Part shown: piece after piece, positions 1 through 37,500 of the stretch
Position numbering within the stretch: the stretch's first letter is position 1
How the letters are laid out: each line of letters begins with the position of its first letter
NCBI GenBank assembly: GCA_020347605.1
Contig: CP070734.1
Span: forward strand, 3,235,703-3,273,202
Direction of reading: 5' to 3'
DNA length: 37,500 nucleotides
Source of the DNA: Deltaproteobacteria bacterium
GTDB lineage: Bacteria > Myxococcota_A > UBA9160 > G020347605
Made by a program: the position numbers and the translations under genes
Notes under the pieces: model-generated
What the model was told of the DNA's origin: nothing
What the model saw: only the letters and a program-made list of their open reading frames with translations
Databases searched by the model: none

Positions 1-68
1 AGGTCGGCGGCGACGTCTGCGATCGGACGAAGGCTTCGGGCGTGGGCGATCTCGATGTCGGTCGGCAC
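1..68 (-). CDS. fhs: Formate-tetrahydrofolate ligase (N-terminal fragment)
   Basis: Only the first 22 codons are inside the window; the gene continues off the left edge. The fragment reads as a GTG start followed by PTDIEIAHARSLRPIADVAA. This matches the conserved N-terminus of 10-formyltetrahydrofolate synthetase (typically x-S/T-D-I-E-I-A-x-A-x-x-x-x-P-I-x-E-I-A). The enzyme makes 10-formyl-THF from formate, ATP and THF in cytoplasmic one-carbon metabolism. It is the last visible gene of the minus-strand operon, 14 bases after the GH2 stop. An in-frame GTG at 84-86 would instead overlap that stop as GTGA. I preferred position 68 because it gives the family's usual N-terminus. No clear ribosome site decides between them. 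Confidence 0.72.
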   Translation of the reverse strand, partial: MPTDIEIAHARSLRPIADVAAD

Positions 69-82
69 GGCGCCGGAGCGTA

Positions 83-1795
83 TCACGACCGCGCGCGATA
101 GAAGCGCTGGAGCACCTCGAAGGCCAGCTTGCGCTGGCCGCGGTCCGAGATCAGACCCTTGCGGTTCCAGTAGTCCTGGATGCCGGCCAGCACCCGGCGC
201 GGCGAGCGGAAGTCCTTGAGGATCCAGGGCGAGAGCCCGCGCAGGAACGGAATCTCCTCGAGCATCCGCAGCTGATTCTCGTAGACGTGCGCCTGGTGCT
301 CCTCGGTGAAGGGCGTGCCGCGATCGCCGCGGTGGCCCTGGAGCGCGCCCGCCCCGAACTCGCTCACGATCAGCGGCTTCGCGTGCGGCGTCGTCCAGCG
401 CCACTCGGGGAGGGTGTCCGGATCCCCGTAGTACCAGCCGAGATACTCGTTGCAGCCCATCACGTCGAGGTGCTCGGCCAGCGGATCGTCGAGCACCATG
501 CTGCGTTCGCCGACGGCCCGCGCCATGAGCGCCGCCGTGACGAGCCGGCTGGGGTCGAGCGCGCGCGCCCGGCGCGCCAGCGCGGCGAGGAACGCCAGGC
601 GTTCCGGCGTCTGGGGCGTCTCGTTGGCCAGCGACCACAGGGCCACCGACGCGCGGTTGCGGTCGCGCTCGATCATCTCGCGGAGCTGGCGCTCGGCGCG
701 CGCGAACGTGTCCTCGCGGTCGAACGCGATCCCCCAATAGACCGGGATCTCGGCCCACACGAGCAGCCCGAGCTCGTCCGCCACGCGGACCATGTGCTCG
801 TTGTGCGGATAGTGCGCGAGTCGCACGAAGTTGCAGCCGAGCTGCTTCGCCCAGCCGAGCAGCGTCCGCGCGTCGTCCTCGGAGAACGCCCGGCCGGGAC
901 GCGTCGGCGCCTCCTCGTGGATGCTGATGCCGCGCAGGAAGACGGGTTCCCCGTTCAGAAGGATGTCACAGCCGCGCGTCGCCAGGCTGCGGAATCCGAT
1001 CCGCTCGCACAGGCGGTCCGTCTCGCTCTCGAGCTCCACGTCGTAGAGCTTCGGGTTCTCCGGCGACCAGCGCACCAGCGACGAGGCGTCGAACGCGAAC
1101 CCGGCGCGACCGTCGGCGTCGGCCCGCAGCTCGAGCTCGACGTTCGCCTCGCGGATCCGGAGCGAAAGCGACTGCTCGGGCGCGCGGCCCCGGAGCTGCA
1201 CGAAGCCGTGCACGCGCCCGTCGTCGGCGAGGCGCAGGAAGCTCGTCTCGATGAAGGTCTCGGGAAGCTCGACGAGGTTCACGTCCCGCGTGAGCCCCCC
1301 GTAGTTCCACCAGTCGGTGCTCCGCGTCGGCACCGCTTCGGCGCGCCGCGTATTGTCGACCTGGACGATCAGGAAGTTGCCATCCGCTTCGACCCGATCC
1401 GTGATCTCGAATGCGAAGGGCGTGAAGCCGCCCTCGTGCTCGCCGAGCTTCTTCCCGTTCAGGTAGACCCGGGCCTCGTAGTTGGCGGCGCCGAAGTGGA
1501 GGAACAGGCGCGCGCCCGCGCGCGGAGCCGCCTCGAAGTCGGTCTTGTACCAGATGCTGCCCTCGTAGAAGAGCAGCTGCTCGCGCTGTGAGTTCCAGTC
1601 GCCGGGCACGTCGAGCCGCGCGGCGCGCTCGAAATCGTACTCCGCGATGCCGGGGCGCGGCGGGAGGTTGCGGAAGAAGCCGAGCTCCCAGGGATCGCCC
1701 TGAACGCTCCGGTAGCCCGCTTCGTACGGGTCCACGATGGCGCGCCAGCGGCCGTTCAGGCTCCGGCAGGTGCGCCCGGCGACGTGTGTGAACAT
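83..1795 (-). CDS. Glycoside hydrolase family 2 (beta-glucuronidase/beta-galactosidase type)
   Basis: 570 residues with the three-part GH2 layout. An N-terminal jelly-roll sugar-binding domain spans about 1-180 (GSIWYKTDF, NYEARVYLNGKKLGEHEGGF). An immunoglobulin-like middle domain spans about 180-275, and a TIM barrel about 276-570. The predicted acid/base is Glu392 in SLANETP and the nucleophile is Glu479 in VSEFGAG; both match the GH2 pattern. The length and the barrel are closest to beta-glucuronidases, but the sugar specificity cannot be read. There is no signal peptide, so it should act in the cytoplasm. It lies 9 bases after the nitroreductase stop. There is no Shine-Dalgarno in front of the ATG, and a -10-like TAGAAT ends 6 bases before it, so it may also be read from an internal leaderless promoter. 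Confidence 0.9.
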   Translation of the reverse strand: MFTHVAGRTCRSLNGRWRAIVDPYEAGYRSVQGDPWELGFFRNLPPRPGIAEYDFERAARLDVPGDWNSQREQLLFYEGSIWYKTDFEAAPRAGARLFLHFGAANYEARVYLNGKKLGEHEGGFTPFAFEITDRVEADGNFLIVQVDNTRRAEAVPTRSTDWWNYGGLTRDVNLVELPETFIETSFLRLADDGRVHGFVQLRGRAPEQSLSLRIREANVELELRADADGRAGFAFDASSLVRWSPENPKLYDVELESETDRLCERIGFRSLATRGCDILLNGEPVFLRGISIHEEAPTRPGRAFSEDDARTLLGWAKQLGCNFVRLAHYPHNEHMVRVADELGLLVWAEIPVYWGIAFDREDTFARAERQLREMIERDRNRASVALWSLANETPQTPERLAFLAALARRARALDPSRLVTAALMARAVGERSMVLDDPLAEHLDVMGCNEYLGWYYGDPDTLPEWRWTTPHAKPLIVSEFGAGALQGHRGDRGTPFTEEHQAHVYENQLRMLEEIPFLRGLSPWILKDFRSPRRVLAGIQDYWNRKGLISDRGQRKLAFEVLQRFYRARS

Positions 1796-1801
1796 GCCGC
1801 G

Positions 1802-1807
1802 ATTCTA
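1802..1807 (-). promoter_or_regulatory. -10-like TAGAAT before the GH2 gene (leaderless candidate)
   Basis: The minus strand reads GTAGAATCGCGGC then ATG. The hexamer ends 6 bases before the start codon and contains the nitroreductase stop TAG. No Shine-Dalgarno fits between. The same arrangement occurs before the EamA gene (19278-19283). No -35 was recognised. Confidence 0.35.
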
Positions 1808-2482
1808 CGCCAGGGTTCGGCCCCCGCTCCCGGATCCGCGCTCGGGATCGAAGCGCTCGAAGCAGAGGCACGCGTCGACCGAGCGCCGCGGCGGCGTGCC
1901 GTACTTCCCGCGCGGCCAACCGATCGGGATCAGCGCGCAGGTCGGACAGCCCTCGGGCAGCCCCAGCCACGCGTCGATCTCGCGGCCGTGGGCGCGGTGG
2001 ATCGTGGTGAGCGAGGCGCCGAGCCCCACCGCGCGGCATGCCAGCAGGATGTTCTGGATCGCGGGAAACAGCGCCTGCAGCTGCGGCTCGCCGCGCCGCG
2101 TCCAGCCGGCCACGAACAGGTGGACCGGCGCTTCGTGCAGGTGGTCGGCGAGGTGGAGCGCCGCGCGCAGGTTGCGCCGCCGGGCCTCCGGGAAGTCCGG
2201 CGCCTGCGCGGCGCGCCGCGCCGGCTCGATGTACGCGTGGAAGGCCGCGCGATAGCGCTCCGCGACGAAGGCGCGCCGCTCGGGCTCGGTGACGGCGATG
2301 AACAACCAGGGCTGCCGGTTGCCGCCGCTCGGCGCGAACGTGCCGCACGCGCACACCTTCCGGATCAGCTCCCGCGGGACCGGGTCCGGCCGCAGCCTGC
2401 GGATCGCGCGCGTGGTGCGGATGCCGTCGAGGAGCGCGACGTCCTCTCCGATGCGGTCGATATCGATGGCGGACGCGCTCAC
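1805..2482 (-). CDS. Nitroreductase-family flavoprotein
   Basis: 225 residues. The N-terminal region has the nitroreductase phosphate/FMN-binding signature (GIRTTRAIRRLRPDPV, then AP-SGGNRQPWLFIAV). The C-terminal half contains PAIQNILLACRAVGLGASLTT, typical of the FMN-binding dimer interface. Members are FMN-dependent, NAD(P)H-using reductases of nitroaromatics, quinones or enones; the substrate cannot be read here. The GTG start at 2482 overlaps the stop of the upstream gene as GTGA, which implies translational coupling. The N-terminus before the signature is about 20 residues, normal for the family. The coupled partner is a split-barrel flavin-type protein, so the two may form a redox pair (inference). 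Confidence 0.85.
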   Translation of the reverse strand: MSASAIDIDRIGEDVALLDGIRTTRAIRRLRPDPVPRELIRKVCACGTFAPSGGNRQPWLFIAVTEPERRAFVAERYRAAFHAYIEPARRAAQAPDFPEARRRNLRAALHLADHLHEAPVHLFVAGWTRRGEPQLQALFPAIQNILLACRAVGLGASLTTIHRAHGREIDAWLGLPEGCPTCALIPIGWPRGKYGTPPRRSVDACLCFERFDPERGSGSGGRTLA

Positions 2483-2907
2483 GGATTCGGCGCGTCGCCG
2501 GTCGGCTCCAGGCGGATGGCGACCGACCCGCTCGGGTCGCGCATGACCGCGATCAGGCGGTCGGCCCAGCCGTACTTCTCGGCCATCCGCCGGTGGATCC
2601 GGTCGCGCGCCGCCGCGTCGCGCACCGGAACGGCGCGGTACGCGCTTCGCTGGCCCGCGCGCTCGACCTCGATCTCGGGCGTCGCATCGATGCGCGCGAG
2701 CCAGCGCGACTGCGCCTGGCCGGCGCGCAGCCAGGCGAAGCCGCCGTCGTCGACGATCCACAGGCGCGTCTCGACGGGCTCGCCCGCGTCGCTCACCGTG
2801 AAGACCGTGACGACCTCGCCACCCACCTCGGAGGCGACCATCGCGGAGCCGAAGAATGCGATCACGACGACCGCGACGATTCCGAGTCCGATGAAGATGC
2901 GCCGCAT
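2479..2907 (-). CDS. Membrane-anchored split-beta-barrel protein, Ddn/quinone-reductase-like
   Basis: 142 residues. One N-terminal hydrophobic helix (about 4-27, IFIGLGIVAVVVIAFFG) acts as a membrane anchor. The rest resembles the PNPOx-like split barrel of deazaflavin-dependent nitroreductase or F420H2:quinone reductase proteins: ETRLWIVDDGG, then SRWLARIDATPEIEVERAG, then AEKYGWADRLIAVM. In that family the W-hydrophobic-x-N/D-x-P stretch lines the flavin site. F420 use is not proven, since heme- and FMN-binding split barrels look alike. A strong Shine-Dalgarno (AGGAGG, 2913-2918) sits 5 bases before the ATG. The stop overlaps the nitroreductase start by four bases. The soluble domain should face the cytoplasm or periplasm depending on anchor orientation, which is not clear. 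Confidence 0.7.
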   Translation of the reverse strand: MRRIFIGLGIVAVVVIAFFGSAMVASEVGGEVVTVFTVSDAGEPVETRLWIVDDGGFAWLRAGQAQSRWLARIDATPEIEVERAGQRSAYRAVPVRDAAARDRIHRRMAEKYGWADRLIAVMRDPSGSVAIRLEPTGDAPNP

Positions 2908-2916
2908 GCGTTCCTC

Positions 2917-3393
2917 CTAGAAGAACTCCCCGAGCGTGGCCGGACGCCAGCTCGCGAAGGTGACGCGCCAGTCGCCGTCCTCGCGCGCCAGCCGCAGCTC
3001 GAAGCGGTAGAGGTCGGCGCGCATCCCCGCCAGGGAATCGACGGAGGCGATGGCGTCGCCCGCCAGTGCGGCCAGCACCGTCGCCTGCGCGCGGCCGGCG
3101 CGCGGAAACGTCATGTCGCCCACGCGCGTCAACACGTGGACCGCATGGTGACGCAGCAGATAGAAGCCGATCGTCGCCCCGACGGCCCGCTTGTCGCGGC
3201 CCTGCTCGTCCGCGTAGCGCTCGGAGATGAGCTCCTTCACCGCGCCGATGTCGCGCTCCTCGGCGGCGCGCACGGCCTCCGCGACGAGACTGCGGATCTC
3301 CTGCTCGGGCGAGCTGGGCGGCGCCCCGCACGCGCAGAGCGCGGCGGTCGCGAGCGGCAAGAGGCGCCGCAACCGCGGCGCACGGCCACCCAT
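2917..3393 (-). CDS. Predicted lipoprotein with NTF2-like domain
   Basis: 158 residues. The N-terminus has arginines, a hydrophobic stretch and a cysteine in LCAC-GAPPSS, an acceptable though imperfect lipobox (Cys at the -2 position). The mature part, from EQEIRSLVAEAV to the end, looks like a cone-shaped NTF2 fold: a helix with AAEERDIGAVKELIS, a strand-rich middle, and a C-terminal LYRFELRLAREDGDWRVTFASW hairpin. Such domains bind small hydrophobic ligands or act as accessory subunits; no catalytic residues can be assigned. The ATG overlaps the TesB stop by one base (TGATG) and has no Shine-Dalgarno, so it depends on coupling. Nine bases separate it from the next gene. Confidence 0.68.
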   Translation of the reverse strand: MGGRAPRLRRLLPLATAALCACGAPPSSPEQEIRSLVAEAVRAAEERDIGAVKELISERYADEQGRDKRAVGATIGFYLLRHHAVHVLTRVGDMTFPRAGRAQATVLAALAGDAIASVDSLAGMRADLYRFELRLAREDGDWRVTFASWRPATLGEFF

Positions 3394-4295
3394 CACGCCT
3401 GCGGCGCGGTGAGCGCGCGGATCAGCCCTTCCTGGACGACGGACACGACGAGGTCTCCCTCCCGCGTGAAGAGCCGACCCGTCGTAAGGCCTCGCGCGCC
3501 GGTCGCCACCGGGCTCTCCTGCGCGTAGAGGAGCCACGCGTCGGCGCGGAACGGGCGGTGGAACCACATCGCGTGGTCGAGACTCGTCATCATGTAGTTC
3601 CGGTCCGTCCAGCCGATTCCGTGGGGCAGGAGCACGGTGTCGAGCAGCGTCATGTCCGACGCGTAGGCCACCACGCACTGGTGCAGCGACAGCGGCTCGG
3701 CGGGCAGCCGTCCCTGGGCGCGAATCCACACGAGCTGGCGCGGCTCGCCGCGACGGGGGTGCACGAGGTCGACCGGCTCCGCGTAGCGCACGTCGATGGG
3801 ACGCTCGCGGCGCATCCACGGCTCGGGCGCCTCGCCCGATGCCGCGAGTGCGGCCTCGATGCGCTCCTCGAAGGTCGGGAGCGACTCGGGGTCGGGTGCC
3901 GCCGGCATCGCGATCTGGTGCTCGAGCCCCGCCTCCGCGCGCTGGAACGACGCCGACAGCGCGAAGATGGGCTGCCCCTTCTGGATGGCCGTCACGCGCC
4001 GCGTCGCGAAGCTGCGGCCGTCGCGCGTCCGATCCACCTCGTACAGGATGGGCGTCGTCGGATCGCCCGGCCGCAGGAAGTAGGCCTGGAGCGAGTGGAC
4101 GACGCGCTCCTCCACCGTCCGCACGGCGGCGACCAGAGCCTGCCCCGCGACCTGGCCGCCGAAGACGCGCTGCCGGTTCTCCTGCGGGCTTCGCCCGCGG
4201 AAGATGTTCACCTCGAGCTCTTCGAGGTCGAGCAGCTCGAGGAGCGCGTCGAGCGCCTTCTGGTTCGGTACCGCGGTCTCCGCGCGCCGGCTCAT
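3393..4295 (-). CDS. tesB: Acyl-CoA thioesterase II
   Basis: 300 residues, the usual TesB size, with a double hot-dog fold. The N-terminal half contains FRGRSPQENRQRVFGGQVAGQ and SLQAYFLRPGDPTTPILYEV, both family hallmarks. The C-terminal half carries the residues equivalent to the Asp-Thr/Ser-Gln catalytic network: Asp in YASDMTLLDT, Ser in TSLDHAMWFH, and Gln in VVQEGLIR. It hydrolyses medium- and long-chain acyl-CoA to fatty acid and CoA in the cytoplasm. The ATG overlaps the preceding stop as ATGA; no good ribosome site is visible. In this operon it sits between a secreted protein and a lipoprotein rather than with beta-oxidation genes. Confidence 0.92.
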   Translation of the reverse strand: MSRRAETAVPNQKALDALLELLDLEELEVNIFRGRSPQENRQRVFGGQVAGQALVAAVRTVEERVVHSLQAYFLRPGDPTTPILYEVDRTRDGRSFATRRVTAIQKGQPIFALSASFQRAEAGLEHQIAMPAAPDPESLPTFEERIEAALAASGEAPEPWMRRERPIDVRYAEPVDLVHPRRGEPRQLVWIRAQGRLPAEPLSLHQCVVAYASDMTLLDTVLLPHGIGWTDRNYMMTSLDHAMWFHRPFRADAWLLYAQESPVATGARGLTTGRLFTREGDLVVSVVQEGLIRALTAPQA

Positions 4296-5230
4296 GGGCC
4301 GCTCGCGATCTCGAGCGCCACGCGCTCGCGGATTCGCGCTTCGAGGCCGGCGAGATCGCCGCCGGCGCGCAGGTCTTCCACGGTCGCTGCGAGGATCCGC
4401 GTCGTGATCGCATCGACCTGCTCGGCATGCGCGTCGGGATCCAGGCCCCGCGTGCGGAACCCCTCCACCACCCGCTCGCGGACCTCCGCGCGCAGCTCCG
4501 GGCTCTGCGCGCCCTCGATGGCGGCCTGGCGGGCCTGCTCCAGCCAGCGCTCGGCGTGCGACTTGCCGCGCTCCTTCACCAGGCCCGTCGCTCCCGCGCG
4601 CATCATCCGGAAGCTGCCGTGGCGCGTGCCGTCGCGCTCGAACGCACCGCGCAGCTCGCCGCTCGCCGCGTCGATCTCGCGCGTCGTGTACTGCGTGCGG
4701 CCGCCGAAGTCCTCCGCGATGCCGCTGCCCAGCACGTCGTCGCGCGTGAACACCGGCAGCGCGTCGAGGTCGTCGATCGTCCAGGTCTCCTGGTAGGTGA
4801 TCACGGTCGCGGAGGCCGCGGCGGCGCGGCCGCGGGAGCGCCAGCCCATCACGTCGGACCCCTCGAGCAGCTTCGACTTCGAGCCGCGCGGGTTCACCTC
4901 GAGCCCCGCCCGGATCTGCTTCGCCTGAAGCGCGTTCGGCTCCCAGGCGTGGAGCACGCGCACCATTCCGGCGCGCGTCTGCTCGAAGCGCCCGCTGCGG
5001 TCGTCGAAGACCACGAGCGTGTACTCCGTCCAGCGGAGCTTGCCGTCCTCGCGCGCGAACACCCAGATGCGGTCGTCCCAGTGGACGGCCTCGGTGTCGT
5101 GGGCCTGGTCGTCGGTGTAGTGCACGAGCACGTACCAGGTGCCCGCCAGATCGACCTGCGCGAACGCGGGCGTCGCCGCTGCGGCGAGCGCCGCCAGGAC
5201 CCGCAAAGCGAGCGTGATCCGGTTCCTCAG
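4292..5230 (-). CDS. Secreted protein of unknown family, probable CTG start
   Basis: 312 residues from a CTG at 5230 (RNRITLALRVLAALAAAATPAFA, then QVDLAGTW). This gives a clean signal peptide with cleavage after AFA. The CTG overlaps the SDR stop (CTGA) and has AAGGAG 5 bases upstream, inside the SDR reading frame. No ATG or GTG in this frame fits. A TTG at codon 9 would leave a much shorter signal peptide and a worse-placed ribosome site. The mature protein is rich in Trp and charged residues (VHYTDDQAHDTEAVHWDDR, VFAREDGKLRWTEY) and ends in a long helical segment after about residue 220. It looks like a periplasmic beta-rich domain with a helical tail. I do not recognise the family and assign no function. 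Confidence 0.7.
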   Translation of the reverse strand: MRNRITLALRVLAALAAAATPAFAQVDLAGTWYVLVHYTDDQAHDTEAVHWDDRIWVFAREDGKLRWTEYTLVVFDDRSGRFEQTRAGMVRVLHAWEPNALQAKQIRAGLEVNPRGSKSKLLEGSDVMGWRSRGRAAAASATVITYQETWTIDDLDALPVFTRDDVLGSGIAEDFGGRTQYTTREIDAASGELRGAFERDGTRHGSFRMMRAGATGLVKERGKSHAERWLEQARQAAIEGAQSPELRAEVRERVVEGFRTRGLDPDAHAEQVDAITTRILAATVEDLRAGGDLAGLEARIRERVALEIASGP

Positions 5231-5952
5231 AACGTCTCCTTGTACGGCCGCAGGTCGAGCTCGAGGGTCCAGGCGCTGCGCTCCTGCGCGTGCAGCGCCC
5301 AGTAGGCGTCGGCGATCGCGTCCGGGCTCAGCATGCCGTCCTCGCCGCGCTGCGCCTTCAGTTGCGGAAAGCGTCGGTTCACCGCGTCGCCGTCGATGAT
5401 GCCGTCGATGATGACGTGACCCACGTGCAGGCCCTTCGCGCCGAACTCGCGCGCCATCCCGTGGGCCAGCGCGCGCAGGGCGGCCTTGGCAGACGCGAAG
5501 GCCGTGAACGGCGGGCGCGCGCGGATCGACGCGGTGGCGCCGGTGAAGATCAGCGTGCCGCCGCCCGCCGGAACCATGCGCCGCGCGGCCTCGCGGCCGA
5601 TCAGGAAGCCCCCGAGGCAGCACAGCCGCCAGAGCCCCTCGAAGAACTCGACGTCCATCTCGAGCAGCGGCCGGAAGCGGTTGTTGCCGGCGTTGTAGAC
5701 GACGATCTCCGGCGCACCGCCGCGCTCGGCCACGCGGTCGAACAGCCGGACCGCGTCCGCCTCGACGGTGGCGTCCGCGATGACCGGCGTCGCCGCCTCC
5801 GCTCCGCCGAGCTCCGCCGCACGCTCCCCGAGCGTCTGCCCGGTCCGACCGGCCAGGAATACGTGCAAGCCCTCGCGCGCGAAGCGGCGGCACAGCGCCG
5901 CGCCGAGCCCCGCGCGCGCGCCCACCCCGATCACCACTGCGGACCTGCTCAT
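5227..5952 (-). CDS. SDR-fold protein with Phe in place of the catalytic Tyr
   Basis: 241 residues with a Rossmann fold. The nucleotide loop is GVGARAGLG (residues 9-17), the NAG motif is at 87-89 (VYNAGNN), and a Ser lies in TGATAS (Ser142). The YxxxK site reads FASAK, with Phe152 and Lys156, so the usual proton-donating Tyr is absent. Either it uses another residue, or it is a non-classical SDR. I recall related bacterial SDRs with the same F-x-x-A-K, so this may be a real subfamily. It is the first gene of the long minus-strand operon. A ribosome site (AGGGAGAG) precedes the ATG, and a TATCTT -10-like hexamer lies about 70 bases upstream. Confidence 0.85.
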   Translation of the reverse strand: MSRSAVVIGVGARAGLGAALCRRFAREGLHVFLAGRTGQTLGERAAELGGAEAATPVIADATVEADAVRLFDRVAERGGAPEIVVYNAGNNRFRPLLEMDVEFFEGLWRLCCLGGFLIGREAARRMVPAGGGTLIFTGATASIRARPPFTAFASAKAALRALAHGMAREFGAKGLHVGHVIIDGIIDGDAVNRRFPQLKAQRGEDGMLSPDAIADAYWALHAQERSAWTLELDLRPYKETF

Positions 5953-6022
5953 GCCGGGCTCTCCCTGCGTGCGGCGCTCCGCGAACCCGAAGCGGGGCCC
6001 GCCTCGCGAGCCCCGAGCCGGC

Positions 6023-6028
6023 AAGATA
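6023..6028 (-). promoter_or_regulatory. -10-like TATCTT for the SDR-led operon
   Basis: The minus strand reads CCTATCTTGCCGGC, matching the recurrent C/G-TAnnnT-GC-rich pattern. It predicts a leader of about 65 bases before the SDR ATG at 5952. No -35 was recognised. Confidence 0.35.
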
Positions 6029-6138
6029 GGGCGCGCGGCCCGAATCTTCGACGCTGGGGCCGCACGCGCCGGCGAGCGGTCACACACGCCGACGCGCTCC
6101 CGTCCCCGGGCACCGAACGCCGACCACCCCGGATGCCG

Positions 6139-6144
6139 TACCAT
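6139..6144 (+). promoter_or_regulatory. -10-like TACCAT for the crotonase gene
   Basis: The sequence reads CCGTACCATGGGGCGG. It lies about 40 bases before the GTG at 6185, which has its own strong AGGAGG, so a normal leader mRNA is predicted. No -35 was recognised. Confidence 0.3.
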
Positions 6145-6184
6145 GGGGCGGTCTGCGAGACGCGCCTGGTCGAGGAGGTTCCCC

Positions 6185-6991
6185 GTGTCCGACACCGTAC
6201 TGCTCGAGCGCCGCGGCGGCGTCGCCCTCGTCACGCTCAACCGGCCGAACCGCATGAACGCCCTCACGGACGAGCTGATGACGACGCTGCCGGTCCGGCT
6301 CAAGGAGGTCGCGGACGATCCCGAGGTGCGCTGCGTCGTGCTGACCGGCGCCGGCGACCGGGCCTTCTCGGCGGGTGCCGATCTGGCGCCCGGTGGCGGC
6401 GACACCCCGAACCAGCAAACGCTCGACGAGCCGCTCGAGACGTCGATCGACCGCCTGAAGCGGTATCACGAGGCGCCGTGGCTGCTGCACACGATGCCCA
6501 AGCCCACCCTGGCGGCGATCAACGGGGCGGCGGCGGGCGCCTCCCTGTCGCTCGCGCTGGCCTGCGATCTGCGCGTCGCCGCCGAAGGCGCCGTGCTGAC
6601 CACGGCCTTCGCGCGGATCGGCTTCTCCGGGGATTACGGCGGCGCGTTCTTCATGACCCAGCTGGTCGGCACCGCCAAGGCGCGCGAGCTCTACCTGCTG
6701 GGCGAGCGGATCGACGCCGAGGAAGCCCTGCGCATCGGGCTCGTGCACCGCGTCTTTCCGAAGCAGGGCTTCCGCAAGGAGGCCGAGGCGCTGGCGCTGC
6801 AGATCGCCGAGGGTCCGCCGCTCGCCTACCGCTACATGAAACGAAACCTGAACCTCGCGCTCACGACGCAGCTGCGCGACATCCTCGATCTCGAGGCCGA
6901 AGCGATGATGCGCACGGGGCGCAGCGAGGACCTGCGCACCGGCGTGCTGGCGTTTCTCAAGAAGGAGAAGCCGCGCTTCCAGGGCCGCTAG
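6185..6991 (+). CDS. Enoyl-CoA hydratase/isomerase family protein, PaaG-like active site
   Basis: 268 residues. The GTG start has AGGAGG (6173-6178) 6 bases upstream. The crotonase oxyanion-hole segments are present: GAGDRAFSAGADLA (55-68) and NGAAAGASLSLALACDL (113-129). The two glutamates of enoyl-CoA hydratase are missing, with Ser122 and Phe142 at those positions. Asp150 in SGDYGG aligns with the Asp of PaaG-type isomerases (PDCGG), suggesting isomerase rather than hydratase chemistry. That is inference from a by-eye alignment. It stands alone on the plus strand, divergent from the SDR operon and convergent with the SGNH gene. Confidence 0.88.
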   Translation: MSDTVLLERRGGVALVTLNRPNRMNALTDELMTTLPVRLKEVADDPEVRCVVLTGAGDRAFSAGADLAPGGGDTPNQQTLDEPLETSIDRLKRYHEAPWLLHTMPKPTLAAINGAAAGASLSLALACDLRVAAEGAVLTTAFARIGFSGDYGGAFFMTQLVGTAKARELYLLGERIDAEEALRIGLVHRVFPKQGFRKEAEALALQIAEGPPLAYRYMKRNLNLALTTQLRDILDLEAEAMMRTGRSEDLRTGVLAFLKKEKPRFQGR

Positions 6992-7017
6992 CGGTTGGCA
7001 CCCGGTACGGCGAACTC

Positions 7018-7036
7018 GGCGCCGCTCAGCAGCGCC
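7018..7036. terminator. Possible hairpin between convergent genes
   Basis: GGCGCCGCT and AGCAGCGCC can pair with one mismatch around a three-base loop. It lies between the convergent crotonase and SGNH stops. There is no T-tract on either side, so it is a weak candidate and could be chance in GC-rich DNA. Confidence 0.2.
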
Positions 7037-7087
7037 GCCCCTTCGCGACGCTGCGGGCCGGCCCCGGCGCAGCGCAGCGAGCCGTCC

Positions 7088-8245
7088 TCAGTCGGGGATC
7101 AGCCGAGCGAGGACGCGCGCGAGCTCCGCGGCCACGAGTTCGTGGCCTTCCGGATTGAGGTGGCCGTCGTCCATGAAGAGGCGTCGCTCGTCCGACCGGA
7201 AGGTCTCCCGTAGATCGATCGTCTCGATCCCCAGCGCGCGGAAGTCCGGCGCGAGCGCCGCCTGCGGCATCGCGAAGTCGAGCGGCTGCGGCGCCGACGC
7301 CCGGCGCAGGTGAGCGCCCAGGAAGCCGTTGACCTGGGCCTCGTCGGGGATCAGGACGACGACCGGGATCGATTCGCCGCGCGCGAGGTCCCGGATGCGG
7401 CGGATCTGGGCGATGCCGTTCTCGAGCCGCGCGCGCTGCGCGGGACTGTCGACCGCGTGGTTCGCGATCGTCCGAAGGCTGCGCGCGAGGTAGACGTCGG
7501 AGAGCCGCGCGCTGTCGCGGGGCTCCGACTCGCCCGCCCGGTAGCCCAGCTCGCGGGGCTCGAAGGCGGGGCGGCTCCGGTTGACGACGAGGCGCGCCAG
7601 GTGCGAGTGCGTGTACAGCACGACCTTCAGCTTCGTGCGCCATCGGCGGCCCGGACGCGCCGCCTCGGGCCGGACCCGACGCCCGTAGAAGGCCGTCGGA
7701 AGCTCGTCGACGCGGGCGCGTTGGTCGAGGGTGTCGTTCCCGACGAAGAAGCCGATGACCACGATGTCCGGCTGGAACGCCCGGCCATGGTGCTCGAAGT
7801 ACTGCGCGTACTGGAACGGGCCGAATCCGCCCACGGCGGCATTCACGACCTCGGCACCCGGACCGAAGCGCTCGACGAGTCGACGCTCGAGCCGATGGGC
7901 GTAGGCGTCCTCGCGGTGCACGTTGGCGCCGACGGTGACGGAGTCGCCCAGCACCAGGATTCGGAACACCCCCTCGGGCTTCTCGAGGCTCGTCTCGTCG
8001 TCGCGGTGGCCGTGGCGATTCGTGTTGGCGGGCATCCCGCGCGGGTAGCGGCCGCGGCTGTTCGGACGGGGCAGGAAGCCCGTGTGGGCGTTCGCCTCGA
8101 AGTACATGTTCACCTCGCTCGCGTACGCGACGGGCCGCAGCAGCGCGAGGCCCAGCTCGAGCGCGAGCAGCGTCGCGAGCACGGCGGCCGCCGGTACGAC
8201 GACGTAGAAGAGCCGGGGGAATCGCTCCGCGCCAGTTCGGGACAA
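7088..8245 (-). CDS. Membrane-anchored SGNH/GDSL hydrolase
   Basis: 385 residues from a TTG at 8245, the only plausible start codon between the upstream TAG and the membrane segment. One N-terminal transmembrane helix (about 10-35) is followed by an extracytoplasmic domain. The SGNH blocks are all visible: Ser in VLGDSVTVG, Gly in NAAVGGFGP, Asn in FVGNDT, and the Asp/His pair in DDGHLNPEGH near the C-terminus. Such anchored SGNH proteins act as esterases or O-acetyl-transfer partners on cell-envelope polysaccharides; the substrate is not readable. No good Shine-Dalgarno precedes the TTG, so the exact start is uncertain. It follows the small ORF by 40 bases on the same strand. Confidence 0.82.
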   Translation of the reverse strand: MSRTGAERFPRLFYVVVPAAAVLATLLALELGLALLRPVAYASEVNMYFEANAHTGFLPRPNSRGRYPRGMPANTNRHGHRDDETSLEKPEGVFRILVLGDSVTVGANVHREDAYAHRLERRLVERFGPGAEVVNAAVGGFGPFQYAQYFEHHGRAFQPDIVVIGFFVGNDTLDQRARVDELPTAFYGRRVRPEAARPGRRWRTKLKVVLYTHSHLARLVVNRSRPAFEPRELGYRAGESEPRDSARLSDVYLARSLRTIANHAVDSPAQRARLENGIAQIRRIRDLARGESIPVVVLIPDEAQVNGFLGAHLRRASAPQPLDFAMPQAALAPDFRALGIETIDLRETFRSDERRLFMDDGHLNPEGHELVAAELARVLARLIPD

Positions 8246-8285
8246 CGTCTCGGGTCCGGGTCCGCGAGCGCCGGGCCGACCGCGC

Positions 8286-8498
8286 CTAGCCTCTGAAGAA
8301 GGCGTTCCGCTGGCTGCCGTCAGGACCGCGGACGTGGCCGGCGCACAGGCTGTCGCCGCGGGGGCCCGGCGCGGCGGGCCCGGCGATGAAGGTCGGCGCC
8401 ACCATGCAGCGCGGGGCGCCGATCTCGGCCCGCAGCGGGTCGTGGGACTTCGCGGCCCCTTCCAGCGCGTTCGTCCCAAGCGTCACGCAACCGGTCAT
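8286..8498 (-). CDS. Small Cys-containing protein, unknown
   Basis: 70 residues beginning MTGCVTLGTN and ending NAFFRG. An excellent Shine-Dalgarno (AAGGAGG) sits 6 bases before the ATG, and a -10-like TATCGT lies about 40 bases upstream. These two signals are the main support. The protein has three cysteines (positions 4, 31 and 52), several Gly/Pro-rich stretches and no obvious membrane helix. A cysteine so close to the N-terminus does not form a normal lipobox. It is upstream of, and co-directional with, the SGNH gene and could be its leader gene. I recognise no family. GC-rich DNA produces spurious ORFs, so homologues would be needed to be sure. Confidence 0.45.
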   Translation of the reverse strand: MTGCVTLGTNALEGAAKSHDPLRAEIGAPRCMVAPTFIAGPAAPGPRGDSLCAGHVRGPDGSQRNAFFRG

Positions 8499-8773
8499 GT
8501 ACGCCCTCCTTCAGCGCGGGGCGGCGAGCTCGGAGCCCAACGATACCACCACCCGCCCCCGGGGCCGCCCGCATCTTCGTCCCGCTCCGCCGGAGCCCAG
8601 GCACGGCCGGAATGGCTCCCGTCTTCGGGGTGGTTCGCGCGTTGGCGTGAACCTGCATCCCGGCGCCTCCTCTGGAGTCTCCGGTCCGGGTCGACCCCGT
8701 GATTGCAGAGGGCCGCGGATGAACGACCGGCCGGGTGATCCGACCCCGCCGGCCCGTCCATCGAGAGCTCCGC
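8499..8773. other. Intergenic region between YchF and the small ORF
   Basis: 275 bases. It holds the Shine-Dalgarno and -10-like element of the small minus-strand ORF at its left end. Short ORFs crossing it in several frames lack ribosome sites and do not look like protein families. Nothing else was seen. Confidence 0.4.
8540..8545 (-). promoter_or_regulatory. -10-like TATCGT for the small ORF
   Basis: The minus strand reads GGTATCGTTGGG. It predicts a leader of about 35 bases that includes the AAGGAGG before the ATG at 8498. No -35 was recognised. Confidence 0.3.
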
Positions 8774-9811
8774 TCAGACGTTGAACCGGAAGTGGATCAC
8801 GTCGCCGTCCATGACGACGTAGTCCTTGCCCTCGACGCGGAGCCGGCCGGCCTCGCGGCACTTCGCCTCGCTGCCCAGCTCGACGAGATCCTCGTAGGCG
8901 ATCACCTCGGCGCGGATGAAGCCGCGTTCGAGATCCGAGTGGATCTTGCCCGCCGCGCGCGGCGCGGGCGTGCCGCGCGGGATCGGCCAGGCGCGGCACT
9001 CGTCGGGCCCGACGGTCAGCATCGACACCAGGTCGATCAGCGCGTAGGCGGCCCGGATGAAGCGGTCCCGGGCGGGCTCTTCGAGGCCCAGCGAAGCCAC
9101 GAACTCCGGCTGCTCGTCTTCGGGCAGCTGGGCGATGTCCATTTCCACCGGGGCCGAGAGAAGGATGAGTCCCAGACCCCGCGCTTCGGCCGCGTTCGCG
9201 ACGTCCGCGGGCGGCGGGTGCGCGACGGCCGCCTCGGGCACGTTCAGCACCAGGAGCATCGGCTTCTGCGTGAGGAACGCGTAGCCGCCGATCATCTTGC
9301 GCTCTTCCGCGCCGAGCTCGATCGAGCGGATCGGCGTCTCCGCCTCGAGGCCCGCCTGGATCCGGGTCAAGAGCTCGAGCTCGCGCGGATTGCTGCGATC
9401 CTTGGCGAGCCGCGCGATCCGCTGTTCCACGATCTCGAGGTCCGCGAGCAGGGTCTCCGCTTCGAGGTCGACCAGCTCGCGACGCGGATCGGCCGGCGTG
9501 CCCGCCGCGTCGGGAAAGGCGCGCAGCACCTGGCACAGCGCGTCCACCTCGCGCATCTCGTTCAGCGACGCGCGATCGAGACCCTCCGCGCGGCCTCCCC
9601 CGAGATCCTTGAAGACGATCTCGGCGTACGTGGTCTTCTTCGGCTGGTACATCGCCGCCAGCGCGTCGACGCGCGGGTCGGGAACCTTCACGGCCGCGAC
9701 ATTCGCCTTGTCGCCGCGCGAAGCGAAGCCCGTCTCGACGGAACGGCCGGTGAGCGCGCCGAAGACGGTGCTCTTGCCGCTGCCGGGAAAGCCGACGAGT
9801 CCGATCTTCAT
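8774..9811 (-). CDS. ychF: YchF/OLA1-type P-loop NTPase, divergent
   Basis: 345 residues, slightly shorter than canonical YchF (about 363). The P-loop is GFPGSGKS (7-14). The Walker B/G3 region reads [27 protein letters not shown]. This keeps the YchF-specific REVDA stretch but has a shortened DLGGG loop. The NKxD position is NVPE, as in ATP-preferring YchF proteins. The C-terminal TGS-like (DUF933) domain is intact, with [18 protein letters not shown] and the ending [10 protein letters not shown]. YchF/OLA1 binds ribosomes and hydrolyses ATP, with roles in stress and translation. The divergent switch region suggests a second paralogue rather than the universal copy (inference). It starts 22 bases after the EVE gene, in one transcription unit. 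Confidence 0.88.
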
Positions 9812-9833
9812 GGACGTCCCCGCGGTCGAACGC

Positions 9834-10259
9834 TCATCGACGTCGCCGCCCGCGCCCCAGCTGCAGGATGCGGTCGAAGGCGGCGCGCTCGAGCTGCATG
9901 ACCGACAGGCGCGACTGCTTGACGAGCGGGATCGCGCGGAGCTGCCGATCGGACTTGATGCGGGCCAGCGAGACCGGCTCCGCGAGAGCGCGCACCGGCT
10001 CGAGATCGACGACCACCCAGCGCTCGTCGTCGGTCGTGGGATCGGGGTAGGCCTCGCGGCGGACGCGCGCCACGCCGACGACCTCCTTGCCTTCGTTCGA
10101 GTGGTAGTAGAGCACCGGGTCACCCTTCTGCATGGCCTGCAGGTTGTTGCGCGCGAGCGCGTTGCGGACCCCGTCCCAGTAGGTCCCACCGTCCTTCACG
10201 AAGTCGTCCCACGAGTACTTGAAGGGCTCGGATTTGACCAGCCAGTAGCGGCGCGGCAT
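9834..10259 (-). CDS. EVE-domain protein
   Basis: 141 residues, essentially a single EVE domain: the start [16 protein letters not shown], then [30 protein letters not shown], and [13 protein letters not shown]. The WDGVRN and YHS residues form the pocket in family members such as THYN1. EVE domains belong to the PUA-like group and bind modified bases in DNA or RNA. The ATG at 10259 gives the family's normal start; a GTG 24 bases upstream is possible. It is followed by the YchF-like gene on the same strand and is divergent from the metallo-hydrolase. The pairing with a ribosome-associated NTPase hints at RNA rather than DNA as target (inference). Confidence 0.9.
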
Positions 10260-10326
10260 GGGATCGGAGCATGCGCCCCGCACGCCGGTGTTTCAATCCC
10301 CGCCACCGCCGCGGGTCGGATTCGAC

Positions 10327-10332
10327 TAGTCT
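10327..10332 (+). promoter_or_regulatory. -10-like TAGTCT for the metallo-hydrolase
   Basis: It is part of the palindrome GACTAGTC (10324-10331), so the opposite strand also has a TAGTCG towards the EVE gene. It predicts a leader of about 25 bases before the GTG at 10365, which has AGGAG. No -35 was recognised. Confidence 0.35.
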
Positions 10333-10364
10333 CCGGTTTCGGAACCCGCGACCGCAGGAGCCAC

Positions 10365-11279
10365 GTGAACGCCGCCTCCGCAGCCCACCTCTCGGAGCGC
10401 AGCATCGGCCGCACGACCGTGCTGTTCGGTGAACGCGGCGGGCGCTATCCCCACGGCAACTCACTGCTCGTCCGGGGCCGCGAGGAGACGCTGGTGATCG
10501 ACCCCTCGCTCGGGCTGCTGCCGCGGCGCGACCGCCTGCCGCACGTCGACCGGGTCCTGAACAGCCACTGCCACGAGGACCACATCGCCGGAAACCACCT
10601 GTTTCCGGAGGCACCCTGGCACGTCCACGAGCTCGACCGGCCGGGCTTCTCTTCGCTCGACGAGATGATGGCGATCTACGGGTTTCCCGATCCGATCGAC
10701 GGCATCCTGCGCAAGGGCGTCGTCGAACAGTTCCACTACACGGCGCGCCCCGACGCGCGCGCCTTCCGCGACGGTGACCGCTTCGAGCTCGGCGGCGGCT
10801 CGCGCGTGCACGTGATCCACACGCCCGGGCACACGCGCGGGCACTGCGCGTTCCGGATCGAGCCCGAAGACATCCTGTACCTGGGGGACATCGACCTCTC
10901 GAGCTTCGGTCCCTACTACGGGGACGCGTGGTCGTCGCTCGATGCGTTCGAACGCACGCTCGGGCGCGTGAAGCAGGAGGTCGCGCGCCACTACGCGACC
11001 TTCCACCACGTCGGCGTGCTCGACGACCGCGCGGAGTTCCTGGCGCGGCTCGAGCGCTTCGCCGGCGTGATCGCGGAGCGCGAGCGGAGGCTCCTCGCCT
11101 TCCTCTCCGAACCGCGCAGCCTCGACGAGATCGCGGCACACCGCTTCGTGTACCGCCCGCAGGACGACGTCTTCTTCGCCGATCCCGTCGAGCGCCGCAG
11201 CATGGGCCAGCACCTGGAGCGCCTGCTTGCGGACGGGCGCGTGCGCGAGGACGCGCCGGGCCGCTTCCGCGCCGTCTGA
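10365..11279 (+). CDS. Metallo-beta-lactamase-fold hydrolase
   Basis: 304 residues from a GTG preceded by AGGAG (10356-10360). Metal ligands are in order: HCHEDH at 68-73 (HxHxDH), His156 in TPGHTRGH, Asp175 in YLGDID, and His214/215 in TFHH near the end of the core. This is the full binuclear zinc or iron site of glyoxalase II-like hydrolases. The C-terminal 80 residues ([17 protein letters not shown], then [14 protein letters not shown]) look like a winged helix, as in LACTB2-type and related MBL proteins. The substrate is unknown; thioesters and phosphodiesters are both possible. It is cytoplasmic, with no signal peptide, and ends 28 bases from the convergent crotonase. Confidence 0.88.
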
Positions 11280-11307
11280 TCGCGCCGCGCGAGGCGCGGC
11301 GGACCCG

Positions 11308-12081
11308 CTACTCGAAACTCCCGTGCCGGCCCTCGCCCGCGGCGAAGCGGCGCGCGCCCGCGGGCCCCTCGCCGGCGCGGAGCGAGACGCGGCCGTGCTC
11401 GAACTCGTTCGCGATCGCCGGCTCGAGCGGGAGGGCAAACTGCTCGTAGCTGGAGAGCCGATCGTGACGCATGCAGAGCGGCGGGAACTGACCGATGTCG
11501 CGCGCCAGCGCCTCGGCGGCGGCCCGCGCCGCGCCCTTCGCGACGACGCGGTTGGCGAGCCCCATCGCAAACGCCTCTTGCGCGCCGACGCCCCGGCCCG
11601 TGAGGATCATGTCGAGGGCGCGCGAGTGCCCGATGAGCCGCGGCAGGCGGACCGTTCCGCCGTCGACCAGCGGCACGCCGAAGCGACGGCAGAAGACGCC
11701 GAACACCGCGGTCTCGTCCGCGACGCGCAGATCGCACCAGAGCGCCAGCTCGAGGCCACCGGCGACCGCGTGGCCCTCGACCGCCGCGATCACGGGCTTC
11801 GAGAGCAGCATCCGGGTCACGCCGAGCGGGCCGTCACCCTCGGCCGCCACGCGGTTCGCGCGCTTGCCCCCGTCCTCCGCAATCGCCTTCAGGTCGGCGC
11901 CCGCGCAGAAGGTGCCGCCCTCGCCGAACAGCACCGCGACGCCGGCCTCCGCGTCGGCCTCGAACGCGCGGAACGCGCCGGCGAGCGCCTCGGCCGTGGG
12001 TCGATCGACGGCGTTGCGCACCTCCGGTCGCGACAGGATCACGGTGGTGACGGGGCCGTTCTTCTCGGTGCGCACGGACAT
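11308..12081 (-). CDS. Enoyl-CoA hydratase/isomerase family protein
   Basis: 257 residues, standard crotonase length. The oxyanion segments are GEGGTFCAGADL (53-64) and EGHAVAGGLELALWCDL (102-118). One catalytic glutamate is kept (Glu111 in GGLELAL, equivalent to Glu144 of the rat hydratase). The second position is Cys131, and Asp140 in VPLVDGGTVRLP aligns with the Asp of PaaG-like isomerases. The RRFGVPLVDGGTVRLPRLIG stretch is typical of many bacterial crotonases annotated as hydratases of unknown substrate. AGGAGA lies 7 bases before the ATG and a TATCTT -10-like hexamer about 25 bases before it. The gene is divergent from the LLM flavoprotein. Confidence 0.9.
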   Translation of the reverse strand: MSVRTEKNGPVTTVILSRPEVRNAVDRPTAEALAGAFRAFEADAEAGVAVLFGEGGTFCAGADLKAIAEDGGKRANRVAAEGDGPLGVTRMLLSKPVIAAVEGHAVAGGLELALWCDLRVADETAVFGVFCRRFGVPLVDGGTVRLPRLIGHSRALDMILTGRGVGAQEAFAMGLANRVVAKGAARAAAEALARDIGQFPPLCMRHDRLSSYEQFALPLEPAIANEFEHGRVSLRAGEGPAGARRFAAGEGRHGSFE

Positions 12082-12106
12082 GACGCGATCTCCTCTGGGG
12101 GCGGCG

Positions 12107-12112
12107 AAGATA
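12107..12112 (-). promoter_or_regulatory. -10-like TATCTT for the crotonase at 12081
   Basis: The minus strand reads GCTATCTTCGCCGCC. The leader would be about 19 bases and includes the AGGAGA. It shares the 88-base divergent spacer with the LLM promoter. No -35 was recognised. Confidence 0.4.
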
Positions 12113-12136
12113 GCGCCGCGTCGCGAACCCCACTGC

Positions 12137-12142
12137 TAGACT
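12137..12142 (+). promoter_or_regulatory. Extended -10-like TGCTAGACT for the LLM gene
   Basis: The sequence TGCTAGACTGGCC fits an extended -10 (TGnTAnnnT). The leader would be about 20 bases and includes the GGGAGG before the ATG at 12170. No -35 was recognised. Confidence 0.42.
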
Positions 12143-12169
12143 GGCCCGCACGCCACCCGGGAGGTCGAC

Positions 12170-13081
12170 ATGGATCGGGACGCTCTGCCGGCCCTCAGCC
12201 TGGCCGCGGTGCCGCGACGGCGCCGCGCCACGCTGGACCTCGCGCGCGAGATCGAAGCCCGGGGCTTCGCGGGCATCTACTGCGCGAGCTTCGGCGACGC
12301 TCTGGCGCTGTGCGAGGCCATTGCGCTGGTGACGCAGCGGATCCCCTTCGGGACCAGCATCGTGCCGATCTACACGCGCCACGTGGCCGACTTCGCGCAG
12401 ATGGCCTCGTTCATCCACGAGGTATCGGGCGGGCGCTTCCGCTTCGGGATCGGCGTGAGCCACGCACCGATGCTGCGGCGCTTCGGCATCGAGCCGGGCA
12501 AGCCGCTGGCGGACATGCGGACGTTCGTGTCCGAGCTGCGCGCCGTCCCGCGCGCCGGGGAGCTGCCCCCGATCGTGCTCGCGACGTTGCGAAAGAAGAT
12601 GATCGCCCTGGCCGGCGAGATCGGCGACGGCATCGTCTTCGCCAACGGCGCCCGGTCCCACATGCCGGAGTCCATCGCCGCACTGCCCCCGGCCACGCGC
12701 AAAGACGCCGACTTCTTCATCGGAAACATGATCCCGACCTGCATCTCGGACGACGTCGAGGCCGCTGCGGCCGTGAACCGCAGGACGCTGACCGGCTACG
12801 CGATGATGCCGAACTACCGCAACTACTGGCGGGAAGCCGGCTACGTCGAGGAGATGGACGCGGTGGAGAAGGCGCTCGCGGCCGGTGAGCGGGACAGGAT
12901 CCCCACACTCCTCTCGGAGCGCTGGCTCGCCGACACCACCCTGTTCGGTAGCGCAGCCCGCGTGCGCGAGGGGGTGGAGGCCTGGCGCGATGCCGGCGTG
13001 CGGACGCCGATCCTGGTGCCCTCGTCGGCCGTCGGGAATCAGATGACCGCCTTCCAGGAGCTCTTCGCGGCCTTCGCGTGA
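12170..13081 (+). CDS. LLM-class (luciferase-like) flavin-dependent oxidoreductase
   Basis: 303 residues of TIM-barrel type. Family features are ARGFAGIYCASFGDALALCEAIALVTQRI near the N-terminus, TSIVPIYTRHVADFAQMASFIHEVSGGRFRFGIGVSH in the middle, and the C-terminal GSAARVREGVEAWRDAGV. The GTSIVPIYTRHP-like block and the GIGVSHAP loop are typical of bacterial LLM proteins that use FMN or F420. The cofactor and substrate cannot be assigned. Together with the Ddn-like protein at 2479 it raises the question whether this organism makes F420, but no F420 biosynthesis gene is in the window. A good Shine-Dalgarno (GGGAGG) precedes the ATG. Confidence 0.88.
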   Translation: MDRDALPALSLAAVPRRRRATLDLAREIEARGFAGIYCASFGDALALCEAIALVTQRIPFGTSIVPIYTRHVADFAQMASFIHEVSGGRFRFGIGVSHAPMLRRFGIEPGKPLADMRTFVSELRAVPRAGELPPIVLATLRKKMIALAGEIGDGIVFANGARSHMPESIAALPPATRKDADFFIGNMIPTCISDDVEAAAAVNRRTLTGYAMMPNYRNYWREAGYVEEMDAVEKALAAGERDRIPTLLSERWLADTTLFGSAARVREGVEAWRDAGVRTPILVPSSAVGNQMTAFQELFAAFA

Positions 13082-13179
13082 GGGCGGCGCAACGCCCCCA
13101 AGGGGATCCAAAGGGGCGAGCGCGCCACCCGTCGCGACCGAGCGCCGCGGGCGCTCGCGATCGGGAGAATCCGGACGTC

Positions 13180-13208
13180 TTGACAGCCGGAGTGAATCCC
13201 GGACTAAT
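13180..13208 (+). promoter_or_regulatory. TTGACA promoter upstream of the first DUF1329 gene
   Basis: A TTGACA -35 at 13180-13185 and ACTAAT at 13203-13208 with a 17-base spacer, about 130 bases before the ATG at 13341. A similar TTGACA-N17 element precedes the second DUF1329 gene. Confidence 0.5.
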
Positions 13209-13340
13209 GGAGCGGCGTCTCACCCCGGGGAGGGCGCGCCCGCCGGCTCGACGCCGGCCGTCGGGCACCCGCAGAGGCCGAGCGAGAAGGTTTCGCGCGG
13301 TTGGCCAGATCGCGCGGGCAATGCGGCAAGGAGTGTCTAC

Positions 13341-14654
13341 ATGCTTTCGGCTCGCAGGAATCGATTCGTCTGGGTCGCGATCCTGGCTGTCGCCGGACCC
13401 GCCCTGGCGCAGGAAGACGCCGCGGTCACGGGCCCCGCGTTCCAGGAAGGGGACGTCATCACCTACGACCGCCTGGAGGCGCTGCGTCCCTACCTGCCCG
13501 AGGAGTTCTGGGCGAACCGCGACTTCTTCTTCTACGAGGGCATGAAGCTCGAGATCGGCCCCGCCCACCGCGACTACACCGAGGCCGCGGCGTACACCGC
13601 GGCCACCGAGCGCTTCCGGGGACAGGCCCGGATCGGTCCCGACAACAGCCTCGAGAACTACACCGCCGGCCAGCCCTTTCCCATGCACGAGATCGACTGC
13701 GCCGGCGACCCCCAGGCGGGTGCGAAGATCATCTGGAACTTCGACTACCAGTGGGAGGGCGACGGCGCGGAGAGCCACTTCTACTACTCGTACTGGGACC
13801 GGGGCGAGCGCCTGCCGCTGCACTACGAGGGAACGGCCAAGGCCGTCCAGCTCTCCCACCGCGTCGAGCGCTCGTACCTCGACGAGCACGGCGGCGACAT
13901 GTTCCGCAACGAGACCCGCAAGGCTGCGTTCGGCGTCGAGGTGACGGCGCCGTTCGACGCGCGCGGCATCTCCCTCATGAGCTACCGCTACAAGGACTCG
14001 GACAAGCCGCAGGCGGAGTCGAAGAACGACGACACCTGGGTCTACGTGCCGACCCTGCGCCGCGTGCGGCGCATCTCGACCGCCCAGCGCACCGACGCCA
14101 TCTCGGGCACCGACTTCACCTTCGACGACCTGCGCAGCTTCGCGGGCATCGTGCCGCAGTACGAGTGGGAGTGCCTCGGAGAGATGGACCTGATCGCTCC
14201 GATGAACACGGTGGTGCGGGGCTTCCCGTACACCCGGGAGCACAACTTCGGCCCCTACGGGCTCTCGTTCGCGGACGATCGCTGGGAGCTGCGCCACGCG
14301 GTGAAGATCCGCTTCACGCCCAAGAACCCGGACCACCCCTACCACCACAAGGACATCTACCTCGACAAGCAGACGCTGACCCCGCTCTACTCGTTCGCAT
14401 ACGACCAGAAGCAGGAGCTCTGGAAGATCATCTGGCACAACAAGCGCTGGAGCGAGGAGGACGCCGACTGGTACGACGGCTGGAAGGAGGTGCCCGAGCC
14501 GCGCGATCTGCGCGTCGTGTCGGACATCATCGCCAACGTGCAGACCGGCACGGGCAACCGGATCGAGTTCTGGGACAGCCACGGCACTCCGCTGAAGAGC
14601 CGGGGCCGGGTGCGGCGCTACATCGACGTCGGCCGCCTGACGCGCGGTCGCTAG
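13341..14654 (+). CDS. DUF1329 periplasmic protein, copy 1
   Basis: 437 residues. The signal peptide is RRNRFVWVAILAVAGPALA with cleavage before QEDAAV. The DUF1329 body follows: GDVITYDRLEALRPYLPEEF, WANRDFFFYEGMKLEIG, the central SKNDDTWVYVPTLRRVRRIS, and DAISGTDFTFDDLRSF. In this family the fold is related to LolA/LolB-type lipid-binding half-barrels, and genes often lie near RND or outer-membrane lipid exporters. The molecular role is not established. AAGGAG lies 7 bases before the ATG. The protein is about 80 percent identical, by eye, to copy 2 directly downstream. The longest unchanged blocks are around the DDTWVYVPTLRRVRR motif and the C-terminal RRYIDVGRLTRGR. A likely tandem duplication. 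Confidence 0.93.
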   Translation: MLSARRNRFVWVAILAVAGPALAQEDAAVTGPAFQEGDVITYDRLEALRPYLPEEFWANRDFFFYEGMKLEIGPAHRDYTEAAAYTAATERFRGQARIGPDNSLENYTAGQPFPMHEIDCAGDPQAGAKIIWNFDYQWEGDGAESHFYYSYWDRGERLPLHYEGTAKAVQLSHRVERSYLDEHGGDMFRNETRKAAFGVEVTAPFDARGISLMSYRYKDSDKPQAESKNDDTWVYVPTLRRVRRISTAQRTDAISGTDFTFDDLRSFAGIVPQYEWECLGEMDLIAPMNTVVRGFPYTREHNFGPYGLSFADDRWELRHAVKIRFTPKNPDHPYHHKDIYLDKQTLTPLYSFAYDQKQELWKIIWHNKRWSEEDADWYDGWKEVPEPRDLRVVSDIIANVQTGTGNRIEFWDSHGTPLKSRGRVRRYIDVGRLTRGR

Positions 14655-14725
14655 CGGGTGCGCGCTCGGGCGCGGGCGCGCCCGCGGCGTCGCGCAGTCA
14701 CCCCGGGGGAGTGCCGTCTGCGCTA

Positions 14726-14754
14726 TTGACAGTGGGTTGAAACGTAGTTTAAAC
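14726..14754 (+). promoter_or_regulatory. TTGACA promoter upstream of the second DUF1329 gene
   Basis: TTGACA at 14726-14731 and TTAAAC at 14749-14754 with a 17-base spacer, about 90 bases before the ATG at 14843. The sequence around it is unusually AT-rich for this window. It means copy 2 can be transcribed independently of copy 1. Confidence 0.55.
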
Positions 14755-14842
14755 CCGAAGCGTCTCATCTCCGGAGAATCGCATCCGGGCGCCCCTCGCG
14801 CGGGCGGACAGACGCCACAGGCTCGGAGACAAGGAGTCCCAA

Positions 14843-16159
14843 ATGCTTTTCGCTCGTCGCTATCGATTCGCCTGGGCGGCCGCCGTCCTGGGTCTCGCCA
14901 CGCCCACGCTGGCGCAGGAGGACGCCACCGTGACGGGTCCGGCCTTCAAGGAAGGCGACGTCATCACGTACGACAAGATCGAGGCCCTGCGTCCCTACCT
15001 CCCGGAGGAGTTCTGGGCCAATCGGGACTTCTTCTTCTACGAGGGGATGAAGCTCGAGATCGGCCCCTCCCACCGCGACTACTCGCAGGCCAAGGAGTTC
15101 ATCGCGGCCACCGAGCGCTTCAAGGGCCAGGCGCGGATCGGGCCCGACGACAGCCTCGAGAACTACACCGCAGGCGAGCCCTTCCCGATCGACGAGGTCG
15201 ACTGCACCGGCGACCCCCAGGCGGGTACCAAGATCATCTGGGACTTCGACTATCGCTGGCGGGGAGACGGGACGCAGACGCACTTCTTCTACTCGTACTG
15301 GGATCGCGGCGAGCAGCTCCCGCTGTACTACGAGGGCACCTCGAAGCGCATCCAGCTGGCCCACCGCGTCGAGGCGGAATACCTGGACAAGCAGGACGGC
15401 GACCTGTTCCGGGGCGAGAAGCGCAAGAACGCCTTTGGCGTCGAGGTCACGGCGCCGTTCGACGCGCGCGGGATCGCCCTCATGACCTACCGCTACAAGG
15501 CGGCCGACAATCCGCAGGCCGAGTCGAAGAACGACGACACCTGGGTCTACGTGCCGACGCTGCGCCGCGTGCGCCGCATTTCGACGGCCCAGCGCACCGA
15601 CGCGGTCTCTGGAACCGACTTCACCTTCGACGATCTGTTCAGCTTCTCGGGAATCGTTCCGCAGTATACGTGGCAGTGCCTCGGCGAGATGGAAATCATC
15701 GCGCCGATGAACTCGAAGGTCCGGGCCTATCCGTACACGAAGGACCACAACTTCGGCCCCTACGGCCTCTCGTACGCCGACGACAACTGGGAGCTGCGTC
15801 ACGCGCTGAAGATCCGCTTCGTCCCCAAGAACCCGGATCACCCGTACCACCACAAGGACATCTACATCGACAAGCAGACGTTGAATCCGCTCTACTCGTT
15901 CGCGTACGACCAGAAGGAAGAGCTCTGGAAGATCCTCTGGCACAACAATCGCTGGAGCGAGGACGATCGCGACTACTACCAGGGCTGGGACGGCGTGCCC
16001 GAGCCGCGTGACCTGCACGTGGTGTCGGACATCATCGCGAACATCCAGACCGGCACCGGCAACCGCATCGAGTTCTGGGACAACCACGGAACGCCCCTCA
16101 AGAGCAAGGGCAAGGTGCGGCGCTACATCGACGTCGGTCGTCTTACGCGCGGGCGCTGA
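14843..16159 (+). CDS. DUF1329 periplasmic protein, copy 2
   Basis: 438 residues, colinear with copy 1 over its whole length with a one-residue shift in the signal peptide. The signal peptide (RYRFAWAAAVLGLATPTLA) is cleaved before QEDATV. Differences from copy 1 are spread evenly, with the densest changes at residues about 75-90 and 165-195 (for example EAEYLDKQDGDLF for ERSYLDEHGGDMF). The core motif around NDDTWVYVPTLRRVRR and the C-terminus are unchanged. AAGGAG lies 6 bases before the ATG. Retention of two such similar copies with separate promoters suggests dosage need or specialisation for different ligands (inference). It ends 10 bases from the convergent HCCA-isomerase-like gene. Confidence 0.93.
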   Translation: MLFARRYRFAWAAAVLGLATPTLAQEDATVTGPAFKEGDVITYDKIEALRPYLPEEFWANRDFFFYEGMKLEIGPSHRDYSQAKEFIAATERFKGQARIGPDDSLENYTAGEPFPIDEVDCTGDPQAGTKIIWDFDYRWRGDGTQTHFFYSYWDRGEQLPLYYEGTSKRIQLAHRVEAEYLDKQDGDLFRGEKRKNAFGVEVTAPFDARGIALMTYRYKAADNPQAESKNDDTWVYVPTLRRVRRISTAQRTDAVSGTDFTFDDLFSFSGIVPQYTWQCLGEMEIIAPMNSKVRAYPYTKDHNFGPYGLSYADDNWELRHALKIRFVPKNPDHPYHHKDIYIDKQTLNPLYSFAYDQKEELWKILWHNNRWSEDDRDYYQGWDGVPEPRDLHVVSDIIANIQTGTGNRIEFWDNHGTPLKSKGKVRRYIDVGRLTRGR

Positions 16160-16169
16160 GCCGCGACGA

Positions 16170-16766
16170 CTACGCTTCGCGCTGCTTCTCGATGAAGTAG
16201 CGCGCCAGCTCGAAGCGGTCGTTGCCCCAGAACATCTCGTCGCCGACGAAGAGCGTGGGGACGCCGAACACGCCGCGCTCGATCGCCGCCTGCGTGTCGG
16301 CGCGCAGGCGGCTCTCGAGCTCGTCGGACTGGGCGCGCGCCAGCGCGGCCTGGGCGTCGAGTCCGGCGGCGCCGAGCAGCGAACCCACCAGCTCCGGGTC
16401 CGCCACGTCGCGCGCCTCGGCCCAGCGCGCGCGGTACGCCGGATAGTGATACTCGCGGAAGCGGCCCTCGTCGGAGGCGACCAGGGCGCCCTTCAGCAGC
16501 AGCCGCGTGTCGGGCCGCTCCCGGCGCCCCGCCTTGGCGAACTCCGCGCCGATCATCTCCGCCCAGTGCATGAGATCGGCGGGGTAGTAGCGCTTCTTGC
16601 GGTCTCCGGGCGGGGCCCCCTTGCGAGCCGTCGGCTCCACGAGCGCCGCCAGATGGACCGGACGGAAATCGATCACCGCGCCCAGGTCCCGGAAGTAGGC
16701 CTCCACGCGGCAGCTTCCGAGGTAGGCCCACGGGCAGGCGTAGTCGAAGTAGAAGGGAATCTCCAT
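16170..16766 (-). CDS. DsbA-fold protein, 2-hydroxychromene-2-carboxylate isomerase-like
   Basis: 198 residues with a thioredoxin core and inserted helical domain. The N-terminus reads FYFDYACPWAYLGSCRVE. Only the first cysteine of a CxxC is kept (CPWA), so a disulfide oxidoreductase role is unlikely. The cis-proline region FGVPTLFVGDEMFWGNDRF is the hallmark of the HCCA isomerase/GST-kappa branch. Members bind glutathione and isomerise aromatic ring-cleavage intermediates; no naphthalene pathway genes are nearby, so the substrate is open. There is no signal peptide. GAGGAG precedes the ATG, and a TAGACT -10-like hexamer lies about 27 bases upstream. Confidence 0.85.
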   Translation of the reverse strand: MEIPFYFDYACPWAYLGSCRVEAYFRDLGAVIDFRPVHLAALVEPTARKGAPPGDRKKRYYPADLMHWAEMIGAEFAKAGRRERPDTRLLLKGALVASDEGRFREYHYPAYRARWAEARDVADPELVGSLLGAAGLDAQAALARAQSDELESRLRADTQAAIERGVFGVPTLFVGDEMFWGNDRFELARYFIEKQREA

Positions 16767-16792
16767 GCTGCGGCTCCTCGAGGTTCGCGACG

Positions 16793-16798
16793 AGTCTA
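16793..16798 (-). promoter_or_regulatory. -10-like TAGACT for the HCCA-isomerase-like gene
   Basis: The minus strand reads GCTAGACTCGTCGCG. The leader would be about 20 bases and includes GAGGAG. No -35 was recognised. Confidence 0.42.
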
Positions 16799-16856
16799 GC
16801 GTCTCGGCGCCCGCAGCCCGTCTCGAAATTGCGGCCGCAGCGCCCGGGATTCGTGA

Positions 16857-16862
16857 GATGAT
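16857..16862 (+). promoter_or_regulatory. Weak -10-like GATGAT before the quinone oxidoreductase
   Basis: GATGAT is followed by GCGCCG and then the ATG at 16869. The 6-base spacing and the lack of a Shine-Dalgarno copy the leaderless arrangement seen elsewhere, but the first base is G rather than T. Confidence 0.22.
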
Positions 16863-16868
16863 GCGCCG

Positions 16869-17840
16869 ATGAGCTCGGCGATCTGGATCCGCAACACCGG
16901 AGGCCCCGAGGTGATGAAGCTCGAGTCCCACGACCCGGGCGCGCCGGGCGCGGGCTGTGTGCGGATCCGGAATCGCGCCGCCGGGGTGAACTTCATCGAC
17001 GTGTACTTCCGGACGGGGCTGTACCCGCGGCCCCTGCCCTTCGTGGCGGGCCTCGAGGGCGCGGGCCGCGTCGAGGCGGTGGGGCCGGGCGTGGAGGCGC
17101 CGCGGCTCGGCGAGCGCGTGGCGTGGGCGGGCGTGCCGGGCTCGTACGCGGACGCGGTGGTCGGACCCGCCGACCGCGTCGTGCGGATTCCCGACGCGGT
17201 CTCCGACGAGACGGCCGCGGCGGCCATGCTGCAGGGCATGACGGCCCATTACCTGGTGCACGGGACCCGCTCGACGCGGCCGGGCGACGTCGCGCTGGTC
17301 CACGCCGCCGCGGGCGGCGCCGGGTTGCTGCTCGTGCAGATGCTCAAGGCGGCCGGCGCGACCGTGATCGGAACGTGTTCGACCGCCGAGAAGGAGGCGC
17401 TCGCGCGCGAGGCGGGCGCCGATCACGTGGTGCGATACACCGAGTGCGACTTCAGCGAGGAGGTCCGTCGCCGGACCGACGGGCGGGGCGCGGACGTCGT
17501 CTACGACTCGGTCGGTCGGTCGACCTTCGAAGGCAGCCTCCGGTCGCTTCGACCGCGCGGGCTTCTGGTCCTGTTCGGACAGTCCAGCGGCACGCTGCCC
17601 CCCTTCGAGCTCCAGAGACTCAACGACCTCGGCTCCCTGTTCGTGACGCGACCGTCGCTGGCCCACTATACGCGCGATCGCGCCGAGCTCGAGCTGCGCG
17701 CCAACGCGGTGCTCGGCGCCGTCGCGGACGGATCCCTGCGCGTGCGCATCGGCGCCCGCTTCGCGCTCGGCGACGCGGCCGACGCGCACCGCGCCCTCGA
17801 GGGCCGGCAGACCACGGGCAAGGTCCTGCTGCTGCCCTGA
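16869..17840 (+). CDS. Zinc-independent quinone oxidoreductase (MDR superfamily)
   Basis: 323 residues. The substrate domain has NRAAGVNFIDVYFRTGLYP and PFVAGLEGAGRVEAVGPGV. The coenzyme domain has VHAAAGGAGLLLVQMLKAAGA, the A-A-x-G-G-x-G loop of NADPH-using QOR proteins, and YDSVGRSTFEGSLRSLRPRG. No zinc-ligand cysteines or GHE motif are present, which separates it from the alcohol dehydrogenase at 32465. It should reduce quinones or enones one electron or one hydride at a time in the cytoplasm. It lacks a Shine-Dalgarno and may be leaderless. The SnoaL-like gene follows 31 bases downstream. Confidence 0.9.
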   Translation: MSSAIWIRNTGGPEVMKLESHDPGAPGAGCVRIRNRAAGVNFIDVYFRTGLYPRPLPFVAGLEGAGRVEAVGPGVEAPRLGERVAWAGVPGSYADAVVGPADRVVRIPDAVSDETAAAAMLQGMTAHYLVHGTRSTRPGDVALVHAAAGGAGLLLVQMLKAAGATVIGTCSTAEKEALAREAGADHVVRYTECDFSEEVRRRTDGRGADVVYDSVGRSTFEGSLRSLRPRGLLVLFGQSSGTLPPFELQRLNDLGSLFVTRPSLAHYTRDRAELELRANAVLGAVADGSLRVRIGARFALGDAADAHRALEGRQTTGKVLLLP

Positions 17841-17871
17841 CGCGTCGGCGCATCCATGAGCGAGGCCATCC

Positions 17872-18261
17872 ATGAATGAACACCCCAACGCGAAGCTCGC
17901 AAAGCGCATCTGGCTCGCCGCCTCGACGGGCGATGTCGAAGCCCTGTCCGATCTCGTCGCCGACGACGTCGTCTGGCACTCGGTGGGACGCACACCCTGG
18001 TCGGGCATGCACAGGGGTCGCGACGCGGTGCTCGCCTTCCTGGCCAGCATCGGGAGCTCCGCCGAAATCTTCAATTCGGATCTGCGGGACGTGCTCGCCA
18101 ACGACGAGCGCGCCATCCTGCTGGCTCGCATGACGGGACGTCGCGGACACAAGAAGCTCGACGTGGGCTACGTGCTGATCTACGAGATCGGCGAGGGCCG
18201 CGTGCAGGAGATCCGCGCGATCCCGTTCGACCCGGTGGCCGTCGACGAGTTCTGGGGATAG
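17872..18261 (+). CDS. SnoaL/NTF2-like protein
   Basis: 129 residues forming one NTF2-type domain: NAKLAKRIWLAASTGDVEALSDLVADDVVWHS, then a central GMHRGRDAVLAFLASI, then strand-rich VGYVLIYEIGEGRVQEIRAI and a C-terminal DEFWG. This is the SnoaL-like subclass that includes polyketide cyclases, dehydratases and many uncharacterised proteins. A His (WHS) and acidic residues line the expected pocket, but a reaction cannot be named. The start is at 17872, with GAGG 6 bases upstream. A nearer upstream ATG in another frame stops after seven codons. It probably shares a transcript with the quinone oxidoreductase. Confidence 0.82.
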   Translation: MNEHPNAKLAKRIWLAASTGDVEALSDLVADDVVWHSVGRTPWSGMHRGRDAVLAFLASIGSSAEIFNSDLRDVLANDERAILLARMTGRRGHKKLDVGYVLIYEIGEGRVQEIRAIPFDPVAVDEFWG

Positions 18262-18338
18262 CGATCCTGCCGGGCCTCGTCCTCGCTCATCGCTCGGACT
18301 CGGGCTTCCGGCCTTCGCTCGCCTTCGGCTCGCTGCGC

Positions 18339-18362
18339 GTCGGCCGACGTTCGTCGGCCGAC
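18339..18362. terminator. Perfect 10-bp hairpin between convergent genes
   Basis: GTCGGCCGAC, then GTTC, then GTCGGCCGAC: each arm is itself a palindrome, so the arms are both inverted and direct repeats. It abuts the stop of the EamA gene and follows the SnoaL gene by 77 bases. No T-tract follows, so it may need Rho or act as a 3'-end stabiliser for either strand. Confidence 0.45.
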
Positions 18363-19270
18363 TAGCCGAGCAACACCAGGGCGATTCCCACCACGACGAG
18401 CGCCACGCCCGGAAGCTGGCGCCACACCTCGCGCTCCTTCCACACGAGCAGGGCCAACGCCACGGCCAGGATCGCTTCGATCTGGCCGACCGCCTTCACG
18501 TAGGCGACCAGCGTCAACGAGTAGGCCCAGAACCAGCACAGGCTGCCGAAGAAGGCCGCGGCGCCAATCAGCACCATGCGCGGCCAGTGGGCGCGCACGC
18601 GGCGGAACTCCGCGGAGCCGACCGCGAGCAGCCAGACCGACAGGATCGCGACCTCCATCCAGGTGGTGTGGAACAGCGTGTGGGCGGCCGCCTCGAAGCG
18701 AGCGCTCCCCACGCGCGGATTGGCGCCGACGAACGCGCCGATGGCTTCCTTCAGCATGAAGCTCGCCAGCACCAGCAGCACCGCGCAGGCCAGGGCGAGC
18801 AGCGAGCCCGCGTCGACGTGGAAGGCGCGCCGCCAGCCGGCCGGGCCGCCCTCGCGTCCCAGGTTCATGACCAGCGCGCCGGCACCGCAGGCGACGACAC
18901 CGAGCCAGCCCAGCGCCGACGGATCCTCCCCGAACAGCGCCACGCCGACGAGCGCGGTGATCACCACCTCGAGCTTGTGGAACAGGATCGACTGGGCGAA
19001 GTTGGCGCGCTGGAACGCCGCGATGAGCGCCACGTTGCCGAGGAGCTGCGTCAGGGCGGTTGCCAGGCAGTAGCCGTAGAAGGCCGGCGGGGTGTGCGGC
19101 CAGCCGTGTCGCACCACGAGCGCGGCGACCAGTAGCGCCGCAAACGGCAGGTTGAACGCGAACCGGGACCAGCTGTTCAGCGCCGGCGTGATCCGGCCGA
19201 CCAGACTGCGCGACAGCGCGTTGCGGGCGGTCTGGAAGCAGCCGGCGGCGAACGCGACCGAGACCCACAT
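18362..19270 (-). CDS. EamA/DMT-superfamily transporter
   Basis: 302 residues with ten predicted hydrophobic segments in two repeats. The first repeat has ARNALSRSLVGRITPALNSW and a GNVALIAAFQRANFAQSILFHKLEVVITALVGV stretch. The second has FGSLCWFWAYSLTLVAYVKAVGQIEAILAVALALLVWKER. These A-x-x-Q/S-x-x-x-x-K and E-A-I-L-A-V-x-L-A-x-x-x-x-x-E patterns are EamA hallmarks. It is an inner-membrane exporter or permease of small metabolites; the substrate is unknown. There is no Shine-Dalgarno before the ATG, and a TAGAAT -10-like hexamer ends 7 bases from it, so a leaderless mRNA is predicted. The gene is divergent from the isocitrate dehydrogenase. Confidence 0.87.
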   Translation of the reverse strand: MWVSVAFAAGCFQTARNALSRSLVGRITPALNSWSRFAFNLPFAALLVAALVVRHGWPHTPPAFYGYCLATALTQLLGNVALIAAFQRANFAQSILFHKLEVVITALVGVALFGEDPSALGWLGVVACGAGALVMNLGREGGPAGWRRAFHVDAGSLLALACAVLLVLASFMLKEAIGAFVGANPRVGSARFEAAAHTLFHTTWMEVAILSVWLLAVGSAEFRRVRAHWPRMVLIGAAAFFGSLCWFWAYSLTLVAYVKAVGQIEAILAVALALLVWKEREVWRQLPGVALVVVGIALVLLG

Positions 19271-19277
19271 CGGCGCG

Positions 19278-19283
19278 ATTCTA
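19278..19283 (-). promoter_or_regulatory. -10-like TAGAAT for the EamA gene (leaderless candidate)
   Basis: The minus strand reads GTAGAATCGCGCCG then ATG. The hexamer ends 7 bases before the start codon, so transcription should begin at or next to the A of ATG. No Shine-Dalgarno is present. It is nearly identical to the element at 1802-1807. Confidence 0.42.
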
Positions 19284-19312
19284 CGGGATGGAGGCGGCGC
19301 GCGGATCGCAAC

Positions 19313-20320
19313 ATGTCACACACCATCTGTCTGATACCGGGCGACGGCATCGGTCCCGAGGTCACGCGCGCGGCGCGCCGGGTGATGGACGCGGCGTGCC
19401 CGGGGATCGATTGGATCGAGCTCCCGGCGGGTGCCGCGGCGGCCGCGGAGTTCGGCGACGTCCTGCCCGAGCGGACGATCGAGGCCATCGAGGAGCACCG
19501 GCTGGCGCTCAAGGGCCCGCTCACCACGCCGGTCGGCCACGGCTTCGCGAGCGTGAACGTCCGGCTCCGCAAGCACTTCAACCTGTACGCCGCAGTGCGG
19601 CCGGTGCGTTCCATGCCCGGAATCCGGACGCGCTACGAGGACGTGGACCTGGTCGTGATCCGGGAGAACACCGAGGGGCTCTACTCGGGCCTGGAGCACG
19701 AGGTCGTGCCGGGCGTCGTCGAGAGCCTCAAGATCGCCACGCGCGCCGGCTGCGAGCGGATCGCGCGCTTCGCGTTTCGCTACGCCCGGGAGCGGGGCCG
19801 GCGCAAGGTCACGGTCTTCCACAAGGCGAACATCATGAAGCTCTCGGACGGGCTGTTCCTGGACTGCGCGCGCAGCATGCACGCCGCCCTGGCGTCCGAG
19901 GTCGAGTTCGAGGAGCGGATCATCGACAACGGCTGCATGCAGCTCGTGCGCGACCCCGCGCAGTTCGACGTGCTGCTGCTCGAGAACCTGTACGGAGACG
20001 TGGTCAGCGACCTGTGCGCCGGCCTGGTCGGCGGTCTGGGCGTCGTGCCGGGATCCAACATCGGCGACGACTGCGCCGTGTTCGAGGCCGTGCACGGAAG
20101 CGCGCCGGATATCGCCGGGAAGAATCTGGCCAATCCCCTCGCGCTCATCATGAGCGGCGTGATGCTGCTCAACCACATCGGGGAGAGCCGCTCGGCGGAG
20201 CGCATCAAGGCCGCCTACGACGCCGTCCTCGCACGAGAAAACCCGGCGGAGCGAACGCGCGACATCGGCGGTCGCGCCACCACCGAGGCATTCACGGACG
20301 CGATCCTCCGGCGGCTCTGA
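19313..20320 (+). CDS. NAD-dependent isocitrate dehydrogenase family protein
   Basis: 335 residues of the beta-decarboxylating dehydrogenase family. Seen in order: the start ICLIPGDGIGPEV, the substrate loop SVNVRLRKHFNLYAAVRPVR, the IRENTEGLYSGLEHEV block, the catalytic Lys region FHKANIMKLSDGLF, the metal site LENLYGDVVSDL, and HGSAPDIAGKNLANP. The Asp-Ile in APDIAG, where NADP enzymes have Lys-Tyr, indicates NAD. ENTEGLYSGLEHE is typical of NAD-isocitrate dehydrogenase, with homoisocitrate dehydrogenase as the main alternative. It runs a TCA-cycle step in the cytoplasm. No good Shine-Dalgarno lies close to the ATG; a GGAGG about 20 bases upstream is too far. Confidence 0.9.
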   Translation: MSHTICLIPGDGIGPEVTRAARRVMDAACPGIDWIELPAGAAAAAEFGDVLPERTIEAIEEHRLALKGPLTTPVGHGFASVNVRLRKHFNLYAAVRPVRSMPGIRTRYEDVDLVVIRENTEGLYSGLEHEVVPGVVESLKIATRAGCERIARFAFRYARERGRRKVTVFHKANIMKLSDGLFLDCARSMHAALASEVEFEERIIDNGCMQLVRDPAQFDVLLLENLYGDVVSDLCAGLVGGLGVVPGSNIGDDCAVFEAVHGSAPDIAGKNLANPLALIMSGVMLLNHIGESRSAERIKAAYDAVLARENPAERTRDIGGRATTEAFTDAILRRL

Positions 20321-20331
20321 CGGCGTCCGCC

Positions 20332-20337
20332 TATACT
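20332..20337 (+). promoter_or_regulatory. -10-like TATACT for the mla operon
   Basis: CTATACTCGCCGCG lies 12 bases after the isocitrate dehydrogenase stop. Transcription would start near 20344, leaving a leader of about 8 bases to the GTG at 20352 or 17 to the ATG at 20361. No -35 was recognised. Confidence 0.4.
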
Positions 20338-20360
20338 CGCCGCGAACTCCGGTGACGCGG

Positions 20361-21497
20361 ATGAGCGGAAACGAGCAGAGCGGCGCGCGAATCGAGAGCA
20401 GTCGCGACCCGTCCGGCCAGACCCTGCTTTCGATCCGGGGGCGTCTCGATTCCACCTCGGCCGCCGGCGTCTGGCGCCGGCTGCTCGAGCTCGGCCGAGC
20501 CGCGGGCGCGTCCGGGCTGGTCGTCGACGCCTCGGCGCTGGAGTACTGCGACGGTGCCGGGGCGAGCCTGCTCGTCGCGCTCGAACGACAGCAGCGCGAG
20601 GCCGGTGGCGGCTTTCACGTGCGCGGTCTGCGCGAAGAGTTCCAGAAGCTCGTCGAGATGATCGAGCCGGCCCCCGCGCGCGTCGAAGCGGCGCCCGAGC
20701 ACCGCGAGGGCTTCTTCGAGGGGATCGGCCGGGCGACGCTCCGGCTGCTGTCGGACACGCGCACGCTCATGGTGTTCGTGGGCGAGCTCACGGTCATGCT
20801 CGGGCGTGCGCTGCGCCATCCGCGGCAGCTGCGCTTCAAGGACCTGTTCCTGGTGGCGGAGCGCGCGGGCATCGGCGCGATTCCGATCGTGACGCTGGTC
20901 GGCTTCCTGCTGGGCCTGATCCTGGCGTTCCAGTCGGCGATTCCGATGCAGCGCTTCGGCGCGCAGATCTTCGTGGCGGACCTGCTCGGCATCTCGCTCC
21001 TGCGCGAGCTGGGACCGCTGATGGCCGCCATCCTGCTCACGGCGCGCTCGGGCTCCGCCTTCGCGGCCGAGATCGGCACCATGAAGGTGAACGAGGAGGT
21101 CGACGCGCTCACCACGATGGGGCTCGAGCCGGTGAGCTTCCTCGCCGTCCCGCGCGTGCTCGCGGCCGTCGTGGTGGTCCCGGTGCTGGCCATGCTCACG
21201 AACGTGGCGGGTCTGGCCGGCGGCGCGCTGATGTTCCAGACCCTGGATTTCCCGCTGGTCACCTACGTGAACCGGGTCGTCGCCGCCACCAGCCTCGGCG
21301 ATTTCGTCGGCGGGCTCTTCAAGTCGTTCGTGTTCGGCATCGTGGTGGCCGCCGTCGGCTGCCTGCGCGGGCTCCAGACCGGCAAGGGCGCGGAGGCGGT
21401 GGGCGAGTCGACCACCAGCGCCGTGGTGAGCGGCATCGTGTTGATCGCATTCATCGACGGCATCTTCGCCGTGGTCTTCTACGCCATGGGAATCTGA
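20361..21497 (+). CDS. mlaE: STAS-MlaE lipid ABC transporter permease
   Basis: 378 residues. An N-terminal STAS domain (about 15-95: SIRGRLDSTSAAGVWRRLLE, then LEYCDGAGASLLVAL) is fused to the MlaE permease (about 130-378). The permease shows LVGFLLGLILAFQSAIPMQRFG, LRELGPLMAAILLTARSGSAFAAEIGTMKVNEEVDAL and the C-terminal ALTTMGLEP/GIVLIAFIDGIFAVVFYAMGI segments. MlaE forms the inner-membrane channel that moves phospholipids between membranes. The fused STAS takes the place of a separate MlaB. A GTG nine bases upstream (20352) is an alternative start. No strong Shine-Dalgarno supports either; I chose ATG. Confidence 0.9.
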   Translation: MSGNEQSGARIESSRDPSGQTLLSIRGRLDSTSAAGVWRRLLELGRAAGASGLVVDASALEYCDGAGASLLVALERQQREAGGGFHVRGLREEFQKLVEMIEPAPARVEAAPEHREGFFEGIGRATLRLLSDTRTLMVFVGELTVMLGRALRHPRQLRFKDLFLVAERAGIGAIPIVTLVGFLLGLILAFQSAIPMQRFGAQIFVADLLGISLLRELGPLMAAILLTARSGSAFAAEIGTMKVNEEVDALTTMGLEPVSFLAVPRVLAAVVVVPVLAMLTNVAGLAGGALMFQTLDFPLVTYVNRVVAATSLGDFVGGLFKSFVFGIVVAAVGCLRGLQTGKGAEAVGESTTSAVVSGIVLIAFIDGIFAVVFYAMGI

Positions 21498-21501
21498 GGC
21501 G

Positions 21502-22284
21502 GTGGCGAACGATCCGATCATTCGCGTCGAAGAACTGACCGCGAAGTACGGCGACAACGTCGTCTTCGACCGCGTATCGTTCGAGGTGATGCGCGGCGAG
21601 GTGTTCATCATCCTGGGCGGCTCGGGCTGCGGCAAGAGCACCATGCTCAAGCACATGATCGGCCTCTACACCCCGTTCGCCGGCCGCGTCCGGATCCAGG
21701 GGGACGACATCACGCGCGCCGAGGGAGAGGTGCGGCGGCGGATCCTGCGCCGGCTCGGCGTCATGTACCAGTCGGGCGCGCTGTTCGGGTCGATGACCCT
21801 GCTCGAGAACGTGCGGCTGCCGCTCGAGGAGTTCACCGACTACCCGCCGGAGGCGATGGACGCGATCGCCGCCTCGAAGCTCCGGCTGGTCCAGCTCGAG
21901 GGCTTCGAGGACTACATGCCCGCGGACATCAGCGGCGGCATGAAGAAGCGGGCCGCCATCGCGCGCGCGATGGCGCTCGAGCCCGAGATCCTGTTCCTCG
22001 ACGAGCCGTCGGCGGGGCTGGATCCGATCACCTCGGCCGAGCTCGACGCCACGATCCTGCGGCTGTCGCGGACCCTCGGCGTGACGTTCGTGGTGGTCAC
22101 GCACGAGCTGCCGAGCATCTACACCATCGCGGATCGGGTGATCATGCTCGACAAGGAGACCAAGGGGATCATCGCGACGGGAACTCCCGCGGAGCTGCGC
22201 GACCACTGCGAGAACGACTGGGTGCGGCGCTTCTTCCTGCGGGAGACCGCCGCGGGGGGTGAGCCGGAGGTGCGGACGACATGA
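21502..22284 (+). CDS. mlaF: Mla-type ABC transporter ATPase
   Basis: 260 residues from a GTG, four bases after mlaE. Walker A is GGSGCGKST (39-47), the Q-loop is in VMYQSGALF, the signature is ISGGMKKRAAIARAM (143-157), Walker B is ILFLDEP (163-169), and the H-loop is His201 in VTHEL. SGALFGSMTLLENV is typical of the MlaF branch. It powers the MlaE permease from the cytoplasmic side. The stop overlaps the mlaD start as ATGA. Confidence 0.93.
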   Translation: MANDPIIRVEELTAKYGDNVVFDRVSFEVMRGEVFIILGGSGCGKSTMLKHMIGLYTPFAGRVRIQGDDITRAEGEVRRRILRRLGVMYQSGALFGSMTLLENVRLPLEEFTDYPPEAMDAIAASKLRLVQLEGFEDYMPADISGGMKKRAAIARAMALEPEILFLDEPSAGLDPITSAELDATILRLSRTLGVTFVVVTHELPSIYTIADRVIMLDKETKGIIATGTPAELRDHCENDWVRRFFLRETAAGGEPEVRTT

Positions 22285-23072
22285 GTGCAGAAGCCAGATA
22301 CTTCCGGGTGGGCGTCTTCGTGTTCGCCGGGGCGATCCTGATCGGATCCTGCGCCGTGATGCTGGGCGGTGGCGAGCTCTTCAAGAAGAAGCTCCTGATG
22401 GAGACCTACTTCGACGAGGCGGTCACGGGCCTCGAGGTCGGGTCTCCGGTCAAGCTGCTCGGAGTGCCGATCGGGAAGGTCGCGGGCATCGCCTTCGTGA
22501 CGCAGCAGTACGAGCTGCCGTCGAGGGAGGCCGAGCTCCGGAACGCGCAGAGGATCCGCGTGCTGATGGAGATCACGCCGCCGGCGGATCCCGAGCTCGA
22601 GATGAGTTCGGACGAGCGTCACGCCCGGGTGGCGCAGATGATCGACCGGGGTCTGCGGCTGCAGCTCTCGACGGGCATCCTGACCGGTCAGTCGATCGTC
22701 CAGGGCACCTTCCTGGACCCGAAGAGGTTCCCGGCCATGGAGCTCGACTGGGAGCCCCGGCACCTCTACGTCCCGTCGGCGCCGAGTACCGGCGCGCAGA
22801 TCTCGTCGGCGGCCGAGCGCATCTTCGAGAAGCTCGAGGCGGTCGAGGTGGACAAGGTCGTGGAGAACCTCGATTCGCTGATCTCCGACCTCCGGAGCAC
22901 CAACCGGCGGGCCCAGCGCGCCATCGACGGCAGCCGCTACGACCTCCAGGTGACGCTCGAGAACCTGCGCGTCACCTCGGACAACCTACGCGACCTGTCG
23001 GACACGCTGCGCTCGCAGCCGTCGCTCCTGATCCGCGGCGGCGCGCCGGAGCGCGCGGAGCCGGTCCGATGA
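22281..23072 (+). CDS. mlaD: MlaD/MCE-domain protein
   Basis: 263 residues. One N-terminal membrane helix (about 8-28: RVGVFVFAGAILIGSCAVML) is followed by an MCE domain (about 40-135: TYFDEAVTGLEVGSPVKLLGVPIGKVAGI). A second block of GRLRLQLSTGILTGQSIVQG type follows, and then a helical tail rich in Asn, Leu and Ser (VVENLDSLISDLRSTNRRAQ). MCE proteins form hexameric rings that carry lipids across the periplasm. The MCE domain here has an insert (PSREAELRNAQRIRVLMEITPP) compared with E. coli MlaD, so it is closer to the longer proteobacterial MCE proteins. ATGA overlap at both ends indicates one polycistronic unit. Confidence 0.92.
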   Translation: MSAEARYFRVGVFVFAGAILIGSCAVMLGGGELFKKKLLMETYFDEAVTGLEVGSPVKLLGVPIGKVAGIAFVTQQYELPSREAELRNAQRIRVLMEITPPADPELEMSSDERHARVAQMIDRGLRLQLSTGILTGQSIVQGTFLDPKRFPAMELDWEPRHLYVPSAPSTGAQISSAAERIFEKLEAVEVDKVVENLDSLISDLRSTNRRAQRAIDGSRYDLQVTLENLRVTSDNLRDLSDTLRSQPSLLIRGGAPERAEPVR

Positions 23073-23683
23073 TGCGGATGCGGCGAACGGCCGGACGTCT
23101 GCTCGCCACCGCCGTGGCGCTCGTCGCGTTGGGCTGCCTGACCCAGAAGCCGCCCGAGAAGCGGCGCTACGTGTTCGACGCGCGGCGCGAGGCGCCGGCC
23201 GCGACACGCGAGGGCGTCGGCGTCCTGCGCATCGACCGGATCCGCGTCTCCCCGCTCTTCGAGCGCAAGGGCTTCGTGTATCGCACGGGCGAGTCGAGCT
23301 TCGAGAGCGACTTCTACAACGAGTTCTACGCGCCGCCCGGCGTCCTGCTGCGGCAGGCGCTCCTGGCGTGGCTGGGCCCGAGCTCGACCTTCGCGTCCGT
23401 GTCGGACTCGACGAATCCGGGCGACGCCACCTGGCTGCTGGAGGGGCAGGTCGACAACCTGTACGGCGATCTGCGCGACCCGCGCGACCCGCGCGCGGTG
23501 CTCGAGATCGAGTTCGCGCTGCTCTATGCGAAATCGCTCAACGTGCGCTTCCGCAAGAGCTACGCGGCGTCGGTCCAGGCCGAAGACACATCCGCCCCCG
23601 CCATCATGGCCGCCTGGAACGAGGCGCTGGCGGCGATCCTCGCCGAGCTGGAAGGGGACCTCCGGGCCCGGCGCGCCCGCTGA
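23069..23683 (+). CDS. ABC-type transport auxiliary lipoprotein (PqiC-like)
   Basis: 204 residues. The signal sequence MMRMRRTAGRLLATAVALVALG ends in a lipobox LVALGC. The body has GVGVLRIDRIRVSPLFERKGFVYRTGESSFESDFYNEF, then LLEGQVDNLYGDLRDPRDPRAVLEIEFALL. This matches the auxiliary lipoproteins found after mce/mla operons (PqiC/DUF330 type). It should sit in the outer or inner membrane and connect the MCE ring to its lipid target. The ATG overlaps the mlaD stop as ATGA. It is the last member of the operon. No mlaA or mlaC is in the window. Confidence 0.85.
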   Translation: MMRMRRTAGRLLATAVALVALGCLTQKPPEKRRYVFDARREAPAATREGVGVLRIDRIRVSPLFERKGFVYRTGESSFESDFYNEFYAPPGVLLRQALLAWLGPSSTFASVSDSTNPGDATWLLEGQVDNLYGDLRDPRDPRAVLEIEFALLYAKSLNVRFRKSYAASVQAEDTSAPAIMAAWNEALAAILAELEGDLRARRAR

Positions 23684-23738
23684 CGCGCGGCGGACCGCGA
23701 CGCCCCACAGCTTGCCAGCCACCCCCTCCGTCGCCATC

Positions 23739-24551
23739 ATGGCCGTCTTGAAGCCCGGCAAGGACATCGCGATCGAGCGCGACGGCCACGTGGCGACCGT
23801 CGAGATCCGGCGCGGGCCCCACAACTACTTCGACTTCGAGCTGATCGCCGAGATCGCGGACGCGTTCGAAGCCCTCGACGAGGATCCGACCTGCCGCGCC
23901 ATCGTGCTGGCCGCCGAGGGCAAATCCTTTTGCGCCGGCGCCCGGCTGGGCGGTGGCGGGGCCGCGGACGCCGAACCGGAGGGCCCCGCCGCGGAGGACC
24001 CGTTTCGCCGCGACGCCGCGCGGCTCTACACCGAAGCGGTCCGGCTGTTCCGGGCGCGCACGCCCGTGGTCGGCGCGATTCACGGCGCGGCGGTGGGCGG
24101 CGGGCTCGGGCTCGCGCTCGTGGCCGACGTACGCGTCACGTGTCCGGAGGCCCGCTTCAGCGCGAACTTCTCGCGGCTCGGCTTCCACCCCGGATTCGGG
24201 CTCTCGGTCACGCTCCCCGCGCTGATCGGACCCAGCAAGGCTGCCCTGCTCTTCTTCACCGGGCGGCGCGTCACGGGCAGCGAGGCGGTCGCGATGGGTC
24301 TGGCCGACCGTCTGGTGGAGCGCGCCGCGGTGCGCCCGGCGGCCGTGGAGCTGGCGGCCGAGATCGCGGCTTCGGCGCCGCTGGCGGTCGCGGCCATGCG
24401 CGCCACCGTGCGCGACGGGCTGGCCGAGCGCATCGAGGCGGCGGTCTCCCGCGAGCTCGACGAGCAGGCGTGGCTGATCCGGACCGCCGACGCGCGCGAG
24501 GGCATCGCGGCCATGGCGGAGCGCCGCACGCCCCGCTTCGAGGGCCGCTGA
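23739..24551 (+). CDS. Crotonase-fold protein without the hydratase glutamates
   Basis: 270 residues. The oxyanion-hole blocks are AAEGKSFCAGARLGGG (58-73) and HGAAVGGGLGLALVADV (115-131). At the two catalytic glutamate positions there are Gly124 and Phe144, and there is no PaaG-type Asp (PGFGLS instead). Hydration of a double bond by the normal route is therefore unlikely. The fold tolerates thioesterase, decarboxylase and isomerase chemistry, so the reaction stays open. The acyl-CoA loop (HNYFDFELIAEIADAFEALDED) is normal. ATG 23739 was chosen; a TTG 27 bases upstream is possible. It lies 55 bases after the Mla lipoprotein and may be read through from it. Confidence 0.87.
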   Translation: MAVLKPGKDIAIERDGHVATVEIRRGPHNYFDFELIAEIADAFEALDEDPTCRAIVLAAEGKSFCAGARLGGGGAADAEPEGPAAEDPFRRDAARLYTEAVRLFRARTPVVGAIHGAAVGGGLGLALVADVRVTCPEARFSANFSRLGFHPGFGLSVTLPALIGPSKAALLFFTGRRVTGSEAVAMGLADRLVERAAVRPAAVELAAEIAASAPLAVAAMRATVRDGLAERIEAAVSRELDEQAWLIRTADAREGIAAMAERRTPRFEGR

Positions 24552-24581
24552 GGCCGCGCAGCGGGCGGGGTCGCCCTGCGC

Positions 24582-25397
24582 CTAGCGGAGCCGGTCCAGG
24601 AACCCGATCAACGCCGCATTGAAGGCATCGGGCTGCTCGATGTTGCTCACGTGGCCGGCGTCCGGAATGGTGACCCGGGTGGCGTCGGGAAGCTTCGCGC
24701 CCATCACGTCCGCGGCGCGCAGGTACGCCTCGTCGTGTTCACCGACCAGGATCAAGGCGGGCACCTCGAGATCCGGCAGCGCGTCGATGACGCTCTGCGC
24801 GGGCCCCGCCACGCGCCGTCCGAAGCAGGCGATGGCGCGCGGGTCCTGGGCGGCGATCGCGCGCGCCGCCGTGCGCGCCGCGGGTCGCTCCCGGTCGCTG
24901 CCGACGGCCGTGTCGGCACCGCGACCGGCCAGGAACGCGTCCCAGCCATCCCGCTCGAGTCGGGTCGCGATGCGCTCGACCTGCGCTTCCCAGCGGGCCT
25001 GCGCCTCGGCCTTCTTGAAGCCGGGTCCGCTGTCGAACAGCAGCAGCCCGCACACGTCGCGCGGGTGCGCGAGCGCGTAGTGGAGGGAGGCCAGACCGCC
25101 GAACGAGAGCCCGCCGACCACCGCGCGCTCCCCCGGCGCCGCCCAGGCCAGCACGGCGCGCATGTCGTCGACGACGCGCTCCATCGAGTAGGCGAGCGGG
25201 TCGTGGGGTGCCTCCGACTTGCCGTGGCCGCGATAGTCCCACAGCACGACGCGGCAGCCCGCGGCCCGGAGCGGCTCGACCTGGCCGCGGAAGTTCTCGT
25301 GCGTCTGGCAGTAGCCGCACGAGAGCAGCACCGGGAGACCCCGGCCGTGCACCTCGGCGTAGAGCTTGACGCCGTCGCTCGCCTCCACCGTCGCCAC
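24582..25397 (-). CDS. Alpha/beta hydrolase
   Basis: 271 residues. Catalytic triad candidates are Ser in GGLSFGG (the nucleophile elbow), Asp in LVGEHDE, and His in PDAGHVSN. The oxyanion region is LLSCGYCQTHENF, and LWDYRGHGKSEAP is typical of the esterase/hydroperoxidase-like branch. The substrate is not readable. There is no signal peptide. It is the last gene of the SppA-SRPBCC-hydrolase run on the minus strand, 51 bases after the SRPBCC stop, and ends 30 bases from the convergent crotonase. Confidence 0.9.
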   Translation of the reverse strand: MATVEASDGVKLYAEVHGRGLPVLLSCGYCQTHENFRGQVEPLRAAGCRVVLWDYRGHGKSEAPHDPLAYSMERVVDDMRAVLAWAAPGERAVVGGLSFGGLASLHYALAHPRDVCGLLLFDSGPGFKKAEAQARWEAQVERIATRLERDGWDAFLAGRGADTAVGSDRERPAARTAARAIAAQDPRAIACFGRRVAGPAQSVIDALPDLEVPALILVGEHDEAYLRAADVMGAKLPDATRVTIPDAGHVSNIEQPDAFNAALIGFLDRLR

Positions 25398-25448
25398 TGC
25401 CTTCTCCTCGCTGCGCGTGCGGCCCGCGGATTCCCGTGTCGCGAGCGG

Positions 25449-25877
25449 CTACGCCGCGCCGCGCTCGAGTCGCTCGCGGAGCGCGGTCGCCATCTGGTCG
25501 AGCTGCTCGTTCATCGGTTGTCGGATGGTGAACTCCGGGACGAAGGGCTTGGTGTTGCCCTCCATCTCGATGCGGACGCGCGTTCGACGGCCCGATTCTT
25601 CGAACGTGACGGCGCCCCGCAGCTCGCGCCAGATGCGGCCGTCGCACACCTTCTCGAAGCGCACGTTGCCGTCCATCAGGAAATCGAAGTGGAAGGTGGC
25701 GACGCCCTCGCGACCGAGCGCCCGGTAGCGGGTCCGGGTCGTCTTGCGGTCGCCCTTCTTGTCGACGATCTCGGTCTCGGTGTCCGGAAACAGGGCGATC
25801 AACGTCTCGTCCTTCAGCGTGCGCTCGACGGCATCGTCGCGCTCCGCCTCGACGTCGAACTCCTTCGAGAGCCGCAT
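25449..25877 (-). CDS. SRPBCC-family protein, DUF2505-like
   Basis: 142 residues. It starts MRLSKEFDVEAERDDAVERTLKDETLI and has an alternating strand pattern (TETEIVDKKGDRKTTRTRYRAL, then FHFDFLMDGNVRFEKVCDG). It ends with a long C-terminal helix (NEQLDQMATALRERLERG). This is the START/Bet v1-like helix-grip fold, which holds a hydrophobic ligand in a deep cavity. I recall DUF2505 proteins having this layout, but no ligand is known. AGGAGGT lies 8 bases before the ATG. It is probably co-transcribed with sppA, 15 bases upstream. Confidence 0.72.
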   Translation of the reverse strand: MRLSKEFDVEAERDDAVERTLKDETLIALFPDTETEIVDKKGDRKTTRTRYRALGREGVATFHFDFLMDGNVRFEKVCDGRIWRELRGAVTFEESGRRTRVRIEMEGNTKPFVPEFTIRQPMNEQLDQMATALRERLERGAA

Positions 25878-25892
25878 GTCGGCCCACCTCCT

Positions 25893-27617
25893 CTAACGGA
25901 TCTCGGCCACGAAGGGCGGTAGCAGCACGGGCGTGAGCGGCGGGGCGGCCGCGAGCCAGCGCTCGAGCTCCCGCAACACCGCCGGGACCGGGAGTGCGCT
26001 GCGCCGGGCCAGCGTCGCGACGCGGCCCTGCAGCGCCTCGGCGACCCGTTCGGCGAAGCTCCGCGGAGCCGGGTACAGGATCAGCTGCACGTCCGCCTCC
26101 GGGTCGACGCCGGCGAGCGCCTTGCCGCGCCCGATCGCCGCGCGCAGGCCGCCGAGCTCGTCGACCAGACCCTGCTCCAGTGCCTGGCTGCCCGTCCAGA
26201 CGCGTCCGCGCGCCACCTCGTGCGCGCGCGCGAGTTCGAGCGCACGTCCCTGCGCCACGCGCTCCAGAAACAGCGCGTAGATCCCCTGGACCTCGTCGGC
26301 CAGGAGCTGTCGCGCGGCCGGCGACAGCGGCTGGCTCGTGGCGAGCAGGTCTGCGCGCGCCGCCCGCGTGAGGACCTCGAAGCCGATCCCGACCTTGTCG
26401 TACAGACCGCCGAACACGGGTCGGAGCACGAACGCGCCGATCGAACCGGTCAGGCTGCCGGGCTCGGCGACGATGGCGTCCGCGCCGCAGGCGAGGTAGT
26501 AGCCGCCCGAGGCCGCGACGTCGGAGAGCGAGGCGACGATGGGCGTACCGCCCGCGCGCGCCCGCTGAGTGGCCCGCCAGATCACGTCGGACGCCAGCGG
26601 CGAGCCGCCGGGGCTGTCCACGCGCAGGATGATCGCGCGGATGTCCGGATCGGCCGCGGCCTCCTCCAGTGCGCCTGCGATGGTGTCGGAGGCGATGACC
26701 GGATCCCCGCTGAGCGACCGGTCGCCTTCGCCGACCACCACCGGTCCGCTGCCGTAGATCAGCGCGAAGCGCGCCGTGGGGCGGATCCCGACGCTCGAGG
26801 GGTCGATCTGGCGGTACGCCGGGCCGGGCACGAGGTGGGGATCGCCGAGGTCCTCGAGCAGCTCGTCGTAGTAGGCGATGCCGTCGACCAGTCCCGCGTC
26901 GACGAGGACCTCCGCATCGGCCGGCGCCTCGTCGATCAGGCTGCGCACCGCGGACGCGGCGATCCCGCGCCCCTCCGCGATGCCGTCTACGAATTGCGCG
27001 TCGATCGAATCGAGCAGCGCGTTCTCCACGGACCGCGAGGCGTCGGACATCTTCTTCGCCGCGAAGAACTCGGTTGCGCTCTTGAACTCACCGGCCTGTT
27101 CCACTTCGACGTCGATGCCGACCTTCTCCCACAAGCCGCCCAGGAAGTAGTACTCGGCCGCCAGCCCGACCAGCGGCGCGGTGGTCGCCGGCGCCACGTA
27201 GATCTCGTCGGCTGCGGTCGCGACGTAGTACTCGAGGTTGGCGCCCAGCCGCTCGACCTCGAAGTACGCGATCGTGCGGCGCCCGGCCTCGCGCAGCCGG
27301 CCGATCGCGTCGCGGATCTCCTGGGCCTTCGCCCAGCCGACCGCGAGCGGGCGGATCCGGAACACGACCGCCGCGAGACGATCGTCGCGCTCGGCCAGCG
27401 CCAGGCTCTGGAGCAGGCTCAGCAGGGTGTTCTGGCGGGCGCCGAGCAACCGTTCGACCCACGGCGTCTCGGCACCCTCCACGTATTCCCCGTCCAGATC
27501 GATCACCAGCACGCTGCCCTCGCGCACGTCGGGCTGCGCCGCCATACGCAGAAGTGCGACGATCAGAACGAACGCGATCACGATCAGGAGCAGCAGGCGA
27601 CCGCGCGTGAGCCTCAT
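25893..27617 (-). CDS. sppA: Signal peptide peptidase SppA, long form
   Basis: 574 residues, the long (67 kDa type) form with two tandem peptidase S49 domains. An N-terminal membrane helix (about 8-26) anchors it in the inner membrane. The catalytic Lys is Lys179 in AGEFKSATEFF of the first repeat, and the Ser is Ser370 in DVAASGGYYLA of the second, so the Ser/Lys dyad is intact. SLTGSIGAF and DSPGGSPLASD are further S49 markers. It cuts leftover signal peptides in the membrane. GGGAGAAGGG precedes the ATG. The gene is divergent from the thiolase, 48 bases apart. Confidence 0.93.
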   Translation of the reverse strand: MRLTRGRLLLLIVIAFVLIVALLRMAAQPDVREGSVLVIDLDGEYVEGAETPWVERLLGARQNTLLSLLQSLALAERDDRLAAVVFRIRPLAVGWAKAQEIRDAIGRLREAGRRTIAYFEVERLGANLEYYVATAADEIYVAPATTAPLVGLAAEYYFLGGLWEKVGIDVEVEQAGEFKSATEFFAAKKMSDASRSVENALLDSIDAQFVDGIAEGRGIAASAVRSLIDEAPADAEVLVDAGLVDGIAYYDELLEDLGDPHLVPGPAYRQIDPSSVGIRPTARFALIYGSGPVVVGEGDRSLSGDPVIASDTIAGALEEAAADPDIRAIILRVDSPGGSPLASDVIWRATQRARAGGTPIVASLSDVAASGGYYLACGADAIVAEPGSLTGSIGAFVLRPVFGGLYDKVGIGFEVLTRAARADLLATSQPLSPAARQLLADEVQGIYALFLERVAQGRALELARAHEVARGRVWTGSQALEQGLVDELGGLRAAIGRGKALAGVDPEADVQLILYPAPRSFAERVAEALQGRVATLARRSALPVPAVLRELERWLAAAPPLTPVLLPPFVAEIR

Positions 27618-27642
27618 GCCCTTCTCCCGGAGGTGGACGGGA

Positions 27643-27648
27643 AGCCTA
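27643..27648 (-). promoter_or_regulatory. -10-like TAGGCT for sppA
   Basis: The minus strand reads CCTAGGCTTCCCG; the CCTAGG core is a palindrome. The leader would be about 20 bases and includes the ribosome site. It lies next to the thiolase -10 candidate on the other strand. Confidence 0.3.
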
Positions 27649-27651
27649 GGC

Positions 27652-27657
27652 TATCAT
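27652..27657 (+). promoter_or_regulatory. -10-like TATCAT for the thiolase (near-leaderless)
   Basis: GCTATCATGCCGGCGA then ATG. The hexamer ends 8 bases before the start codon at 27666 and no Shine-Dalgarno is present, so the leader would be 0-2 bases. Confidence 0.4.
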
Positions 27658-27665
27658 GCCGGCGA

Positions 27666-29318
27666 ATGGCCAAAGAGGTCTACATCGCCGGCGTGGGCCT
27701 CACCGAGGTCGATCTGACCGGCCGTGAATTCAAGAACGTTTTCGAGCTCTTCGGTGAAGCGTACCGGCGCGCCGTGCGCACGACCCCGATCCCCCGCCTC
27801 GACGCGATCCAGGTCGGCATCATGACCAGCGAGGAGTTCGAGGGCCGCTCCAACATCGCCGCCAAGATCGCCGACCGCCTGCGCCTGACGGGCATCCCCG
27901 CCGTCCGGACCGAAACCGCCTCCTCGACCGGCGCGGCGGCCTTTCACGAGGCCTGTTACAAGGTCGCGTCGGGCCGCTTCGACAACGTGCTGGTGCTCGC
28001 CGGCGAGCGCATGAAGACGGTGGACACGCGGGCCGCGACCGCCATCATGTCGAAGACGATCGACCCGGTGGAGCGGCGCTTCGGCTTCACGATGCCGGCG
28101 CTGATCGCGCTCGTGACCCAGGCGTGGTTTCGCGAGCGCAAGCTGCGCGGGGCGCGGATCTCGGAGGTGCTCGCCCACCTCATGTACCGCGCCCACGCGC
28201 TCGGCTCCGAGAACCCCATCGCCGCCTTCCGCGGACGGCCCGAGCCGGTCGAGGCCTACCACGAGGATCCCCGCAATCTGCCCGTCGCGACGCCGCTGCG
28301 GCGCAAGGACTGCTCGCCGCTGTGCGACGGCGCCGCCGCGGTGCTTCTCACCTCCAGACCCCAGGCCGTGCGCGTCGCGGGGCTGGGCTCGGCGACCGAG
28401 ACCTCGTCGATCCTGGACCGCGACCACCTCGCCTGCCTCGACGCGACGCGCGAGGCCGCGCGCATCGCCTATTGGCAGGCGGGCATCGCGAACCCGCGCG
28501 AATTGGAGGGACGCGTCGTCGAGATTCACGACGCCTTCAACAGTCTGCTTCCCATCAGCCTCGCCGACCTCGACCTGGTGGATCCGGACGACGCCATCGA
28601 GGCGCTGGTCGGCGCGGCGCGGCGCAAGCCCGTCGACCCGTACGCGAACCCCGTGACCGGGGTGCGCGGCCCGTGCCCGGTGAACCTCTCCGGCGGACTC
28701 AAGGCCCGGGGGCACCCGGTCGGCGGTACCGGGCTGTACCAGATCGTCGAGGTCTACCTGCAGATCGCGCAGCGCTTCCCGAATCTGCGCGCCCAGGTCC
28801 CGAACGCCCGGCTGGGGATCGCGCACTCGATCGGCGGTCCCGGCAACAACGTGTACGTCACGGTCATCGAGGACTCCGACAACCGGCGGGAGCGCGCGCG
28901 GCTGCCGCGGCCGGAGCCGCGGATCGGGCAGCGCGCCGAGCGGCGCGAGCGGCGCGGCGGCGCGCGCCTGCACGGAGCCCGCGCCGTCATCGAAGCCGCC
29001 ACGTCGATCTACGTGACTGCCCAGAACGTCCCGGCCCCCGTCCACGTGGCCTTGCTCACGATCGACGGGCGGCGCGCCTTCGCCAAGCTCGACCACGCGC
29101 CCGGCGACGCCGAGCGGCCGGAGCGCGTGCTCGCCGGCCAGTCGGCGCGCATCCTGGTGAAGGACGACGGCGACCAATACTTCCAGATCCGGCGGCGGCG
29201 CGGCTGGGACGTCGGGCGGCTCGTCGACTCGATTCGCAAACGCGCGCCGCGCCGCCGGCCGGCGGAGCCGCCGGCGGCGGACGCCGACTCGGAGCGGCCC
29301 CGGCGCGGCCGCCCCTAG
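27666..29318 (+). CDS. SCP2-type thiolase fused to a C-terminal OB/DUF35-like domain, Cys nucleophile replaced
   Basis: 550 residues. The thiolase-fold domain (about 1-402) has RTETASSTGAAAFHEA at 81-96, where Ser86 stands in place of the nucleophilic Cys of the usual ACASG. Also seen are CDGAAAVLL (220-228), IHDAFNSLLPIS (287-298) with His288, and GGLKARGHPVGGTG (343-356) with the GHP motif at 349-351. After an Arg-rich linker (about 403-433), residues 434-512 resemble the DUF35 OB-like domain that works with SCP2-type thiolases. The tail is Arg/Pro-rich. SCP2-like proteins with altered nucleophiles include steroid side-chain retro-aldolases of the Ltp2 type, whose partner is a DUF35 protein. 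A retro-aldolase or acyl-carrier role is thus an attractive inference. It is divergent from sppA, with a near-leaderless start. Confidence 0.82.
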   Translation: MAKEVYIAGVGLTEVDLTGREFKNVFELFGEAYRRAVRTTPIPRLDAIQVGIMTSEEFEGRSNIAAKIADRLRLTGIPAVRTETASSTGAAAFHEACYKVASGRFDNVLVLAGERMKTVDTRAATAIMSKTIDPVERRFGFTMPALIALVTQAWFRERKLRGARISEVLAHLMYRAHALGSENPIAAFRGRPEPVEAYHEDPRNLPVATPLRRKDCSPLCDGAAAVLLTSRPQAVRVAGLGSATETSSILDRDHLACLDATREAARIAYWQAGIANPRELEGRVVEIHDAFNSLLPISLADLDLVDPDDAIEALVGAARRKPVDPYANPVTGVRGPCPVNLSGGLKARGHPVGGTGLYQIVEVYLQIAQRFPNLRAQVPNARLGIAHSIGGPGNNVYVTVIEDSDNRRERARLPRPEPRIGQRAERRERRGGARLHGARAVIEAATSIYVTAQNVPAPVHVALLTIDGRRAFAKLDHAPGDAERPERVLAGQSARILVKDDGDQYFQIRRRRGWDVGRLVDSIRKRAPRRRPAEPPAADADSERPRRGRP

Positions 29319-30148
29319 GCGGCGCGAAAGTCCCTGCGAAACCGCGCCATGATGCGTCGACCCAGGGGGTTCCACAGCGCCGGGAACAGGCGGCCCAGGC
29401 GCCAGATGAGCCGCCACGGACGCGGCGTGATGACGATCGGCTGGTTGCGCGCGACACCGCGCAGGATGGCGCGGGCGCAGCTCTCGGGGGACTGGCCCAG
29501 CCGGCCGGCGTTGCCCGCATCTCGAACCACCTCGGAACGCACGTTGACCAGCTGACCGTTCTCCAGGATCGACGTGTGGACGAAGCCCGGGCAGATCGCG
29601 CTCACCTTCACGCCGAGCGCCGCTCCCTCGGCGCGCAGGGCCAGCGACAGCCCCACCACGCCGTGCTTGCTGGCGCAATAGCTGGCGAACGACGGCGTCG
29701 GAACCAGACCCGCCATGCTGGCGGTGTTGACGATGTGTCCGGAACCCTGCGCGACCATCACCGCATAGGCGGCGTGCGATCCGTTCACGACACCCCGCAG
29801 GTTGACGTCCAACAAGCGGTGTACGTCCGCGAGCGACTGGTCCCGGAACTCTCCGACCACCGCGATGCCGGCGTTGTTGAACATGTAGTCGAGCCGCCCA
29901 CACGTGCGGACCACGCGCTCGACCCGACTGCGAACCGCGGCTTCGTCGGTGACGTCGAGCTCCGCGGCTTCGGCCCACCCCCCCGAGCGTCGAATCCCGT
30001 CGGCGACGGAAGCCGCGCGCTCCGCCTGCACGTCGGCGAGATGGACGCGCGCGCCGCGCCGCGCGAGCTCCTCGCCCAGCGCGCGGCCGATCCCCGACGC
30101 GCCCCCGGTCACGATCGCGACGCCGTTCTCGAAGGTTGCCCGCCCCAT
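29315..30148 (-). CDS. Short-chain dehydrogenase/reductase
   Basis: 277 residues of classical SDR. TGGASGIG (14-21) is the coenzyme loop, NNAG is at 91-94, and the catalytic residues are Ser144 in NTASMAG and Tyr157/Lys161 in YCASK. Asp39 after strand 2 (LADVQAE) suggests NAD preference. The C-terminal 45 residues (PRPWRLIWRLGRLFPALWNPLGRRIMARFRRDF) are basic and amphipathic, as in membrane-associated SDRs that act on lipids. The stop overlaps the thiolase stop as CTAG on opposite strands. GAGGGAG precedes the ATG and a TACGAT -10-like hexamer lies about 60 bases upstream. Confidence 0.9.
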   Translation of the reverse strand: MGRATFENGVAIVTGGASGIGRALGEELARRGARVHLADVQAERAASVADGIRRSGGWAEAAELDVTDEAAVRSRVERVVRTCGRLDYMFNNAGIAVVGEFRDQSLADVHRLLDVNLRGVVNGSHAAYAVMVAQGSGHIVNTASMAGLVPTPSFASYCASKHGVVGLSLALRAEGAALGVKVSAICPGFVHTSILENGQLVNVRSEVVRDAGNAGRLGQSPESCARAILRGVARNQPIVITPRPWRLIWRLGRLFPALWNPLGRRIMARFRRDFRAA

Positions 30149-30208
30149 CGGCTTCACTCCCTCGCGATGCCCGTCGGATTCCGGCGTCCCCGGACCGGGG
30201 TCGGTCCC

Positions 30209-30214
30209 ATCGTA
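30209..30214 (-). promoter_or_regulatory. -10-like TACGAT for the SDR at 30148
   Basis: The minus strand reads GCGTACGATGGGACC. It predicts a leader of about 55 bases that holds GAGGGAG. No -35 was recognised. The core GTAC is palindromic, so chance is possible. Confidence 0.28.
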
Positions 30215-30387
30215 CGCCCCCGGGAGCCTGCGGCACACCGCCCCGCTCGGAACGCGGGTGTGTGAACATGCGACACGCCCGTCCACCGCGGGATGCCGCC
30301 GTGCGCGCACGCGTCGGCACCCGGCTTGCACGCTTCTTCGGATGGGCGGCGTGCGGCGGCTCGCGCCCGCGGCGCGAGGGGGCGCCC

Positions 30388-31806
30388 ATGGGTTACTCCC
30401 ACCACGAACGGCTCTCGGCCCTCGACGCCAGCTTCCTCCGGCTCGAGGACGAGAACTCCCACATGCACGTGGGCTCGGTGGCGCTGTTCGACGCGGCACC
30501 CCTGACGCGCGAGGACGGTGGCCTCGACATCGAGACGATCCGGCGCATGATCGAGAACACGCTGCGCCGGATGCCGCGCTACCGGCAGCGGCTCGCGTGG
30601 GTTCCCCTCCTCGGACACCCGGTCTGGGTGGACGACGCGCGCTTCAACCTCCACTACCACCTCCGCCACATCGCGTTGCCGGCGCCGGGCAACGATCGAC
30701 AGCTCAAGCGGACCGCGGGACAGGTTCTCGCCCAGGCGCTGGACCGCAGCAAGCCCCTGTGGGAGCTCTGGATCGTGGAGGGCGTCGCGGGCAACCGATT
30801 CGCGATCGTCACCAAGGCGCACCACTGCATGGTGGACGGCATCGCCGCGGCGGAGCTGGTGGGTTCGGCGATGGCGGTGGGTCCCGACGCGGCGATCCCC
30901 CGGGCGCGCCGCGGGCTGCCCCGCCCGGCGCCCGGTCCCTTCGACCTGCTGCTCGCCGAGATCGGCTACCACGCGCGCGGGGGCATCGCGGCCGCACGAG
31001 CCATCCGCCGGGCGCTGCGCCATCCGCGCGGCGCCCTGACGTCGGCGTGGGACGGCGCCCTGGGACTCCGGGACGTGATCCGGGCGGGCGTGCACCGGGC
31101 GTCGCCGACACCGATCAACGTCGCGCTCGGCCCCCACCGGCGCTTCGACTGGGTTCGCTTCGAGCTCGCGGACGTCAAGGAGGTGAAGAGCCAGCTGGGC
31201 GGAACCGTGAACGACGTGGTGCTGGCGGTCGCGACGGGCGCGCTGCGGCGCTTCCTCCGCGGCCGCGGCGTACGCGTCGAAGACCTGGACTTCCGAGCGA
31301 TGATTCCGGTGAACGTCCGAACGGAGGACGATCCCCGCGACGTGGGCAACCGGATCGTGATGGTCGTGGCCCGGCTCCCGATCGACGAGGCCGAACCGCG
31401 CACGCGTCTGGAACGCGTCATCGACACGACCCGGGAGCTCAAGGCCTCGAGGCAGGCGCGGGGCCTGGCGCTGATCGAGGAGCTGAGCGACTGGACCGTC
31501 GCCTCGCTGTTCGTGCAGTTCGCGCAGCTGGTCGCGCGCTTCGGGCCGTTCAACGTGGTCGTGACCAACGTGCCGGGGCCCCAGCGGCGGGCGTACCTGC
31601 TGGGCTCGCCGCTGCTCGAGGTGTATCCGCTGGTGCCGCTGTACCGGAACCAGGACGTGGGCATCGCGCTGTTCAGCTACGACGGCGGCCTCTACTGGGG
31701 CTTGAACGCGGACTGGGACAGCGTGCCGGACCTGCACGACCTGGTGGGCGCGCTGGTGCGCGAATTCGAGGCGCTCCGCAAGGCATCCGCGGAACCCCGC
31801 GCGTGA
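30388..31806 (+). CDS. Wax ester synthase/diacylglycerol acyltransferase (WS/DGAT)
   Basis: 472 residues. The N-terminus reads ERLSALDASFLRLEDENSHMHVGS, typical of the family. The catalytic motif HHCMVDG (HHxxxDG) is at 145-151. The second conserved region is NVVVTNVPGPQRRAYLLG, followed by the C-terminal VGIALFSYDGGLYWGLNAD. It transfers acyl groups from acyl-CoA to long-chain alcohols or diacylglycerol, forming wax esters or triacylglycerol at the inner membrane surface. GAGGGGG precedes the ATG. The stop overlaps the methyltransferase start as GTGA, so the two are translated together. The SDR next door could supply an aldehyde or alcohol (inference). Confidence 0.92.
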   Translation: MGYSHHERLSALDASFLRLEDENSHMHVGSVALFDAAPLTREDGGLDIETIRRMIENTLRRMPRYRQRLAWVPLLGHPVWVDDARFNLHYHLRHIALPAPGNDRQLKRTAGQVLAQALDRSKPLWELWIVEGVAGNRFAIVTKAHHCMVDGIAAAELVGSAMAVGPDAAIPRARRGLPRPAPGPFDLLLAEIGYHARGGIAAARAIRRALRHPRGALTSAWDGALGLRDVIRAGVHRASPTPINVALGPHRRFDWVRFELADVKEVKSQLGGTVNDVVLAVATGALRRFLRGRGVRVEDLDFRAMIPVNVRTEDDPRDVGNRIVMVVARLPIDEAEPRTRLERVIDTTRELKASRQARGLALIEELSDWTVASLFVQFAQLVARFGPFNVVVTNVPGPQRRAYLLGSPLLEVYPLVPLYRNQDVGIALFSYDGGLYWGLNADWDSVPDLHDLVGALVREFEALRKASAEPRA

Positions 31807-32468
31807 CGGCGCGCCGCGGAGCACGGCCGGCCTTCTTCGACCTGTGGTCGCGCTTCTACGACACCGCCCCCGTGCAATGGCTCACCTATCGGCCGGTCCA
31901 CGACGCGCTGCTCGCGGCGCTGCGCAGGACGGAGCGGGAGCGGGTGCTCGACGTGGGCTGCGGAACCGGCATTCTCGCCGACCGGATCTGCCGCGAGCTC
32001 CCGCGCGCACGCGTCAGCGCCTGCGACTTCTCGCTCGGCATGCTGCGCCGCGCGAACGCGCGCAATCGCGCTCTGGGCTGGGTGCAGGGGGACGCGCTGC
32101 GGCTGCCGTTTCGAGCCGGCAGCTTCGACGCCGTGGTGTCGTGCGAGTCGTTTCACTGGTTTGCCGATCCGGCCCTGGCACTCGGGGAGTTCTTTCGCGT
32201 CCTGGCGCCCGGCGGGCGCCTGTTCGCCGCGCTGGTGAATCCGCCGTCGGCGCTGGCGAGCCGCGCGATCCACGCCGGCTCCCGAATCCTCGGCGAGCCC
32301 TTCTACTGGCCGACACGGCAGCACATGAGACGACAGGTCGAGGCCGCCGGGTTCCGGCTCGAGTCCCAGCGGCAGCTCTACCGGATCCCCGCCGGTCTGC
32401 TCCTGCCCCCGGTGCTGACGATCGCGCTGCGACCCGCGTCGGTGTCGGGCGGCACCCGCCGGCTCTAG
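31803..32468 (+). CDS. Class I SAM-dependent methyltransferase
   Basis: 221 residues from a GTG. Motif I is VLDVGCGTGI, motif II is SACDFSLGMLRRAN, motif III is VQGDALRLPF, and motif IV covers FDAVVSCESFHWFADP. FDLWSRFYD near the N-terminus is common in UbiE/Coq5-like and lipid methyltransferases. The product is not readable; a lipid or quinone headgroup is a reasonable guess because of the WS/DGAT coupling. The stop shares CTAG with the alcohol dehydrogenase stop on the opposite strand. Confidence 0.87.
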   Translation: MTARRGARPAFFDLWSRFYDTAPVQWLTYRPVHDALLAALRRTERERVLDVGCGTGILADRICRELPRARVSACDFSLGMLRRANARNRALGWVQGDALRLPFRAGSFDAVVSCESFHWFADPALALGEFFRVLAPGGRLFAALVNPPSALASRAIHAGSRILGEPFYWPTRQHMRRQVEAAGFRLESQRQLYRIPAGLLLPPVLTIALRPASVSGGTRRL

Positions 32469-33571
32469 AAGACGATCACGCCTCGGGCGTTCGCGCCCTG
32501 GGTCAGGTCCTCGAAGGCCTGCGGGGCGTCGTCGATCGAGTAGGTCTGCGTCACCAGCTCGTCCAGCTTCAGCTTGCCGGCTTTGTACAGCGACAGCAGC
32601 CTGGGGAAGTCGTACGCCGGCCGCGCGGAGCCGTACATGGAGCCGGTCAGCACCTTCTCCTGGAACGGCATGAGCAGCGCGGGCAGCGTGACCATGTCGG
32701 TCATCGGCGCCACGCCGACGACGATCGCCTTCCCGCCCTTGCAGATCATGTTGTAGACCTGCGTGATGGTCGCCGCGAGGCCGATGCACTCGAACGCGTG
32801 GTCGACGCCACCCGGTACCAGGCTCATCACCTTGGCGACCGGATCGCCGTCCCGCTTGGGGTTGACGGTGTGGGTGGCTCCGAAGGTCCGCGCGAACTCG
32901 AGCTTGTTGTCGGCCGTGTCGACCGCGATGATCGACTCGGCGCCGGCCAGGGCGGCCCCCTGGATGACGTTGAGACCGATGCCGCCCGTTCCGACCACGG
33001 CCACGCTCGAGCCGGGCTCGACGCGCGCGGTGTTGAGCGCGGCGCCGACGCCGGTCATGACGCCGCACCCGATCAGCGCAGCGCGATCCGAGGGAATCTC
33101 GGGATCGATCCGGATGCAGGCCTTCTTGTGCAGCACGGCGTACTCGGCCATCACCGACGTGCTCGCGAAGTGATTGAGGGCGTTGCCCTTCGCGTCGGTC
33201 AGGCGCGACGTCCCGTCCGGCATCGACGTGCCGCGCGTCATCGAGATGTCGCAGAGCCAGGGCTTGCCGGCGATGCAGTAGCGACAGGTGCCGCACATCG
33301 GAATCCACGAGGCGACGATGGAATCTCCGACCGCGACTTCGGTCACGCCCTCACCCAGCTCGACGACCGTGCCCGCGCCCTCGTGTCCGAGCACCAGCGG
33401 CGGCGTGAGCGGAAGCGTCCCCGTCACGGCGGAGTGATCGCTGTGGCAGACCCCGCACGCGCTGATCTTCACCAGCACCTCGTCGCGCTGCGGAGCGGCG
33501 ACGTCGATCTCCTCGACGACGACGGGCTTGTTGTGCTCGCGGCAGATTACGGCCTTGGCCTTCGTACCCAT
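32465..33571 (-). CDS. Zinc-dependent alcohol dehydrogenase, class III-like
   Basis: 368 residues, the usual length for class III-like ADH. The catalytic zinc ligands are in CGVCHSD and GHEGAG. The structural zinc loop is CGTCRYCIAGKPWLC with four cysteines. The coenzyme loop is VVGTGGIGLNVIQGAALAGA, with AVDTADNK suggesting NAD. This branch includes mycothiol- or NDMA-dependent and glutathione-dependent formaldehyde and long-chain alcohol dehydrogenases. It probably oxidises an alcohol in the cytoplasm; the neighbouring WS/DGAT makes a long-chain alcohol plausible (inference). AGGAGG lies 9 bases before the ATG, and TAGACT about 95 bases upstream. Confidence 0.92.
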   Translation of the reverse strand: MGTKAKAVICREHNKPVVVEEIDVAAPQRDEVLVKISACGVCHSDHSAVTGTLPLTPPLVLGHEGAGTVVELGEGVTEVAVGDSIVASWIPMCGTCRYCIAGKPWLCDISMTRGTSMPDGTSRLTDAKGNALNHFASTSVMAEYAVLHKKACIRIDPEIPSDRAALIGCGVMTGVGAALNTARVEPGSSVAVVGTGGIGLNVIQGAALAGAESIIAVDTADNKLEFARTFGATHTVNPKRDGDPVAKVMSLVPGGVDHAFECIGLAATITQVYNMICKGGKAIVVGVAPMTDMVTLPALLMPFQEKVLTGSMYGSARPAYDFPRLLSLYKAGKLKLDELVTQTYSIDDAPQAFEDLTQGANARGVIVF

Positions 33572-33666
33572 GCCAGATGTCCTCCTCCACGCGCCCGCTC
33601 CGAGCGATTCGGAGGCTCTGCTCTTCGTCTGCAGGGGCCGTTGGGTGCGTCCGTTTCGAGGGCGCG

Positions 33667-33672
33667 AGTCTA
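33667..33672 (-). promoter_or_regulatory. -10-like TAGACT for the alcohol dehydrogenase
   Basis: The minus strand reads CGTAGACTCGCGCCC. It predicts a leader of about 90 bases before the ATG at 33571. No -35 was recognised. Confidence 0.4.
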
Positions 33673-33732
33673 CGGGAGGCCGCTGGCGCGGTCAAAGCCT
33701 CTGGAGCCGCGGACGCAGCACGCGAGACGGGG

Positions 33733-34974
33733 CTACGCCTCCGGGGGCGGGCTCGCCGTCGGCGAACCGGCCGGGACGAGCTCGATCGTGGCGATCTCGC
33801 GCGAACAGTTGAAGCGGATCGCCGGGCCGGCGAAGCCGAAGCCGCGGTTCACGTAGAGCGTGGAGCCGTTCACGCGGTACAGACCGCGGTGAAAGGGTGT
33901 GACGAGCCGCGCAAGGTTGAAGTTGCCGCCGGGGATGGGAAGCGCGAGCTGACCCCCGTGCGTGTGGCCGGACAGGACCAGCTGGAAGCCCAGCTTCGAC
34001 GCCTGGTGAAACGCCTCGGGCCGGTGCACGAGGAGCACCGTCGGCCCGTCGTCCGGGCAGCTCGCCGCCACGTCGTTCAGCGCGTCGAGCTCGAGCCCGC
34101 GCGCCGCCCAGTCGACGCCCGGGTCGTCCACGCCCGCGAGGTAGAGCGGAAAGTCGACCGGTACGCGCACCACGTCCTTGCGCAGCAGGCGCAGGTTGGG
34201 CGCCCACTCGCCGAACGCCGCGGCCACGGTCTCGGTCCCCGTATAGGTGTCGTGGTTGCCGAGCACGGCGTACGTCCCGTAGCGGGCGCGCAGACGGCCG
34301 AGCCGCGACATCCCGTCGGGCACGAAGCTCGGATCGTTGTCGAAGATGTCCCCGGTGAGGACGATCAGATCGGGCGCGTGCGCGTTGACGTCGTCGACGA
34401 GCCGCCCGAGCGCCTCACCCTGCAGGCGGTTGCCGATATGGAGATCGGAGATCTGCACGATGCGCAGACCGCGGCCGCCGTCGTGCAGGCCCTCGACCTC
34501 GACCCGCACGTGGGTGCGCTCGACGCGCGACTTCCCGACCGTGAACCCCCAGGCGATCATGAAGCCGAGCGAAGCCACCACGGTCGCGCTCGCGATGCGG
34601 AACACCTCGAAGGCCAGCTCGGAGCTCACTCCGGCCACGGTGAGGAGCTGCGCCAGCGGATACAGGCCGATCCACGAGCCGAGGATCGCGACGCCGACCA
34701 GCAGCGTGGCGACGCCGACCGCCATGTAGGCCCGCGCCACCCAGCGCGCGGCGCCGCGCGAACGGGCGGCGCGCCGCAGGATCGGCACCAGCAGGCCGTT
34801 GGCGAGGGTGAGCAGCGCCGCGAGCAGCAGGCCCAGCGCCAGGCCGGGTCCCTCGCGCCCCGCGACGACCACCGTGACCCAGTGGCCGAGGACGACCTGC
34901 ATCACACCCAGCGCGTAGCCGAGCGTGGTGAAGATCTGTCCGAAGATGATCGGGCGCAGCAGCCGCTGGAGCAT
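33733..34974 (-). CDS. Membrane metallophosphoesterase
   Basis: 413 residues. The N-terminal 150 residues contain four to five membrane helices. The calcineurin-like domain follows: DLH at 177-179 (ISDLHIGN), GDIFD at 208-212, GNHD at 239-242, His in LVHRPE, and GHTHGG near residue 315. All metal ligands are present. The layout (membrane helices plus phosphoesterase) is that of YkuE/YaeI-type proteins, some of which act on lipid-linked substrates. The active domain probably faces the cytoplasm or periplasm; orientation is unclear. The ATG has GGGAGA 11 bases upstream, and TAGACT about 55 bases before it. Confidence 0.9.
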   Translation of the reverse strand: MLQRLLRPIIFGQIFTTLGYALGVMQVVLGHWVTVVVAGREGPGLALGLLLAALLTLANGLLVPILRRAARSRGAARWVARAYMAVGVATLLVGVAILGSWIGLYPLAQLLTVAGVSSELAFEVFRIASATVVASLGFMIAWGFTVGKSRVERTHVRVEVEGLHDGGRGLRIVQISDLHIGNRLQGEALGRLVDDVNAHAPDLIVLTGDIFDNDPSFVPDGMSRLGRLRARYGTYAVLGNHDTYTGTETVAAAFGEWAPNLRLLRKDVVRVPVDFPLYLAGVDDPGVDWAARGLELDALNDVAASCPDDGPTVLLVHRPEAFHQASKLGFQLVLSGHTHGGQLALPIPGGNFNLARLVTPFHRGLYRVNGSTLYVNRGFGFAGPAIRFNCSREIATIELVPAGSPTASPPPEA

Positions 34975-35028
34975 TGGCTCGACGTCTCCCAGGCGTGCCC
35001 GCGAACGCGGATCCCACGCGAACGGCAG

Positions 35029-35034
35029 AGTCTA
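35029..35034 (-). promoter_or_regulatory. -10-like TAGACT for the metallophosphoesterase
   Basis: The minus strand reads GCTAGACTCTGCCG. It predicts a leader of about 48 bases before the ATG at 34974. No -35 was recognised. Confidence 0.4.
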
Positions 35035-35183
35035 GCGGCTCTGGTGGGGGCGCAGGCCCACGGGCTTCGGGACCCGAGCCGCACCCCGCGGCGGGCCCCA
35101 CCGCTACCATCGTCCTGCCGACCGGCAAGTTGAAGGGAAATGCGGCGAACCGCAAGGCGCCCCGGGCCCGGGAGCCGCGCGGT

Positions 35184-36212
35184 CTAGAAGCGGTCGGAGG
35201 GCCAGAAGACGAAGCGCTCGGGCGGCAGGATCCGGCGCAGGACATCGCCCGCTGCGTCGGCGCCCCGGGCCGACGCGCCCAGGCGGCGCGCCAGTGCGGG
35301 GGCGTCGAGACAGCGCAGCATGGCGCCCGGGTCCTCGAGGCGCACCCCTGCGATGCCGCGCGCGTCGAGCGCGCGGGCGAGCTCCGGATCCTCGACCCAG
35401 CAGCCGGTGGCGAGGCTGCGAAACGCGGCCGAGGTCTTCCCCTGCGGAGCGAAGGCGTCGGGCGTGCGCGGCGTCATGACGTGGGCCACGACGTCGGCGA
35501 GCGCGTCACTCGCGTCCGGTGCGCGCCCGAACTCGAGCAGGAACAAGACGCCGTAGAGCATCGTCGCCCGCGCATAGGCGCAGACCCGACCGGCGCGGCG
35601 CGCGACCCAGAACTCCTCGTCGGGATTGCCCGCCAGCCGCAGGCTCGTCTGCCACGCCGCCGCGTCGCGGACGACGGTCCCGTCGAGCCCTCCGGAGTAG
35701 GCGGCGTGGAGCGCCGACACCGCCTCGAGGTGCCGCTCCGGCTCGAAGGCCTCGACCGCGGCGCGCGGCGCGGCGGTGCCCCGCGCCGTGTCGAGGCGGT
35801 AGACCGCGCGCGTGCCCCACGAGTGCCAGCCGAGGCGGGCGTAGAGCTCGATCGGCCCGGCGAACAGCAGCGAGAGCTGCATGCCGCGCTCGCGCATCGC
35901 CGCGATCGCCCGCTCGAGCAGCGCGCGCGACACCCCGCGACCGCGCCGCTCGGGCTTCGTGAACACCGTGCCGATGCCGCCCAGCCGGACCTCGGCGCCC
36001 GCGATCCGCACCTCGCGCGGAAAGACCTGGACGCAACCGATCATCCGACCCGCGTCCTCGGCCACGAGCACGTTCTCGTCCGCGAAGCGCGCGTCGAGCT
36101 CGAGATAGCGTCGAAAGAAGTCGCGCCCACGCCAGCCGTCCGCCAGCTCCCAGCCGTCGAGCAGGTCGAGGAGCGGCTCGCGTTCGGCGGCGCGCAGCGT
36201 GCGGAGTTTCAT
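35184..36212 (-). CDS. GNAT-family N-acetyltransferase
   Basis: 342 residues. The GNAT core has GGIGTVFTKPERRGRGVSRALLERAI, containing the R/Q-x-x-G-x-G/A acetyl-CoA loop (RRGRGV), then MQLSLLFAGPIELYARLGW. The size and the LLFAGPIELYARLGWH stretch resemble Eis-like GNATs, though shorter at the C-terminus. Substrates of that group are amines, including aminoglycosides; none can be assigned here. A TATACT -10-like hexamer on the minus strand ends 9 bases before the ATG, and there is no Shine-Dalgarno, so the mRNA should have almost no leader. Confidence 0.87.
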   Translation of the reverse strand: MKLRTLRAAEREPLLDLLDGWELADGWRGRDFFRRYLELDARFADENVLVAEDAGRMIGCVQVFPREVRIAGAEVRLGGIGTVFTKPERRGRGVSRALLERAIAAMRERGMQLSLLFAGPIELYARLGWHSWGTRAVYRLDTARGTAAPRAAVEAFEPERHLEAVSALHAAYSGGLDGTVVRDAAAWQTSLRLAGNPDEEFWVARRAGRVCAYARATMLYGVLFLLEFGRAPDASDALADVVAHVMTPRTPDAFAPQGKTSAAFRSLATGCWVEDPELARALDARGIAGVRLEDPGAMLRCLDAPALARRLGASARGADAAGDVLRRILPPERFVFWPSDRF

Positions 36213-36221
36213 GCGGACCGC

Positions 36222-36229
36222 AGTATACT
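36222..36229. promoter_or_regulatory. Palindromic bidirectional -10 AGTATACT (GNAT/TPR divergent promoter)
   Basis: AGTATACT gives TATACT at 36224-36229 on the plus strand and at 36227-36222 on the minus strand. The plus -10 ends 6 bases before the TPR ATG (36236), and the minus -10 ends 9 bases before the GNAT ATG (36212). Neither gene has a Shine-Dalgarno. The whole divergent spacer is only 23 bases, so nothing else can be the promoter unless it lies inside the genes. Confidence 0.55.
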
Positions 36230-36235
36230 CGCCGG

Positions 36236-36568
36236 ATGGCGGACGCTCGGGCGCTCTACCGGGAGGGGTTCGAACACTTCACGAACCAGCGCTTCGATGC
36301 GGCGGCCGAGCGCTATCGCAGGGCGCTCGAGGCGGATCCGGAGCTCGGGATCGCCTGGAACGCGCTCGCCATGGCGCTCGACCGCACGGGCGACGTCGAC
36401 GGCGCGATCGAGGCGATCGAGCGGTACATCGAGCTCGACCCGGACGATCCGCTCGGCCACACGAGCCTGTCGATCTTCTTCCAGAAGAAGGGCATGATCC
36501 GCGAGGCCGAGGACGAGAAGGCGCTGGCCACCCGTCTCCAGACGAAGCAGCAGACCGGAACGCCCTGA
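36236..36568 (+). CDS. Small TPR protein
   Basis: 110 residues, nearly all tetratricopeptide repeats: RALYREGFEHFTNQRFDAAAERYRRALEADPE, then GIAWNALAMALDRTGDVDGAIEAIERYIELDPDD, then a partial third repeat LGHTSLSIFFQKKGMIREAEDEKA. Such proteins are adaptors. No partner can be named from the context: it sits between a divergent GNAT and a convergent peroxiredoxin. It has no signal peptide and no Shine-Dalgarno; the ATG follows a TATACT by 6 bases. Confidence 0.85.
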   Translation: MADARALYREGFEHFTNQRFDAAAERYRRALEADPELGIAWNALAMALDRTGDVDGAIEAIERYIELDPDDPLGHTSLSIFFQKKGMIREAEDEKALATRLQTKQQTGTP

Positions 36569-36576
36569 TCGCGTCC

Positions 36577-37098
36577 TCAGCTTCCGGCCGCGATCCGGGC
36601 GGCCTCGACGACGGCTTCGTAGTCCGGCTCCTCGGTCAGCTCCTTCACGTACTGGACGTGCACGATCCGGTCGTTTCGATCCACGACGAACACGGCGCGC
36701 GCGTCGAGTCGCAGCTCCTCGACGTGCGTCCCGTACGCGTTCCCGAACGACATCCCGCGGTGGTCGGACAGGCACTGCAGATGCTCCACCCCGTTGGCCG
36801 TGCACCAGCGCGCCGCCGCAAACGGCAGATCGGCGGAGACCGTGTAGACCGCGACCTCGTCGCCGAGCTCGTCGGCGTACTCGTCGAAGCGCCGGGTCTG
36901 GGTGTCGCAGACGGGGGTGTCCAGGCTCGGCACGACGCTGAAGACGCGGACCTTCCCCTTCGACGCGGCGAGCGTGACGGGCTCGAGGCGGGTGTTCAGC
37001 ACTTCGAAGTCGGGCGCCGGCACGCCCGTCTCGAGCTCGGGCCCGAGCAGCGTCAGCGGATTGCCGCCCATCGTGACGGCTTCCTTCCTCTGGTTCAT
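36577..37098 (-). CDS. tpx: Thiol peroxidase (Tpx-type atypical 2-Cys peroxiredoxin)
   Basis: 173 residues. The peroxidatic cysteine is Cys64 in SLDTPVCDTQTRRF, with Thr61 in the T-x-x-C motif, and the resolving cysteine is Cys99 in AARWCTANG, as in the Tpx branch. The start VTLAASKGKVRVFSVVPSLDTPVC is typical. It reduces hydrogen peroxide and lipid peroxides in the cytoplasm or periplasm; no signal peptide is visible. A very strong AGGAGG precedes the ATG. A 7-bp inverted repeat followed by five Ts on the minus strand lies immediately upstream of the ribosome site (37121-37142), suggesting regulation of this gene. Confidence 0.93.
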   Translation of the reverse strand: MNQRKEAVTMGGNPLTLLGPELETGVPAPDFEVLNTRLEPVTLAASKGKVRVFSVVPSLDTPVCDTQTRRFDEYADELGDEVAVYTVSADLPFAAARWCTANGVEHLQCLSDHRGMSFGNAYGTHVEELRLDARAVFVVDRNDRIVHVQYVKELTEEPDYEAVVEAARIAAGS

Positions 37099-37120
37099 GG
37101 GGGCTCCTCCTGAGCAAAAA

Positions 37121-37142
37121 CGGCGCGATTGGTAACGCGCCG
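37121..37142. promoter_or_regulatory. Inverted repeat in the tpx/O-methyltransferase spacer
   Basis: CGGCGCG, eight bases, then CGCGCCG. Read on the minus strand the hairpin is followed by TTTTTG and then the tpx ribosome site, so it looks like an intrinsic terminator or attenuator in the tpx leader. Alternatively it is an operator, since a TACCAA/ACCAAT -10-like stretch lies in its loop. Confidence 0.4.
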
Positions 37143-37178
37143 AGGGCGCGTTCCGCAACACCGGGGCTGCCGGCGCGG

Positions 37179-37184
37179 TAGACT
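37179..37184 (+). promoter_or_regulatory. -10-like TAGACT for the O-methyltransferase
   Basis: GGTAGACTCGCGGCCCG. It predicts a leader of about 32 bases before the ATG at 37223, which has GGGAG. No -35 was recognised. Confidence 0.4.
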
Positions 37185-37222
37185 CGCGGCCCGCCCGGTC
37201 GCGGGACGGGAGATGCTGCCTC

Positions 37223-37500
37223 ATGTCGGACGAACGGCCCAAATCGTTCTTCTTGTCGCCGGAGCTCCACGACTACCTGGTGCGCCACGGATCTCCGCCC
37301 GACGCCGTGGCGGGCGAGCTGATCGCCGAGACGAAGCGACTCGGCGCGCTCTCGATGATGCAGGTCGCGCCCGAGGAGGGCGCCTTCCTGACCGTCCTGA
37401 CGCGGGCGCTCGAGGCGCGCCGCGCCATCGAGGTTGGAACCTTCACCGGCTACTCCGCACTGTGCATCGCGCGAGGTCTTCCCGACGACGGCCGGCTGAT
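37223..37500 (+). CDS. O-methyltransferase, caffeoyl-CoA type (N-terminal fragment)
   Basis: 92 residues up to the right edge. It starts MSDERPKSFFLSPELHDYLV and continues LGALSMMQVAPEEGAFL, then ARRAIEVGTFTGYSALCIARGLP. The M-x-V/I-A/S-P-E-x-G and E-V/I-G-T-F-T-G-Y-S motifs are those of class I O-methyltransferases of the caffeoyl-CoA/catechol type, common in bacteria with unknown substrates. The remainder, including metal ligands, is outside the window. GGGAG lies 11 bases before the ATG. Confidence 0.85.
   Translation, partial: MSDERPKSFFLSPELHDYLVRHGSPPDAVAGELIAETKRLGALSMMQVAPEEGAFLTVLTRALEARRAIEVGTFTGYSALCIARGLPDDGRL

Follow-up and report, generated by a model that had tools for sequence, protein, structure and literature searches.

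A putative two-way promoter between the GNAT and TPR genes

The 8-base palindrome AGTATACT, lying between divergent genes for a GNAT acetyltransferase and a TPR-repeat protein, is most probably a symmetric core promoter in which two overlapping −10 elements serve both directions; from the sequence comparisons below we put the probability of this reading at roughly 0.87. The site belongs to a 37,500-nt stretch of DNA (the window) and is as the preliminary description had drawn it, with a TATACT on each strand inside the short spacer that separates the two ATGs (Table 1). The start codons are 24 bp apart, and the gap from TATACT to ATG is 6 nt on the TPR side (+ strand) and 9 nt on the GNAT side (− strand). 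Each ATG is the earliest possible start past the preceding in-frame stop, which rules out a more upstream start for either gene. The absence of a ribosome site from both genes, also claimed earlier, was confirmed: there is no Shine-Dalgarno sequence between the −10 and the ATG on either side, where only CGCCGG and GCGGTCCGC are present. A scan of 36000–36500 found no sigma-70-type −35/−10 pair.

Table 1 Features of the GNAT/TPR site (positions in the window)
Feature	Position	Strand	Basis
AGTATACT palindrome	36222..36229	.	Two overlapping −10 hexamers with common core TATA; column conservation, shuffles
TATACT, predicted −10 of TPR gene	36224..36229	+	Geometry; genome TANNNT peak; retention in TPR-alone relatives
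TATACT, predicted −10 of GNAT gene	36222..36227	−	Geometry; AGTATA retained in four GNAT-alone relatives
Spacer, 23 nt, whole intergenic region of GNAT and TPR genes	36213..36235	.	
TPR-repeat protein, 110 aa	36236..36568	+	Pfam TPR_2 E=2e-14, TPR_16 E=3.5e-13
GNAT acetyltransferase, 342 aa	35184..36212	−	Pfam Acetyltransf_9 E=2.4e-23

The spacing was compared with a background sample made up of the window and 20 other genomic stretches of 20 kb each, 437.5 kb in all. TANNNT occurred 6 nt before 16 starts, versus about 3 at neighbouring distances, and smaller excesses were seen at 7 and 9 nt. An excess of this kind is the mark of leaderless genes described from other bacteria, delta-proteobacteria among them (PMC3160421). 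The first T of TATACT is located 12 bp upstream of the TPR start and 15 bp upstream of the GNAT start, the 6-nt gap of the former being the genome-wide peak.

In the mechanism that we infer, RNA polymerase, presumably with the housekeeping sigma factor, would bind AGTATACT in either orientation: read rightward, TATACT would be the −10 of the TPR gene, and read leftward, TATACT would be the −10 of the GNAT gene. Sharing TATA, the two hexamers would place the melting A residues (−11) of the two directions on neighbouring base pairs, one on each strand. If −7 is taken as the position of the last T of the −10, the TPR transcript is predicted to begin at the A of its ATG (36236) and the GNAT transcript at about 36215–36214 with a leader of 2–3 nt; by the usual −10-to-start distance, the divergent starts would then lie ~21 bp from each other. 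The mRNAs of both genes would have no leader, or almost none, and could be translated without a ribosome site. The earlier proposal that both genes start where transcription starts may thus hold for TPR; for GNAT it has to be relaxed, as an 8–9-nt gap makes this gene, by its predicted geometry, only nearly leaderless. We likewise infer the strength of the promoter and any regulatory coupling beyond the common site, and the GNAT and TPR genes might be either co-expressed or antagonistic.

Several other genes surround the pair in the window. A peroxiredoxin/thiol-peroxidase-like ORF adjoins it (36577–37099, − strand; judged from the translation only), an O-methyltransferase gene (PF01596) runs from 37223 onward on the + strand, and a metallophosphoesterase-type gene (33733–34974, PF00149) is found just past GNAT.

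Conservation and half-specific decay in orthologous loci

Related MAGs, with predicted start codons, were used as comparison genomes. The tight set consisted of 16 genomes from six families of the order in which GNAT and TPR are divergent and closely spaced, their proteins being ~43–68% identical to those of the window. The preliminary description had named conservation of the palindrome and of the spacing as a check on its proposal, and both were found together with the gene order: AGTATACT was exact in 15/16 loci, and the spacer was 22–23 nt in 15/16 and 27 nt in one (G076). The TPR gap was 6 nt in 15/16 and the GNAT gap 8–9 nt in all 16. Over these loci the eight palindrome columns carried 1.66–2.00 bits of information, compared with 0.44–1.33 bits in the neighbouring spacer columns. 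Loss of the palindrome with gene order kept, the outcome that had been named as contrary, was encountered mainly where one start had moved away; the closest case within the tight set, and its sole non-exact locus, is G040, whose ACTATACT still offers TATACT in one direction and TATAGT in the opposite one.

Where one gene has been lost or has moved, the two halves behave separately. Four relatives with GNAT only read AGTATAGT, AGTATAGA, AGTATATA and AGTATACG, and the GNAT-serving TATACT was retained in all four. In ten relatives TPR has no divergent start close by; there TATACT, or a sequence little different from it, precedes TPR, and the full palindrome was seen in 0/10. When the GNAT start is 28–40 nt away, as in family f6, the site becomes GGTATACT or GCTATACT. 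There are exceptions. The largest group is genus g34, in which the GNAT −10 is kept and the TPR leader is longer, with a possible ribosome site (GAGGAG/AAGGAG) in some genomes, and AGTATACT is still present in 4/8 genomes. Four TPR loci without GNAT also contain AGTATACT (G048, G060, G029 and G037). In G048, GNAT is gone from the TPR side, and the start 7 nt from the kept palindrome belongs to a metallophosphoesterase-type gene; the kinship of this gene to the one at 33733–34974 of the window was recognised by inspection of the sequences, and the locus (L033/L093) suggests an apparent exchange of partners at a retained palindrome. In G060 (L015), of the same genus, GNAT is missing and no clear start was seen, and a related frame seems, by inspection, to follow. 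A different divergent ORF starts 13 nt from AGTATACT in G037, and a similar one may start at ~28 nt in G029 (by inspection). In G013/G035 another divergent ORF is close to a non-palindromic TATACT.

The same genome contains a second divergent AGTATACT, between genes for a CysQ-like phosphatase (PF00459) and a dienelactone hydrolase (PF01738), with gaps of 8 and 7 nt. The palindrome was found in 14/14 tight loci of this pair from seven families, with spacers of 22–24 nt. When the hydrolase was far (52–93 nt) or absent, the CysQ half was kept and the other half changed, giving AGTATAGG or AGTATACC (G013, G020, G005, G026, G030, G007 and G015); two loose loci, G049 and G055, retained the whole palindrome as exceptions.

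Loci were grouped as tight or loose by hand from their printed contexts. With both pairs pooled, the exact palindrome was present in 29/30 tight versus 2/26 loose loci (Fisher p = 1.8e-12, kinship ignored), and in 12/42 when all ambiguous or differently built loci were counted as loose (Fisher p = 1.6e-9, kinship again ignored). At least five changes between full and half palindrome for GNAT, and at least four for CysQ, are required by well-supported branches of the protein trees, so that a number of independent events underlie the association of palindrome with tight spacing. Loci with a single gene or a wider spacing retain one half selectively, with exceptions, and we take this as an evolutionary proxy for each half serving its own gene. 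The comparisons suggest a rule in which a half tends to persist only as long as its gene starts directly next to it, loose loci that keep the palindrome being the exceptions.

Rarity and recurrence of the palindrome

Dinucleotide shuffling of the window, repeated 100 times, gave no AGTATACT, and the 3.67-Mb genome has three copies. The form ANTATANT-N5-10-RTG is present at only two places in the genome, the GNAT/TPR and CysQ-like/hydrolase pairs, and at each of them it leads to a start codon in both directions. The third copy (L001:1496-1513; G000 C1:750572) forms part of CTGCAAGTATACTTGCAG, a perfect palindrome of 18 bp within what looks like a coding region, an ORF with a signal-peptide-like beginning, and is possibly a regulator site.

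Across 80 genomes of the order, 192 AGTATACT sites were found. RTG lay within 4–10 nt of 156/384 AGTATACT sides, compared with 101/746 for the reversed control TCATATGA. At least 43 sites among the matches listed had RTG on both sides, whereas the squared control rate would give 3–4. Further both-sided pairs with Pfam matches were MFS transporter/SMP-30, ketopantoate reductase/SDR, DegT aminotransferase/PIG-L deacetylase and nitroreductase/AMP-binding enzyme. The both-strand sites L129-L133 and L138 in relatives, where at least one flank has no long ORF, look like chance and were set aside; some both-sided sites without long ORFs in AT-richer genomes are probably chance as well. The L079 pair, its frame truncated on one side, was left off the firm list. 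In the phylum outside the order, both-strand sites were sporadic and scattered. In family f6 (L082, L084, L085 and L086), AGTATACT without a clear divergent partner is placed 8 nt before a conserved, leaderless-looking gene.

A broader reading, to which we would give even odds, is that AGTATACT is a reusable and selected two-gene start module of this uncultured Myxococcota-type order. The module would be an 8-bp dyad at a fixed 6–9 nt from two starts. It would contain both core promoters and, with both mRNAs leaderless, nothing more could be fitted in ahead of translation start. It would have originated, or taken on new partners, at a number of unrelated gene pairs, and the orientation of RNA polymerase on it may keep the two genes in balance.

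Alternative explanations

The perfect dyad between divergent genes could also be an operator, bound by a dimeric transcription factor that regulates the two, with its likeness to −10 elements secondary. The longer palindrome GCGCGAGTATACTCGCGC in one orthologue (G022) and the 18-bp palindrome around the third genomic copy agree with an operator, but conservation at the GNAT/TPR site ends sharply at 8 bp, and the same 8-mer recurs at a fixed distance from the starts of many unrelated genes. Moreover, single-gene loci retain only the −10 half of the remaining gene, whereas an operator should stay symmetric; on this half-specific decay the operator was rejected, and we consider it quite improbable. 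Marginally less probable still is that only one gene uses the −10, the other being transcribed from within the coding region of its neighbour and the symmetry being due to chance. The TATACT-type −10 that stands alone before TPR in several relatives speaks for such an arrangement; the AG half, however, is fixed in tight loci of both pairs (15/16 and 14/14) and tends to disappear from loci whose divergent gene is distant or missing, and the same rule operates at two unrelated gene pairs.

The palindrome might likewise have been kept by descent, without selection, in a spacer that is short and changes slowly, since all the orthologues go back to one arrangement that is common to many loci. At the low protein identities given above, however, an unselected spacer should have drifted, as its flanking columns did. 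The column conservation of the palindrome contradicts ancestry alone and the half-specific changes recur on the trees, which leaves this the least credible of the three, to be entertained only at very long odds. The symmetric core promoter therefore remains our preferred reading.

Relation to known promoters

Bidirectional promoters with symmetric −10 elements are already known in bacteria, as the preliminary description had stated; they often drive mRNAs, and their starts are 7–25 bp apart, 18 being the commonest distance and 10 and 23 also common (PMC10268837, PMC12825309). The GNAT/TPR site would work like these promoters of the Warman/Grainger class, in which one near-symmetric −10 is read by RNA polymerase both ways, and it shares their sequence-level features. 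It differs from them in its perfect palindrome with a shared TATA, in predicted starts ~21 rather than 18 bp apart, in two products that are both predicted to be leaderless or nearly so, and in its conservation across families with half-specific decay. The earlier suggestion of mutually exclusive RNAs, with the expression of the two genes locked together, found no support. RNA polymerase could occupy the site in only one orientation at a time, but basal firing of five tested E. coli bidirectional promoters was too rare for the directions to compete, and competition appeared only once one direction was activated (PMC12825309).

Leaderless genes, which PMC12825309 does not mention, are the other known element. 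They lack a ribosome site, carry a −10-like TANNNT ~12 bp before the start, and were predicted in 8/33 delta-proteobacterial genomes, where they average 15.8% of genes (PMC3160421, PMC12340547). The GNAT/TPR site resembles such TA-led genes in its TANNNT adjoining a start without a Shine-Dalgarno sequence; unlike it, the promoters treated in those two works are one-directional, and the words divergent and bidirectional are absent from both. Closely juxtaposed divergent promoters, including the leaderless prpD/Rv1129c, are described from M. tuberculosis, where they are −10-dominated and have no −35 consensus (PMC3898074, in the part available to us). Our site is similar in having divergent genes with (here predicted) leaderless mRNAs and a −10 without a −35, and different in that the same part of that report states no shared palindromic −10. 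Our search of the open literature, most subscription journals lying outside it, found no description of leaderless bidirectional promoters of this kind. What is new is the combination of a perfect palindromic −10, two (nearly) leaderless mRNAs, compactness within 23 nt, re-use, and an evolutionary test half by half.

Within 23 bp, transcription start, translation start and two genes would all meet. Relatives in which one gene is lost or moved amount to an evolutionary experiment on the bases that each direction needs, and the half-specific pattern gives independent support to the view that symmetric −10s can be selected for two mRNAs, beyond leaky promoters. Exact start sites can be predicted in this way for any sequenced relative.

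In the 437.5-kb sample scanned for divergent leaderless pairs, overlapping −10s occurred only at the GNAT/TPR site, and one further pair had separate −10s. The latter, leaderless-looking on both sides (L145:7660-7730; G000 C1, near 467,700), reads TAGACT and TAGAAT, both set in the 13-bp inverted repeat TCTACAGCGCGCC...GGCGCGCTGTAGA, and its two promoters would therefore have upstream sequence in common.
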